Source: Allonocardiopsis opalescens (GTDB lineage: Bacteria > Actinomycetota > Actinomycetes > Streptosporangiales > Streptosporangiaceae). Taken from it: 64,000 nt of DNA. Each line of letters starts with the position of its first letter. The stretch's first letter is position 1. Both the position numbers and the translations under genes were made by a program. Shown here piece after piece: positions 1 through 64,000 of the stretch. Under the pieces are notes generated by a model. The model made no database searches, was not told the DNA's origin, and saw nothing but the letters and a program-made list of their open reading frames with translations. Location of the stretch: NCBI RefSeq assembly GCF_003002095.1, contig NZ_PVZC01000008.1, positions 1-64,000 of the forward strand, read 5' to 3'.

Positions 1-130
1 TGCGGATCTTCTACACGAGGGTCAATACAAAAGCATCAACCAAAATGCACTGGCTTTTAGCACACTGTTGAGTTCTCAAAACACAACCACCACACTGAGA
101 AACCACCCGACTTCCGTCGAGCGCCCCTCA
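1..130 (-). other. rRNA operon leader (antitermination/processing region)
   Basis: Read on the minus strand, positions 61-83 give TTTTGAGAACTCAACAGTGTG. This closely matches the conserved motif found in leaders upstream of actinobacterial 16S rRNA genes, where it takes part in antitermination and RNase III processing. The stretch is distinctly AT-richer than the rest of the window, as rrn leaders are. The 16S gene itself should begin just left of position 1 on the minus strand and is not included. Identification rests on motif memory, not on an alignment. Confidence 0.7.
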
Positions 131-143
131 GGGCAACTTTCTT

Positions 144-334
144 AATTTACCTTAGCAGCCGGCCCGAGTGCTAGTGCCCTCGTTGGCTGTTTCGGTGATC
201 CTCACCCTACCCGAAGCGGAAGACCGCTCTGTACGTCGGTGAGGGGGTGCTGTGCGGTCCGGTTCCGGGGCCTTGCGGCTCCCGCCGTCCCGCGGCGCAG
301 GAAGAACATTACGAGCGAAGGTGGAACGCGTCAA
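144..334 (-). promoter_or_regulatory. tandem promoters of the minus-strand rRNA operon
   Basis: The clearest promoter is on the minus strand: a -35 hexamer TTGACG (329-334), a 17-bp spacer and a -10 hexamer TAATGT (306-311). Closer to the leader are two more -10-like hexamers, TAGGGT (204-209) and TAAGGT (149-154), without good -35 boxes. Several stacked promoters are normal for actinomycete rrn operons. The elements are seen; their use is inferred. From 335 to 640 I see no gene, only GC-rich spacer. Confidence 0.5.
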
Positions 335-640
335 ATCAGCGTTCGGCCCTGGGGAAGGGCCTGTCACGCCCGGGGTTCTCCCGCCGTCCGCCCCACACCG
401 GGCGGGGGGGCATCGGTTGTCCTGCTTGTCTGACAGGGAGGGCCTACCCCTGCGTCCGTGGGTCAAAACACCGGAGGCGCCGCCGAAATTCCGCGACGGG
501 GCCGTCCATGGGCGAGCACCAGGTCTCCACCTGCGCGGACACCGGCAGGCGGGAAGGTAGGAGCCTGTTCGGGCCGTCCGTCGGGCGGGTGTCCGATTCG
601 TCCAAGCCGCCGCGCCGCGGGGATAGCCATACCCGCCACC

Positions 641-891
641 ATGAGTGTCGACCTGGCGCGCGCCGCCTCGTTCCTCGCCGGCCACGGCCGGCTGCTCGAC
701 CGGAGCCGATTCGGACTGCTGCTCGGCGAGGCGGAGCCGGACGCCGTGCTCGCCACCCTGGAGGGCTACCGCGATGACGACGGTGGTTGCGGCTGAGCTG
801 CTCGCCGGCCGCGGCACTGGAGTGGCGCGGCTACGTGACGGTGGGCGCCGTGCTGATCCTGAAGCGGGCCGGACGGCTGCGGACGGGCTGA
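641..891 (+). pseudogene. remnant of a prenyltransferase/squalene-oxidase-repeat-like gene, internally deleted
   Basis: An ATG at 641 opens a 51-residue frame to a stop at 794-796. Its sequence (MSVDLARAASFLAGHGRLLD, later LEGYRDDDGGCG) resembles the N-terminus of actinobacterial proteins that carry terpene-cyclase-like repeats, where a phrase such as YRNPDGGYGW normally continues. In another frame, about 815-891 encodes LEWRGYVTVGAVLILKRAGR and then a stop, which looks like the C-terminal end of the same family. The roughly 200 residues expected between them are absent. I read this as an internally deleted relic next to the rrn operon. The family assignment is from memory and is tentative. 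Confidence 0.35.
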
Positions 892-973
892 GCGGCGGGA
901 CCGCCGCCGCGGGCGGCGGGCAGACCTCTGCCTGGGACCTGGGGGGAACCCCTAGATCCAAGTATCCGGGAAA

Positions 974-1050
974 GGCGGCCGCCCTGGCAGGCCGCTTCTC
1001 CCGGCTGTGGACGGTGGGCGCCCTGCGGGCGGGTCGTCCACAGCCGGGAG
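974..1050 (-). terminator. terminator hairpins after tyrS
   Basis: A perfect 15-bp inverted repeat (arms 998-1012 and 1036-1050, core CCCGGCTGTGGAC) lies 33 bp beyond the tyrS stop. A second hairpin follows (GCGGCC at 975-980 with GGCCGC at 990-995) and, on the minus strand, ends in TTT. Together they look like a tandem factor-independent terminator separating tyrS from the rrn promoter region. The rest of 892-1082 holds no gene. Confidence 0.6.
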
Positions 1051-1082
1051 TGCTGCGGCTTGCGGGCTCGGGCGGGTCGCTG

Positions 1083-2366
1083 CTACGGGCGGACCTCGAC
1101 GCCGCCGATGCTGCGCTTGCCTCGGCGCAGGACCAGGTAGCGGCCGTGCAGCAGGTCGCCGGGGCCGGGCACGGCGTCGGCGTCGGCGATCTTGGTGTTG
1201 TTGAGGTAGGCGCCGCCCTCCTTGACGGCGCGGCGGGCCGCGGACTTGCTGGGGGTGAGCCCGGTCTCGGCGAGGAGGTCGACGACAGGCGGCAGGGCGC
1301 CGCCCTCGGCGGCGACCTCGGCCCTGGGCACCTCGGCGAGCGCGGCGGCGAGGGTGGGTTCGTCCAGCTCCTCCAGTGCGCCCTGGCCGAAGAGGGCGCG
1401 GCTGGCCGCGACGACCTTGGCGCACTCGTCGGCGCCGTGGACCAGTGTGGTCAGCTCCTCGGCGAGGGCGCGCTGGGCGGCGCGCGCGGCCGGGCGCTCG
1501 GCGGTCTGGCGCTCCAGCTCCTCGATCTCCGCGCGCTCCCGGAAGCTGAACACCTTGAGCAGTTTCGCGACGTCGCGGTCGTCGGAGTTGAGGAAGAACT
1601 GGTAGAGCGCGTACGGGCTGGTCAGCTCGCGGTCGAGCCAGACGGTGCCGGTCTCGGTCTTGCCGAACTTGGTGCCGTCGGCGCGTGTGATGAGCGTGGT
1701 GGACAGGGCGTGCACGCTGACGCCCTCAACGCGGTGGATCAGGTCGACTCCGGCCGTGATGTTGCCCCACTGGTCGCTGCCTCCCGTTTGCAGGGTGCAG
1801 CCGAAGCGGCGGTACAGCTGGAGGTAGTCCATGCCCTGGAGCACCTGGTAGCTGAACTCGGTGTAGCTGATCCCGGCGTCGGAGTTGAGGCGGCGCGCGA
1901 CGGCGTCCTTGGTGATCATCTTGTTGACGCGGAAGTACTTGCCGACGTCGCGCAGGAACTCGATGGCCGACAGCGACGAGGTCCAGTCGAGGTTGTTCGC
2001 CATCCGCGCCGCGCTCGGGCCGGAGAAGTCCAGGAAGGGCTCGATCTGGACGCGGATGCGGTCGACCCAGCCCGCGACGACGGCCGGGTCGTTGAGGGTG
2101 CGTTCGGCCGTCGGCTTGGGGTCGCCGATCAGGCCGGTGGCGCCGCCGACGAGTCCGATGGGGCGGTGCCCGGCGAGCTGGAGGCGGCGCAGGGTGAGGA
2201 TCTGCACCAGGTTGCCCAGGTGCAGGCTCGGCGCCGTGGGGTCGAATCCGCAATAGACGGTGACCGGGCCGGAGGCGAGCGCCTTGCGCAGCTCGTCCAG
2301 GTCGGTGGAGTGGGCGATCAGCCCGCGCCATTCGAGGTCGTCGATGATGTCGGTCACGGTCGTCAT
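1083..2366 (-). CDS. tyrS: tyrosyl-tRNA synthetase
   Basis: Class I aminoacyl-tRNA synthetase that charges tRNA-Tyr in the cytosol. The 427-residue product has the usual length for bacterial TyrRS. The HIGH-type motif is HLGN (about residue 50, within [11 protein letters not shown]), and the tyrosine/ATP pocket phrase [12 protein letters not shown] follows. The KMSKS-type loop is KFGKT (about 234), the form typical of bacterial TyrRS. An S4-like RNA-binding domain closes the protein ([17 protein letters not shown]). The ATG at 2366 begins [15 protein letters not shown], where family members start; longer in-frame extensions are low-complexity Arg/Pro and were discarded. It is the last gene of the minus-strand run and is followed by strong hairpins. 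Confidence 0.97.
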
Positions 2367-2452
2367 CCGTCTGCTCGGTTGCTCGTGGGTCGGTCCCTCC
2401 CACGGTATCGGCAACGGCGCTGCCGCCGCTCGCGCGTTTCGGGCGGGGCGGC

Positions 2453-2845
2453 TCAGGGCGCGGGGACGAAGAAGCGGTGACCGCCCTCGGCGGGGAGCAG
2501 CCAGGCGCCGCCGTCGGTCCATTCGACGGCGAAGGGCGCCCAGTCGCCGGACCCGGCGGCCCGCACCCGCAGCGGGCCGGCGGCGAGCACCCCGTCGTCC
2601 GCGAGGGTGAAGCCGTACCGGGTCAGCTCGCGGTTGAGCGCGGACTGCTGCTCGACCACCAGGACCAGGCCCGCCTCGTCCGGCGCCCGGACGCGCTGGA
2701 TCTCTTGGACGGGGCCCCAGACCGTGCCGGCGCCCAGGTACAGTCCGGCGCCGAGGACCACGACGAGCAGGGCGGCGGTCGCGGCCGCGGCGCGCCGGTA
2801 GCCGGGCCGGAAGCCGCGGGCCGGGCCGGGGCGGGGCACGGTCAC
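2453..2845 (-). CDS. small single-pass membrane protein, unknown function
   Basis: The 130-residue product has a basic N-terminus, one hydrophobic segment ([20 protein letters not shown], about residues 20-40) and a soluble part ending in [16 protein letters not shown]. No catalytic motif is visible. The GTG start at 2845 overlaps the stop of the upstream gene (GTGA), suggesting translational coupling. GTG at 2848 is an equally possible start. It shares its layout (short cytosolic part, one membrane segment, extracytoplasmic domain) and similar endings ([13 protein letters not shown] versus [13 protein letters not shown]) with the upstream neighbour, so the two may be diverged paralogues. No function is assigned. 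Confidence 0.7.
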
Positions 2846-3342
2846 CACACTCCGGGGAAGCGCTCGGCCGGCACCCAGACCTGGTGCCCGGACTCCAGCC
2901 GGGCCAGCACGCCGTCCTCGGCCCATTCGACGGCCGCGACGGCCGCGGTCCCGCCGGGCGGCTCGATGCCGACGGTGTGCGGCGCGGCGAACCACCGCTG
3001 CCCCGTGGCGCCGGTGACGCCGGCGCGGCTGCCGACGCGCAGTTCGTAGCCGTCGGCGCCCAGTGGGCAGGGCGTGCGCACCAGGGCGAGGGTGACGGGG
3101 AGCGGTTCGCCGGCGCCGTCCAGGGTGTAGCGGCGGCCGGCGTCGGCGGAGTCCGACAGGTGGACGACGTCCTCGCGCCGGAGGCCGTCGAGGGCGAGCA
3201 GCGCGCCCGCGAGGACCGCGGCCGCCAGGACCAGGCCGGTGAGCACGCCGAGGGCGGTGCCGGTGGCGCGGGCCGCTCCCCCGCCCCGCTCGGCCTCGGC
3301 CGCGCCGCTCGCCGGATCGGGGTCGTCGTGCACGTGACTCAT
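2842..3342 (-). CDS. small single-pass membrane protein, unknown function
   Basis: The 166-residue protein has an acidic, Gly/Ala-rich cytosolic head, a membrane segment ([20 protein letters not shown], about residues 32-51) and an extracytoplasmic domain of about 115 residues. It contains one cysteine ([13 protein letters not shown]) and ends in [12 protein letters not shown]. Its ATG overlaps the stop of the glycosylase gene upstream (ATGA), and its stop overlaps the start of the next small membrane protein. The three genes therefore form a coupled unit. I do not recognise a family, and the operon context (DNA repair on one side, tyrS on the other) gives no clear hint. Confidence 0.75.
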
Positions 3343-4010
3343 GACGTTCCGCCGGGGCGCGGGGTTCCGGCGCGCCGCCGGGGAGTGTGCCGCCGGTACG
3401 GGGAGACGGTGGCGTCGCCGGACAGGTGGAAGCGCCAGGGCAGTTCCGCGGCGGTGGAGATGCCGGTACGGGGTCCGGCGACGACGCGGTCGGACGGCGC
3501 CGGCTCGCCGGGCAGGACGCGCAGCGGCCCGTCGGGGTCGCACACGTCCAGGCCGTTGTGGCGCAGGTCCAGGCCGAGGGCCTGGGCGAGCCGGGCGGGG
3601 CCGCGGGCGAGTTCGCGGTCGGGGCGGGCGGCCGCCGCGGCGCCCCGCCGGGCCCTGGCCTGCTCGACGCCGGCCACGACCTCGCCGGCCCGCAGCAGCA
3701 CCGCCGAGGCGGTGCCCTCCGGGCGGCAGACCAGGTTCAGGCAGTGGTGCATGCCGTAGGTGAAGTACACGTAGGCGTGCCCGGGCGGCCCGAAGGTGGC
3801 GGCGTTGCGCGGGGTGCGGCCCCGGTAGGAGTGCGCGGCGGGGTCCTCGCCCTGCCCCTCGTACGCCTCCACCTCGGTGATGCGCACGGCGACGGCGCCC
3901 TGCGGCGTGCGGTGCTCGATGACGCGGCCGATCAGCAGCGGGGCGACGTGCTCGGCGCGGCCGTCGAAGAAGGCGCGCGGCAGCGGGGACTGCGGTGGCG
4001 GTGGGGGCAC
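3339..4010 (-). CDS. DNA-3-methyladenine glycosylase (AAG/MPG family)
   Basis: The 223-residue enzyme should excise alkylated purines such as 3-methyladenine and start base-excision repair. Family landmarks are RITEVEAYEGQGEDPAAHSY (about residues 43-62), where the Glu in VEAYEG is catalytic, then RGRTPRNAATFGPPGHAYVY and YFTYGMHHCLNLVC. In other bacteria these form the same nucleotide-flipping fold as human AAG. The GTG start at 4010 is 10 bp past the argH stop, which puts the gene in the arg transcription unit, as in many actinobacteria. The Pro-rich first residues make the exact start slightly uncertain. Confidence 0.93.
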   Translation of the reverse strand: MPPPPPQSPLPRAFFDGRAEHVAPLLIGRVIEHRTPQGAVAVRITEVEAYEGQGEDPAAHSYRGRTPRNAATFGPPGHAYVYFTYGMHHCLNLVCRPEGTASAVLLRAGEVVAGVEQARARRGAAAAARPDRELARGPARLAQALGLDLRHNGLDVCDPDGPLRVLPGEPAPSDRVVAGPRTGISTAAELPWRFHLSGDATVSPYRRHTPRRRAGTPRPGGTS

Positions 4011-4019
4011 CGCGCCAGG

Positions 4020-6758
<2,739 letters not shown>

Positions 6759-6826
6759 GGGTTGTCTCCTTGCTGGAACGGGGTCGTCATGTGGGTGGCT
6801 GCGTGGAGCCGGGGGCGGTGGCCGCC

Positions 6827-10560
<3,734 letters not shown>

Positions 10561-10564
<4 letters not shown>

Positions 10565-11712
10565 GTCGAGTACGCCGAGTTCTCGTGGACGTAGTCGGCG
10601 GTGAGGTCGGTGGTCCAGATGGTCGCGGCGTCGCTGCCGGCGGCGAGGTCGACGGTGATGGTGACCTCGCGGCCGCGCATGTCGACCTTTGCTCGGTCGT
10701 CGCCGACGGTGCCGCCGCGGCAGATCCAGACGCCGTTGATGGCGACGTTGACGCGGTCGGGTTCGAAGGCGGCGTCGGTGGTGCCGACGGCGGACAGCAC
10801 CCGGCCCCAGTTGGGGTCCTCGCCGTGGACGGCGCACTTGAGCAGGGCGCTGCGGGCGACGGCCCGGCCGGCGGCGACGGCGTCGGCCTCTCCGGCGGCG
10901 CCGACGACCTCGATGGCGATGGACTTGCTGGCGCCCTCGGCGTCGGTGATGAGCTGGCGGCAGAGGTCGGCGCAGACGGCGGTGACCTGCTGCTGGAACT
11001 CGGCGAGCTCGGGGGTGGTGCCGCTGGCGCCGCTGGCCAGCAGCAGCACGGTGTCGTTGGTGGACATGCAGCCGTCGGTGTCGACGCGGTCGAAGGTGGT
11101 GGCGGTGGCGGTGCGCAGCACCGCGTCGAGCTGCTCGGCGGGCAGGTCGGCGTCGGTGGTGATGACGCAGAGCATGGTGGCGAGTGCGGGGGCGAGCATG
11201 CCGGCGCCCTTGGCCATGGCGCCGACGGTGTAGCCCTCGCCGCGGCGGAAGGCGAACTTGGCGACGGTGTCGGTGGTGCGGATGGCGTCGGCGGCGTTGA
11301 TGCCGCCGTCGCGGGAGGCGGCGGGGACGGCCTCGTCCAGGCCGGCCAGCAGGGCGTCCATCGGCAGCCGCTCGCCGATCAGGCCGGTGGAGCAGACCGC
11401 GATCTCGGCGGCGGAGTCGTCGAGCAGCGCGGCGGCGTGCTCGGCGGTGGTGTGGGTGTCGGTGAAGCCGTCGGCGCCGGTGCAGGCGTTGGCGCCGCCG
11501 GAGTTGAGGACGACGGCTCGGACCCTGCCGCCGCGCAGCACCTGCTGCGACCACAGGACGGGGGCGGCCTTCACCCGGTTGGCGGTGAACACGCCTGCGG
11601 CGGCGCGCGAGGGGCCGTCGTTGACCACGACGGCGACGTCGCGCGAGCCGCTCGGCTTGAGGCCGGCGGCCACGCCTGCGGCGCGGAATCCCAGCGGAGC
11701 GGTGACGCTCAC
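10561..11712 (-). CDS. argJ: bifunctional ornithine acetyltransferase / N-acetylglutamate synthase
   Basis: Recycles the acetyl group from N-acetylornithine to glutamate and so makes the arginine pathway cyclic. The 383-residue precursor starts [20 protein letters not shown], typical of the family. The self-cleavage site lies in [11 protein letters not shown] (about residues 168-180), where the Thr of ATML becomes the N-terminal nucleophile of the beta chain. [10 protein letters not shown] follows and the protein ends ENSAYST. The 245-bp gap between argC and argJ breaks the coupling seen in the rest of the cluster. Confidence 0.96.
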
Positions 11713-11957
11713 GGTGTCTCCCTATGTTCCCGGTACTGCTCGGTGGTCGCCGTCCGGCCTGGGGCCGGGGGCGCCTGGCGGCGGCGGTGCGCCCGCGCCT
11801 GTGCACGGGCCGTCCGGTTCCGGACGCCGTCGTCCACAACCGGGGCCGGCCCCGCGCGCGGCGCACCCCGCGGCGGAATGATGGTGTGCAGGGGTGTCCC
11901 CCCGGGGTGGGCGGGGGTGGGTCTTCATGGGGCGGGGTGCCGGGGCGGCGGAAGGCG

Positions 11958-13079
<1,122 letters not shown>

Positions 13080-13208
13080 TCATCCGTAACGGGGGCCGAA
13101 CCTGTCCGATACGTCCCGGAAACGGCCCGCCCGTACAACCGAAGCCGCGCCCGAGGCGCGCACCGGCCGCGTCAGGCCAGGTGGAGCGGCTCGACAGAGA
13201 GGATCGGC

Positions 13209-14516
13209 ATGCCAGCACACGACCACGACGAAGCGGGTGCGGAGGCCAGACGCACCCTGATCGACGGCCTCGGCCGGCGCGGGTTCTTCCGGGCGGCCGC
13301 CACCGTCGGCGCCGCCGGGGCCGGCGCGCAGCTGCTGGGCGCGGCCCCCGCCGCGGCCTCGGCCCGTCCCGCCGGCTCGCCGCCCGGCGTCGGACTGGAC
13401 GTGCTCCAGCCCGGCGCCGGCCCGATCCGCGGACGGTACCTGGAGTCCACCCCCGAGACCGTCAGCTGGGGGCTGATGCCCAACCGGCGCAGCCGCCCGG
13501 CGCTGCGGGTGGACTCCGGCACCGTGGTGACGATCGACACCGTCTCGCACGAGGGCGTCCTGGCCGACCAGGGCCGCGACCCCGACGGCTACTTCGGCGA
13601 CCACGGCGTGCCGCGCGAACGGGTGCTCGCCGACGCCCGCGCGATCGCCGCCTCCGGCATCGAGCACGACCCCGCGTCCATGGGCCCGCACGTCATCACC
13701 GGGCCGATCGACGTACGCGGCGCGCGCCCCGGCGACGTGCTCAAGGTGGAGGTGCTGGACCTGCGCACCCGGGTGCCCTACGGGGTGGTGTCCAACCGGC
13801 ACGGCCGCGGTGCCCTGCCGGGCGAGCTGCCCGAGGACATCGTCGGCGACCCGTCGACGGCGCCCTACCTGAACGAGGGCGGCAACATCTCGGTGTTCAC
13901 CCCGCTGGTGCGGCGGCGCGGCTCGGTGCTGGCGGAGCTGCCGGCGGGAACGGCGGCGGTGCGGTTCCCGCTCAGTCCCTTCCTGGGGATCATGGGCGTC
14001 GGCACCGACACCTTCGAAGCGGTGAACTCGATCCCGCCGACCGTCGCGGGCGGCAATCTCGACATCAACGAGCTCGGCGTCGGCTCGGTGCTGTACCTGC
14101 CGGTGCAGCTGCCGGGGGCACAGTTCGTCGCTGCCGACCCGCACTTCGCCCAGGGCGACGGCGAGGTCGCGCTGACCGCGCTGGAGGGCTCGCTGCGGGC
14201 GACGCTGCGGCTCACCCGGATCCGGCCGGGAGGCGACGCCCCCGCGATCGCCTTCGACCGGCCCTTCGCCGAGACCGACGAGCACTGGATCCCGATCGGA
14301 CTGTCGGACTGGCACGCCGGATCGTCGCTCTCGCTGGACACCGCGATGAAGGAGGCCGTCCGCAACGCGCTGCGGTTCCTGACCGAGGAGCACGGCATGG
14401 CCCCCGCCGTCGCCTACGCCTACCTGTCGGCCGCGACCGACTTCGAGGTGTCGCAGGTGGTGGACCGCACCACCGGCATCCACGCGCTGATCCGCAAGGC
14501 GGACTTCGCGGACTGA
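13209..14516 (+). CDS. Tat-exported acetamidase/formamidase family protein
   Basis: The 435-residue protein resembles the acetamidase/formamidase family, which hydrolyses short-chain amides. Family-like phrases are GPHVITGPIDVRGARPGDVL, PFLGIMGVG and NLDINELGVGSVLYLPV. A twin-arginine signal is clear at the N-terminus: RRGFFRAA (about residues 23-30), a hydrophobic Ala/Gly stretch, then AAPAAASA as a plausible cleavage site. Export is unusual for the classical cytosolic enzymes. ATG 13209 follows a GAGAGGATC leader. It is transcribed away from argC and ends in a 13-bp hairpin. The substrate is unknown. Confidence 0.85.
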   Translation: MPAHDHDEAGAEARRTLIDGLGRRGFFRAAATVGAAGAGAQLLGAAPAAASARPAGSPPGVGLDVLQPGAGPIRGRYLESTPETVSWGLMPNRRSRPALRVDSGTVVTIDTVSHEGVLADQGRDPDGYFGDHGVPRERVLADARAIAASGIEHDPASMGPHVITGPIDVRGARPGDVLKVEVLDLRTRVPYGVVSNRHGRGALPGELPEDIVGDPSTAPYLNEGGNISVFTPLVRRRGSVLAELPAGTAAVRFPLSPFLGIMGVGTDTFEAVNSIPPTVAGGNLDINELGVGSVLYLPVQLPGAQFVAADPHFAQGDGEVALTALEGSLRATLRLTRIRPGGDAPAIAFDRPFAETDEHWIPIGLSDWHAGSSLSLDTAMKEAVRNALRFLTEEHGMAPAVAYAYLSAATDFEVSQVVDRTTGIHALIRKADFAD

Positions 14517-14519
14517 GCC

Positions 14520-14559
14520 GTGGCGGGCCCGGTCCGCTCGGGGCGGCCGGGCCCGCCAC
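14520..14559 (+). terminator. terminator after the acetamidase-family gene
   Basis: A perfect 13-bp inverted repeat, GTGGCGGGCCCGG (14520-14532) and CCGGGCCCGCCAC (14547-14559), with a 14-nt loop starts 3 nt after the stop codon. No T-tract follows, as is common for high-GC terminators. It separates the amidase gene from the two-component operon downstream. Confidence 0.65.
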
Positions 14560-14676
14560 CACTGTGGCGCAGGCGCCTTCGCCGCCGTGTCCGCGGCGGG
14601 TAACGGTGTCGCGGCATTGTCAGGATCTCGTGACATTGGGCGGGTGTGCGAGGCCGCCGACCCCGGTGGGGTGATA

Positions 14677-15360
14677 ATGGCGGGCGTGACTGCGATCCTG
14701 CTGGTGGAAGACGATCCGTCGGCGCGCATCGGGCTCGAACTGGCGCTGAGCCGCCAGGGCCACACCGTGACGGCGCGCTCCACCGGCGAGGAGGCCCTCG
14801 ACGCCGTGCGCACGCAGCGCCCCGAACTGGTGGTGCTCGACGTGATGCTGCCCCGCATGGACGGCTTCGAGGTGTGCCGCCGGATCCGCAGCCGCGACCA
14901 GCTGCCGATCATCCTCCTCACCGCGCGCAGCGACGACCTGGACGTGATCGTGGGTCTGGAGGCGGGGGCCGACGACTACGTCGTCAAGCCGGTGGAGCCG
15001 CGGGTACTGGACGCGCGCATCCGCGCGGTGCTGCGCCGGGCGGAGAGCACGCCGCTGAGCCGGTCGACCTACGGCGACATCGTGCTGGACCGGGCCGCGC
15101 TGAAGGTGACCAAGGGCGGGCAGGACGTGCACCTGACCTCCACCGAGCTGCGGCTGCTGCTGGAGCTGACCCGCAACGCCGGGCAGGTGATGAGCCGCCA
15201 GCAGCTGCTGCGGGAGGTCTGGGACCACGACTACCTGGGCGACTCCCGGCTGGTCGACGCCTGCGTGCAGCGGGTGCGCGCCAAGATCGAGCCCGACCCG
15301 GCCGCACCGACCCTGATCCAGACCGTGCGCGGCTTCGGCTACCGCTTCGCCGCACCGTGA
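14677..15360 (+). CDS. afsQ1: AfsQ1-like OmpR-family response regulator
   Basis: The 227-residue two-domain regulator has an N-terminal receiver with the acidic pair in LLVEDD, the phospho-acceptor Asp in VVLDVMLPRMDGFEVCRRIR (about residue 55) and the conserved Lys in DDYVVKP. The C-terminal winged helix has LTSTELRLLLELTRN and LGDSRLVDACVQRVRAK. The wording, especially the VGLEAGADDYVVKP and YLGDSRLVDACVQR regions, matches Streptomyces AfsQ1 far better than CseB or MtrA. ATG 14677 follows GGTGGGGTG; GTG 14686 is an alternative. It is coupled to the kinase gene by a GTGA overlap. In Streptomyces AfsQ1 responds to nitrogen status and controls antibiotic genes; that role is transferred here only by similarity. 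Confidence 0.85.
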   Translation: MAGVTAILLVEDDPSARIGLELALSRQGHTVTARSTGEEALDAVRTQRPELVVLDVMLPRMDGFEVCRRIRSRDQLPIILLTARSDDLDVIVGLEAGADDYVVKPVEPRVLDARIRAVLRRAESTPLSRSTYGDIVLDRAALKVTKGGQDVHLTSTELRLLLELTRNAGQVMSRQQLLREVWDHDYLGDSRLVDACVQRVRAKIEPDPAAPTLIQTVRGFGYRFAAP

Positions 15361-17177
15361 GGCCCGGGCGCGCCCCCGGCGAACCGTCGGCGCCCGCACC
15401 CTCGGACGCGCCCGCGCCCTCAGACGCCGCCGCGCGCTCCGATCCGCCCGGGGCCGATCCGCCCAGGGAGGCCGATCCGCCCGCGGCGGCCGCCCCGCCC
15501 GGCACCGATCCGCCGCCCGATGCCCCCGCTCCCGGTTCCGCCCCTCGCGACACGGTTCCGCCCGACTCCCCCGCATCCCCCTCCCGCCCAGGGGGGCGAC
15601 CCCACATCCAGTATCCCGCGCCGAAGTCGCGTGTCGCGAGGGCCGGGCGGGGGCTGTGGACAAGGCTGGTCCGCGCGGTGCGCCTGTGGACGGGCGGCGT
15701 GCGCGGCGGGGCGGTCCGTGGTAGCGGGACCGGGCGGCGCTGGTGGCGGGCGCCGGTGCTGCGCTCGCTGCGGTCGCGGCTGATCATCACCTTCACGCTG
15801 GTCGCGCTGACCTCGACGGTGCTGGTGTCAGTGTTCACCTACGCGCTCGTGCGCAACCAGCTGCTCGAACCCGCCCAGGACGCCGCGCTCAACCATGTGC
15901 GCGAGGTCCTCGCCTACCAGGCGTCGCCGGAGCTGCTGCGCACACCCGACGGCCCGCCCGACGACACGCTGGAGGACCTGGCCCAGGAGCTGCGCGCGGG
16001 CAGCAACGGCAGTGTGCTGATGACCTTCGAGGACGAGGTGCGGGTGATGGACCGCTTCGGCCCGGCCGACGTGCCGCCCGAGCTGGCCGCCCTCGCCGAG
16101 ACCGATATCGGCTTCCAGCGCGTCCAGCAGCCCGACGGGCCCTGGGTGGTCATCGGCACCCGGGTGCACGTCCCCAGCGCCGCCAGCCAGACCGGCATGC
16201 CGAGCCCGCTGCGCGTCTACGTGTTCATCTCCCTCAACGAGCAGCAGCAGGAGCTGGACCGGCTGGAGCAGACCTTCACCCGCACCGGCGCCGCCGCCGT
16301 CGGCTGCGCGCTGGTGATCGGCGCGGTGCTGGCGGCCAGCGTCCTCAAGCCGGTGCGGCGCTTCCGCGACGCCGCCCGCCGCCTGGGCCTCGGCCACCTC
16401 GACACCCGCGTCGAGGTGCGCGGCGGCGACGAGCTGGCCGACCTGGCGCACACCTTCAACGAGAGCGCGGTGGCGCTGCAGCGGGCCGTGGAGGAGCTGC
16501 GCCGGATGGAGGCCAACGCCCGCCGCTTCGCCGCCGACGTCTCCCACGAGCTGCGCACCCCGCTGACCGCGATGACCGCCGTCAGCGACGTGCTGGAGGA
16601 GGAGTCCGAGCGGCTGCCGCCCGACACGCAGACGGCCGCGCGGCTGGTCGCGTCGGAGACCAGGCGGCTGCACCGGCTGGTGGAGGACCTGCTTGAGATC
16701 AGCCGCCTGGACGCGGGCGTGAGCGCGCTCTCCCCCGACGACGTCGCGGTGGGCGAGGCGCTGCGCGAGTGCCTGCGGGCGCGTGGTTGGACCGACCGGG
16801 TCGACATCGACGCGCCCGCCGAGCTGCGGGCCCGGGTCGACCCGCGCCGCTTCGACGTGATCGTGGCCAATCTGGTCGGCAACGCGCTGCGCCACGGCGC
16901 GCCGCCGGTCACCGTCACGGCGCGGGCGGCCGAGGACGCGGACCTGGAGATCACCGTCCGCGACCACGGCCCCGGCATCCCCTCCGGGATGCTCACCGAC
17001 GTGTTCGAGCGCTTCGTCAAGGCCGACAGCTCCCGGGGCGGCGCGGGCGGCAGCGGTCTGGGGCTGGCCATCGCCCTGGCCAACGCCTCGCTGCACGGCG
17101 GCGGCATCGAGGCGCGCAACGACGGCGGCGCGGTGTTCACGGTGCGGCTGCCCGCCGGTCCGGCGGACCCGTCATGA
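15357..17177 (+). CDS. afsQ2: AfsQ2-like sensor histidine kinase with Pro-rich N-terminal extension
   Basis: The 606-residue kinase begins at GTG 15357, overlapping the regulator stop (GTGA). Residues 1-100 are almost entirely Pro/Ala/Asp/Ser and probably disordered. A basic linker, TM1 (about 141-165), an extracytoplasmic sensor of about 145 residues and TM2 (about 311-331) follow. The cytosolic part has HAMP, HisKA with DVSHELRTPL (His near 397) and HATPase with NLVGNALRHG, DHGPGIP and GSGLGLAIAL. It should autophosphorylate and pass phosphate to the AfsQ1-like partner. The long N-terminal extension is unlike the compact start I expect for AfsQ2. The coupled start is likely, but an internal start cannot be excluded. 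Confidence 0.85.
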   Translation: MRPGRAPGEPSAPAPSDAPAPSDAAARSDPPGADPPREADPPAAAAPPGTDPPPDAPAPGSAPRDTVPPDSPASPSRPGGRPHIQYPAPKSRVARAGRGLWTRLVRAVRLWTGGVRGGAVRGSGTGRRWWRAPVLRSLRSRLIITFTLVALTSTVLVSVFTYALVRNQLLEPAQDAALNHVREVLAYQASPELLRTPDGPPDDTLEDLAQELRAGSNGSVLMTFEDEVRVMDRFGPADVPPELAALAETDIGFQRVQQPDGPWVVIGTRVHVPSAASQTGMPSPLRVYVFISLNEQQQELDRLEQTFTRTGAAAVGCALVIGAVLAASVLKPVRRFRDAARRLGLGHLDTRVEVRGGDELADLAHTFNESAVALQRAVEELRRMEANARRFAADVSHELRTPLTAMTAVSDVLEEESERLPPDTQTAARLVASETRRLHRLVEDLLEISRLDAGVSALSPDDVAVGEALRECLRARGWTDRVDIDAPAELRARVDPRRFDVIVANLVGNALRHGAPPVTVTARAAEDADLEITVRDHGPGIPSGMLTDVFERFVKADSSRGGAGGSGLGLAIALANASLHGGGIEARNDGGAVFTVRLPAGPADPS

Positions 17178-17722
17178 CCGCGCCGCCGCGCCGCGCCGCG
17201 GCCGCCGGGCTGCTCGCCGCCGCGCTGCTCGCCGCCGGGTGCGGGGTGCAGCCCAGTTCCGGCGCGGTCTCGGCCGGGCAGGCGCCGATCGCCAACGGCG
17301 AGGTGAGCCAGGGCAGCATCGTCTACTTCGTGGACGCCGGCAACGCGCTGACCGGGGTGTGGCGCCGGGAGTCGCGGCTGGAGCCCGAGGCGGTGCTGCT
17401 CCGGCTGCTGGAGGGCCCCACGGCGGTGGAGGCCGGGCGCGGCCTGCGCGACGAGCTGGCCGGCCGCGTCGCGCTCGCCGACGCCCGGCGCTCCGAGTCG
17501 GTGCTGGACATCTACGTGACCCCGATGGCCGACGCCGGGGCGCCCGCGGTGCAGGAGCCCGACGCTCCGTCGATCTGGACCTGGGCTCCGCTGGAGCCGC
17601 TGGGCGTCGCGCAGCTGGTCTGCACCGGCCAGGCGCTGCCCGAGGTCGACGCGGCGCGGGTGTGGTACCTCGTGCCTGGCGGCGGCGTCGTCGAGGTGCC
17701 CGACCCGGGCCTGTCGTGCTGA
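17174..17722 (+). CDS. GerMN-like lipoprotein of the AfsQ operon
   Basis: The 182-residue exported lipoprotein has the signal peptide AAAAGLLAAALLAAGC with lipobox LAAGC (Cys near 22). The mature part resembles a GerMN-like domain (GSIVYFVDAGNALTGVWRRE, then EAVLLRLLEGPT), similar to the N-terminal part of LpqB, but without LpqB's beta-propeller. The ATG overlaps the kinase stop (ATGA). In Streptomyces a lipoprotein gene also follows afsQ2, so it may tune the sensor kinase outside the membrane. That role is inference from order only. Confidence 0.8.
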   Translation: MTAPPRRAAAAGLLAAALLAAGCGVQPSSGAVSAGQAPIANGEVSQGSIVYFVDAGNALTGVWRRESRLEPEAVLLRLLEGPTAVEAGRGLRDELAGRVALADARRSESVLDIYVTPMADAGAPAVQEPDAPSIWTWAPLEPLGVAQLVCTGQALPEVDAARVWYLVPGGGVVEVPDPGLSC

Positions 17723-17741
17723 CGGCCGGTGCGGGCCCGGC

Positions 17742-19433
17742 TCAGCGGGTCCGCCGGACCCGCCCCTCCGACCACACCGGCTCCGGCGCCTCGTACACCG
17801 AGCCGTCGGCGCCGAAGACCAGGTAGCGGTCGAAGGACCGGGCGAACCAGCGGTCGTGGGTGACCGCGAGCACGGTGCCCTGGAAGGTCTCCAGCGCGCT
17901 CTCCAGCGCCTCGGCGGAGTCCACGTCGAGGTTGTCGGTGGGCTCGTCCAGCAGCAGCATGGTGGCGCCGGACAGTTCGAGCAGCAGGATCTGGAAGCGG
18001 GCCTGCTGCCCGCCCGACAGCCACTCGAAGCGCTGGTCGCGCTGGCCCACCAGCTCGTAGCGGTGCAGTGCGGGCGCGGCCTCCTCCAGCGGCATGGCGT
18101 GGTCCTCGGCCAGGACGGCGGCCAGGGTGCGGCCCAGCCACTCGGGGTGGTGGTGGGTCTGCGCGAAGTGCCCGGGCACGACGCGTGCGCCCAGCCGCGC
18201 CTCGCCGGTGTGCGCGACCGTCGAGGCGCCGCCGGCGCCGGTCTCGGCCAGCAGCCGCAGGAAGTGCGACTTGCCCGAGCCGTTGGAGCCGAGCACGGCC
18301 AGCCGCTCGCCGTAGAACACCTCCAGGTCGAAGGGGCGCATCAGTCCGGTCAGCTCCAGGTCCACGCAGGTGAGGGCGCGGACCCCGGTGCGGCCGCCGC
18401 GCAGCCGGATGGTGATGTCCTGGTCGCGCGGCGGCTCGGGCGGCGGCCCCTCCGCCTCGAAGCGGGCCAGCCGGGTCTGCGCGGCGCGGTAGCGGCTGGC
18501 CATGCCGTCGTTGTTGGCGGCCTTGATGCGCAGGTTGCGGACCAGCTCCTTGAGCTTGGCGTGCTCCTCGTCCCAGCGCCGCCGCAGCTCAGCGAAGCGG
18601 GCGTGCCGGTTGCCGCGCGCCTCGTGGTATCCGGCGAAGCCGCCGCCGTGCACCCACACGCGGTTGCCGCCGGAGCGGGAGCCCTCGACGGTGACGATGT
18701 GGCTGGCGGTCCTGGCCAGCAGCTCCCGGTCGTGGCTGACGTACAGGACCGTCTTGGGGGTGGCGGTCAGCTGCTCCTCCAGCCAGGTCTTGCCGGGCAC
18801 GTCGAGGTAGTTGTCGGGCTCGTCCAGCAGCAGCACCTGGTCGGGTCCGCGCAGCAGCGCCTCCAGCGCCAGCCGCTTCTGCTCCCCGCCGGACAGGGTG
18901 GACAGCTCGCGGTACTGGGCGTCGTTGAAGGGGACGCCCAGGGCGGCGACGGTGCAGGCGTCCCACAGCACCTCGGCCTCGTAGCCGCCGGCGTCGGCCC
19001 AGTCGGCGAGCGCCTGTGCGTAGCGCAGCTGCACGGGCTCGTCGTCGGACTCCATCATGGCCAGTTCGGCGGCGTCGTGCTCGCGGGCGGCGGCGCGCAG
19101 CCGCGGCGGCGCCACCGACACCAGCAGGTCCCGCACGGTGGCCGAGGCGCCCAGCGGGCCCTCGGGTTCGTCGGGGTCGGCGGCCGCCCCGGTGTCGGCG
19201 CCGTGGACGCCGATGAACTGGCGCATCACGCCGAGCCCGCCGCTGCGGGTGACCGCGCCGGCGTTGGGCGAGAGGTCGCCGGCCACGATGCGCAGCAGGG
19301 TGGTCTTGCCGCTGCCGTTGGCGCCGACGAGCGCCGCCTTCATCCCGTCGCCCACCCGGAACGAGACCTCGTCCAGCAGCGGACGCCCGTCAGGCAGCCG
19401 GTAGTGCACGCCGGTCAGATCGATGTGGCCCAC
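17742..19433 (-). CDS. ABC-F family ATPase (ribosome-associated, possible antibiotic-resistance type)
   Basis: The 563-residue protein has two ATP-binding cassettes and no membrane domain. The first has Walker A GANGSGKTTL and signature LSGGEQKRLALEALL with LLDEPDNYLD. The second has Walker A GSNGSGKSHFLRLL and signature LSGGQQARFQILLLEL with LLDEPTDNLD. A basic linker (KLKELVRNLRIKAANNDG) joins them, as in ABC-F ribosome factors. Relatives include housekeeping factors and ribosome-protection proteins; sequence reading cannot separate them. GTG 19433 follows GGGG with short spacing. The frame stays open far upstream through a fic remnant, but similarity begins at this start. The convergent AfsQ operon ends 19 bp away. 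Confidence 0.88.
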   Translation of the reverse strand: MGHIDLTGVHYRLPDGRPLLDEVSFRVGDGMKAALVGANGSGKTTLLRIVAGDLSPNAGAVTRSGGLGVMRQFIGVHGADTGAAADPDEPEGPLGASATVRDLLVSVAPPRLRAAAREHDAAELAMMESDDEPVQLRYAQALADWADAGGYEAEVLWDACTVAALGVPFNDAQYRELSTLSGGEQKRLALEALLRGPDQVLLLDEPDNYLDVPGKTWLEEQLTATPKTVLYVSHDRELLARTASHIVTVEGSRSGGNRVWVHGGGFAGYHEARGNRHARFAELRRRWDEEHAKLKELVRNLRIKAANNDGMASRYRAAQTRLARFEAEGPPPEPPRDQDITIRLRGGRTGVRALTCVDLELTGLMRPFDLEVFYGERLAVLGSNGSGKSHFLRLLAETGAGGASTVAHTGEARLGARVVPGHFAQTHHHPEWLGRTLAAVLAEDHAMPLEEAAPALHRYELVGQRDQRFEWLSGGQQARFQILLLELSGATMLLLDEPTDNLDVDSAEALESALETFQGTVLAVTHDRWFARSFDRYLVFGADGSVYEAPEPVWSEGRVRRTR

Positions 19434-19533
19434 GAGAACCCCATTGTGGTGCGCCCCGGTGGCCAGGCCAAGCGGATTTCCGGCCGCTCGGGGCTCCGCT
19501 CCCGCTCGACCGTCCACGCCGCACACTCTTGAT

Positions 19534-19551
19534 TGTTGACATCTGTCAACA
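19534..19551. promoter_or_regulatory. 18-bp palindromic operator-like site
   Basis: TGTTGACA (19534-19541), centre TC, TGTCAACA (19544-19551): perfect 8-bp arms. The left arm supplies a consensus -35 TTGACA for the plus strand, with TAAGAC 16 bp further on as a possible -10. The site lies 100 bp upstream of the ABC-F start and just before a short plus-strand coding remnant. It looks like a dimeric repressor operator. No regulator gene lies next to it. Confidence 0.55.
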
Positions 19552-19569
19552 CCCCGGTAAGACCGGACC

Positions 19570-19712
19570 GGTGGGCGAACCGCTCTCGCCTCCCCGGGTC
19601 GGCCGGCTCGACGTCCTCGTGGTGATGGGCGAGGGCGGGACGGCTGTGGCGCGCGGGGCCGTGGCGGCGGCCGAAGCGCTGGTGCCGGGCCTGCGGGTGC
19701 GGCGGCTCGACG
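19570..19712 (+). pseudogene. 5' fragment of an unidentified plus-strand gene
   Basis: From a GTG at 19574, within ACCGGTGGGCGAA, about 45 codons have nearly all G/C third positions and sensible content (GRLDVLVVMGEGGTAVARG, then EALVPGLRVRRLDG). After about 19712 the frame turns into Arg/Gly-rich shadow of the opposite-strand fic remnant. This suggests a gene start whose remainder was lost at a rearrangement junction. The family is not recognised. The palindrome just upstream would have been its control region. Confidence 0.25.
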
Positions 19713-19739
19713 GCGGCTCGTCGAGACGGCCGAGATCGA

Positions 19740-20880
19740 CCTCTGGCTGTCCGGGCGCCCTCGGTTCGGGTAGGGCTCGCGGAGGTGGGTGGCGGCGGCT
19801 TCGGCTTCGGCCTCCTGGCCGGCCTTCGCGACGGCGCCGGCCGCGACGTAGCGCTGCGCGCGGGCGCGGCCGACCTCGCGGATCCAGCCGAGGCGCTTCA
19901 GCTCGTGCAGGTCGCGCACCGCCTGGTCCCGGGTCAGGTCCTCGTCGCGCTGATAGGTGGCACGGCGCAGGTCGTCCTTTGTCGCGGCGTAGAGGGCCGA
20001 GACCATCCGCTCGTCCAGGCCGCGCTCCTCGACCAGTTCGGCGAGGGCACGCCGCAGTCGGCCGACCGAGTCGAATCGCTTCTGGACCGTCTGGGCCTGC
20101 AGGTGGTGGGCGCGCAGGCAGAACCGCACCCAGGAGCGGGCGGAGCGCTCCGGGGTGTAGGAGGTGCGGACGCCGCGCAGCGCCGCGTAGTACTCGAGGG
20201 TGTTCAGATCCGAGGAGCCGAGCCATTCCTCGATACTGGAGAACTCGGGCGCGAGGATGCGTTCGCGCGCCAGCACGAGGGTGTGCACGCACCGCGACAT
20301 CCGGCCGTTGCCGTCGCGCCACGGGTGGATGCTGACCAGGTTCAGGTGCGCCATCGCCGCCCGGACCAGCGCCGGGGTGTCGAGGTCGCCCGTGTTGAGC
20401 CAGTCGCACAGCTCCATCATCAGGGCGGGGACCTCTTCCGGCTCCGGCCCGGTGTACACCGGCGGCCGGTTGGCGCCTCCGGTGACCCAGATCCTGCCGC
20501 CGCGGTACGCACCGGGGCTCGCTCCGGAGTCCGCGTGCACCATCATGAAGTGCAGCGCCGAGAGCAGCATGGGGTGGTAGCTGAACTCGGCGAAGTCCGC
20601 GGCGTGCTGCACGTAGGTGAGCGCGTTCTGGTAGCCCGCGACCGCCGCCCTCGTCTCGGGCGACGGGTGGTCGGGCATCTCCTCCCGGCGACCAGCGCCT
20701 CGGCGTCGAGCCGGCTGATCGTGTAGCCCTCGATGCTGTTCGATCCCTGGATCGCTCCGGCCACCAGGCTGCGGCGCAGCTGCCCGAGCCAGCGGCACGG
20801 CGAGGCCAACCTGGTGGCGGAGCGCGGTCCGCGCCTCCTCGACCTCCGCGAGCACCCGCAGGTCGTCGGCGCCTTGTCCG
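19740..20880 (-). pseudogene. fic: broken Fic-family AMP-transferase gene
   Basis: The Fic core is intact in one frame: SIHPWRDGNGRMSR (the HPFx[D/E]GNGR catalytic loop) with flanking helices and a C-terminal winged-helix-like part (VRDLHELKRLGWIREVG). The inhibitory/entry region GAIQGSNSIEGYTIS ([S/T]xxxE[G/N] type) is in another frame. Continuity needs two compensating single-base changes: an extra base near 20791-20794, and a missing G in a G-run (20684-20686 region), where GEEMPD would be restored. The first codons run straight from the pheT stop without a start codon, and no in-frame stop occurs before the ABC-F gene. Either it is a truncated pseudogene or the assembly has indels here. 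Confidence 0.75.
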
Positions 20881-23430
20881 CTACGCCCCCCGCAGCACCG
20901 CGCCGGTGCGTTCGGTGGCGGCGGTGACGGCGGCGTCGCGGGCGGTGGTGATCTCATCGGTGGTGAGGGTGCGGTCGGGGGCGCGGAAGCGCAGGGCGTA
21001 GGCGAGGGACTTGCGGTCGGCGCCGATCTGGTCGCCCTGGTAGACGTCGAAGAGCCGGAGGGATTCCAGTAGTTCGCCGGCGCCGGCGCGCAGGGCGTCC
21101 TGGACGTCCTGGGCGGGGGTGGCGGCGGGGACGACCAGGGCGACGTCCTGGTAGGCGGCGGGGAAGGTCGAGACGCCGGGGGCGGTCGGCTCCTGGGCCA
21201 GGCGCTCGACCGGGTCCAGGTCGATCTCCATCGCGGCCGTGCGCTCGGGCAGGCCGTAGGCGGCCACGACGCGCGGGTGCAGTTCGCCGGCGTGGCCGAT
21301 GAGGATCCGTTCGCCGTCGGGGGCGGTCAGGTGCAGGGCCGCGCAGCGGCCGGGGTGCCAGGGGGCGTGCCGGGCCGCCTCGGCGGTGAGCTCCAGGCCC
21401 GCCTCACGGACCACGGTGCGGGCGGCCTCGATGGCGTCGGCCCAGCCGGCGGGCTGGGCGGGGCCCCACCAGCCGGCCGGCTCGCGCTGGCCGGACAGGG
21501 CGACGGCCACCCGGCGCGGCTGCTCGGGGATCGACGCCGCCAGTTCGGCCAGCTCCTCGGGGCTGGGGCCGCGGTCGACCGACAGGCGCGGCGGCGGGGC
21601 GAAGCCGCCCTCCCCGCGCAGGTAGACCAGGCCGGTCTCGTACAGGGCGGCGTCGGGGAAGCCGCGGCCGGCGTTGCGGGCCAGGGCGTCGAGCAGCCCC
21701 GGCAGCAGGGTGGTGCGCAGCAGCGGGGTGTCGTCGCTGAACGGGTTGACCAGCCGCAGGGTGCGGCGGCGCGGGTCGTCGTCGGGCAGCCGGAGGTCGT
21801 CGTAGGCGCGGGCGGCGGTGAACGGGAAGTTCAGCACCTCGGTGTAGCCGTCGGCGGCCAGCGCCCGGCCGACGCGGCGGCGCAGCCGCTGCGCACGGGT
21901 CAGGCCGTGGCCGGCCGGCGCCTGCGGGGCGCGCGCCGGGATGGACTCGTAGCCCTCCAGCCGGATGACCTCCTCGGCGAGGTCGTTGGGCTCGGTGAGG
22001 TCGGGCCGCCAGGTGGGCGGCTCGACGGTGACGGTGTCGGTGCCGGTCTCCACCGTGTAGGGCTCGGACAGGTCCAGCACGCGGCCGCCGGCCCGCACGG
22101 TGGCGCCGATGTCGCGCAGCGCCTCCAGCACGGCGCCGTGCGGGTAGTCGATGCCCGCCACCTTGCCCGGGTGGTCCAGGCGCAGCTCGATGGCCGGCGC
22201 GGGCCGCTCCCGGCGCACGTGGGTGACGCCGGGGTCGATCCGGGCGCCGCCCAGCTCGGCCAGCAGCTCTACCGCGCGGGTGGCGGCGGCGAGCTGCAGG
22301 GCGGAGTCGACGCCGCGCTCGAAGCGGCGCGACGCCTCCGAGTTGAGGCGGTGGCGGCGCGCGGTGCGGGCGATGTGGGTCTCGGCGAAGTGCGCCGCCT
22401 CGATCAGGATGTCGGTGGAGGTGTCGCCGATCTCGGTGGTCAGGCCGCCCATCACGCCGGCGATGTTGATGGGCCCGGAGTCGTCGGTGATCAGGATGTC
22501 GTCGGGGTCCAGCCGCCGTTCGACGTGGTCCAGGGTCTCCAGCCGCTCGCCCTCGCGGGCGAGGCGGACCACCAGCGGGCCGCGCAGGGTGGTGCGGTCC
22601 CAGGCGTGCAGCGGCTGGCCGAGTTCGAGCATCACGTAGTTGGTGATGTCGACGGCCAGCGAGATGGAGCGCATGCCCGCCAGCTCCAGCCGCCGCCGCA
22701 TCCACACCGGGGTGGGCGCGGCCGGGTCGAAGCCGGTGACGCCGCGCAGCACGTAGCGGTGGCAGATGCCCTCGCCCTCGACCGCGGCCGGCCAGGAGCC
22801 CTCGGCGGTGTCGGGCGCTTCGATGGCGGCGGGGTCGCGGAACGGCAGGCCGTAGGCGGTGGCCGCCTCCCGCGCCACACCGCGGATGCTCAGCGCGTAG
22901 CCGCGGTCGGGGGTGACGGCGATGTCCAGCACGTGGTCGTCCAGGCCGAGCAGGGGGACGGCGTCGTCGCCGGGCTGGGCCGGGGTGCCCTGCGGCAGCA
23001 CCAGGATGCCGGAGTGGTCCTCGCCCATGCCCAGTTCGGCGACCGAGCAGATCATGCCCTCCGACATCTTGCCGTAGGTCTTGCGGGCGCCGATGGCGAA
23101 GCCGCCGGGCAGCACGGTGCCGGGCAGCGCGACGACGACGCGGTCGCCGGCCTCGAAGTTGGCCGCGCCGCAGATGATGTTCTGCGGCTCGCCGCTGCCG
23201 TTGGCCTTGCCGACGTCGACCCGACAGTACCGGATCGGCTTCTTGAAGCCCTCCAGCACCTCGAAGGCCAGCACCTCGCCGACGACCAGCGGCCCGCTGA
23301 GCCCGGCGCCGGACTCCTCGACCGTCTCGACCTCCAGCCCGGCGGCGACCAGCTTGGCCGCCAGCTCGCGCGCGGGCACCTCGGCGGGCAGGTCGACGTA
23401 CTCCCGCAGCCAGGAAAGGGGGACGCGCAT
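20881..23430 (-). CDS. pheT: phenylalanyl-tRNA synthetase beta subunit
   Basis: The 849-residue large subunit of the alpha2-beta2 PheRS contributes the editing site and tRNA binding. Order seen: N-terminal [20 protein letters not shown], a tRNA-binding OB domain (about 40-155), B3/B4 editing domain ([19 protein letters not shown]), B5 (GVTGGL-type region with [18 protein letters not shown]) and the C-terminal FDX-ACB anticodon-binding domain ([12 protein letters not shown], then [16 protein letters not shown]). Its ATG shares one base with the pheS stop (TGATG), so both subunits are coupled. The stop at 20881 abuts the fic remnant. Confidence 0.97.
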
Positions 23431-24557
23431 CAGATCTCCATCCCGAACGCCGAGGCGAAGCGGACGTCGCCCTCGACGATGTCGTGCATGTCCTGGGCGC
23501 CGTGCGCGAACATGAGGGTTCGCTCGACGCCGATGCCGAAGGCCCAGCCGCTGTAGGTGTCGGTGTCGACTCCGCAGGCGCGCAGCACCCGCGGGTTGAT
23601 CACCCCGCAGCCGCCGATCTCGATCCAGCCCTCCGAGCCGCAGGTGCGGCAGGGGCGGTCGGGCCGGCCGACGGAGGCGCCCCGGCAGACGAAGCACTCC
23701 ATGTCGACCTCGGCCGAGGGCTCGGTGAACGGGAAGTAGGACGGCCGGAAGCGGGTGCGCAGCCCGCTGCCGAACATCTCCGACACGAAGGCGTCGATGG
23801 CGCCGCGCAGGTCGGCCAGGCCCAGGCCCCGGTCCACGGCCATGCCCTCCAGCTGGTGGAAGACCGGGCTGTGGGTGGCGTCCAGCTCGTCGCTGCGGAA
23901 GGTGCGGCCGGGCGCGACCACGTACACCGGCAGCTCGCGGCCGAGCAGCGCCCGTGCCTGCACCGGCGAGGTGTGGGTGCGCAGCACCAGCCCGGACTCG
24001 CGCGGCTCCGGGGCCGAGGGGTCGGCGACGAAGAAGGTGTCCTGCATGCTGCGGGCGGGGTGGTCGGGCGGCATGTTCAGCGCGTCGAAGTTGAACCACT
24101 CCGCCTCGACCTCGGGCCCCTCGGCCACCTCGAAGCCCATCGCGACGAAGATGTCGGCCATCCGCTCGGCGACGGTGGTGATGGGGTGGCGGGCGCCGCG
24201 GGGGCGGCGGTCGTAGGGCAGGGTGACGTCGACGGCCTCCTCGACCAGCACGCGCTCGTCGCGCTCGGCCTCCAGGACCTCCTGGCGGGCCTTGAGCGCT
24301 TCGGAGATCTCGCGGCGGGCGCCGCCGACGCGCTTGCCGGCCTCGGCCCTGGCGGCCGGCGGCAGGGCGCCGATCTCGCGGTTGGCCAGCGCCAGCGGCG
24401 AGCGGTCGCCGGCGTGGGCGAGCCGGGCCGCCTTGAGCTCGTCGAGCGAGCCGGCCGCCGCGATCGCGGCCAGCGCCTCGTCTCGGGCGCGGGCCACCTC
24501 GTCGGCGTGCAGCGGGGTGACTTCGACCGGATCGAAGGATGTGTTGGGTGCAGACAT
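23430..24557 (-). CDS. pheS: phenylalanyl-tRNA synthetase alpha subunit
   Basis: The 375-residue catalytic subunit of PheRS is a class II synthetase. The N-terminal coiled-coil arm spans about residues 15-90. Motif 2 is in [20 protein letters not shown]. The phenylalanine/ATP pocket includes [14 protein letters not shown], and motif 3 is [13 protein letters not shown]. The insertion [20 protein letters not shown] has a zinc-ribbon-like CxxC pattern, as in several actinobacterial PheS proteins. ATG 24557 follows GAGGATCCC. Upstream in-frame ATGs add a low-complexity segment and were rejected. It is the first gene of pheST and follows the histidine kinase by 186 bp. Confidence 0.97.
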
Positions 24558-24743
24558 GGGATCCTCATCGCCCGGCACGGGCGGAGCAGTCGAATCGATC
24601 GGGACGAGCGTAGCGTCACCGCGGTGCGGCGAGGCGGTCGGCGGATCCCCGGCTACCGGGTTCCGGGGTGCGCCGCGCGGCCGCGGAGGCGGGGCGTACG
24701 CCACCCGCTGGTCGGAAGGGGCCCACCGGCGCCGGGATTCGCC

Positions 24744-25826
24744 TCAGGCGAAGTCGGGGGTGCCGGCGGGCAGCATAAATCGGAACTCCGCGCCGCCGCG
24801 GGGGCCGCGCCGCACGTCGATGCTGCCGCCGTGCGCCTCGACCAGGCCCTTGACGATGTAGAGGCCCAGGCCGGTGCCGCCGCGCCGCTTGCCGCGCCAG
24901 AACTGCCGGAACACGCGCGAGACCAGCTCGGGTGCGATGCCCTCGCCCTCGTCGCTCACCGACACCACGGCTCCCAGCTTGGACTCGCCGGCTTCCTCGC
25001 CCGCAAGGGGCCTGATCTCGATGGTGATGGTACCAGCACCGTGCCGGACGGCGTTCTCGACCAGGTTGACCAGGATCTGGTCGACCTTGTCGGGGTCCAG
25101 CCACAGCTCCGGCAGCGGCCCGCGCACCTCCAGCCGGAAGCGGTCCTCGGCGTCGCCGACCGCGACCCGCCCGGCGATCACCCGGCGGGCCCGCTCGGCG
25201 AGGTCGACCACCTGGCGGTGCAGCTCCAGGCGGCCGGACTGGATGCGCGAGACGTCGAGCAGTTCGGCGATCAGGCGGGTAACCCGGTCGGCGTCGGCGT
25301 TGACGGTCTGCAGCATGACCAGCTTCTGGTTCTCGGTGAAGCGGTCCCACTTGGCCAGCAGGGTGGCGGTGAAGCCCTTGACGCTGGTCAGCGGGGAGCG
25401 CAGCTCGTGGGCGACCGTGGACACCAGGTCGGCGCGGTTGCGGTCGCGCCGGGCGAGGTGGGCGGCGTCGCGCAGGACGACGACGAGGCGCACCAGCGGG
25501 CCGGCGTGCTCGGGCTCGCGGACGTAGCGGGCCGAGACCAGCACCTCGCGGCCGTCGGCCAGCTGCAGCAGCCGCTCGGGCTGGCGGGTGCGGGTGCGCA
25601 GGCCGCCGTAGGGGTCGCTGCACTTCCACCAGTCGCGGCCCTCGGCGTCGTGCAGCGGCAGCGCGTCGGCGAAGTGGGCGCCCAGCGCGGACGCGGCCGC
25701 GATGCCGGTGAGGCGCTCGGCGGTGCGGTTGAACTGGACGATCCGGCCGTCGGCGTCGGCGATGAGCAGCCCGTCGGGAAGTTCGTCGGCGCGAACCCAC
25801 TGGCCCTCCGCACGGCCCCCGTCCAC
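24744..25826 (-). CDS. PAS-domain sensor histidine kinase, soluble
   Basis: The 360-residue kinase has no membrane segment. A PAS domain (about 10-110) contains DELPDGLLIADADGRIVQFN. HisKA carries STVAHELRSPLTSVKG (His near 134), and HATPase carries NLVENAVRHG, DEGEGIAPELV and GGTGLGLYIVKGL. The GTG start at 25826 begins VDGGRAEGQWVR; an ATG at 25904 would add 26 residues. No response regulator is adjacent, so it is an orphan. The same position, between an rRNA methyltransferase gene and pheS, is occupied by a histidine kinase in Streptomyces, which makes it a conserved syntenic component. Its signal is unknown. Confidence 0.88.
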   Translation of the reverse strand: MDGGRAEGQWVRADELPDGLLIADADGRIVQFNRTAERLTGIAAASALGAHFADALPLHDAEGRDWWKCSDPYGGLRTRTRQPERLLQLADGREVLVSARYVREPEHAGPLVRLVVVLRDAAHLARRDRNRADLVSTVAHELRSPLTSVKGFTATLLAKWDRFTENQKLVMLQTVNADADRVTRLIAELLDVSRIQSGRLELHRQVVDLAERARRVIAGRVAVGDAEDRFRLEVRGPLPELWLDPDKVDQILVNLVENAVRHGAGTITIEIRPLAGEEAGESKLGAVVSVSDEGEGIAPELVSRVFRQFWRGKRRGGTGLGLYIVKGLVEAHGGSIDVRRGPRGGAEFRFMLPAGTPDFA

Positions 25827-26001
25827 AACCGCCTCCCTCGCGCACGCCGCAGTGCTCGGCGATCGCCACACTATCGGTAACCGGGGGTGGTCGGGCAGCC
25901 TCACAAACCGGGCCGGATCCTCCGTAGTAGCACGAATATGGACTCGGCGTCGAAAGTACTGATGCCGGGCGGGAGACCGGTGCGCCCGATCCGGGCGCGC
26001 C

Positions 26002-26805
26002 TCAGCGCTGGGCGCGCGCGGAGGCGTACAGGCAGACGGCGGCGGCGGTGGCGAGGTTCAGGCTCTCGGCCGCGCCGTAGATCGGCACCCGCACCACGGC
26101 GTCTGCCAGGGAGCGCACCTCCTCGGGCAGCCCCCAGGCCTCGTTGCCGAAGATCCACGCGGTGGGCGCGGCCAGCGCGCCGCCGTCGTCCAGCGCGTGC
26201 AGGTCGGCGTCGCCGCCGCCGTCGGCGGCCAGCACCCGCAGCCCGGCGGCGCGCAGCGCCGCGACGGCCTCGGCCGCCGTCGGGCCGACGACCACCGGCA
26301 GGTGGAACAGGCTGCCGGCGGAGGCGCGCACGGCCTTGCCGTTGTAGGGGTCGACGGAGGCGTCGGTGAAGACCACCGCGCCGGCCCCGGCCGCGTCGGC
26401 GGTGCGCAGCACGGTGCCGGCGTTGCCGGGGTCCCTGACCTGCGCCAGTACCGCGGCCAGCCGGGGGCGGCCGAGGCGGTCGAGCGGCACGTCGAGGAAG
26501 TCGCAGACCGCGAGCAGCCCTTGCGGGGAGACGGTCTCGGCCAGTTCGGCCATCACCGACTCGGCCACCCGCTGCGGCGCGGCGCCACCGGCCGCGGCGG
26601 CCGCGCACAGCTCGGGGTGGCGCTGCTCGGCCGCCTCGGTGGTGTACAGCTCGCGGACCGTGCCGGGGCGGCGCAGCGCCTCGCGCACCGCCTGCGGCCC
26701 CTCGGCCAGGAAGCTCCGCTCGCGCTGCCGGGAGACGCGTCTGGCGAGCCGCCGAACCCGTTTGATCCGCGCGGAGCGGATGCTCGTGAGCTCGTGGCCC
26801 GCCAT
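26002..26805 (-). CDS. SpoU/TrmH-family RNA 2'-O-methyltransferase
   Basis: The 267-residue SPOUT methyltransferase uses S-adenosylmethionine to methylate a ribose in rRNA or tRNA. The N-terminal substrate-binding domain is basic (RIKRVRRLARRVSRQRERSF, then FLAEGPQAVREAL). The trefoil-knot catalytic domain shows LAQVRDPGNAGTVLRTADAA (motif 1, about residues 132-151), WIFGNEAWGLPEEV (motif 2) and VRVPIYGAAESLNLATAAAV (motif 3). ATG 26805 lies 18 bp after the rplT stop. The exact target base cannot be read from sequence. Placement after infC-rpmI-rplT is standard in actinobacteria. Confidence 0.94.
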   Translation of the reverse strand: MAGHELTSIRSARIKRVRRLARRVSRQRERSFLAEGPQAVREALRRPGTVRELYTTEAAEQRHPELCAAAAAGGAAPQRVAESVMAELAETVSPQGLLAVCDFLDVPLDRLGRPRLAAVLAQVRDPGNAGTVLRTADAAGAGAVVFTDASVDPYNGKAVRASAGSLFHLPVVVGPTAAEAVAALRAAGLRVLAADGGGDADLHALDDGGALAAPTAWIFGNEAWGLPEEVRSLADAVVRVPIYGAAESLNLATAAAVCLYASARAQR

Positions 26806-26822
26806 CGCGCGGTCGGGGGTGC

Positions 26823-27203
26823 TCAGGCCGCCGTCGCCTCGGCCTCGGCCGGCAGGGCGCTCTTGGCGGCCTCCACCAGCGAGGCGAAGGTCGCGGCGTC
26901 GTGGACCGCGAGCTCGGCCAGGATGCGGCGGTCGACCTCGATGCCCGCGGCCTTGAGGCCCTGGATGAAGCGGTTGTAGGTCAGCCCGTTGGCGCGGGCG
27001 GCCGCGTTGATGCGCTGGATCCACAGGCGGCGGAACTGGCCCTTGCGGTCCTTGCGGTCACGGTACGCGTAGGTCATCGAGTGGAGCATCTGCTCCTTGG
27101 CCTTGCGGTACAGCCGCGACCGCTGGCCCCGGTAGCCGCTTGCCCGCTCCAGGACGACCCGGCGCTTCTTCTGGGCGTTGAGTGCCCGCTTCACGCGTGC
27201 CAC
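26823..27203 (-). CDS. rplT: 50S ribosomal protein L20
   Basis: The 126-residue basic protein binds 23S rRNA early in large-subunit assembly. [34 protein letters not shown] and [20 protein letters not shown] are the expected landmarks. It is slightly longer than the usual ~118 residues because of an Ala/Glu-rich tail. The GTG start at 27203 follows GGGAG at good distance. It is third in the infC-rpmI-rplT operon. Confidence 0.98.
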
Positions 27204-27280
27204 GTCTCACTGCTCCCTCGTGGTCGCCGGCGCGGGGGGTGGGTGCGCCGGTCAAGGTCGAATCGGTCTGCTGGGAAGCG

Positions 27281-27475
27281 CTACTTGCCGAGCAGCTTCG
27301 AGATCTTCTTGGCGTCGGCCGGGGCCAGCTGGACGTCGCCGTCCAGGCGGCGCATCCGGGTGGACGGCTTGTGCTCGTTGTAGTGGGCGCGAGCGGCGCG
27401 GCGGCGCATGATCTTGCCGGAGCCGGTCAGCCGGAAGCGCTTCTTGGCACCGCTGTGCGTCTTGTTCTTGGGCAT
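27281..27475 (-). CDS. rpmI: 50S ribosomal protein L35
   Basis: The 64-residue basic ribosomal protein starts [20 protein letters not shown] and ends [11 protein letters not shown], as in the family. The ATG at 27475 is preceded by GGGAGACGACGGCGAC. It sits between infC and rplT with short gaps. An imperfect stem (GCCACACCCCC with GGGGGTGGC, about 27503-27530) in the infC-rpmI gap could be a processing or regulatory structure. Confidence 0.98.
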
Positions 27476-27616
27476 GTCGCCGTCGTCTCCCTCGTTGTGT
27501 GCATGCCACACCCCCGGCAGGGGGTGGCAGACGAATCCGCGCTCCCGCGCCCGCGGGGCGGCGCGCGGCCATCGACATACTCCCCACCGGGGGCGGGGCG
27601 CCGACGCTGGGGCCGG

Positions 27617-28198
27617 TCAGCCGTCGACGTTGGCCTGGGCGTCGCGCGCGGCGCGGCCGGCCTTCGCTTCGGCCTTGGCCTCAGCCTTCTTCTTGTGCGG
27701 GCCGATCACCATGATCATGTTTCGGCCGTCCTGCTTGGGCTGGGACTCCACCGAGCCCAGGCCCTGCACGTCCTCCGCCAGCTTGCGCAGCAGCCGGAAG
27801 CCCAGTTCGGGGCGCGACTGTTCGCGGCCGCGGAACATGATCGTGACCTTGACCTTGTCGCCGGCCTTCAGGAACCGCTCGACATGGCCCTTCTTGGTCT
27901 CGTAGTCATGTGAGTCGATCTTCGGGCGAAGCTTGATCTCCTTGATGATCGTGTTCGCCTGGTTCTTGCGCGCCTCACGCGCCTTGACCGCGGACTCGTA
28001 CTTGTACTTGCCGTAGTCCATCAGCTTGCAGACGGGCGGTCGGGCGGTGGGAGCAACCTCTACCAGATCAAGGTCGGCTTCCTGAGCCAACCGGAGCGCA
28101 TCGTTGACGGACACGATGCCGACTTGCTCGCCGTTCGGGCCGACGAGTCGGACCTCCGGCACCCGAATGCGCTCGTTGATGCGAGGCTCTACGCTGAT
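27617..28198 (-). CDS. infC: translation initiation factor IF-3, probable AUC start
   Basis: IF-3 binds the 30S subunit and rejects wrong initiation codons and tRNAs. The 193-residue product begins (M)[19 protein letters not shown] and contains [11 protein letters not shown] and [20 protein letters not shown]. The C-terminal domain has [19 protein letters not shown], and a charged Lys/Ala/Glu tail follows. No ATG or GTG lies at the conserved start. An ATC at 28198-28196 has AGGGGAGG (28203-28210) 4 nt upstream, the best ribosome-binding site nearby. Non-AUG starts are known for infC, where they let IF-3 repress its own translation. A GTG at 28222 (201 residues) is the alternative. Confidence 0.9.
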
Positions 28199-28202
28199 GG
28201 GA

Positions 28203-28210
28203 CCTCCCCT
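28203..28210 (-). promoter_or_regulatory. strong ribosome-binding site that points to the infC AUC start
   Basis: AGGGGAGG on the minus strand, 4 nt from ATC at 28198. The competing GTG at 28222 has only AGG at suitable distance. Protein similarity also begins at the ATC. Confidence 0.6.
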
Positions 28211-28222
28211 AGGACTTACCAC

Positions 28223-28556
28223 TTGCTGACCTGGCCGGATCGCGGACCGGGCGCGGTAGCGCCCAATGCCGAAAGCCCCGCCTGCGAAGACGGGGCCACC
28301 TGTACTTCCGGTATGGTCGGGACGCTCCCCGTGGGGAGCGCCGATGACGCCTGACGGCGCTTGACTCCTGTGCGGGCGGTGCCGCACGGCCGAACGCCGT
28401 CGACCGGAACCCGTCGGCCTGTGTCCGGATGGACGGCGGTCGCTCGGGTGGGAGGTGGGCCTCCGCTTGCGTATCCGGCGCATTTACGCCGGATCGGTCA
28501 GATGCCAAGGGTATCAAGGATTTCGACCGCTCGGGTATTCCCGCCGGCCGCGCGGC
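28223..28556 (-). promoter_or_regulatory. infC leader region with two hairpins
   Basis: This 334-bp stretch between aroE and infC has no gene. It holds a perfect palindrome CGCTCCCC-GT-GGGGAGCG (28323-28340) and, nearer infC, GCCCCG (about 28276-28281) pairing with CGGGGC around a 10-nt loop, followed on the minus strand by TTTC. The second could be an attenuator. Ribosomal and IF-3 operon leaders are often structured, but no known riboswitch or L20-binding leader was recognised. Confidence 0.45.
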
Positions 28557-29384
28557 TCAGGCCGTGTGCGCGGCGAGCGCGGACCGCATCGCCTCCACCG
28601 GCGCGGGGGCCAGCCCGGTCATCAGCTCCACCTGCCGCGCCGCCTGGTGCAGCAGCATCGGCAGGCCGTCCACGGCGGTGCCGCCGGCCGCGCGCACCGC
28701 CGCGACCAGCGGCGAGGGACGCGGCCCGTACACGACGTCGAAGACCGCGCCGGGGCCGTCGGCGGCGCCCGCCACCACCGGCGCGAAGGGATCGGCCGCG
28801 CCCGGCGGCAGCGCCGACATCAGCAGGTCCACGTCGAGCAGCCCGGGCAGGGCGTCCAGCGGGCAGGGCCGCGCCATGACGCCGAGGCGGTCGGCCGCCG
28901 CCTCGAGCTGCTCGGTGCGCCGCAGGTCGCGCGCTGCCACGGTGATGCGGGAGGCTCCCAGCTCGACCGCGGCGGCCAGTGAGGACGCGGCCGTCGCCCC
29001 GGCGCCCAGCACCAGCGCGGAGCGCACCCGGCGCACGCCGGCCTCGCCGAGCGCCGCGACGATGCCGTGCACGTCGGTGTTGTGGCCGGTGCGGCCGTCG
29101 GGGCCGAGCACGACCGTGTTGGCCGCGCCCACGGCGGCGGCCAGGTCGGTGAGCCGGTCCAGCAGCGGCAGCACGGTGCGCTTGAGCGGCATGGTGAGCG
29201 AGAGCCCGGCCCAGCGGGCGTCGAGCGAGTCCAGCAGCCCGGGCAGCTCGTCCTCGCGGCACTCCACCGCGGAGTACTCCCAGCCGTCCAGGCCCAGGGC
29301 GGTGTAGGCGGCGGTGTGCAGCACCGGAGACAGGGAGTGGGCGACGGGCGCGCCCAGCACGGCGGCGCGCCGCTCGGACGTCAT
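28557..29384 (-). CDS. aroE: shikimate dehydrogenase
   Basis: Reduces 3-dehydroshikimate to shikimate with NADPH in aromatic amino acid synthesis. The 275-residue protein has the substrate site LGAPVAHSLSPVLH (about residues 10-23), the catalytic Lys in LTMPLKRTVLP, GHNTDVHGIVAAL and the nucleotide loop VLGAGATAASSLAAAV. QAARQVELMTG near the C-terminus is typical. The ATG at 29384 overlaps the mltG stop. It is the last gene of an alaS-ruvX-mltG-aroE run. Confidence 0.95.
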   Translation of the reverse strand: MTSERRAAVLGAPVAHSLSPVLHTAAYTALGLDGWEYSAVECREDELPGLLDSLDARWAGLSLTMPLKRTVLPLLDRLTDLAAAVGAANTVVLGPDGRTGHNTDVHGIVAALGEAGVRRVRSALVLGAGATAASSLAAAVELGASRITVAARDLRRTEQLEAAADRLGVMARPCPLDALPGLLDVDLLMSALPPGAADPFAPVVAGAADGPGAVFDVVYGPRPSPLVAAVRAAGGTAVDGLPMLLHQAARQVELMTGLAPAPVEAMRSALAAHTA

Positions 29385-30574
29385 CCGCCCCCCTGCTGGC
29401 TCTGCTCGAACTCGTCCACCAGTGCGTTGAACTCCTCTTCCGTCTCGGCGAACTCGGTGATGCCGTTCTCCGGGTCGGTGGCCACGAAGTAGATCCAGTC
29501 GCCTTCGGCGGGGCTGAGCGCCGCCTCGATGGCGTCCGCGCCCGGGCTGCCGATCGGCCCCGGCGGCAGGCCGGTGTTGGCGTAGGTGCTGTAGGGCGAG
29601 GACGCCGCCTGGTCGAGCTGGTCGTAGGAGGCGGCGATGCCGAAGTCGCCCAGGGCGTACATGACCGTGCTGTCCATCTGCAGCTCCCGCCCGATGTCGA
29701 GCCGGTTGTAGATCACCCGCGCGATCTCGTCCATGTCCTCGACCCGGCCGGACTCGGCCTGCACGATCGAGGCGATCGTCATGATCTCATGCGGGCTGTA
29801 GCCCAGGGTGGCACTGCGGCCCTCCAGGTCGATCTCGGTGGCGACCTGCTGGTACTGGGCGAGCATCTGGTTGAGCACGCTGGTGGGGTCGGCGTCGGGC
29901 TCGACGGCGTAGGTCTGCGGGAACAGGTAGCCCTCCGGCCCGGTCTCGGCGTACTCGGGGAGCTCGAGCGCGTCGGTGTCCTCGGCGGCGGCCTCCCACT
30001 CCTCCAGCGGGAACTCGGTGTTCTCGGCCAGCTGGGCGAGGATGGCGTCCAGGCGCAGCCCTTCGACGAGGGTGACCTGGTCGCCGATGCGGTGCTCGGG
30101 GTCGAGCAGGGCGGCCAGGGCCGCCTCGGCGCTCATCTGCGGCTGGAGCTCGTAGAAGCCGGGCGCGAGTTCGTTGGCGGCCCCGGCGTCGTCCACCTCG
30201 TTGGTGAAGGCGCGGACGCTGGCGACGATGCCGGCCTCGACCAGGCGCTGCCCGATGTCGGCGCCGGTCTCGCCGTCGCTGATCTGGAAGGTGACGGGCT
30301 CGCCGGTGCCGGCGCCCTCGAAGTCGGGCGGCTGGAAGTAGGCGGCGAGGTAGCCGTAGCCGAGGTAGCCGCCGCCGCCGATCACCACGGCCAGCACGAG
30401 CAGGGCGGCGGCCAGGGCCAGGCCGCTCATGCCCTTGCGGCGGCGACGGCGGCGACGGCGGCGTCTGTCCTGGTGGCGTCGGCTGCGGGAGCCGGTCGAG
30501 GAGCGGCCGCCGCCGGTGTCCTCGTCGTCGTCCCGGAAGATGCTGATATCGCTCATGTCTCTGCTTGCGCTCAT
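29381..30574 (-). CDS. mltG: endolytic murein transglycosylase
   Basis: Membrane-anchored enzyme that cleaves nascent peptidoglycan strands and helps set glycan length. The 397-residue protein has an acidic head, a very basic patch ([17 protein letters not shown]), one transmembrane segment (about residues 52-75) and an extracytoplasmic YceG-like domain. That domain includes a LysM-like part (FQISDGETGADIGQRLVEAG) and the catalytic region EIMTIASIVQAESG, whose Glu is the expected catalytic residue, then YNRLDIGRELQMDSTVMYAL. ATG 30574 overlaps the ruvX stop (ATGA); ATG 30556 is possible. Confidence 0.95.
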   Translation of the reverse strand: MSASRDMSDISIFRDDDEDTGGGRSSTGSRSRRHQDRRRRRRRRRRKGMSGLALAAALLVLAVVIGGGGYLGYGYLAAYFQPPDFEGAGTGEPVTFQISDGETGADIGQRLVEAGIVASVRAFTNEVDDAGAANELAPGFYELQPQMSAEAALAALLDPEHRIGDQVTLVEGLRLDAILAQLAENTEFPLEEWEAAAEDTDALELPEYAETGPEGYLFPQTYAVEPDADPTSVLNQMLAQYQQVATEIDLEGRSATLGYSPHEIMTIASIVQAESGRVEDMDEIARVIYNRLDIGRELQMDSTVMYALGDFGIAASYDQLDQAASSPYSTYANTGLPPGPIGSPGADAIEAALSPAEGDWIYFVATDPENGITEFAETEEEFNALVDEFEQSQQGGG

Positions 30575-31050
30575 ATGACTACCGGGACAATCTCGCCTGG
30601 CGGCTTTCCCGTCAACCTCTCGGTGTCAAGTGCGGCTTGCAGCAGCACCGTCGCCGCCGCCTGGTCGATCACCTGGCGCCGGGCTCTGCCCCGGCCTCTG
30701 CCCCGGCCCGCCGAGCCGCGCAGCTCGCGCTCGGCGGTGACGGTGGTCAGCCTCTCGTCGAAGAGCCGCACCTCGGCGCCGCCCTCGCGGGCCAGCCGCC
30801 GCGCGAGGGCGGCGGCGAAGTCGCGGGCGGCGCCCGCGGCGGGCCCGGGGCGCCCCGACAGGGAGGTGGGCAGGCCGACCACCACCGCGACGGCGGCGTG
30901 CTCGCGGGCCAGCTCGGCCAGCCGGTCCAGGACCCGCCCGGTGTTGGGCACGGTCTCCACCGGGGTGGCGAGCAGGCCGTCCGGGTCGCTGCGAGCGACA
31001 CCGACCCGGACGCTGCCCACGTCGACGCCCAGCCGGACGCCGCGTCTCAC
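30571..31050 (-). CDS. ruvX: RuvX/YqgF-family Holliday junction resolvase-like protein
   Basis: RNase-H-fold protein of 159 residues. In other bacteria YqgF acts in 16S rRNA 5' maturation and has been proposed as a Holliday junction resolvase. Seen: VRLGVDVGSVRVGVARSD with the first catalytic Asp, VVVGLPTSLSGRPGPAA, and the acidic FDERLTTVTAERELR. An Arg/Gly tract (GRGRGRGRARRQ) interrupts the C-terminal helices. The GTG start at 31050 is 31 bp beyond alaS, and the gene is coupled to mltG. The dense acidic signature makes the family safe; the cellular role is less so. Confidence 0.93.
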   Translation of the reverse strand: MRRGVRLGVDVGSVRVGVARSDPDGLLATPVETVPNTGRVLDRLAELAREHAAVAVVVGLPTSLSGRPGPAAGAARDFAAALARRLAREGGAEVRLFDERLTTVTAERELRGSAGRGRGRGRARRQVIDQAAATVLLQAALDTERLTGKPPGEIVPVVI

Positions 31051-31081
31051 CGGGCGGCCCCCGGCGTGCGGACCGAGGCGG

Positions 31082-33766
31082 TCACGCGCCGGCCGCCACC
31101 CGGTCGGCGACGGTGCGGCGCACCGCGTCGAGCGCGGTGCCGATGGCGCCGGGGTCGGTGCCGCCGCCCTGCGCGACGTCGGGCTTGCCGCCGCCTCCGC
31201 CGCCCAGCGCGCGGGCGGCCACGCCGACCAGCTCGCCGGCCTTCAGCTCGCGGCGGCGGCCCGCCTCGTTGACGGCCACCACCACGACGGGCCGGTCCTT
31301 GGGCACGCCGGTGATGACGACGGCGGCGGGGCGGTCGGCCGGGATCCTGCCGCGCACGTCGAGTGCGAGCCTGCGGAGGTCGTCGGGGCCGGTGCCGTCG
31401 GGCGCGCGGTGCGCGACGAAGGCGGCGCCGCCGATGTCGGCGGCCTCCTCGGCCAGCCGGCCCGCCGCCTGGAGCACCTGCGCCGAGCGCAGCTTCTCCA
31501 GTTCGCGCTCTGCGGCGCGCAGCCGGGTGACGATGCCGTCGATGCGCTCGGGCAGTTCCTCGCGGCGCACTTTGAGCTGGTCGGAGAGCTGGCTGACCAG
31601 CACGCTCTCGCGGGAGAGGTAGCGGAAGGCGTCCAGGCCGACCAGCGCCTCGACCCGGCGCACGCCCGCGCCGATGGAGGACTCGCCCAGGATCTTGATC
31701 AGGCCCAGCTCGCCGGAGTTGTGGACGTGGGTGCCGCCGCACAGCTCGCGGGAGTACTCGCCGATCTCGACCACCCGCACCTCGTCGCCGTACTTCTCGT
31801 TAAACATGGCGACGGCGCCCATGGCGCGCGCCTGGTCGATCGAGGTGTGGAAGGCGTTGACCGCGAGGTTCTCCTCCAGGACGGCGTTCACCTCGTCCTC
31901 GACGTCGCGCAGTACCGAGACGGGGACCGCGCCCGGCGAGGTGAAGTCGAAGCGGAAGCGGCCCGGGGAGTTCTCCGAGCCGGCCTGCGCGGCCGACTCG
32001 CCCAGGGCGCGGCGGACCCCGGCGTGCACCAGGTGGGTGGCGGAGTGCGCGCGGGAGATGGCCTGGCGGCGCTGGAGGTCGATCTCGCTGTAGGCGGTGT
32101 CGCCGACGACGGCCTCGCCGCTGACGACCTTGCCCCGGTGCGCGATCAGGCCGGGCACCACCTGCTGGACGTCGTGGACGTCGATCTCGGCGCCGCCGCC
32201 GAGCCGGATGGAGCCCTGGTCGGCCAGCTGGCCGCCGCCCTCGGCGTAGAAGGGGGTGCGGTCCAGCATCAGCTCGACCGTGCTGCCGGCTCCGGCCGCG
32301 GCGGCCGGGACGCCGTCGACCACCAGGCCGACCACGGTGGCCTCGGCGACGGTGGCGTCGTAGCCGATGAAGGAGCTGGCGCCGGCCGATTCCAGCAGGT
32401 CCGTGTAGGCGGAGATGTCGGCGTTGCCGGTCTTCTTGGCGGCGGCGTCGGCCTTGGCGCGCTCGCGCTGCTCAGCCATCAGCCGCCGGAAGCCCTCTTC
32501 GTCGACGCTCAGCCCGGCCTCGGCGGCCATCTCCAGGGTGAGGTCGATGGGGAAGCCGTAGGTGTCGTGCAGAGTGAAGGCCTGGGCGCCGGCCAGCTGG
32601 GTGCCGCCGGAGCGGCGGGTCTGCTCGACGGCGGTGTCGAACAGGGAGGTGCCGGTGCGCAGGGTGGCCGCGAAGGACGCCTCCTCGGCGTCGATGACGG
32701 TGTGGATGCGGCCGGCCTCGGCGATCAGCTCGGGGTACTGCTCGCCCATCACCTCGATGGCGGTGGCGGTGAGCTCGTGCAGGTAGCGCTGGTCGCCGGA
32801 GCCGAGCAGCCGCAGGTTGCGCACGGCGCGGCGCAGGATGCGCCGCAGCACGTAGCCGCGGCCCTCGTTGCCGGGCATGACGCCGTCGGCGACCAGCATG
32901 GTGCCGCCGCGCAGGTGGTCGGCGACGACGCGCAGCGCGACGTCGGAGCGGTCGTCGCGGCCGTAGGCGACTCCGGTGAGGCGGGCGGCGTGGTCGAGGA
33001 TGCGGCGGGTGGTGTCGACCTCGTAGATGTTGTCGACGCCCTGCAGGATCGCGGCGATGCGCTCCAGGCCCATGCCGGTGTCGATGTTCTTGGCCGGGAG
33101 GTCGCCGACGATCGGGTAGTCCTTCTTGGCGCCGCCCTCGCCCCGGATGTTCTGCATGAACACGAGGTTCCACAGTTCGAGGTAGCGCTCGTCATTGGCC
33201 TCGGGGCCGCCCTCGCGGCCGTAGGCGGGGCCGCGGTCGTAGCAGATCTCGGAGGCGGGTCCGCACGGGCCGGGCACGCCCATGGACCAGAAGTTCTCCT
33301 CCATGCCCAGGCGCTGGATGCGGTCGGCCGGGACCCCGACCTCGCGGCGCCAGATGTCGGCCGCCTCGTCGTCGTCGAGGTAGACGGTGACCCACAGCTT
33401 GGACTCGGGCAGGCCGAAGCCGCCGTCGGCGACGGGGGCGGTGAGCAGCTCCCAGGCGAGCGGGATGGCCCGCTCCTTGAAGTAGTCGCCGAAGGAGAAG
33501 TTGCCGAGCATCTGGAAGAAGGTGGCGTGCCTGGTGGTCTTGCCGACCTCGTCGATGTCGGGGGTGCGGATGCACTTCTGGGCGCTGGCGGCGCGCGGGT
33601 ACTCGGGCCTGCGCTGGCCCAGGAAGTACGGCTTGAACGGGGCCATGCCCGCGTTGATCAGCAGCAGGGTGGGGTCCTCGGCGATGAGGCTGGCCGAGGG
33701 GACAACGGTGTGCCCGTTGCGCTCGAAGAAGGTGAGGAAGCGGCGAGCGATTTCTGCCGACTTCAT
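31082..33766 (-). CDS. alaS: alanyl-tRNA synthetase
   Basis: The 894-residue class II synthetase charges tRNA-Ala and edits Ser/Gly mischarging. The N-terminal catalytic core begins [20 protein letters not shown] and has [20 protein letters not shown] (motif 2 region). The editing domain carries the zinc-type motifs [13 protein letters not shown] and [13 protein letters not shown]. The C-terminal DHHA1-like domain ends in [18 protein letters not shown] 33766 shares a base with the stop of the upstream small gene. Length and domain order are normal. Confidence 0.98.
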
Positions 33767-34080
33767 CAGCGGCCGTCCTTGTTGTCGTGGCGGTTGGTCG
33801 GATTGGTGCCCTGGTCGGTGGAGGCCCTGACGGGCCCGGTAGCTCGGCGCGGCCGCGCGGCGGCCGCCATGGCCGCCCGCAGTTCGGCCTCGCGGCCCCG
33901 GCTGGCGTCGCGGACCTCGGCCGCGAACGCGCGGGCGCCGGCTTCGAGCTCGCTCACGCGGCCCTCGACGCGCTCCGCGATCCCCTCGGGGGTGAACGCG
34001 TGGGACGCTCTGCTCAGCTTACGCAGCGCGAACAGGGTGAGGGCCGAGCCGACCAGCATCCAGAACAAGCGCCTGATCAT
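33766..34080 (-). CDS. small membrane-anchored protein upstream of alaS
   Basis: The 104-residue protein has an N-terminal hydrophobic segment ([18 protein letters not shown], about residues 5-22), a charged helical part ([20 protein letters not shown]) and a polar tail. Small proteins of this layout lie between the DUF948 gene and alaS in Streptomyces, so it is a conserved neighbour of unknown role. Its ATG (34080) overlaps the DUF948 stop, and its stop overlaps the alaS start (TGATG). Confidence 0.8.
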
Positions 34081-34505
34081 CGGGTCCGCCCCGGGAGCCG
34101 GCGCTGCGCGCGCCCGGGCAGGGCGCGGCGGGCCGCCCGGCGGCCGGCGCGCTGCTCGCGGCGGGCGGCGATCGCGGCGCGCACGCCGTGGCCGAGGGCG
34201 GCGACCTTGATGAGCGGGTTGGCGATGACCGTGCGGGCGACCCCGGACAGCTGGGAGACGTCCGCCGAGGTGGATTCGAGGTTGGTGGTGATCACGTCGG
34301 TCCGGTCGAGCTGGCTGTTCACCCGCGAGAGCGCCGTCTCGGCGTCGTCGAGGAGCGCGGGGGCGCGTTCGGCGAACTCGGCCACGACCTTGGTGGTCTC
34401 GTTCACCAGCCGGGTGAGCCGGATCAGCGCGTAGGCGAGGAAGCAGACCAGGATCGCCCAGAACACAGCGACGATCAGGGCCGCTACTTGGCCTCCTGTC
34501 AGCAT
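34077..34505 (-). CDS. DUF948-family membrane protein
   Basis: The 142-residue protein starts with a membrane segment (VAALIVAVFWAILVCFLAYA, about residues 6-26). A DUF948-type amphipathic helix follows (LIRLTRLVNETTKVVAEFAE, then LSRVNSQLDRTDVITTN), and the C-terminus is strongly basic (ARREQRAGRRAARRALPG). Its role is unknown. The pairing with the next small gene and alaS is a conserved actinobacterial arrangement. ATG 34505 begins MLTGGQVAALI. Confidence 0.85.
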   Translation of the reverse strand: MLTGGQVAALIVAVFWAILVCFLAYALIRLTRLVNETTKVVAEFAERAPALLDDAETALSRVNSQLDRTDVITTNLESTSADVSQLSGVARTVIANPLIKVAALGHGVRAAIAARREQRAGRRAARRALPGRAQRRLPGRTR

Positions 34506-34615
34506 GCGAACTCCGCTGTCGACGGTCGGGGGCGAAGCGGTTACCCAGCCGTAGGGTCACCGAAACGAGGAATGGCACGACGATACCGCCTCCCGGGGTC
34601 CGCGGCGCCCGGATA

Positions 34616-35920
34616 TCAGCGCGCGCCGGCGCCCGGGCGCCCCGGGGGCGGCGCGGCCGGGCGCAGGGTGCGGGGGCCGGCGCCGAAGGCGTCCGCGCAC
34701 AGCTGGACGAAGCGGCCGGCGCCGGGCAGCGCCAGCGCCCAGCCGAGCAGCGCCCAGCCCAGGTGCAGGTGCTCCAGGGCGCGGGCGAGGGCGGCGGTGC
34801 CGGTGCGGGTCTCGGGGCCGCAGGTGTAGGTCATCCGGTCGGGGGCGCCGTGCTCCTCGGCGGGCAGCAGCTCCAGCGCGACCGGGCCGCGCACGGCCAG
34901 CCAGCGCCCGAGGCCGCGGCACATGGAGCAGGTGCCGGCCAGGTAGAGCCGGGCGGCGGGCCGCCCGGGCCAGGGGCGCCAGGAGGGCAGCCAGGGGCGG
35001 ACCGCGCGCCGGTAGCGGCGCCAGCCGGGGCCGAAGGCGCGGTCCAGCCGGCCGTTCTCGTGCCAGGCGGCGAGGCCGCCGCAGGCCAGTGCGGCGGCGG
35101 TGCCGGCCAGCAGCCGGGGCTCGGCGGCGGCCAGGGCGCACAGCGGGTAGGCCAGGGCCATCGCGAGCTGCATCGGGTTGCGCACGTAGGCGTAGGGGCC
35201 GCTGGTGACCAGCCGCACCGGCGGGTCGTAGGGCAGCGGGGTGCCGCCGCCGGTGCGGGCGAACTCGGCGGCGGCCGCCAGGCCGGGCAGCAGCACCAGT
35301 GCCAGCAGCTGGACGAGGACGCCGGTGGCAGGGGCGGGCCAGGCGGGTTCGGCTCCCAGCAGGTGCAGGGGCAGGGCCAGCATCAGCGCCCCGGCCAGCA
35401 GCGCCTGCGCCGCCGCCCGTGCGCGCGGGCGGCGGCGCTCGGCGGTCCAGCGGGCCAGCAGCACGGCGGGCAGCAGGCAGCCCGCCACCGCCACGGCCTC
35501 GCCGGCGAGCCAGTTCGGGCCGAGCACCACCACGGGTTCGGCCAGCGGCATCAGGGCGAGGTCGAGCCAGGCCGCGGCCGCGGCGGTGAGCGCCAGCGGC
35601 AGGCCGCGGGCGGCGAGGGCGGGCAGGGCGCCCCACAGCACCGCCCAGCCGATCCACAGGTCGACGGGCAGGCCGCGGGCGAGGGCGCCGTCGGCGGCGA
35701 AGTGCCACCAGCCGGCGGCGGGCGCGAGCTGGTTGAGCGCGTAGAGGGAGGCGGCGGTCCACGCGGTGGCGACCACGGCGGCGCCCGTTTCGGCGCCGGG
35801 CTCGCTCGCGCGGCCCGATCGGCGGCCCGATCGACGGCGGAGCGCGACCGCGGCGGCCAGGGCGAGCAGCGGGCCGAACAGGGCGAGCCCGCGGATCAGC
35901 GCGGGGTCGGCCGGGCTCAC
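34616..35920 (-). CDS. polytopic membrane protein: methyltransferase-like (ICMT/PEMT) domain fused to a DCC (DUF393-like) thiol domain
   Basis: The 434-residue protein has about eight hydrophobic segments over residues 1-300. Near residues 234-250, RLVTSGPYAYVRNPMQLA is the RxPxY/RNPxY-like signature of isoprenylcysteine carboxyl methyltransferase and phospholipid methyltransferase relatives. From about 325 the protein becomes a DCC-type domain: RLYLAGTCSMCRGLGRWLAV with a CxxC pair, TYTCGPETRTGTAALARALE, then two hydrophobic helices (LGWALLGWALALPGAGRFVQ). This fusion is one I do not recall. The GTG start at 35920 overlaps the stop of the upstream gene (GTGA). A methylation plus thiol-redox role at the membrane is speculation. 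Confidence 0.7.
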   Translation of the reverse strand: MSPADPALIRGLALFGPLLALAAAVALRRRSGRRSGRASEPGAETGAAVVATAWTAASLYALNQLAPAAGWWHFAADGALARGLPVDLWIGWAVLWGALPALAARGLPLALTAAAAAWLDLALMPLAEPVVVLGPNWLAGEAVAVAGCLLPAVLLARWTAERRRPRARAAAQALLAGALMLALPLHLLGAEPAWPAPATGVLVQLLALVLLPGLAAAAEFARTGGGTPLPYDPPVRLVTSGPYAYVRNPMQLAMALAYPLCALAAAEPRLLAGTAAALACGGLAAWHENGRLDRAFGPGWRRYRRAVRPWLPSWRPWPGRPAARLYLAGTCSMCRGLGRWLAVRGPVALELLPAEEHGAPDRMTYTCGPETRTGTAALARALEHLHLGWALLGWALALPGAGRFVQLCADAFGAGPRTLRPAAPPPGRPGAGAR

Positions 35921-36894
35921 CGCCGCACCGGGTGCGCCGGGCCGGCCGCCAGGGCGGCGAACTCCGCGGCCAGGTAGCCGGCGGCCTCCCCGGCGGCGTA
36001 CCGCTGGATCGGCCCGAAGTACCAGCCGGGGTCGTAGGTGCGCCGGTAGTGCAGGGTCCAGGCCAGTTCGGTGCCGCCGCCCGGGCGGGCGCGCCAGCGG
36101 ACCTCGGCCCGCTCCAGGTCCAGCCAGCGGGCCAGGGTGGTGTCGGCGGTCACCGTGAACACGGCCCGGCCGCCGTCGGGCCGCGACTCGCTCTCGGTGA
36201 CGCGCAGCGCCATCGAGCGCGGCTCGGGCTCGGCGCCCGGACCGAGCGAGCGGCGGGGCGTGAAGCGGACCAGCCGCTCGTCGCCGAGGTCCAGGCCGGT
36301 CCCCGCGGCGGACAAGGGGCGGGGGAAGCCGAGGGCGAGCAGGCCGCCGGGCGGCTGTTCGTAGGCCGGCTCGGCGGCCAGGGCGGCCGCGACGCGGCCG
36401 GGCTCGGCGGCCACCGTGCGGACGGCCGTCGCGGCGTCGTGCTCGGGCCAGGAGGCGAGGGCGCCGCCGCTCGCGGCGCCGTCCAGGCAGGCAAGCGCGA
36501 GCACCGGCGCGAGCGCGAGGGTGCTCGGCCCGCCGCGGGCGCGGTCGGCCAGCCAGCCGACCAGCGCGGCGACCCCGAGGAAGAGCGGTGCGGCCACGAC
36601 CAGGCAGACGACGCCCTCGTCCAGCAGCGGTCCGGCCAGGGCGAGCCCGACCGCGGTGGTGGCGGTCGCGACGCCGGCCGCGCTGCGCGGCCGGGCGGCG
36701 AAGACCACCGTGAGCGCGATGGCGGCGGGCAGGCCGACGTAGAAGAGCGCGGTCTCCTCCAGCCGGCCGGCGTGCAGTACGCGGTAGCCGAGCATGGCGG
36801 CGAAGAGCGCCGCCAGCACCCCGGCCAGCAGCAGCCGGGACCGCCCGCCGCCCCGCGGCTCCGGTTCGCCCCTGAAGTCGTCCTCGCCCGCCAT
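35917..36894 (-). CDS. membrane protein with C-terminal SRPBCC-like domain
   Basis: The 325-residue protein has five or so membrane segments in residues 20-150, for example LLLAGVLAALFAAMLGYRVL and TALFYVGLPAAIALTVVFAA. A soluble C-terminal half follows. It reads like a polyketide-cyclase/START-type fold (RSMALRVTESESRPDG, EVRWRARPGGGTELAWTLHY, DPGWYFGPIQRYAAGEAAGY). Such folds bind hydrophobic ligands. The gene is coupled to the DCC-fusion gene and divergent from a tetR gene, so a shared lipid-related function under TetR control is plausible. The fold assignment is tentative. Confidence 0.65.
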   Translation of the reverse strand: MAGEDDFRGEPEPRGGGRSRLLLAGVLAALFAAMLGYRVLHAGRLEETALFYVGLPAAIALTVVFAARPRSAAGVATATTAVGLALAGPLLDEGVVCLVVAAPLFLGVAALVGWLADRARGGPSTLALAPVLALACLDGAASGGALASWPEHDAATAVRTVAAEPGRVAAALAAEPAYEQPPGGLLALGFPRPLSAAGTGLDLGDERLVRFTPRRSLGPGAEPEPRSMALRVTESESRPDGGRAVFTVTADTTLARWLDLERAEVRWRARPGGGTELAWTLHYRRTYDPGWYFGPIQRYAAGEAAGYLAAEFAALAAGPAHPVRR

Positions 36895-36943
36895 ACCTCC
36901 CCCTCACGCCCGGCCGCGCCGCCGGAGTTCGTTGACCGATCGA

Positions 36944-36961
36944 TTTAATCACTTGGTTAAA
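36944..36961. promoter_or_regulatory. imperfect palindrome between tetR and the membrane-protein operon (TetR operator candidate)
   Basis: TTTAATCAC/TTGGTTAAA: 7 of 9 base pairs are symmetric, in an AT-rich patch within very GC-rich surroundings. TATGAT (36965-36970) beside it may be the tetR -10. Such sites are usual for TetR autoregulation and control of a divergent operon. Confidence 0.55.
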
Positions 36962-37023
36962 CCGTATGATGAACCGGCAGCGGCCGTCCGCGCAAGGGCG
37001 GGCTGGCACGGAGGGAGGCGGCG

Positions 37024-37704
37024 GTGAAGGCCGGCACGGGCGGGCGCGGCGGGCGGAGCGCCCCCGGCGCGGAGCAGACCAGGGACAGGCTGGTGGAGGC
37101 GGCGGGGCTGGTGCTGCGGACCGAGGGCTACACCGGCGCCTCGGCGCGCACGATCGCGCGGGAGGCCGGGGTCAACTCGGCGCTCGTCTTCTACCACTTC
37201 GGCGGGGTGGACGCGCTGCTGCTCGCGGCGCTGGACCGCTCCTCGGCGCAGCGGATGGAGCTGCACGAGGCGACGGCCGCGCGGGCGCGCACCCTGGAGG
37301 AACTGGTCGAGGCGGCCACCGAGATCTACCGGGCCGACGTCGAGGGCGGCCACATCACCCTGTTCAGCGAGCTGGTCGCCGCGGCCGTGACCCGGCCGGA
37401 GCTGCGCGCGGAGATCGCCCGGCGCTCCGAGCCGTGGATCGCCTTCCTGGAGCGGCACCTGGACCGCGTCATCGGCGGCTCGCCGCTGGCGCGGCTGCTG
37501 CCGCCGCGCGAGCTGGCCTCGGCCGCGATCACCTTCTACCTGGGCGCGAACCTGTTCACCGTCATCGACGACGACGGGCGGCGCACCGAGGAGCTGCTCG
37601 GCCTGGCCGGGCGGCTGGCGCCGCGCGCCCGGCTGCTCACCCTCCGGCTGCCCGGCCGCAACCGGCGCGGCGCCCCGGCGCCGGACGGGGAGGGGGCGCC
37701 CTAG
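37024..37704 (+). CDS. TetR/AcrR-family transcriptional regulator
   Basis: The 226-residue repressor-type protein has an N-terminal helix-turn-helix (TRDRLVEAAGLVLRTEGYTG, then SARTIAREAGVNSALVFYHF, about residues 19-65). The C-terminal part forms the ligand/dimer domain and ends with a Pro/Gly-rich tail. The GTG start at 37024 has GGAGGGAGG upstream. It is divergent from the SRPBCC/DCC membrane operon and probably represses it through the palindrome in between. The ligand is unknown. Confidence 0.9.
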   Translation: MKAGTGGRGGRSAPGAEQTRDRLVEAAGLVLRTEGYTGASARTIAREAGVNSALVFYHFGGVDALLLAALDRSSAQRMELHEATAARARTLEELVEAATEIYRADVEGGHITLFSELVAAAVTRPELRAEIARRSEPWIAFLERHLDRVIGGSPLARLLPPRELASAAITFYLGANLFTVIDDDGRRTEELLGLAGRLAPRARLLTLRLPGRNRRGAPAPDGEGAP

Positions 37705-37770
37705 CCGGGCCGGGTGGGCTAGGTTGGCCGCGACCGACCGCTCAGCCACGCCACACGACGGGAGGCGCCG

Positions 37771-38346
37771 ATGGCGACCGGCCACGCGTACCGCGCCCAG
37801 GACGGCGCCGCGCCGCGCGGGCGGCGCACCCCGATCCGGGCGGCCGGGCCGCTCGCGGCGCTCGCGCTGGCGGCCGCCGGCTGCGGCGGCGCGGGGCCGG
37901 CCGAGCCGTCGGCGCCGCCGCCGGAGTCCGCGCGGCCCGCCCCGACCGCCACCGCGGAGGCGGTCGCCTTCGTCGGCCTGGCCGACTACCCGCCCGAGGG
38001 GCCGCGGCCGCAGGCCGGCCGCGCCTTCCCCTTCGTCGAGGCGCGCCCCGCCGACGAGGTCCAGCCCGACAACCCCGGACTCGGCGAGGGCTTCTACTCC
38101 CCCGGCGAGGACGCCGAGCCGCGCTGGGCGGTGTTCGCGCCCGGCGCCGAGGTGCTGTGCGCCTCCTTCTGCGACCCCGACGAACTCACCATGGACGGCG
38201 AAGGGCGGGGCACCGCCCCGGTGCCGGTCGCCGACGCCGAGCGCCACCTCGCCGACGGCGGCGAACTGCTGCTCGACCTCTCCTACGCCGAGGCGGCCGA
38301 CGGCAGCGTCGTGATCACCCGCGCCGCCGAGGTCTTCCAGCCCTGA
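37771..38346 (+). CDS. secreted lipoprotein, unknown function
   Basis: The 191-residue protein has a basic N-terminus, signal peptide AAGPLAALALAAAGC with lipobox AAAGC (Cys near 35), a Pro/Ala/Ser linker and a mature domain. Two close cysteines (LCASFCDPDEL) could form a disulfide. ATG 37771 follows GGGAGG. No family was recognised. It lies between tetR and a convergent lipoprotein gene whose stop is 5 bp away. Confidence 0.75.
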   Translation: MATGHAYRAQDGAAPRGRRTPIRAAGPLAALALAAAGCGGAGPAEPSAPPPESARPAPTATAEAVAFVGLADYPPEGPRPQAGRAFPFVEARPADEVQPDNPGLGEGFYSPGEDAEPRWAVFAPGAEVLCASFCDPDELTMDGEGRGTAPVPVADAERHLADGGELLLDLSYAEAADGSVVITRAAEVFQP

Positions 38347-38350
38347 GCGC

Positions 38351-39421
38351 TCAGCGCACCTCGATGTCCCACTCCGTGGTGGGCGGCTCGTCCACCCAGC
38401 TCAGCGGCTCGCTGTCGCCGCCGCCCGCCGCCCGGGCGAGTTCGCCGCGCGGGCTGAAGACCAGGGTGCCGCTGCGGAAGTCCTGGGGCACCTCGAAGAC
38501 CACGCTCTGCCCGGACACCCCCGCCTCGGCGCCGGCCCGCGCGCCGTCGGGCAGCGGGCGCCGGGTGCCGCCGGCCGGCAGCCTCAGGCTGAAGCTGTCG
38601 GTGAGGTCGAGGTCGAGGGTCACCGGCTGGCCCCGGTCCAGGTCCAGGCCGTCGTCGGCGAAGCTGAAGGACGACACCACCAGCCAGGCCCGGCCGGACT
38701 CCGCCCAGCCGATCCCGGGCAGGTAGCTGTCGAGTTCGGCGCCCGCGTCGACGGTGCCGGGCCGCACCACCACCGTGAACGGCCGCCGGGTCCCGCCGCC
38801 CTCCACCCGTCCGCGCAGCTCGGCGGTGAGGTCCAGGCGCTGGGTCCGGCGCACCCGCTCCGAGTGGGTCTCCTCCCGCTCGGTGATCTGGCCGGTGCGC
38901 ACGTCGATGGCCTGGGTCTGGCCGTCCTCGGTGACCCGCAGCGAGGTGGGGGCGCCCTCGGGCACGCTCACCATCAGCGAGGCGGGCACCACGCCGTCGA
39001 TGCCGGACAGGTCCAGCGGGCGGGGCCGCCCGTCCACCGCGATCTCGGCGGTCACCCCCTGCCAGGGGTCGGGGCGCGAGGCCGCGAGCGCGGGGTCGTA
39101 GCGGATCGTGACGACCAGCAGCTCGTGGCCCTCGGCGGTGCGCACGGGGCCGTCCAGCCCGTTGAGCCGGGCGCCCTCGGCGTCAACGCGGCTGGCCACG
39201 GTGAGGTCGCCCAGGGTGAAGGCGTAGCCGGGGCCGGCCAGCCCGGCGTCGTCGGGCAGCTCGACCAGCTGGGTGTTCTCGGCGTCGTAGCCGAAGACCA
39301 GCTCGCGGTTGACGACCTGGACGAAGTCCGCGGGCAGCTCCTCTCCCGCCGGCACGGCGCAGCCCGCAGCCACGGCGGCCGCGGCGAGCAGCGCGGCGGC
39401 GCCTGGGCGCGCGACACCCAC
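38351..39421 (-). CDS. lipoprotein, unknown function
   Basis: The 356-residue exported protein has the signal peptide GAAALLAAAAVAAGC (Cys near 21). The mature part is rich in beta-strand-like alternation (FTVVVRPGTVDAGAELDSYL, then ESGRAWLVVSSFSFADD), reminiscent of several immunoglobulin-like modules. It has a hinge with RTGQITEREETHSERVRRTQ and no catalytic motif. The GTG start at 39421 has AGGAGG upstream. Function is unknown; a cell-envelope role is inferred only from export. Confidence 0.75.
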   Translation of the reverse strand: MGVARPGAAALLAAAAVAAGCAVPAGEELPADFVQVVNRELVFGYDAENTQLVELPDDAGLAGPGYAFTLGDLTVASRVDAEGARLNGLDGPVRTAEGHELLVVTIRYDPALAASRPDPWQGVTAEIAVDGRPRPLDLSGIDGVVPASLMVSVPEGAPTSLRVTEDGQTQAIDVRTGQITEREETHSERVRRTQRLDLTAELRGRVEGGGTRRPFTVVVRPGTVDAGAELDSYLPGIGWAESGRAWLVVSSFSFADDGLDLDRGQPVTLDLDLTDSFSLRLPAGGTRRPLPDGARAGAEAGVSGQSVVFEVPQDFRSGTLVFSPRGELARAAGGGDSEPLSWVDEPPTTEWDIEVR

Positions 39422-39567
39422 GGGTCCTCCTGTGCGGGCGACGAACGGAGGGCCGCGACGGCCCTGGCAGGGCGCGGCCGCGCCGGCGGGTCAGCTGGCC
39501 GGGCGCCAGCACAGCCTACGCCCACGGCGGCGGCCGTCCGGCCATCGCACCGGGCGGTGCGGGGCGC

Positions 39568-39573
39568 TAGCGT
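39568..39573 (+). promoter_or_regulatory. -10 element TAGCGT, leaderless start candidate
   Basis: TAGCGT ends 6 nt before ATG 39580, and no ribosome-binding site is present. This matches actinobacterial leaderless genes, in which the -10 box sits about 7 nt from the start codon. Confidence 0.4.
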
Positions 39574-39579
39574 TGCCCC

Positions 39580-39978
39580 ATGAGCCTGCCCTACGGCCCC
39601 CATCCCGGCCGGCCGCCCGACCGCCCGCTGCCGCCGGGCGGCGGCGGGGCCGGGTGCCTGTGGGCGGTCCCCGCGTTCCTGCTGATGTGGGGGCTGCTGT
39701 TCCTGCCGGTGCTGTTCCTGTCCGACACCGAGGTGGCCGGCTGGGTGGCGCTGGGCGTGCTGGTCGCGCTGCCGGTGCTCGGGGTGGCCGGCTCGGTCGC
39801 GGCCGTGGCCGGGCGCACCGCCGCGGCCAGGGGCTCCGGCTGCGGCCTGGCGGTGGGCTGCGCGGCCCAGGTGGTCGTGTTCGTCGTGCTGCTGGTGGCG
39901 GCCGGCGCGCTGCTCACCGAGCTGTGGGGCCAGATCTCCCCCGAACTGGAGGGGCTGTTCAGCTCGTACTTCGGCTGA
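39580..39978 (+). CDS. small three-helix membrane protein, unknown function
   Basis: The 132-residue protein has a Pro/Gly-rich head and three hydrophobic segments: LWAVPAFLLMWGLLFLPVLF, VALGVLVALPVLGVAGSVAA and AAQVVVFVVLLVAAGALLTE. It ends LFSSYFG. It is convergent with rarA, whose stop is 8 bp away. No family was recognised. Confidence 0.65.
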   Translation: MSLPYGPHPGRPPDRPLPPGGGGAGCLWAVPAFLLMWGLLFLPVLFLSDTEVAGWVALGVLVALPVLGVAGSVAAVAGRTAAARGSGCGLAVGCAAQVVVFVVLLVAAGALLTELWGQISPELEGLFSSYFG

Positions 39979-39985
39979 GCGCGCC

Positions 39986-41314
39986 TCAGCCGCCGCCCTC
40001 GGGGCGCAGCACGGCGCGCAGCCGCTCCAGCACCTCGCCGTAGCGGCGCTCGGCGCCGTGGGAGCTGGGGCGGTAGTACTCCCGGTCGGCCACGGTGTCG
40101 GGGGCGTAGCGCTGCCCGACCACCCCGCCGGGGAAGTCGTGCGGGTACCGGTAGCCCTCGCCGTGGCCGAGCGCCGCCGCGCCCTTGTAGTGGGCGTCGC
40201 GCAGGTGCGGGGGCACGCCGCCGGCCCGGCCGGCGCGGACGTCGGCCAGCGCGGCGTCGATGGCGGTGACCACGCTGTTGGACTTGGGCGCCAGGCAGAG
40301 GTGGATGACGGCCTGGGCCAGGTTGATGCGCGCCTCGGGCAGCCCGATGAGCTGGACGGCCTCGGCGGCGGCCACCGCGACCTGGAGCGCGGTGGGGTCG
40401 GCCATCCCGACGTCCTCGCTGGCGTGCACCACCACCCGGCGGGCGATGAAGCGGGGGTCCTCGCCCGCCTCGATCATCCGGGCCAGGTAGTGCAGGGCGG
40501 CGTCGACGTCGCTGCCGCGGATGCTCTTGATGAAGGCGCTGATCACGTCGTAGTGCTGGTCGCCGGAGCGGTCGTAGCGCACCGCGGCGCGGTCCACCGC
40601 GCGCTCCAGCGCGGGCACGTCGATGAGGCCGTCGTCGCCGGCGGTCAGGGCGGCCGCCTCCAGGTAGGTCAGCGAGCGGCGGGCGTCGCCCCCGGCCAGC
40701 AGCACCAGCTGGTCGGCGGCCTCGGGGGCGAGGGTGCAGCGCCCGGCCAGGCCGCGCTCGTCGGTGAGGGCGCGCTCGACCACCGCGCGGACGTCGTCGT
40801 CGCCGAGCGGTTCGAGGGTGAGCAGCAGCGAGCGCGACAGCAGCGGGCTGATCACCGAGAAGAAGGGGTTCTCGGTGGTGGCGCCGATGAAGGTGACCCA
40901 GCGGTTCTCCACCGCGGGCAGCAGCGCGTCCTGCTGCGCCTTGTTGAAGCGGTGGACCTCGTCGACGAAGAGCACGGTCTGGGTGCCGGACATGCCCAGC
41001 CGCCGCCGCGCGCCCTCGATCACCTGCCGCACGTCCTTGACGCCGGCGGTGACCGCCGACAGCTCCACGAAGCTGCGCCGGGTGGCGCGGCTGACCACGT
41101 AGGCGAGGGTGGTCTTGCCGGTGCCGGGCGGCCCCCACAGGAACAGCGACATGGGGACGTCGTCCTCGACCAGCCGCCGCAGCGGGGTGCCGGGCCCGAG
41201 CAGGTGCCGCTGGCCGAGCACCTCGTCCAGGCCGCTGGGCCGCATGCGCACCGCCAGCGGCGCGTTGGCGCGCTGCGCGGACTCCTCGGCGTCGTCGAAC
41301 AGTGTTTCGGACAC
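39986..41314 (-). CDS. rarA: replication-associated recombination protein A (AAA+ ATPase)
   Basis: The 442-residue RarA/MgsA-type ATPase acts at stalled replication forks and is related to clamp loaders. Seen: [20 protein letters not shown], Walker [15 protein letters not shown] (about residues 60-73), Walker [21 protein letters not shown], sensor [12 protein letters not shown] and the C-terminal MgsA domain ([48 protein letters not shown]). The GTG start at 41314 begins (M)[10 protein letters not shown]. In Streptomyces rpsD lies nearby; here it does not. Confidence 0.96.
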
Positions 41315-41463
41315 GCCTCCAGCGTACGGGGCCCGGCCGCCCGGTCCGGGCCGCCGGCGCCGCGCCCCGGGCGCGGCGGTGTCCGGGTGGCCGGGCGGGC
41401 CATCGGCTAGGGTCGAGGCGGCGGCCGCCGCTCCCTGACCAGCTGACCCGCGTAGGAGGCCGT

Positions 41464-42954
41464 GTGCAAGCGCTGCAGACCGGCGATCCCGACCGCGTCG
41501 GGCGGTACCGGCTGGTCGGCAGGCTCGGCTCCGGGGGGATGGGCCGGGTCTACCTGGGCCGCTCGCCGGGCGGGCGCACGGTCGCCGTCAAGGTCGTCCA
41601 CCCCCAGTTCGCGGCCGACCCGGTGTTCCGGCGGCGCTTCGCGGGCGAGGTCGCCGCGGCGCGGCGGGTGAGCGGCGCCTTCACCGCCCCGGTCGTGGAC
41701 GCCGACCACGAGGCGGAGTTCCCCTGGCTGGTCACGGCGTACGTGCCCGGCCCCGCCCTCGGCGAGGTGGTGACCGCCCGGGGCCCGCTGCCGGAGGCCA
41801 GCGTGCGGGTGCTGGCGGCCGGGCTGGCCGAGGCGCTGGTGGAGATCCACCGCTGCGGGCTGATCCACCGCGACCTCACCCCCGGCAATGTGCTGCTCGC
41901 CGACGACGGCCCGCGCGTCATCGACTTCGGCATCGCCCGCGCCGCCGACTCCGTGCAGGTCACCGCGACCGGCACCATGATCGGCACGCCGGGCTTCATG
42001 TCGCCCGAGCAGCTGGCGGGCGAGGAGCTGACCCCGGCGGCCGACGTGTTCAGCCTCGGCGCGGTGCTCACCTACGCGGCCACGGGCGAGGGCCCCTTCG
42101 GCGCGCCGACGCTGCCGGCGCTGATCGCGCGGGTGCTCACCGCCGAGCCGGTGCTGGACGCGGTGCCCGAGGGGCTGCGGCCGCTGCTGGCGGCCTGCCT
42201 GGCCCGCGAGCCCGCGGCCCGGCCGAGCCCCGGCCGGGTGCTGGACCTGCTCGGCGACACCGACCCCCTCGACGGCGCGGGCGGCTGGCTGCCGGCCGAC
42301 GTGACGGCCGTGGTGGCCGAGCGCGGCGCCGAGGTCCGCGAGCTGGCCGCCACCGCCGATGCGGCCCGAGCGGTCGGCGGCACCGCGCCGCGGCCCGCCG
42401 CGGCGCCGCTGCCGGCCGGGCCCCGCACGCCGCCGCCCGGGGACGCGGGCACCGGCCCGCAGGGCACCCGGGTGGCTCCGGCGCCGCCGCTGCCGCCCGG
42501 CCACCCCTCGGGCCCGCGGCCGCCGGCCGCCTACAGCACCGCGCCGGGGCCGCCGCGCACCGGCCCGTGGCTGCCGCCCGTCGATCCCAGGCGGCACCGG
42601 CCCAACACCTGGCTGCTCATCATCCCGGTCCTCCAGCTGCCGCTGGGGGTGGGGCTGGCGCTCACCCTCGCGCTCGGCGCCTTCTACCTGGCCGAGACCG
42701 ACTACGCGGACCTCGGCACCGAGGTGTACCGCTGGCTGGGCGGCTCCGGCGACATGGAGACCATCACCGACATGGACGCCAGGACCTTCTTCGGCCGCGC
42801 GCTGGGCCTGGGCTACTTCGCCTACAACAACTCCCTCGCGCTGGGCCTGCTGCGCCCGTCGCTGGCGGCCCGCTACTGGTGGGGCGCGGCGCACGCCGCG
42901 GCGATCATCGCGCTCACCAACACCGCGCTGGTCGCGTTCGGCTTCTTCTCCTGA
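41464..42954 (+). CDS. membrane-anchored Ser/Thr protein kinase (copy 1)
   Basis: The 496-residue Hanks-type kinase has the glycine loop [12 protein letters not shown] (about residues 18-30), the ATP lysine in VAVKVV, the catalytic loop [11 protein letters not shown] (about 135-145), DFG in VIDFGIARA and the [10 protein letters not shown] activation end. A Pro-rich linker (about 300-375) leads to a C-terminal membrane module starting [20 protein letters not shown] and ending LALTN-type [12 protein letters not shown]. The catalytic-loop Lys is replaced by Thr, which is tolerated in many actinobacterial kinases. AGGAGG (41454-41459) supports GTG 41464. Its targets are unknown. A close paralogue lies 1 kb downstream. 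Confidence 0.92.
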
Positions 42955-42966
42955 GGGCGCCGCGGC

Positions 42967-43677
42967 TCAGCGGCGCAGCTCGGCGCGGATCCTGGGCGCC
43001 AGCAGCCACCACCACAGCAGGGTGAGGCCCACCCCCAGGCAGACCGCGCCGACGGTGTCCGACAGCCAGTGCGCGCCCAGGTAGGTGCGGCTCCAGGCCA
43101 TCGCGGCGGTGATCAGCACGGCGGCGCCGATCGACAGCCCGAAGGCGTAGCGGCGCGGCCGCATCGCCACCAGCACCACCATCACCAGCGCGAAGCTGAT
43201 GACCGCCGCGGTGACGGTGTGCCCGGACGGGTAGGCGGCGCTGTCGGTGGGCACCAGCCGGTCCACCGGGCGGGGCCGGTCCAGCAGCGCCTTGAACAGG
43301 GTGGTGGCCAGCGGCTGCGCCGTGACGTAGGACAGCGCGAAGAACAGCAGCGCCCACCAGCGGCGCCAGACCGCCAGCAGCAGGGCCACTCCGCCGAGCG
43401 CGAGGTAGGTGTAGGGCACCGCCCCGGCGGCGTCCAGGAAGAGCGCCACCCCGGTCAGCTCCGGCGCCCGGGCGGCCTCCACCGCGCCGAGCCACAGGTC
43501 GTCGGCCTGCTGGACCGCCTCGGGGCGCCCCCAGCCGAAGTCGGCGACGAACAGGCCGAGCAGGGCGAAGAGCGCGAGGGCGGCGGCGCAGGTGCGGGCC
43601 GCCCACACCGGGCGGCCGGGCAGGGGCGCTTGCGGGGCGGCGCCGGTCGGTCGGTCGGTCCGCGAGCCTTCGGTCAT
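42967..43677 (-). CDS. PAP2-superfamily membrane phosphatase
   Basis: The 236-residue integral membrane enzyme has all three phosphatase motifs: KALLDRPRPVD, YPSGHTVTAAV and SRTYLGAHWLSDTVG, the last two with catalytic histidines. Six hydrophobic segments are present. Related enzymes dephosphorylate undecaprenyl pyrophosphate or phosphatidic acid; this one cannot be assigned more closely. ATG 43677 begins MTEGSRTDRP. It sits in opposite orientation between two paralogous kinases and converges with the first. Confidence 0.93.
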   Translation of the reverse strand: MTEGSRTDRPTGAAPQAPLPGRPVWAARTCAAALALFALLGLFVADFGWGRPEAVQQADDLWLGAVEAARAPELTGVALFLDAAGAVPYTYLALGGVALLLAVWRRWWALLFFALSYVTAQPLATTLFKALLDRPRPVDRLVPTDSAAYPSGHTVTAAVISFALVMVVLVAMRPRRYAFGLSIGAAVLITAAMAWSRTYLGAHWLSDTVGAVCLGVGLTLLWWWLLAPRIRAELRR

Positions 43678-43903
43678 GTCCTCTCCCTCCCCGCCGCCGG
43701 CGCCGCCACGCCCGACCCGGCCGTCCCACCGCTCCCCCACGCTAGTCGAGGACCACGGCGGGGCCCCGTGTTCGCTAGGCTTTGGCCGCACGTGGATGTC
43801 CGTCGCACGACCGACCGGCGGCCGGCCCGTGGACTCCCGAGCTCTCGCAGCCCAGGGCGGCCGGGGCCGTCGGCGGGGCCGCCAGCACAGGGAGAGGGAT
43901 CGC

Positions 43904-45529
43904 GTGGGACCGCTGGAGAGTGGAGACCCGGACCGCGTCGGGCGATACCGGCTGGTCGCACGGCTCGGTGCGGGCGGCATGGGCCAGGTGTACCTCGGCC
44001 GTTCGCAGGCCGGGCGCACGGTCGCCGTCAAGCGCATCCACCCCCACCTGGCCGGCGACGCCTCGTTCCGGGAGCGCTTCGCCCGCGAGGTGACCGCCGC
44101 CCGCCAGGTCAGCGGCGCCTTCACCGCGCCGGTCATCGACGCCGACCCCGAGGGCGCGGTGCCGTGGCTGGTCACCGCCTACGTGCCCTCGGCGCCGCTG
44201 GACACCGCGATCGACGGCACCGGCCCGCTGCCGGGCGCCTCGCTGCGCTTCCTGGCCGCCGGCCTGGCCGAGGCGCTGATGGAGATCCACCGGGTGGGGC
44301 TGATCCACCGCGACCTCAAGCCGGGCAACGTCCTGCTCGCCGAGGACGGCCCGCGCGTCATCGACTTCGGCATCGCCCGCGCCGCCGACACCCAGACCGC
44401 CACCCAGTCGGTCATCGGCACCCCGGGCTTCATGTCGCCCGAGCAGATCCAGGGCGACCACCTCACCGCCGCCAGCGACATGTTCGCCTTCGGCGCGATC
44501 CTCGCCTACGCGGCGTCGGGCACCGGCCCTTTCGGCACCGGCTCGGTGCCCACCCTGATGATGCGGATCATCAACGACCGCCCCGACCTCAGCGCCGTCC
44601 CGCACGACCTCGTCCCGCTGGTGTCGGCCTGCATGGCCAAGGACCCCGCGGCGCGGCCCGGCCCCCAGCAGGTCCTCGACGTGCTCGGCGACGCCGAGCC
44701 GGGCGCGTCCTGGCTGCCGCCGGCCTTCGTGTCGGCCATCCACGCCAGCGTCGGCGAGGTGCAGAAGCTGCTCGGCCACGCCCCGCAGCCGGGCCCCGAC
44801 GCCGCCACCGCGATGTTCAACGAGGCGCCGCCGACCGCGGCCCAGGGCTACGGCTCCACCCGGGTCTTCCCCGAGCCCGGCCAGGCTGGCGCCACCGCCG
44901 GCCACCCTGCCACCCGGCGGCAGACCGGCGGGCTCAGCCCCGAGGAGCTGCGGCGCGAGGAGCTGCGCAGGGAGGAGCTGCGGCTGGAGCAGCTGCGGCG
45001 CGAGGACGAGCTGCGCCGCGCCGAGCTGCGGCGCGAGGAGGACCGCCGCCGGGAGCTGGCGCGCCGCGAGGACGAGCGCCGGGAGGCGATGCGCCGGCAG
45101 GAGCAGCAGCGCGAGGAGCAGCGGCGCGCCCACGAGCGCCGCGAGGAGCAGCTGCGCCGCGACGAGATGCGCCGCGAGCAGCAGCGCGCGCGGGCGCAGG
45201 CCTCGCGGCCGCACGGCCTGGCCGCCTGGATGGTCTTCCTGGTGCTGCCGATCCTCCAGTGGCCGGTGGGGTGGTTCTCCCAGTGGACGCTCAGCTCCAT
45301 GTTCGACCAGGACGCGCCGCCCGAGATCAGCCTGGACAACCTCTCCTTCGACCTGTTCGGCGAGCTGCTGCCGCTGCTGGGCCTGGGCTACTTCGTGCTG
45401 AACAACCTGGTCGGCCTGTACTACCTGGCCCGGTCCATATACAGCCAGTACCTGTTCGGGATCGTCGGCTCCAGCCTTGTGCTGGTCGTCACCAACATCG
45501 TGCTGTACAACGTCGGCTTCTTCGAGTGA
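43904..45529 (+). CDS. membrane-anchored Ser/Thr protein kinase (copy 2) with charged coiled coil
   Basis: The 541-residue Hanks-type kinase has LGAGGMGQVYLG, VAVKRIHPH, HRDLKPGNVLL (about residues 135-145), VIDFGIARA and [10 protein letters not shown]. Residues 344-434 form a highly charged Arg/Glu repeat (RREELRREELRLEQLRRE), almost certainly a long helix or coiled coil. The membrane module from about 440 (WMVFLVLPILQWPVGWFSQW) ends LVVTNIVLYNVGFFE and is homologous to that of copy 1. GGAGAGGG (43891-43898) supports GTG 43904. TAGGCT near 43776 could be its -10. The coiled coil may place the kinase domain away from the membrane or mediate dimerisation. Confidence 0.93.
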   Translation: MGPLESGDPDRVGRYRLVARLGAGGMGQVYLGRSQAGRTVAVKRIHPHLAGDASFRERFAREVTAARQVSGAFTAPVIDADPEGAVPWLVTAYVPSAPLDTAIDGTGPLPGASLRFLAAGLAEALMEIHRVGLIHRDLKPGNVLLAEDGPRVIDFGIARAADTQTATQSVIGTPGFMSPEQIQGDHLTAASDMFAFGAILAYAASGTGPFGTGSVPTLMMRIINDRPDLSAVPHDLVPLVSACMAKDPAARPGPQQVLDVLGDAEPGASWLPPAFVSAIHASVGEVQKLLGHAPQPGPDAATAMFNEAPPTAAQGYGSTRVFPEPGQAGATAGHPATRRQTGGLSPEELRREELRREELRLEQLRREDELRRAELRREEDRRRELARREDERREAMRRQEQQREEQRRAHERREEQLRRDEMRREQQRARAQASRPHGLAAWMVFLVLPILQWPVGWFSQWTLSSMFDQDAPPEISLDNLSFDLFGELLPLLGLGYFVLNNLVGLYYLARSIYSQYLFGIVGSSLVLVVTNIVLYNVGFFE

Positions 45530-45542
45530 CCCCGGGCGTCCG

Positions 45543-46187
45543 CTAGCGCAGGATGCCCTCGTGCAGGGCGCGCAGCACGGCCTTGGTGCGGTCCCTCGCC
45601 CCGAGTTTGAGCAGGATGGTGGAGACCCGGTTCTTCACCGTGCCCTCGGCGAGGAACAGCGCCTCGGCGATCTCGCGGTTGCTGCAGCCCTCGGCGACCA
45701 GCCGCAGCACCTCCAGCTCGCGCTCGGTCAGCTCCTGCACGGGCGGGGCGTCGGCGCCGGCCGGCGAGGGGCCCGAGCGGATCGCCCGCAGCAGCCGGTC
45801 GGTGATCGACGGCGCGATGAGGGTTCCGCCCTCGGCCAGGGTGCGGACCGCGCGGGTCAGCTGCTCCAGGGTCACGTCCTTGAGCAGGTAGCCGCGGGCC
45901 CCGGCGCGCAGCGCGTCGAGCAGGAGGGTGTCGTCGTCGAAGGTCGTCAGCACCAGCACCGGGATCTCGGTGCCGCGCTCGCGCAGCCGGCCGAGCGTCC
46001 AGATGCCGTCGTAGCGGGGCATCCGCAGGTCGAGCAGGATGACGTCCGGCTCGGTCGCCGCGACCACCTCCAGCGCCGCCCGCCCGTCGTCGGCCTCGCC
46101 CACCACCTCGATGTCGGCGAGCGCGAGCAGGCTCCGGATCCCGTGGCGCACCAGGGTCTGGTCGTCGACGACCACGACGCGGGTCAC
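45543..46187 (-). CDS. NarL/FixJ-family response regulator
   Basis: The 214-residue regulator has a receiver domain with VVVVDDQTLVRHGIRSLLAL, the phospho-acceptor Asp in VILLDLRMPRYDG and the Lys in GYLLKDVT. A LuxR-type helix-turn-helix follows (LTERELEVLRLVAEGCSNRE, then GTVKNRVSTILLKLGARDR). The GTG start at 46187 overlaps the stop of the cognate kinase gene. It probably controls the ABC exporter divergent to this pair, binding the inverted repeat at 47318-47354. Confidence 0.93.
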   Translation of the reverse strand: MTRVVVVDDQTLVRHGIRSLLALADIEVVGEADDGRAALEVVAATEPDVILLDLRMPRYDGIWTLGRLRERGTEIPVLVLTTFDDDTLLLDALRAGARGYLLKDVTLEQLTRAVRTLAEGGTLIAPSITDRLLRAIRSGPSPAGADAPPVQELTERELEVLRLVAEGCSNREIAEALFLAEGTVKNRVSTILLKLGARDRTKAVLRALHEGILR

Positions 46188-47281
46188 GGCGCCGGCACCC
46201 GGGCGGTGACCCGGAAGCCCTCGGCTCCGTCGAAGGCCACACCGCCGCCGAGCGCTTCGAAGCGCTCGGCGAGCCCGCGCAGGCCGTTGCCCGGCACCGG
46301 CTCGCGGGCACCGCGACCGTCGTCCACCGCGGTCAGCACGGTGCCGGACTCGTCGGCGCTGACCTCGATCCACAGCTCGCGGGCGTCTGCGTGCCTGACG
46401 GTGTTGGTGACGATCTCCTGGACGGCCCGCACCAGCGCGGCGGTCTGCTCCTCGCCGACCCGCACCCGGGAGTCCACGTCGACGGAGACCTCCAGCCCGG
46501 GGAGGTTCCGCACCACCTGGCGCAGCGCGTCGGTGAGGTCCGGCGAGCCGGTCCGCAGTTCGCCGACGGTGGCGCGCACGTCCCCCAGCAGCTCGCGGGC
46601 GACCCGGTTCGCCCGGTCGACGTGCTCGCGCGCCTGCTCGCCCCCGCGGTGCCGCGCCGCCTCCAGCTCCAGGGTGAGGATGGTCAGCTGGTGGCCGATG
46701 AGGTCGTGCAGCTCACGCGAGATCCGCAGCCGCTCGGCGGTGCGGGTGGACTCCGACAGCAGGACCGACGCCGCCCGCAGCTCGATGTGCGCCTCGGTCA
46801 GCTCTCGGCGCAGCCGCTGCTCGCGGACGAGTGAGACCGAGCTCAGCAGGGTGGCCAGCTGGATCAGTAGGTAGAAGCCGGTCATGATCACCGCTTCGGC
46901 CGGCTCCGGCTGCCGCGCCATGAGGACGGCGATGACGGCCGTGTTGAGCCCGACGATGACGAAGCCGACCCGCAGGGGTGCGGCGTAGACGCTGATCGCC
47001 GCGGTGAGGACGAGCAGGACCGGCAGCAGCCCGGTGTTCGGCGCGGTCAGCACCAGCGCCCAGGAGGCGGCGACCGCCACGGCGAGTCCCGGGTACCTGA
47101 GCGCGGCCGGGAACTCGTTGACGGCGGTCAGCAGTGCGGCCATGAAGGCGACGAACAGGACGATCCACCAGCCCCGGGGGATCGTGGTCGCGACCGCGCC
47201 GGCCAGGGTCGGGCCGGCCACCGCGACCGATACGACGAGCATCACCAGGCCGGACCACTCCTCGGTCCTGAATCTGGGCAT
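46184..47281 (-). CDS. HisKA_3-type sensor histidine kinase
   Basis: The 365-residue kinase has five or six N-terminal membrane segments (about residues 10-150), the HisKA_3 phosphorylation helix LRISRELHDLIGHQLTILTL (His near 200) and an HATPase with EIVTNTVRHADA, VDDGRGAREP and GNGLRGLAERFEALGG. Short loops suggest it senses within or at the membrane, as DesK-type kinases do. It is coupled to the NarL-type regulator by GTGA. ATG 47281 begins MPRFRTEEWSG. Confidence 0.92.
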   Translation of the reverse strand: MPRFRTEEWSGLVMLVVSVAVAGPTLAGAVATTIPRGWWIVLFVAFMAALLTAVNEFPAALRYPGLAVAVAASWALVLTAPNTGLLPVLLVLTAAISVYAAPLRVGFVIVGLNTAVIAVLMARQPEPAEAVIMTGFYLLIQLATLLSSVSLVREQRLRRELTEAHIELRAASVLLSESTRTAERLRISRELHDLIGHQLTILTLELEAARHRGGEQAREHVDRANRVARELLGDVRATVGELRTGSPDLTDALRQVVRNLPGLEVSVDVDSRVRVGEEQTAALVRAVQEIVTNTVRHADARELWIEVSADESGTVLTAVDDGRGAREPVPGNGLRGLAERFEALGGGVAFDGAEGFRVTARVPAP

Positions 47282-47317
47282 GGCGCAAGCCTATTGCCTG
47301 GTCGCGGGGGCGGCAGG

Positions 47318-47354
47318 TGCCGGAAGTCACGGGCCGCGAGGCTGACTTCCGGCA
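47318..47354. promoter_or_regulatory. perfect 12-bp inverted repeat in the kinase/ABC intergenic region
   Basis: TGCCGGAAGTCA (47318-47329), 13-nt spacer, TGACTTCCGGCA (47343-47354). The arms are identical in inverted sense. The element sits in the 111-bp divergent promoter region, where a NarL-type dimer would be expected to bind. A transcript hairpin is possible but less likely at this position. Confidence 0.7.
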
Positions 47355-47379
47355 GCTGCGCGGCGCCGGCCGGGCCGCC

Positions 47380-47385
47380 TAGCGT
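47380..47385 (+). promoter_or_regulatory. -10 element TAGCGT before the ABC ATPase gene
   Basis: TAGCGT ends 7 nt before ATG 47393, which lacks a ribosome-binding site. This fits a leaderless transcript whose 5' end is the start codon. The inverted repeat lies 25-60 bp upstream, where an activator would contact RNA polymerase. Confidence 0.45.
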
Positions 47386-47392
47386 CGTCGCC

Positions 47393-48130
47393 ATGAGCGG
47401 CACGACACCGGCGATCATCGCCGAGAACCTCCATAAGCGCTACGGCGGCACGGTCGCCGTCGACGATGTGAGCCTGCACGTCGAGGCGGGCGCCGTGCTC
47501 GGCGTCCTGGGCACCAACGGCGCGGGCAAGACCACCACGGTCGAGATGATCGCGGGCCTGCGCAGGCCCGACCGCGGCCGCGTCGGCGTCCTCGGCCTGG
47601 ACCCCCGGCGCGACCGGGCGAAGGTGCGCCAGGTCCTCGGGGTCCAGTTGCAGCAGGCATACCTGCACGGCGCGCTGACCGTCGCCGAGCTCATCGGCCT
47701 GTACCGCTCGTTCTATCCGGCGCCCAGGCCGGCCGAGGAGCTGCTGGAGCTGGTCGGCCTGGGCGAGCAGCGCGCCGTCCGCTTCGAGAAGCTCTCCGGC
47801 GGCCAGCAGCAGCGGCTGTCCATCGCGCTCGCGCTCGCCGGGCGGCCCCGGGTGGTGATCCTGGACGAGCTGACCACGGGTCTGGACCCGCGGGCCAGGC
47901 GCCAGATGTGGAAGACGATCGAGCGGCTCCGCGACGAGGACGTCACCATCGTGCTGGTGAGCCATGCGATGGAGGAGGTCGAGCGCCTGTGCGACCACGT
48001 CGCCCTGCTCGACGCCGGGCGCGTCGTCGCCTTCGACACGCCCGCCGGGCTCGTCTCGCGGGCGGGGGCCGAGAACCTGGACGAGGCCTTCGTCGCCCTC
48101 ACCGGCAAGGAACTGGAGGAGGCGCAGTGA
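47393..48130 (+). CDS. ABC exporter ATP-binding protein
   Basis: The 245-residue DrrA-like ATPase has Walker A GTNGAGKTTTVEMI (about residues 42-55), signature KLSGGQQQRLSIALALA, Walker B VVILDELTTGLDPRARR and the H-loop VSHAMEEVERL. With the permease encoded next it should form a drug- or lipid-export pump. The stop overlaps the permease start (GTGA). The divergent two-component pair and the inverted repeat suggest induced expression in response to a membrane-active signal. Confidence 0.94.
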   Translation: MSGTTPAIIAENLHKRYGGTVAVDDVSLHVEAGAVLGVLGTNGAGKTTTVEMIAGLRRPDRGRVGVLGLDPRRDRAKVRQVLGVQLQQAYLHGALTVAELIGLYRSFYPAPRPAEELLELVGLGEQRAVRFEKLSGGQQQRLSIALALAGRPRVVILDELTTGLDPRARRQMWKTIERLRDEDVTIVLVSHAMEEVERLCDHVALLDAGRVVAFDTPAGLVSRAGAENLDEAFVALTGKELEEAQ

Positions 48131-48894
48131 GCACCGCGATCGAGACCCGCCGCCCGGGGGCGCGGGCCTGGCTGACCCTGATCCAGTGCGAGGCCAAGAT
48201 GGTCGCCCGCGACACCGCCGGCCTCATCGTCCCCATCGGCCTTCCGCTGCTGATCCTGGTGACGAGCGCCACCGCCGCCGGCGACCAGGTCGTGGCCGGC
48301 GGGCGGACCGCGCTGGACCTGTTCGTCCTGCCGCTGGTGCTGACCATGGTCATCGCCACCATCGGCATCATCAACATGCCGAGCTTCCTGGCGTACTACC
48401 GCCGCTCCGGGATCCTGCGCAGGCTCTCGGTCACCCCGGCGTCACCGGTCATGGTGCTGGTGGCCCAGGTGGTGGTGAGCGTGCTCCAGGCGGCCCTGGG
48501 CATCGCCGCGGCGCTCGCCGTGGCGGGCCTGCTGTTCGGCGCCAACCCGCCGGCCGCCCTCGGCCGGGCCCTGGGCGTCTTCGCGCTCGCGATGGCGGCG
48601 ATGTACGCCCTGGGCATGATGGTCGCGGCGGTCGCGCCGACGCCCAACTCGGCGGTGGCGATCGGGCTCGTCCTGTTCTTCGCCCTCGGCGCGGTCGGGG
48701 GCATGTTCGGCGGCCGCCAGGCCCTGCCCGAGCCGGTGGCGGAGTTCGGCGGATGGCTGCCCTTCGGCGCCGCGGTCGACGCCCTCTCGGCCGCCTGGGC
48801 CGGCGCCGCGGTCGAACCGGCCCAGCTGCTGAGCCTCGGTGCGACGGTGGTCGTCGGCGCCGCCGTCGCGGGGCTGCTCTTCCGCTGGGAGTGA
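48127..48894 (+). CDS. ABC-2-type exporter permease
   Basis: The 255-residue membrane subunit has six hydrophobic segments, for example GLIVPIGLPLLILVTSA, VLPLVLTMVIATIGIINMPS and VAIGLVLFFALGAVGGMF. The ABC-2 phrase YYRRSGILRRLSVTPASPVM (about residues 88-107) is typical of the DrrB/NodJ group. GTG 48127 overlaps the ATPase stop. It ends before a strong bidirectional hairpin. Confidence 0.93.
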   Translation: MSTAIETRRPGARAWLTLIQCEAKMVARDTAGLIVPIGLPLLILVTSATAAGDQVVAGGRTALDLFVLPLVLTMVIATIGIINMPSFLAYYRRSGILRRLSVTPASPVMVLVAQVVVSVLQAALGIAAALAVAGLLFGANPPAALGRALGVFALAMAAMYALGMMVAAVAPTPNSAVAIGLVLFFALGAVGGMFGGRQALPEPVAEFGGWLPFGAAVDALSAAWAGAAVEPAQLLSLGATVVVGAAVAGLLFRWE

Positions 48895-48908
48895 GCGCCC
48901 GCCGCCTC

Positions 48909-48941
48909 CCGGGCGCCCGCTCGTCGGGAGCGGGCGCCCGG
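48909..48941. terminator. bidirectional terminator between convergent genes
   Basis: A perfect 14-bp stem, CCGGGCGCCCGCTC (48909-48922) and GAGCGGGCGCCCGG (48928-48941), with a 5-nt loop. It fills the 52-bp gap between the permease gene and the convergent phosphatase gene. Confidence 0.7.
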
Positions 48942-48946
48942 ACGGG

Positions 48947-50938
48947 TCAGAGCCGGGCGACCAGCAGCGCGATGTCGTCGTGGCGGCCGGCCGGGGCGGT
49001 GCCCACCAGGGCGTCGGCGATCACGTCGGCCGTGGCGCCGGACCATTCGGCCAGCACCGACCCGGCCATGGACAGACCGTCGTCCATGGCCAGCCGGGCG
49101 TTCTCCACCAGGCCGTCGGAGCACATCAGCATGACGGTGCCCGGTTCCAGCCAGGCCTGCGACACCGGGTAGACGGCGCGCGGGTCGACGCCGACCGGCG
49201 GGCCGGTCTCGGGGCCCCACACCGCCATGCCCTGGGAGTCGGCGAAGACGATCGGCGGCTGCCCGGCCCAGGCGGCGTGCGCGATGCCGGTGACGGGGTC
49301 CAGCACCAGGTAGCCGCAGGTGGCGAAGACGATCTCGCCCGCCTCACTGAGCAGCCGGTTGGTGGCGGCCAGCACCGCGCCGGGGTCGTCGTGGCCGGCG
49401 GCGTAGGCGCGGAAGGCCACCCGGATCTGGCCCATGGCGGCCGCCGCCTCGACGCCGTGGCCCTGGACGTCGCCGACCACGAGGCCGATGCGGCCGTCGG
49501 GGAGGGTGAACACGTCGTACCAGTCGCCGCAGATGTCGAAGCCCGCCTGCGAGGGCAGGTAGCGCACGGCGACGTCCAGGCCGCGGACCTCGGGCACGTC
49601 GGGCGGCAGCATCCGCCGCTGCAGCGCCGCCGACAGGTCCAGCTGGGCCTGCTGGAGTTTGACCCGCTCCAGCGCCTGCCCGGCGAGGTCGGCCAGGGTG
49701 TACATGAGCATGCGCTCGTCGTGGCTGCAGTGGTGCGGCCGGGTCCAGCCGAAGATCCACAGCCCGGTGGGCAGCCGGTCGCTGCCGCTGAGCGGCACGA
49801 TCGCGCAGGACTGCACCTTGCCGCGGGTGAAGACCTCGTGCAGGTTCGGGAAGGCGTCCAGCAGCTCGGCGCGGCTCTCGTAGAAGCGGGCGGCCCGCCG
49901 CCGCAGTGCGGTGCTGACCGGGCCGCGGCTCTCGGCCACCTCGATGCCCTGGAGCGCCGCGAGCACCGACTGGTCGACGCCGTGGTAGCCGGTGACGCGC
50001 AGCCGCCCGTCCTCCAGCAGCCCGAAGACGCCGCCGTCGCCGTCGAAGAGGGAGGCGATCCTGGCCACCACCAGCTCGCTGATCTCGGCGACCGTGGTGG
50101 CCGAGACGAGCGCGCCGGCGAGTTCGGTGACCTGGCGGCTGTGGTCGGCCTCGCGGCGCTGCCGCCTGGCCAGCCGCCGCACCAGCTGGGCGTGCTCGGT
50201 GACGTCGTCCAGGACGCCGACGATGCGGGTGCGGCCCGGTTGGCCGAGAGTGCGGCCCCGCGCCTGGATCCAGCGCTCGTCGCCGCGGTGGTCGCGGACG
50301 CGGAAGCGGTGGTCGAAGTCGCCGTGTCTGCGGGCCGCCCCGGCGGCGGCGACCAGCTGCTCGACGTCCTCGGGGTGCACCCGCTCCAGCAGGTCCTGCC
50401 AGGTGCGCACGCCGGGGCCGAAGAAGCGGCCGAAGCCGGTGGAGCCCAGCGGCTGGGAGAACTCGCCGGTGGCGATGTCGAGGGCCCACACCGCGGTGTG
50501 GGAGCGCTCGACGCCCAGCTCGGCGAGGACGCCCAGCTCCTCGCCGCCGTGGGCGAGGTCGAAGAAGGCGACGACCACGCCGTCGCCGCCCGGCTCGGCG
50601 CCGTCGGGCTCGCCGTCGGCGCGCACCGAGGCGACGACCGTGCGCACGTCGTCGCCGCACTGCAGCCGCAGCAGCCGCCGCTCGGTCGGCGCGGTGCCGT
50701 CGAGCGCGTCGCGGTGGGCCTGCCAGCCCTCGGCCCGGTCGCCGGCCAGCACCAAGTGCGGCCAGCGCCGCCCGATCAGGCCCGCCTCGGCGGCGTGCGC
50801 CATCGACGAGCCGCTGATCAGTTCGACCAGCGCCTGGTTGACCGAGCCGATCCGCCCGCTGTGGTCGGCTCGCAGCAGCGCGACCGGCGCGTAGCGGAAC
50901 CCGACGTCCAGTGCCGCGACCGTTGCTCCCATGTCCAC
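48947..50938 (-). CDS. PAS-GAF-SpoIIE (PP2C-type) serine phosphatase
   Basis: The 663-residue soluble regulator begins with a PAS-like region (about 15-125, APVALLRADHSGRIGSVNQA). A second PAS domain with PAC follows (about 140-270, WQDLLERVHPEDVEQL, then RWIQARGRTLGQPGRTRIVG), then a GAF domain (about 285-430). The C-terminal PP2C/SpoIIE domain has AALQRRMLPP, CGDWYDVFTLPDGRIGLVVG, DVQGHGVEAAAAMGQ and LMCSDGLVE. Such actinomycete proteins dephosphorylate anti-sigma-factor antagonists. No anti-sigma kinase or STAS partner is in the window, so its target is open. ATG 50938 begins MDMGATVAALDV. Confidence 0.92.
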   Translation of the reverse strand: MDMGATVAALDVGFRYAPVALLRADHSGRIGSVNQALVELISGSSMAHAAEAGLIGRRWPHLVLAGDRAEGWQAHRDALDGTAPTERRLLRLQCGDDVRTVVASVRADGEPDGAEPGGDGVVVAFFDLAHGGEELGVLAELGVERSHTAVWALDIATGEFSQPLGSTGFGRFFGPGVRTWQDLLERVHPEDVEQLVAAAGAARRHGDFDHRFRVRDHRGDERWIQARGRTLGQPGRTRIVGVLDDVTEHAQLVRRLARRQRREADHSRQVTELAGALVSATTVAEISELVVARIASLFDGDGGVFGLLEDGRLRVTGYHGVDQSVLAALQGIEVAESRGPVSTALRRRAARFYESRAELLDAFPNLHEVFTRGKVQSCAIVPLSGSDRLPTGLWIFGWTRPHHCSHDERMLMYTLADLAGQALERVKLQQAQLDLSAALQRRMLPPDVPEVRGLDVAVRYLPSQAGFDICGDWYDVFTLPDGRIGLVVGDVQGHGVEAAAAMGQIRVAFRAYAAGHDDPGAVLAATNRLLSEAGEIVFATCGYLVLDPVTGIAHAAWAGQPPIVFADSQGMAVWGPETGPPVGVDPRAVYPVSQAWLEPGTVMLMCSDGLVENARLAMDDGLSMAGSVLAEWSGATADVIADALVGTAPAGRHDDIALLVARL

Positions 50939-51165
50939 GTTGTCGTCCCCGCGTTCTGCGAGCGTCCGCGGCGCGAAAGGCGCTCCCCCTCTGGACGCCG
51001 GCGTTCGGCCTAGCGTATCGAACAGGACCCCGTCCCGGCGGAACCGTGTGTCGCGGAACCGCTCGCCCCGTCCAACGCCGGACGGTGCGGGTGGGGTTCC
51101 TGTTACGGATGTGGTCCTTCTCCCGCGTGTCCCTGCCCTGCGGCGCGGACGCCGCCGGGGCGGGA

Positions 51166-51196
51166 CGGCGGCCGCCGGGGGCGCCGGCGGCCGCCG
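51166..51196 (-). terminator. terminator hairpin after aspS
   Basis: CGGCGGCCGCCGG (51166-51178) and CCGGCGGCCGCCG (51184-51196) form a perfect 13-bp stem with a 5-nt loop, 4 nt past the aspS stop. The arms are also self-complementary. No T-run is present. Confidence 0.5.
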
Positions 51197-51200
51197 CGGC

Positions 51201-52973
51201 TCAGCTCCGTCCGGGCGCGCCGCCCGCCGGGGCCTCGGACCCGGCGTCCTTCGGCCGCGCGTCGATCCCGGCCTCGCGCCGCTGCGCGGGGGTGATCGGG
51301 GTGGGCGCGCCGGTGAGCGGGTCGAAGCCCGAGGCGGTCTTGGGGAAGGCGATCACGTCGCGGATCGACTCCCCGCCCGACAGCAGGGCGACGATGCGGT
51401 CCCAGCCGAAGGCGATGCCGCCGTGCGGCGGCGGGCCGTAGTTGAATGCCTCGAGCAGGAAGCCGAACTTCGACTGCGCCTCGTCCTTGGAGATGCCGAG
51501 CACCTCGAAGACGCGCTCCTGCACCTCCTGCTGGTGGATACGGATGGAGCCGCCGCCGATCTCCGAGCCGTTGCACACGATGTCGTAGGCGTAGGCCAGC
51601 GCCTCGCCGGGGCTGGTGTGGAAGTCCTCGCGCCACTCCGGCCTCGGCCCGGTGAAGGGGTGGTGCACCGCGGTCCAGCCGCCCTCGCCGTCCTCCTCGA
51701 ACATCGGGTAGTCGACGACCCACAGGAAGGACCAGGCCGAGGCGTCGATGAGCCCGCAGCGCTCGCCGATCTCCAGCCGGGCCGCGCCCAGCAGCCGGCG
51801 CGCGTCGGCGGGGGGGCCGGCCGCGAAGAACACGGCGTCGCCCGGGGCGGCGCCGACGGCCTCGGCCAGCCCGGCGCGCTCGGCCTCCGACAGGTTCTTG
51901 GCCACCGGGCCGCCCAGCTCGCCGTCGGCGCCGACCAGCACGAAGGCCAGGCCCCTGGCGCCGCGCGCCTTGGCCCAGTCCTGCCAGGCGTCCAGCTCCC
52001 TGCGGGTCTGCCCGGCGCCGCCGGGCATCACCACGGCGCCGACGTAGGGCGCCTGGAAGACGCGGAAGGGGGTGTCGGCGAAGAAGGCGGTGAGGTCGAC
52101 CAGCTCCTGTCCGAAGCGGAGGTCGGGCTTGTCGGAGCCGTAGCGGGCCATCGCGTCGGCGTAGGTCATCCGCGGCAGCGGCAGCGGGACCTCGTGGCCG
52201 GCGACCTGCCGCCACAGCCGGGAGACCAGCGCCTCGCCGAGGGCGATGACGTCGTCCTGGTCGACGAAGCTCATCTCGATGTCGATCTGGGTGAACTCCG
52301 GCTGCCGGTCGGCGCGGAAGTCCTCGTCGCGGAAGCAGCGGGCGATCTGGTAGTAGCGCTCCATGCCGCCGACCATCAGCAGCTGCTTGAACAGCTGGGG
52401 CGACTGCGGCAGCGCGTACCAGGAGCCCGGCTGCAGCCGGACCGGCACCAGGAAGTCGCGGGCGCCCTCGGGGGTGGACCGGGTGAGGTAGGGCGTCTCG
52501 ACATTGACGAAGCCGTGCTCGCGCATGACGTCGTGCACGACGTAGCTCGCCTCGGAGCGGGTGCGCAGCGCGGCCGCCACCGGGGCGCGGCGGATGTCGA
52601 GGTAGCGGTGGCGCAGCCGCGCCTCCTCGGAGACCTCCACCGCGCCCTCGATCGGGAACGGCAGCGGCGCCGACTCGCTCAGCACCTCGATGCCCTCGGC
52701 CACCACCTCGACCGCGCCGGTGGGCAGCTCGGGGTTCTCGTTGCCCTCGGGCCGGACGCGCACCCGGCCGGTGACGCTGACGCAGTACTCGGCGCGCAGG
52801 TCGTGGGCGAGTTCGTCCTCGCGGACCACCACCTGCGCGGTGCCCGAGGCGTCGCGCAGGTCCAGGAAGACCACTCCGCCGTGGTCGCGGCGGCGCGCGA
52901 CCCACCCGGCGAGCACCACGTCCTCCCCCGCGTGCCCGGTGCGCAGCGCGCCGGCGTCGTGTGTGCGGATCAC
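51201..52973 (-). CDS. aspS: aspartyl-tRNA synthetase, bacterial type
   Basis: The 590-residue class IIb synthetase charges tRNA-Asp. The N-terminal OB-fold anticodon domain includes [20 protein letters not shown]. Motif 2 is [20 protein letters not shown]. The bacterial GAD insertion spans about residues 290-410. Motif 3 is [15 protein letters not shown], followed by [20 protein letters not shown]. The GTG at 52973 begins (M)[15 protein letters not shown], the usual start, with AGGGGA upstream; a longer in-frame ATG adds only low-complexity sequence. An Asp-only versus Asp/Asn specificity was not resolved. Confidence 0.96.
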
Positions 52974-53335
52974 AGCTATTCCCCTATCTCGGTTCGTCGG
53001 ACCAGCGGCTGGGACCGGGAGGGCGGCGGGCGCGGGGCGGCGCCGGGGGCGGGCCGGCGTGAGCCGGTCCGGCCGGGCGCTCGCGCTCACAGACTCCCGG
53101 TGCCGCTATCTCGCCTGCCGGTGACCACGGCGAACTCCCCTTGGGCCTCGGTCCGCCGGCCTCGCGGCGGTGTGCGCGCGGGCGTGCGGACGATCTGGGT
53201 GGGACCGGCCGGCCGGCGCCGCACCGGCGAGCCGGAGGCGCGCGACCGGGCAGGTCCGACGCTATCCATTATCGACCACCGACGGTACCGGCTTTCGCGC
53301 CGCCGCAGGCGGCAACGGCCGCACCGGTGCGCGGC
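52974..53335. other. gene-free spacer between aspS and the metallo-hydrolase gene
   Basis: This 362-bp stretch has no coding frame with convincing codon pattern. On the minus strand, GATAAT (about 53267-53272) could be a -10 element for aspS, giving a long leader. No riboswitch or T-box was recognised. In Streptomyces hisS occupies the neighbourhood of aspS and the metallo-hydrolase; it is not here. Confidence 0.4.
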
Positions 53336-54034
53336 TCACAGCCCCCGGGCGGGGGCCGGCGGCGGCACGTCGGCCAGGAAGGGGTTGGCGGCCCGCTCCC
53401 GCCCGACCGTGGTCTGCGGGCCGTGGCCGGGCAGCACGGCGGTGTCGTCGGGCCGGCTCAGCACCACCCGCGACAGGCTGCGCACCATGGCGTCCGGGTC
53501 GCCGCCGGGCAGGTCGGTGCGGCCGACGGAGCCCGCGAACAGCAGGTCGCCGCTGAACATGACCTCGGGGCGGCCGCCGTCGGCGGCGCGGGGCAGCCGG
53601 AAGGCGACCGAGCCGGGGGTGTGCCCGGGCGCGTGGTCGACGGTGATCTCCAGCCCGGCCAGCTCCAGCACGGCGCCGTCGCCCAGTTCGCGCACGTCGT
53701 CGGGCTCGGTGAACTCCAGGCCGCCGAGCAGCCGCTGCCCGGCGGCGAGCGGGAAGCCGCGCGCCGGGTCGGCCAGCAGCGCCCGGTCGCCGGGGTGCAC
53801 GTAGGCCGGGACGCCGCGCGCGCCGCAGACCGGCGCCACCGACCACATGTGATCGAGGTGGCCGTGGGTGAGCAGCACCGCGACCGGCCTGAGCCGGTGC
53901 TCGCGCAGCAGCTCGTCGATGCCGGCCTCGGCGTCCTCGCCGGGGTCGACGATGACGCACTCCTCACCGGGTCCGGTGGCGGCGACGAAGCAGTTCGCGG
54001 CGAAGGAGCCGGCCGGGAATCCGGCGATCAGCAC
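53336..54034 (-). CDS. metallo-beta-lactamase-fold hydrolase (glyoxalase II-like)
   Basis: The 232-residue metalloenzyme has the metal-binding motif THGHLDHMWS (about residues 59-68), a second His in VDHAPGHTPGSVAF, the bridging Asp in MFSGDLLFAGSVGRTDLPGG and the final His in VLPGHGPQTTVGRE. These are the features of glyoxalase II and persulfide-dioxygenase relatives. The GTG at 54034 starts (M)LIAGFPAGSFAANCF; further in-frame residues upstream are low complexity. In Streptomyces the same family member lies next to hisS and a peptidyl-prolyl isomerase; here both are missing. Confidence 0.92.
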   Translation of the reverse strand: MLIAGFPAGSFAANCFVAATGPGEECVIVDPGEDAEAGIDELLREHRLRPVAVLLTHGHLDHMWSVAPVCGARGVPAYVHPGDRALLADPARGFPLAAGQRLLGGLEFTEPDDVRELGDGAVLELAGLEITVDHAPGHTPGSVAFRLPRAADGGRPEVMFSGDLLFAGSVGRTDLPGGDPDAMVRSLSRVVLSRPDDTAVLPGHGPQTTVGRERAANPFLADVPPPAPARGL

Positions 54035-54468
54035 AATGGGCCTCGGGGTGCTCGGAGGGCCGCGGGCGCGGTGCGGGCGCCGCGGCGGGCGGTCGGCGGC
54101 GGGCGTCCAGAGGGCCGCCGCATAGCTGGAGCGTACCGATACGGACACAACCCCTGCGATTCGGGGTGGGGTCGGCGCTACCATTTGCGGGCGGCGCCGC
54201 CCAGGTGGGACCGCGAACGCGTACGGTCACGCCGAGCAGGTCCCGCGGCCGCGGGCCACCGCCGACGGAGCCGTTTGCGTACTACGGTGACAGTGACATA
54301 TTGGTCGGAGCCATGATCGGCGCGGCTCGGCAGGTCGCTCGGGGAGGCGGCGCACCGCTTCGGCGGTCGCCGCGGGGGGCGGGCGACGCATCCGCGTCCG
54401 GCGCGCGGGCCGGTGCCGGCGCCGCACGACCCGGTCGCATCCGACCGGGCCAGCACGAGGAGGACACG
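54035..54468. promoter_or_regulatory. divergent promoter region, hydrolase / DUF349 genes
   Basis: This 434-bp region holds no supported gene. It includes less GC-rich patches at about 54130-54180 (CGTACCGATACG, near-palindromic) and at 54270-54305 (TTTGCGTACTACGG, then GTGACAGTGACATATT), the likely promoter areas for the two outward genes. The exact hexamers are not clear. Confidence 0.4.
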
Positions 54469-55698
54469 GTGAGTACGGACCCCTGGGGCCGCGTGGACGC
54501 AGACGGCACCGTCTATGTGCGTACGGCTGACGGCGAACGGGTCGTAGGGTCCTGGCAGGCCGGGGAGCCCGAGGAGGCGCTCGCCTTCTTCCACCGCAAG
54601 TTCGACTCCCTGTCCACCGAGGTGGACCTGCTGGAGCAGCGGATCAAGACCACCGACCTCCCCGCGGCGCAGGCCGGCTCCACCATCGCCCGGCTGCGCG
54701 AGTCCATTGTGAACGCCGCCGCCGTCGGCGACCTCGACGGCCTGGCCAAGCGGCTCGACGGCCTCACCGAGCTGGTCGACCAGCGCCGCGAGGAGCAGAA
54801 GGCGGCGCGCGAGGAGGCCCGCGAGAACGCCCGCGACGTCAAGGAGCGGATCGTCGCCGAGGCCGAGCGCATCGCCGAGGAGACCACCCACTGGAAGTCC
54901 GGCGGCGAGCGGATGCGCCAGCTGGTGGAGGAGTGGAAGACCGCGCCGCGCGCCGACCGCGCCACCGAGCAGGCGCTGTGGAAGCGGCTGTCCTCGGCGC
55001 GCAGCTCCTTCACCAAGCGGCGCAAGGCCTACTTCGCCGGGCTCGACAGCGAGCGCGAGCAGGCCAAGGAGGTGAAGGAGGAGATCGTCGCCGAGGCGGA
55101 GGCGATCGCCGACTCCACCGACTGGAACCGCACCGCCTCGCGCTACCGCGAGCTGATGCAGCGCTGGAAGTCGGCGGGGCGCGCCCAGCGCGATGCCGAG
55201 GACCGCCTGTGGGGCCGGTTCAAGGCCGCCCAGGACCGGTTCTTCCAGGCCAGGTCGGCCGTGTTCGCCGAACGCGACGCCGAGCTGAGCGGCAATGCCG
55301 AGGCCAAGGAGGCGCTGCTCACCGAGGCCAAGCGCATCCTGCCCATCACCGATCTGCGCGCGGGCAAGGCCGCGCTGCGCGACCTCCAGGAGCGCTGGGA
55401 GGCGATCGGCCCGGTGCCGCGCGACTCTCGCGACCGCCTGGAGGGCGGGCTGCGCAAGATCGAGGAGGCGGTCCGCAAGGCCGAGGACTCCGAGTGGCGG
55501 CGCACCAACCCCGAGGCGCGGGCCCGTGCCGAGGCGACCGTGAACCAGCTGCGCACCTCGATCGAGCAGTTCGAGAAGCAGCTGGAGCGGGCGCGGGCCG
55601 CCGGGAACGAGCGCAAGATCCACGAGGCCGACGAGGCGCTGGCCGCCCGCCGGTCCTGGCTGGCCGAGGCCGAGCGCACCCTGAACGAGTTCAGCTGA
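54469..55698 (+). CDS. DUF349-domain coiled-coil protein
   Basis: The 409-residue, almost entirely helical and charged protein has repeated DUF349 units, each with a Trp-centred pattern: HWKSGGERMRQLVEEWKTAP, DWNRTASRYRELMQRWKSAG and LRDLQERWEAIGPVPRDSRD. The N-terminal 35 residues form a small beta-rich part (GRVDADGTVYVRTADGERVV). GTG 54469 follows GAGGAGG (54457-54463). A neighbour of rel in actinobacteria, its function is not established. No membrane segment or signal peptide was seen. Confidence 0.92.
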   Translation: MSTDPWGRVDADGTVYVRTADGERVVGSWQAGEPEEALAFFHRKFDSLSTEVDLLEQRIKTTDLPAAQAGSTIARLRESIVNAAAVGDLDGLAKRLDGLTELVDQRREEQKAAREEARENARDVKERIVAEAERIAEETTHWKSGGERMRQLVEEWKTAPRADRATEQALWKRLSSARSSFTKRRKAYFAGLDSEREQAKEVKEEIVAEAEAIADSTDWNRTASRYRELMQRWKSAGRAQRDAEDRLWGRFKAAQDRFFQARSAVFAERDAELSGNAEAKEALLTEAKRILPITDLRAGKAALRDLQERWEAIGPVPRDSRDRLEGGLRKIEEAVRKAEDSEWRRTNPEARARAEATVNQLRTSIEQFEKQLERARAAGNERKIHEADEALAARRSWLAEAERTLNEFS

Positions 55699-55705
55699 GG
55701 CGGGC

Positions 55706-55730
55706 GGCCCGCCGCCGAGGGCGGCGGGCC
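55706..55730. terminator. bidirectional terminator between the DUF349 and methyltransferase genes
   Basis: Perfect 11-bp stem GGCCCGCCGCC (55706-55716) and GGCGGCGGGCC (55720-55730) with a 3-nt loop, in the 49-bp gap between convergent genes. Confidence 0.7.
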
Positions 55731-55747
55731 CTGCCGGTGCCGGGCGC

Positions 55748-56665
55748 TCAGGGCTTGCGGCCCACTCCGCCGGCCATGAACTTCTCCAGGTCGGTCGGCT
55801 CGCGCAGCAGGGGTTCGTCCGGACGCCACTGCGGCAGGTAGACCACGCCGGGCTCGACCAGGTCCCAGCCGTCGAAGAAGGCGGTGATCTCGGTCTTGTC
55901 GCGGTAGCGGCCGCTGCCGAGCCGGGTCAGCAGGATCTCCTCCGAGCGCTTCGCGAACGGGGTGCCGGAGCAGAAGTGCGTGATGAACACGTGGCTGCCC
56001 GGCGGGACGGCGTCGCGGTAGGCCGCCACGATCCCGGCGGGGTCGTCGGCGTCGTCGAAGTGGTGCAGCACCCCGCACAGCAGCACGCCGACCGGCTCGT
56101 CCAGGTCGATCAGCCGCCGGGTGTCGGGATGGCCGAGCACGCGGTCGTGCTCGCGGAGGTCGGCGGTGATCACGGCGGTGTCGGCGGTGTCGGCCAGCAG
56201 GGCGCGGCCGTGCGCGAGCACGATCGGGTCGTTGTCGACGTAGACGACGCGGGCGCCGGGCAGGTGGCGCTGCGCCACCTGGTGGACGTTGTCCTGGGTG
56301 GGCAGGCCGCTGCCCAGGTCGAGGAACTGCCGGATGCCCTCCTGGCACAGGAAGCGGACCGCGCGCCGCAGGATCTCCCGGTTGAGCCGGGTGGCGCGGC
56401 CGGCCTCGGGGGTGAGGGCGTACAGCTGGTCGCCGACGGCCCGGTCGACGGCGAAGTTGTCCTTGCCGCCCAGCATGTAGTCGTAGGTGCGGGCGACACT
56501 GGGCACGGTGACGTCGATGCCGCTCCGCCGCAGCGCCTCGGCGTCGGGGTCGGCGTCGGCGCCCAGGTCGGCGAAGGACTCTGCCAGCCCCTCTGCCAGC
56601 CCCTCGGCCAGGCCGTCCGCGAAGCTCTCGGCGGGCGGGCCCGGTCTCAGATCCTCGTCCGGCAT
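55748..56665 (-). CDS. SAV2177/DUF574-family SAM-dependent methyltransferase
   Basis: The 305-residue actinobacterial methyltransferase-like protein has family marks PSVARTYDYMLGGKDNFAVD (about residues 55-74), the SAM loop QFLDLGSGLPTQDNVHQVAQ, VVYVDNDPIVLAHGRALL, LLCGVLHHFDD and FFDGWDLVEPGVVYLPQWRP. Substrates are unknown. An N-terminal region of about 25 residues contains short repeats (ADGLAEGLAEGLAES) encoded by tandem 12-bp units. It lies, in rel orientation, between DUF349 and rel, and is an insertion relative to the arrangement I expect. Confidence 0.9.
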   Translation of the reverse strand: MPDEDLRPGPPAESFADGLAEGLAEGLAESFADLGADADPDAEALRRSGIDVTVPSVARTYDYMLGGKDNFAVDRAVGDQLYALTPEAGRATRLNREILRRAVRFLCQEGIRQFLDLGSGLPTQDNVHQVAQRHLPGARVVYVDNDPIVLAHGRALLADTADTAVITADLREHDRVLGHPDTRRLIDLDEPVGVLLCGVLHHFDDADDPAGIVAAYRDAVPPGSHVFITHFCSGTPFAKRSEEILLTRLGSGRYRDKTEITAFFDGWDLVEPGVVYLPQWRPDEPLLREPTDLEKFMAGGVGRKP

Positions 56666-56741
56666 CGCCGCATCGCCGCCTTAGCGCCCTGGCGTCCGGC
56701 CTGTCTGGAACGCCGCCTTCGAGCATCGTAGGGGCGGCGGT

Positions 56742-56757
56742 GGCGCGCCGCGGCGCG
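56742..56757 (-). terminator. palindrome after rel, possible terminator
   Basis: Perfect 16-bp palindrome GCGCGCCG-CGGCGCGC, 55 bp beyond the rel stop. It is short and without a T-run, so the call is weak. Confidence 0.3.
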
Positions 56758-56811
56758 CTCGGGCATGCGGCCGTGCGCGTATCGGATTGCGGTCCGCCGA
56801 AACGGGATGCC

Positions 56812-59331
<2,520 letters not shown>

Positions 59332-59468
59332 CCATCTACATCGCAAGATCCAGTTTAGCGCCGTGGCGGCGCGTAGCACCGGAGGTTAACGAACGGCCGG
59401 TGGGCGGTGGGGCGGCGCCCCTCTTACTTAACCCGAGCGTGACCGGCCCGAAACGCACCGTCGGCCGC

Positions 59469-60023
59469 TCAGCCCACCGTGAGCAGAGCGCGGGTCTCGA
59501 CGCCGCCCAGCGCGTCGAGGCGCTCGCGCCCGTGCAGGAAGGCCAGTTCGAGCAGGACCGACACGCCGACCACGGTGGCGCCGGCCCGGCGCACCAGCTC
59601 CACGGCGGCCCGCGCGGTGCCGCCGGTGGCCAGCACGTCGTCCACGATGAGCACGCGCTCGCCCGGCGTGAAGGCGTCGGCGTGCACCTCGATGGTGGCG
59701 CTGCCGTACTCCAGGTCGTAGGAGGCGGCGATGACCTGCGACGGGAGCTTGCCCGCCTTGCGCACCGGCACGAAGCCGGCGCCCGCGCGGTCGGCCACCG
59801 GCGCGCCGAGGATGAAGCCGCGGGCCTCGATCCCGGCCACCTTGTCGACGGCGCCGGCACCGTACTGGGCGACCACCGCGCCGACCACCTGCCCGAAGGC
59901 CCCGGCGTCGGCCAGCAGCGGGGTGATGTCCTTGAACACCACCCCGGGCTGCGGGTAGTCGGGCACGTCGCGGACGCGTGCGGCGATCAGCGCGCCGAGG
60001 TCGGCGGCGCGGTCTACGGTCAT
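59469..60023 (-). CDS. apt: adenine phosphoribosyltransferase
   Basis: Salvages adenine to AMP with PRPP. The 184-residue protein has PDYPQPGVVFKDITPLLADA (about residues 21-40), GIEARGFILGAPVA, VRKAGKLPSQ and the PRPP-binding loop VLIVDDVLATGGTARAAVEL (about 122-141). ATG 60021-60023 begins MTVDRAADLGALIA. It lies 137 bp before rel and only 70 bp after the yajC stop, the place where secD and secF are normally found. Confidence 0.97.
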   Translation of the reverse strand: MTVDRAADLGALIAARVRDVPDYPQPGVVFKDITPLLADAGAFGQVVGAVVAQYGAGAVDKVAGIEARGFILGAPVADRAGAGFVPVRKAGKLPSQVIAASYDLEYGSATIEVHADAFTPGERVLIVDDVLATGGTARAAVELVRRAGATVVGVSVLLELAFLHGRERLDALGGVETRALLTVG

Positions 60024-60093
60024 GCTGCTTCCCGCCCTGTCGTGGCCGCCGCCCCGCCCGGACCGGGGTCCGGGCGGGGCGGCGGGGTGCGCG

Positions 60094-60549
60094 CTACTTC
60101 TTGTCGGAGTCGCGGCCGTCGGGCTCGCCGCCGGAGCCGGTGGTCTCGCCGTCGGCGCGGTCGGTGGTGTCGGTGTCGTCGTCCTCGTCGGCGAAGTCCT
60201 CCGGGCTGAGGTGGTCGGCGCTGAGCCCCTCGGGCTCGCTCACCACCTGGGCGATGGACTGCTTGACGAACTCCGCCTCGACGCCGGGGGCGATCTCCAG
60301 CACGATGCGGTCGTCGGTGATCGCGGCGACGGTGGCGAACATGCCCGCGGTGGTCATCACCGTGGAGCCCGGCACCAGGCTGTTCTGCATCTTCGCGGTC
60401 TCCTGCATCCGCTTGCGCTGCGGGCGGATGAAGACGAAGTAGAAGAACGCGAAGATCGCCGCGATCATCAGGATGTTGATCAGCAAGGCGTTCCCGCCGG
60501 CGCCGCCCTGCGGCTGCGCGAGTGCTGTGAGATCGCTGTGGCCCTGCAC
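60094..60549 (-). CDS. yajC: preprotein translocase accessory subunit YajC
   Basis: The 151-residue protein has a single membrane segment (LLINILMIAAIFAFFYFVFI, about residues 22-41) followed by the family's RPQRKRMQETAKMQNSLVPG and STVMTTAGMFATVAAITDDR. The C-terminal half is very acidic (EDFADEDDDTDTTDRADG) and longer than in E. coli (110 residues). YajC associates with SecDF and SecYEG. Its usual partners secD and secF are not downstream. GTG 60549 has AGGAAGGG upstream; longer frames are low complexity. Confidence 0.95.
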   Translation of the reverse strand: MQGHSDLTALAQPQGGAGGNALLINILMIAAIFAFFYFVFIRPQRKRMQETAKMQNSLVPGSTVMTTAGMFATVAAITDDRIVLEIAPGVEAEFVKQSIAQVVSEPEGLSADHLSPEDFADEDDDTDTTDRADGETTGSGGEPDGRDSDKK

Positions 60550-60899
60550 GTGGGCGTCCCTTCCTAGTGGGTCAGAGAGTATTCGGGTGCCGGTCCCTGC
60601 CGCGCCGTACGGTGTCGGGCCGCCGTCCGCGCCGCGCGGACGCGGGACGGGGCGCCTCCGCCGTCTCCGGCGGCGGTGCGGGCCGCAGGGTGTGCACACG
60701 GTGTATTCAGCTGTGCCGGACGCCGGTCCTGACCGGGCCGGTCTGGCCCATCAGCCTATTCGCCCAGCGAGGCGCGGCGACCACCCCCGGCACGGGCCGC
60801 GGTGCGGACCTCGCCGGTGCGCGGCCGCCCGGCCGGGGCCCGGCCGTCGCGGTGCGGCGGGGGCGCGCACGGGCGGGTGCGAGTGCGGCACCTGCTGCG
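60550..60899. other. gene-free spacer between ruvB and yajC
   Basis: 350 bp without a convincing gene. A perfect short inverted repeat, GGCCGGG-G-CCCGGCC (60831-60845), 55 bp past the ruvB stop may terminate the ruvCAB unit. Near yajC no clear promoter hexamers are seen. Confidence 0.35.
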
Positions 60900-62036
60900 T
60901 CACGGTGTGCCCGGCTCGTCGTCGCCGTCGTCGAGGCGGCCGCCCTGCCCGATGTCGGCCTCGTCGAAGAGGGTGGCGGCGCCCGCGAAGGCGGCGTCCG
61001 GTGGCGGAGTGAGACCAAGATGTGACCATGCGGCAGGTGTGGCGACCCGGCCGCGGGGAGTGCGGGCCAGCAGTCCGGCGCGCACCAGGAAGGGCTCGGC
61101 CATCACCTCGACCGTCTCCGACTCCTCCCCCACCGCGACCGCGAGGGTGGACAGCCCGACGGGGCCGCCGCCGAAGCGCTTGAGCAGCGCGCCGAGCACG
61201 GCCCGGTCCAGCCGGTCCAGGCCCTCGTCGTCCACCTCGTACAGCCGCAGCGCGGCGCGTGCGGTGGCGCGGTCGAGGCGGCCGTCGGCGCGCACCTCGG
61301 CGTAGTCGCGGACCCGGCGCAGCAGCCGGTTGGCGATCCGGGGGGTGCCGCGGGAGCGGCGGGCGATCTCCTGCCCGGCATCGGGCTCCAGCACCACGCC
61401 GAGTAGACCGGCGGAGCGGTGCAGGATGCGTTCGAGGTCGGCGGGCTCGTAGAAGTCCATGTGCGCGACGAAGCCGAAGCGGTCGCGCAGCGGCGCGGGC
61501 AGCATGCCGGCCCGGGTGGTCGCGCCGACCAGGGTGAAGGGGGCGACGTCCAGCGGGATGGCGGTGGCGCCCGGCCCCTTGCCGACCACGACGTCGACCC
61601 GGAAGTCCTCCATCGCGACGTAGAGCATCTCCTCGGCCGGGCGGGCCATCCGGTGGATCTCGTCCAGGAACAGCACCTCGCCCTCGCTGAGGGTGGACAG
61701 CACGGCGGCGAGGTCGCCGGCGCGCTCGATGGCGGGGCCGCTGGTGATGCGCAGCGGCGCGCCCAGCTCGGCCGAGATGATCATGGCGAGGGTGGTCTTG
61801 CCCAGGCCGGGCGGGCCCGACAGCAGTACGTGGTCCGGGGCCCGGCCGCGCCGCAGCGCGCCGTGCAGCACCAGCGACAGCTGCTCGCGCACGCGGGGCT
61901 GGCCGATGAAGTCGTCCAGCCGCTTGGGGCGCAGCGCCCCCTCGACCGCGCGGTCGTCGGCGTCGGCGGCGGCCGCCACCAGTTCGCGGTCGGGGGCGCC
62001 GTAGGGGCCGGCGTCCAGGGCGTCGTCGGTGCTCAC
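60900..62036 (-). CDS. ruvB: Holliday junction branch-migration helicase RuvB
   Basis: The 378-residue AAA+ motor drives branch migration with RuvA. Seen: [20 protein letters not shown], Walker [18 protein letters not shown] (about residues 70-86), Walker [11 protein letters not shown], sensor 1 [11 protein letters not shown], arginine-finger region APLRDRFGF and the winged-helix DNA-binding end ([20 protein letters not shown]). An acidic C-terminal tail follows. The GTG start at 62036 overlaps the ruvA stop. Confidence 0.98.
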
Positions 62037-62647
62037 GCGCGGCTCAGCCTGCGCAGCGCGGACTTGAGCAGGACGGCGAGGTCGGGCTCCGGCCCGGCTT
62101 CGGGCGCGACGGCGGCGACGGCGGACTCGGCGTCCTTGGCCGACCAGCCGAGGTTGACCAGCGCGGCGCGCAGCTGCGGCCGCCAGTCGCGCTCGGCCGC
62201 GCCGGGCTCGGCGCCGGTGCCCGGGCCGTCGGGGTCCTCGCCCAGCGGGACGCCGAGGCGGTCCTTGAGTTCGAGCACCAGGCGCTGGGCGCCCTTGCGG
62301 CCGATCCCGGGCACGCGGGTGAGCGCGGTGATGTCGTCGGCGGCGACGGCGCGGCGCAGCGCGTCGGGGGTGTGCACGGCGAGCATGGCCAGCGCCAGCT
62401 TGGGGCCGATGCCGCTGGCGGTCTGCAGCAGCTCGAAGACGTCGCGCTCGTCGTCGTCGGCGAAGCCGAAGAGGGTCAGCGACTCCTCCCGCACCACCAG
62501 CGAGGTCGGCACGTGGGCGTCCTCGCCGACCCGCAGCCGGGCCAGGGTGGCGGGGGTGCAGTGCAGCGCCATGCCCACACCGCCGACCTCCAGCACGGCG
62601 GAGTCCACGCTGCGGGCGGCCACCCGCCCGCTGATGAACGAGATCAT
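62033..62647 (-). CDS. ruvA: Holliday junction-binding protein RuvA
   Basis: The 204-residue protein tetramerises on four-way junctions and recruits RuvB. The N-terminal OB domain begins [20 protein letters not shown]. The tandem helix-hairpin-helix core has [17 protein letters not shown] and [21 protein letters not shown] flexible linker leads to the C-terminal RuvB-binding domain ([20 protein letters not shown]). ATG 62647 is chosen because the frame upstream is Arg/Pro-rich. It is 10 bp downstream of ruvC. Confidence 0.97.
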
Positions 62648-62657
62648 CCGGGGCTCC

Positions 62658-63200
62658 TCACTCGGGGCGGCGCGCAGGGGTGCGCGCGGCGGTCTGGGCG
62701 GCTGCGGCGCGAGCGATCCTGGCCATCGCGCCGCCGCGCCAGACATGGCAGATGGCCAGCGCGAGCGCGTCGGCCGCGTCGGCGGGCTTCGGCGCCGCGC
62801 TGAGCCGCAGGATGCGGGTGACCATCGCGGTGACCTGTGCCTTGTCGGCCCGCCCGCTGCCGGTGATGGCGGCCTTGACCTCGCTGGGGGTGTGCAGCGC
62901 GACGGGCAGCCGCAGCCGCGCCGCGGCGGTGATCGCGATCCCGCTGGCCTGGGCGGTGCCCATCACGGTGCGCAGATTGGCCTGGGCGAACACCCGCTCG
63001 ACGGCGACCGCGTCGGGCCGGTGCTCGGCCAGCCAGCCCTCGATCCCCTCGGCGATCCCCAGCAGCCGCTCCGGCAGCTCCGCCGCGGCCGGCGTGCGGA
63101 TCACCCCGACCGCGACCAGCGACAGCGGCGCCCCGGGCGCCCCGTCGACCACCCCGACCCCGCACCGGGTCAGCCCGGGATCGACGCCCAGCACCCGCAC
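62658..63200 (-). CDS. ruvC: Holliday junction resolvase RuvC
   Basis: The 180-residue RNase-H-fold endonuclease cuts junctions. Catalytic acids are in [17 protein letters not shown] (Asp near residue 6), [20 protein letters not shown] (Glu) and [14 protein letters not shown] (Asp pair). [20 protein letters not shown] is the usual DNA-contact region. GTG 63200 has GAGGTGAG 5 nt upstream and matches the family start; an ATG at 63233 would add 11 residues. In Streptomyces a YebC-type gene precedes ruvC; none is seen here. Confidence 0.97.
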
Positions 63201-63379
63201 GCGCTCACCTCGGTTCGTCAGCCCCGCGAACATCCGTTCGGTCCGAGGTTAGCGACTCCCACCGACGAACACCGCCCGACACCGCCGATCCCGCCGGCGC
63301 CGCCGGGCCGCGGCGCCCTGCGGTCGCCGTTCCGGGAACCGGCTTGCCACCGAGGAGGCGGGCGGCGGAGGATCGCGCC

Positions 63380-63700
63380 ATGGTGTCGTCCGCCATTCGC
63401 CTGTTCGTCGCGCTGCTCCGGCACAGCGGCGCGTCCCGCACGATCCTGCACGACGTCGCACGCGAGATCTTCCCGTGGATCCGCTTCCTGCCGCCCGCCG
63501 ACGCCGAGGCCTTCCTCGCCGAGCTGGCCGATGTCCTGCGCGCCGCACAGGACATCGACAACCCCGGTCCCGCCATGCAGTGCGTCGTGGAGTGGCGGCA
63601 CACCGCAGAGGCCCATGCCGCACCGGATGTCCGCGAGGTCCTGGTCCGCGGCGAGTACGACGACCTCGGCCCCGTCCCACCGCCCGCGGCGGAGCGGTGA
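63380..63700 (+). CDS. small protein of unknown function, possibly frameshifted at its 3' end
   Basis: The 106-residue frame has ATG at 63380 and coding-like GC3. Content includes RLFVALLRHSGASRTILHDV, PADAEAFLAELADVLRAAQD and VVEWRHTAEAHAAPDVREVL, helical and without membrane segments. The frame ends DDLGPVPPPAAER. A different frame continues from about 63690 with well-formed sequence. A single-base change could join the two into a 147-residue protein. I recall similar proteins beside short toxin-like genes but cannot name the family. Confidence 0.55.
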   Translation: MVSSAIRLFVALLRHSGASRTILHDVAREIFPWIRFLPPADAEAFLAELADVLRAAQDIDNPGPAMQCVVEWRHTAEAHAAPDVREVLVRGEYDDLGPVPPPAAER

Positions 63701-63821
63701 GCCCGAAACGGGGCGGTTGCGTGGTTCCGCCGGCGGCCGCGTGTGGTTCTTCGTCGACCCGGACGAGCATGTCGTCTGGGTCGAGTACGCGAGCCCGCGC
63801 CGTCCCAGGGCGACCGACTGA
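63690..63821 (+). pseudogene. start-less coding fragment downstream of the small unknown gene
   Basis: In the +2-shifted frame the sequence ETGRLRGSAGGRVWFFVDPD, then EHVVWVEYASPRRPRATD and a stop, has coding-like composition and a beta-strand pattern. No good start codon or ribosome-binding site precedes it. It is either the true C-terminus of the 63380 gene after a frameshift or a remnant of a second small gene. Confidence 0.35.
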
Positions 63822-63830
63822 CGCGGTGCC

Positions 63831-64000
63831 TCACAGCTCGCGGCTCCAGTTCTGGCCGGTGAGGTCGTGGCCGAAGCTGCGGTGCGGGGCCTGGTCGGTG
63901 AGGGTGAAGCCGGCGCGCTGGTAGATGCGGCGGGCGGCGGCCAGGACGTCGTTGGTCCACAGGGTCATCCGGCGGTAGCCGGCGGCGCGGGCGAAGGCGA
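63831..64000 (-). CDS. GNAT-family acetyltransferase, C-terminal part only
   Basis: The window edge cuts this minus-strand gene; 55 residues before the stop are visible. They include [19 protein letters not shown], then [20 protein letters not shown] and [15 protein letters not shown]. The end of a GNAT fold ([10 protein letters not shown], beta-strand, GHDL) is clear. The wording is typical of actinobacterial proteins that combine a MarR-type regulator with GNAT, so the full gene may be such a fusion. Acetyl-CoA binding motifs lie outside the window. Confidence 0.75.

Follow-up and report, generated by a model that had tools for sequence, protein, structure and literature searches.

The window analyzed here, a stretch of 64,000 nucleotides from Allonocardiopsis opalescens (NZ_PVZC01000008.1, positions 1–64,000), contains a compact module of three genes situated between DUF948-alaS and rarA. 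Two of these genes, which we term PAR and FUS, share 4 nt where PAR ends and FUS starts. A divergent tetR gene is separated from PAR by 129 nt, and this intergene contains a palindrome. FUS comprises an N-terminal polytopic domain, a PEMT/ICMT-like methyltransferase core, and a DCC1-like (thioredoxin-fold) tail. As described in the initial annotation, the open reading frames occupy the positions in the table below, the peptides GPYAYVRNPMQ and GTCSMCRGL are present in the FUS translation, and both a divergent tetR and the palindrome face the gene pair. The gene set, the palindrome at the junction, the overlap between PAR and FUS, and the identities of the domains can all be read from the sequence. 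The set has the same DUF948-alaS and rarA flanks at one further locus (L070) and, itself reduced to a remnant, at another (L082); these neighbors were not seen in the other stretches compared alongside the two.

Table 1. Genes, domains, and predicted regulatory features of the module, in coordinates of the window
Feature	Position	Strand	Remarks
FUS gene	34616..35920	-	434 aa, GTG start at 35920
FUS N-domain, residues 1-190	35351..35920	-	conserved, polytopic
FUS SAM-methyltransferase core, residues 224-312	34985..35251	-	GxGTPxPxDPPxRLVxxGPYxYxRNPMQ ... HE ... YRxxVRxWxP
FUS DCC1-like thioredoxin-fold domain, residues 320-413	34682..34963	-	hhalign probability 96.6; fold model
CxxC (CSMC) of the DCC1-like domain, residues 331-334	34919..34930	-	C331, C334
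PAR gene	35917..36894	-	325 aa, membrane-anchored START/SRPBCC protein
PAR predicted transmembrane helices 1-5, residues 17-139	36478..36846	-	N-in by charge bias
PAR START/SRPBCC (helix-grip) domain, residues 148-322	35929..36453	-	predicted extracytoplasmic
Predicted TetR operator TTTAATCACTTGGTTAAA	36944..36961	.	palindromic, = TTTAATCA-CT-TGGTTAAA
TATGAT, putative -10-like tetR box	36965..36970	+	adjoins operator; read from sequence, recurs in many intergenes
tetR gene	37024..37704	+	divergent from PAR-FUS; TetR_N over cut-off

Because Pfam matches to the window's own proteins are weak, our domain assignments rely on orthologs, profile comparisons, and predicted folds. The methyltransferase-like domain first proposed from the GPYAYVRNPMQ motif is borne out in this way: PEMT exceeds the Pfam cut-off of 25 bits in 7 of 10 FUS orthologs, with the window FUS (21.2 bits) and the Tsukamurella FUS (locus L172, 22.4 bits) falling below it. 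None of the FUS proteins scanned reached the Pfam cut-off for ICMT, and a comparison of FUS with PDB sequences gave no significant match (best, AtTam46, E 0.011; ICMT 4a2n, E 0.13). The motif order GPY..(R)NP(M) ... E follows that of ICMT, and FUS also shares predicted topology and a conserved Glu with the PEMT and ICMT families (PF04191, PF04140; 4a2n), from which it differs in its extra domains and its altered SAM site. The reference SAM motif is (R)HPxY with a downstream EE, as in 4a2n and 8xku; in alignment with 4a2n, RHPxY becomes mostly (R/A)NPMQ and EE becomes HE, the His and Tyr both being replaced. In hmmalign columns, P249, M250, Q251, and E288 are kept in 61 of 61 FUS proteins and N248 and H287 in 59 of 61. 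Considered together, these data support a PEMT/ICMT-type SAM-methyltransferase domain, with the activity itself not certain because of the altered SAM-site motif.

The closest precedent for methylation of a lipid is RhlM, the rhamnolipid methyltransferase of Paraburkholderia, which makes rhamnolipid methyl esters and is, like FUS, an integral membrane protein related to ICMT; it acts on an amphiphilic lipid, and its report states that until then the family, archetypal ICMTs apart, had no identified methyl acceptor (PMC11069360). Residues H122 and E162 of RhlM are described there as contacting SAM (PMC11069360). On the basis of the ICMT alignment, the SAM-contacting Glu would correspond to FUS E288, and the His probably corresponds to N248, an Asn. 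RhlM lies within a rhamnolipid cluster and has a known product (PMC11069360), whereas FUS has additional N-terminal and DCC domains, an Asn for the expected His, and a START partner and tetR beside it.

A third conserved domain, at the N terminus of FUS, was not part of the initial annotation. It is marked by the motifs GWWxF, PVDLWxGWAxLWG, W-x-D-x3-MP, and W-x2-GE, and D120, M124, W137, and G140 are kept in 60 of 61 proteins with one gap (hmmalign columns). Among five members scanned, no Pfam family exceeded its cut-off over this domain; DUF6989 appeared in one of the five (E 7e-4), and for DUF6989 itself no match over cut-off was found among 149 genomes, nor was any paper found. Similarity to CruF/Caroten_synth (PF04240) is weak (hhalign probability 13–32) and does not appear in the Pfam scan of these domains, so an origin of the N-domain from a carotenoid enzyme was set aside.

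The C-terminal tail, initially proposed to be DCC-like from its GTCSMCRGL motif, holds up by profile comparison. The profile of the FUS C terminus matches eight DCC1-like proteins of relatives at the probability given in Table 1, and control segments from the methyltransferase and N-terminal regions, compared with the same proteins, reach 0.1 and 0.0. Both cysteines, C331 and C334, are invariant across 61 FUS proteins. In common with DCC1-like oxidoreductases (PF04134), the CxxC follows the first strand, with 21% identity over 87 aligned columns; unlike them, the FUS domain is a fusion tail, scores below the Pfam cut-off in every member scanned, and in the window lacks the Asp that precedes the CxxC in the DCC proteins of relatives. 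Older annotation calls PF04134 DUF393. Pfam lists DCC1-like below cut-off in 8 of 10 orthologs (best, 25.9 of 27.8 bits) and, in a second scan, in 6 of 8 at E up to 1, with no such match listed for the Tsukamurella FUS.

FUS and PAR were modeled with AlphaFold2 from eight sequences each. For FUS the overall model quality is poor (mean pLDDT 59.7); its C-domain is thioredoxin-like and resembles thioredoxin- and glutaredoxin-like proteins at VIA Z scores up to 3.9, weak by the tool's own note. Residues 99–309 superpose on the delta14-sterol reductase 4quv (Z 7.6, rmsd 2.5, 111 residues), a score below the level that VIA calls safe for helical proteins; the remaining VIA rows are weak, and Foldseek returned nothing significant for this model.

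The model of the PAR C-domain is good, and it matches the START/SRPBCC fold (VIA Z up to 14.4, rmsd 3.2, 148 residues; Foldseek probability 1.00). This agrees with the earlier description of the partner as membrane helices joined to a hydrophobic-ligand fold, the membrane part comprising five predicted helices modeled with low confidence (about 50–69). Pfam gives nothing meaningful for the window PAR and lists Polyketide_cyc2, below cut-off, in 5 of 10 orthologs, the other five being unlisted; the Tsukamurella PAR scores 24.3 of 27.4 bits. PAR shares the helix-grip fold of Polyketide_cyc2/START-SRPBCC proteins (PF10604; PYL2, TTHA0849; Z 13–14) and differs from PF10604 proteins in its five predicted membrane helices, its predicted extracytoplasmic position, and its scores below the Pfam cut-off.

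Charge bias suggests how these domains are disposed across the membrane. In PAR, predicted inside loops carry on average 1.78 and 2.95 K+R, as raw counts per loop, against 0.46 and 0.03 for those outside; in FUS, predicted inside loops likewise exceed outside loops on the same measure. Since this bias places the PAR N terminus inside and an odd number of helices precedes the C-domain, the START domain is predicted to be extracytoplasmic. The loops of FUS that bear GWWxF/PVDLW and MP...GE are likewise predicted to be outside, and its methyltransferase motifs and DCC tail inside. The extracytoplasmic placement of the PAR ligand domain adds to what had been described for this protein.

The window TetR contains a TetR_N domain (33.7 bits, cut-off 24), and TetR is the most conserved of the three proteins within the window's own family, with identities of 61–73% in loci L050–L079 where it was found. 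A palindrome of the form TTTAATCA-NN-TGATTAAA is conserved at the tetR-PAR junction. With up to 2 mismatches, TTTAATCANNTGATTAAA occurs at 29 sites in loci of the window's own family, which total 508,067 bases with the window itself counted. Every one of these sites is located between the tetR and PAR matches. Of the 31 stretches, 28 contain a site; the other three are a truncated locus and two contig ends. At the same stringency the site is unique in the organism's own 6.97-Mb genome, and a regulon extending beyond the module was set aside, as no second site was found there. The operator also recurs within 2 mismatches at 4 of 4 loci of a family in another class. In Micromonosporaceae, a related palindrome, TTTGAGCANNTGCTCAAA (up to 3 mismatches), precedes PAR in 21 of 22 loci, these loci having also supplied the consensus. 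The finding of the predicted operator only between tetR and PAR indicates a dedicated regulator for PAR-FUS.

The same small self-regulated gene set is present in many actinobacteria. Within 297 genomes of the order, FUS or its pieces occur in 73 (below about E 1e-25) and PAR or its pieces in 69. Both are found in 67, some of which hold partial copies; 6 have FUS or its pieces only, and 2 have PAR pieces only. Near full-length FUS was found in 6 of 396 genomes sampled across the phylum and in 29 of 150 Micromonosporaceae (one in two pieces), a FUS match at E 1e-30 in 22 of 394 genomes sampled across the class, and near full-length FUS in 4 of 16 genomes from one family of another class, along with one partial copy.

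We compared 61 distinct FUS loci by tblastn and HMM, picked from the matches for diversity, leaving out ten decayed ones (L080–L089) and counting once two loci that are letter-for-letter alike in the stretches tested (L034 and L186). As L034 comes from Hamadaea, this identity is also the ground for assigning the family of L186 to Micromonosporaceae. PAR is in the same stretch at 60 of these loci and adjacent at 59. Adjacency is missing at L063, a contig end whose genome also supplied the contig end L064, and at L053, where the genes are interrupted. A tetR gene adjoins 49 of the 59 adjacent pairs, 31 times divergently and 18 times downstream in the same orientation; the other 10 pairs, one of them at a contig end, have none adjoining. 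This conservation of the pair and of tetR rejects the possibility that the genes are chance neighbors. With the domains supported, the pair conserved, and tetR usually adjoining it, the grouping proposed in the initial annotation stands, and neither of the outcomes named there as counting against it was observed. The role suggested there, the handling of a small molecule that is lipid-like or contains a thiol, would fit these data.

Pairwise distances of the three proteins correlate with r of 0.90–0.94 over 29 loci and 0.79–0.85 over 25 own-family loci. In the closest pairs (six for each gene), dN/dS is 0.26–0.42 for FUS, 0.25–0.49 for PAR, and 0.12–0.19 for tetR, the strongest constraint among the own-family pairs compared thus falling on tetR. 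The ten loci left out are decayed or partial copies (L080–L086, L088, L089) or, in L087, a FUS split between two frames, with PAR not found in the stretch fetched. Some of the decayed copies, those in L084, L085, L088, and L089, retain tetR and the operator. Such decay suggests that the module is conditionally useful.

Neighbor clustering of 54 stretches is led by FUS (42), PAR (32), and TetR (31), and no other gene family was seen to recur across lineages; a larger biosynthetic cluster was therefore set aside. The next neighbor family, found in 14 of the 54 and downstream on the FUS strand in 12 of the 13 of these that have FUS, gave no Pfam match for two members. It is best regarded as local gene order, because only part of the window's own family has it, and because it also lies beside decayed copies and is not beside the window's module. 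An anti-phage defense function was set aside on finding no PADLOC match at E up to 0.1, and carriage as phage cargo on finding no FUS match among phage records. Plasmid cargo was likewise set aside: among plasmid records FUS has one match and PAR none, although the latter is not proof of absence, because tblastn missed a PAR homolog that a profile found in the matching record. That Tsukamurella record, titled a plasmid, may be chromosomal, since it carries zwf and a methionine transporter. There, and likewise in one further genome (G1087), genes for MFS and M48 metallopeptidase proteins precede the pair, which has no tetR beside it, and the Tsukamurella genes are annotated only as "methyltransferase" and "hypothetical protein." A description of the module was not found in the open-access library searched, nor in passages from PMC8612252 and PMC1282579.

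The best explanation of these data, held tentatively and at a little short of an even chance, is a dedicated, ligand-induced membrane module that methylates a lipophilic molecule. TetR binding, methylation, the direction of transfer, the redox role, and the ligand are what we infer beyond the observations above. TetR bound to the palindrome would keep both tetR and PAR-FUS repressed, and binding of a hydrophobic inducer to TetR would lift the repression. The five helices of PAR would anchor it so that its START-type domain for hydrophobic ligands faces outward, and PAR would hand a lipophilic molecule to FUS. Within the membrane, FUS would then use cytosolic SAM to methylate a carboxylate, hydroxyl, or thiol group on this molecule. 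A point against this scheme is that a START domain outside and a SAM site inside would require the molecule to cross the membrane. The CxxC domain, on the cytosolic side, may keep either the enzyme itself or a thiol or disulfide of the substrate at the redox state needed. Most likely, the module would serve to neutralize an amphiphilic compound, or to adapt to one, whether foreign or made by the cell itself. Its patchy distribution, its occurrence in more than one neighborhood, its occasional decay, and its possession of a dedicated regulator make a fixed housekeeping role less likely.

A somewhat unlikely alternative is that the module tailors an endogenous lipid or isoprenoid, with a native membrane lipid, quinone, or carotenoid-like molecule being methylated and TetR sensing a lipid precursor. 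Methylation is pictured here as an optional modification of the envelope. The START partner, the weak CruF-like motif in the FUS N-domain, and the envelope-operon-like position of the pair after MFS and M48 genes in Tsukamurella and G1087 are all in keeping with such a role. However, the CruF match reaches an hhalign probability of only 13–32, none of the common neighbors in the 54 stretches was recognized as a lipid or carotenoid biosynthesis gene, and presence is patchy (67 of 297 genomes). The superfamily of the FUS core also holds sterol reductases and NnrU/Z-ISO-like proteins, and FUS might instead be a redox enzyme or binding protein built on the same scaffold. A DCC redox domain with an invariant CxxC would suit a reductase, the SAM motif is altered, and the top structural match of the core is the sterol reductase 4quv (Z 7.6). 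We nonetheless consider this improbable, as that match is weak, PEMT exceeds its cut-off in 7 of 10 orthologs, and the motif order GPY..(R)NP(M) ... E is ICMT-like. Very improbable, in our judgment, is a general envelope-stress set in which the DCC domain exchanges disulfides and the methyltransferase core serves as a membrane scaffold. It draws on a run of Hsp70-hypothetical-MFS-M48-PAR-FUS in L172, present in part (hypothetical-MFS-M48-PAR-FUS) in L183, but these are only two related loci, MFS and M48 were not found beside the pair in the other loci compared, and the CxxC is predicted to be cytosolic.

If the preferred reading, an induced module methylating a lipophilic molecule, is right, the predicted operator allows the inducer to be screened; together with the wide distribution of a compact module and the invariance of E288, C331, and C334 as catalytic candidates, this makes discovery of the substrate practical. 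The nearly fixed pairing of an outward-facing START domain with an intramembrane methyltransferase would then be an unusual way of feeding a lipid to an enzyme. A bolder version, which we regard as unlikely, is that the proteins form a new class of enzyme complex, in which the outer START domain delivers a lipophilic acid, thiol, or disulfide to the three-part enzyme, to be reduced by the cytosolic CxxC domain and methylated by the intramembrane core. Were this true, at least two actinobacterial classes would possess a redox-coupled, inducible lipid methylation system under the control of its own operator.

The module in the window (divergent tetR, the membrane-anchored partner gene PAR and the fusion gene FUS) lies between DUF948-alaS-ruvX and rarA. 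The same position is occupied by the module at locus L070 and by a module remnant at locus L082; these neighbors were not seen in the remaining module stretches compared. Between tetR and rarA lie two adjacent ORFs whose starts we read as putatively lipoprotein-like. No Pfam family was assigned to either, and a tblastn search of the other module loci returned nothing at 1e-4.

Within FUS, the conserved N-terminal polytopic domain has no name. Its motif GxW...G-x-P...GW resembles that of CruF carotenoid enzymes, a weak likeness. The genome of the window also contains a DCC1-like gene ∼13.5 kb past the end of the window (G000:C8:77555-77881).

Coordinates of features in and around the module
Feature	Location	Description
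Flanking genes	Window 34077-34505, 31082-33766, 39986-41314	DUF948-alaS-ruvX on one side, rarA on the other
Two adjacent ORFs	Window 37771-38346 and 38351-39421	
FUS N-domain	Window 35351-35920	FUS residues 1-190
∼730-codon gene	L051 4883-7066; L076 3875-6073; 12 other loci	Own family
Tsukamurella gene run	L172 708-9113	Hsp70-hypothetical-MFS-M48 peptidase-PAR-FUS

In the family of the window's organism, a ∼730-codon gene lies downstream of FUS and on its strand in 12 of the 13 loci having both; it was not found beside the window's module, and the two members scanned had no Pfam match. Part of the Tsukamurella run, from the hypothetical gene through FUS, is also present at L183 (genome G1087).

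The ∼730-codon gene also adjoins decayed module copies. Four loci (L084, L085, L088 and L089) retain tetR and the predicted operator in places where one or both of the other two genes, PAR and FUS, have degenerated or disappeared. Genome G702 (L199, L200) carries PAR and FUS on one contig, with FUS in two pieces, and on a second contig a tetR stands next to a fragment that resembles the C-terminal portion of FUS.
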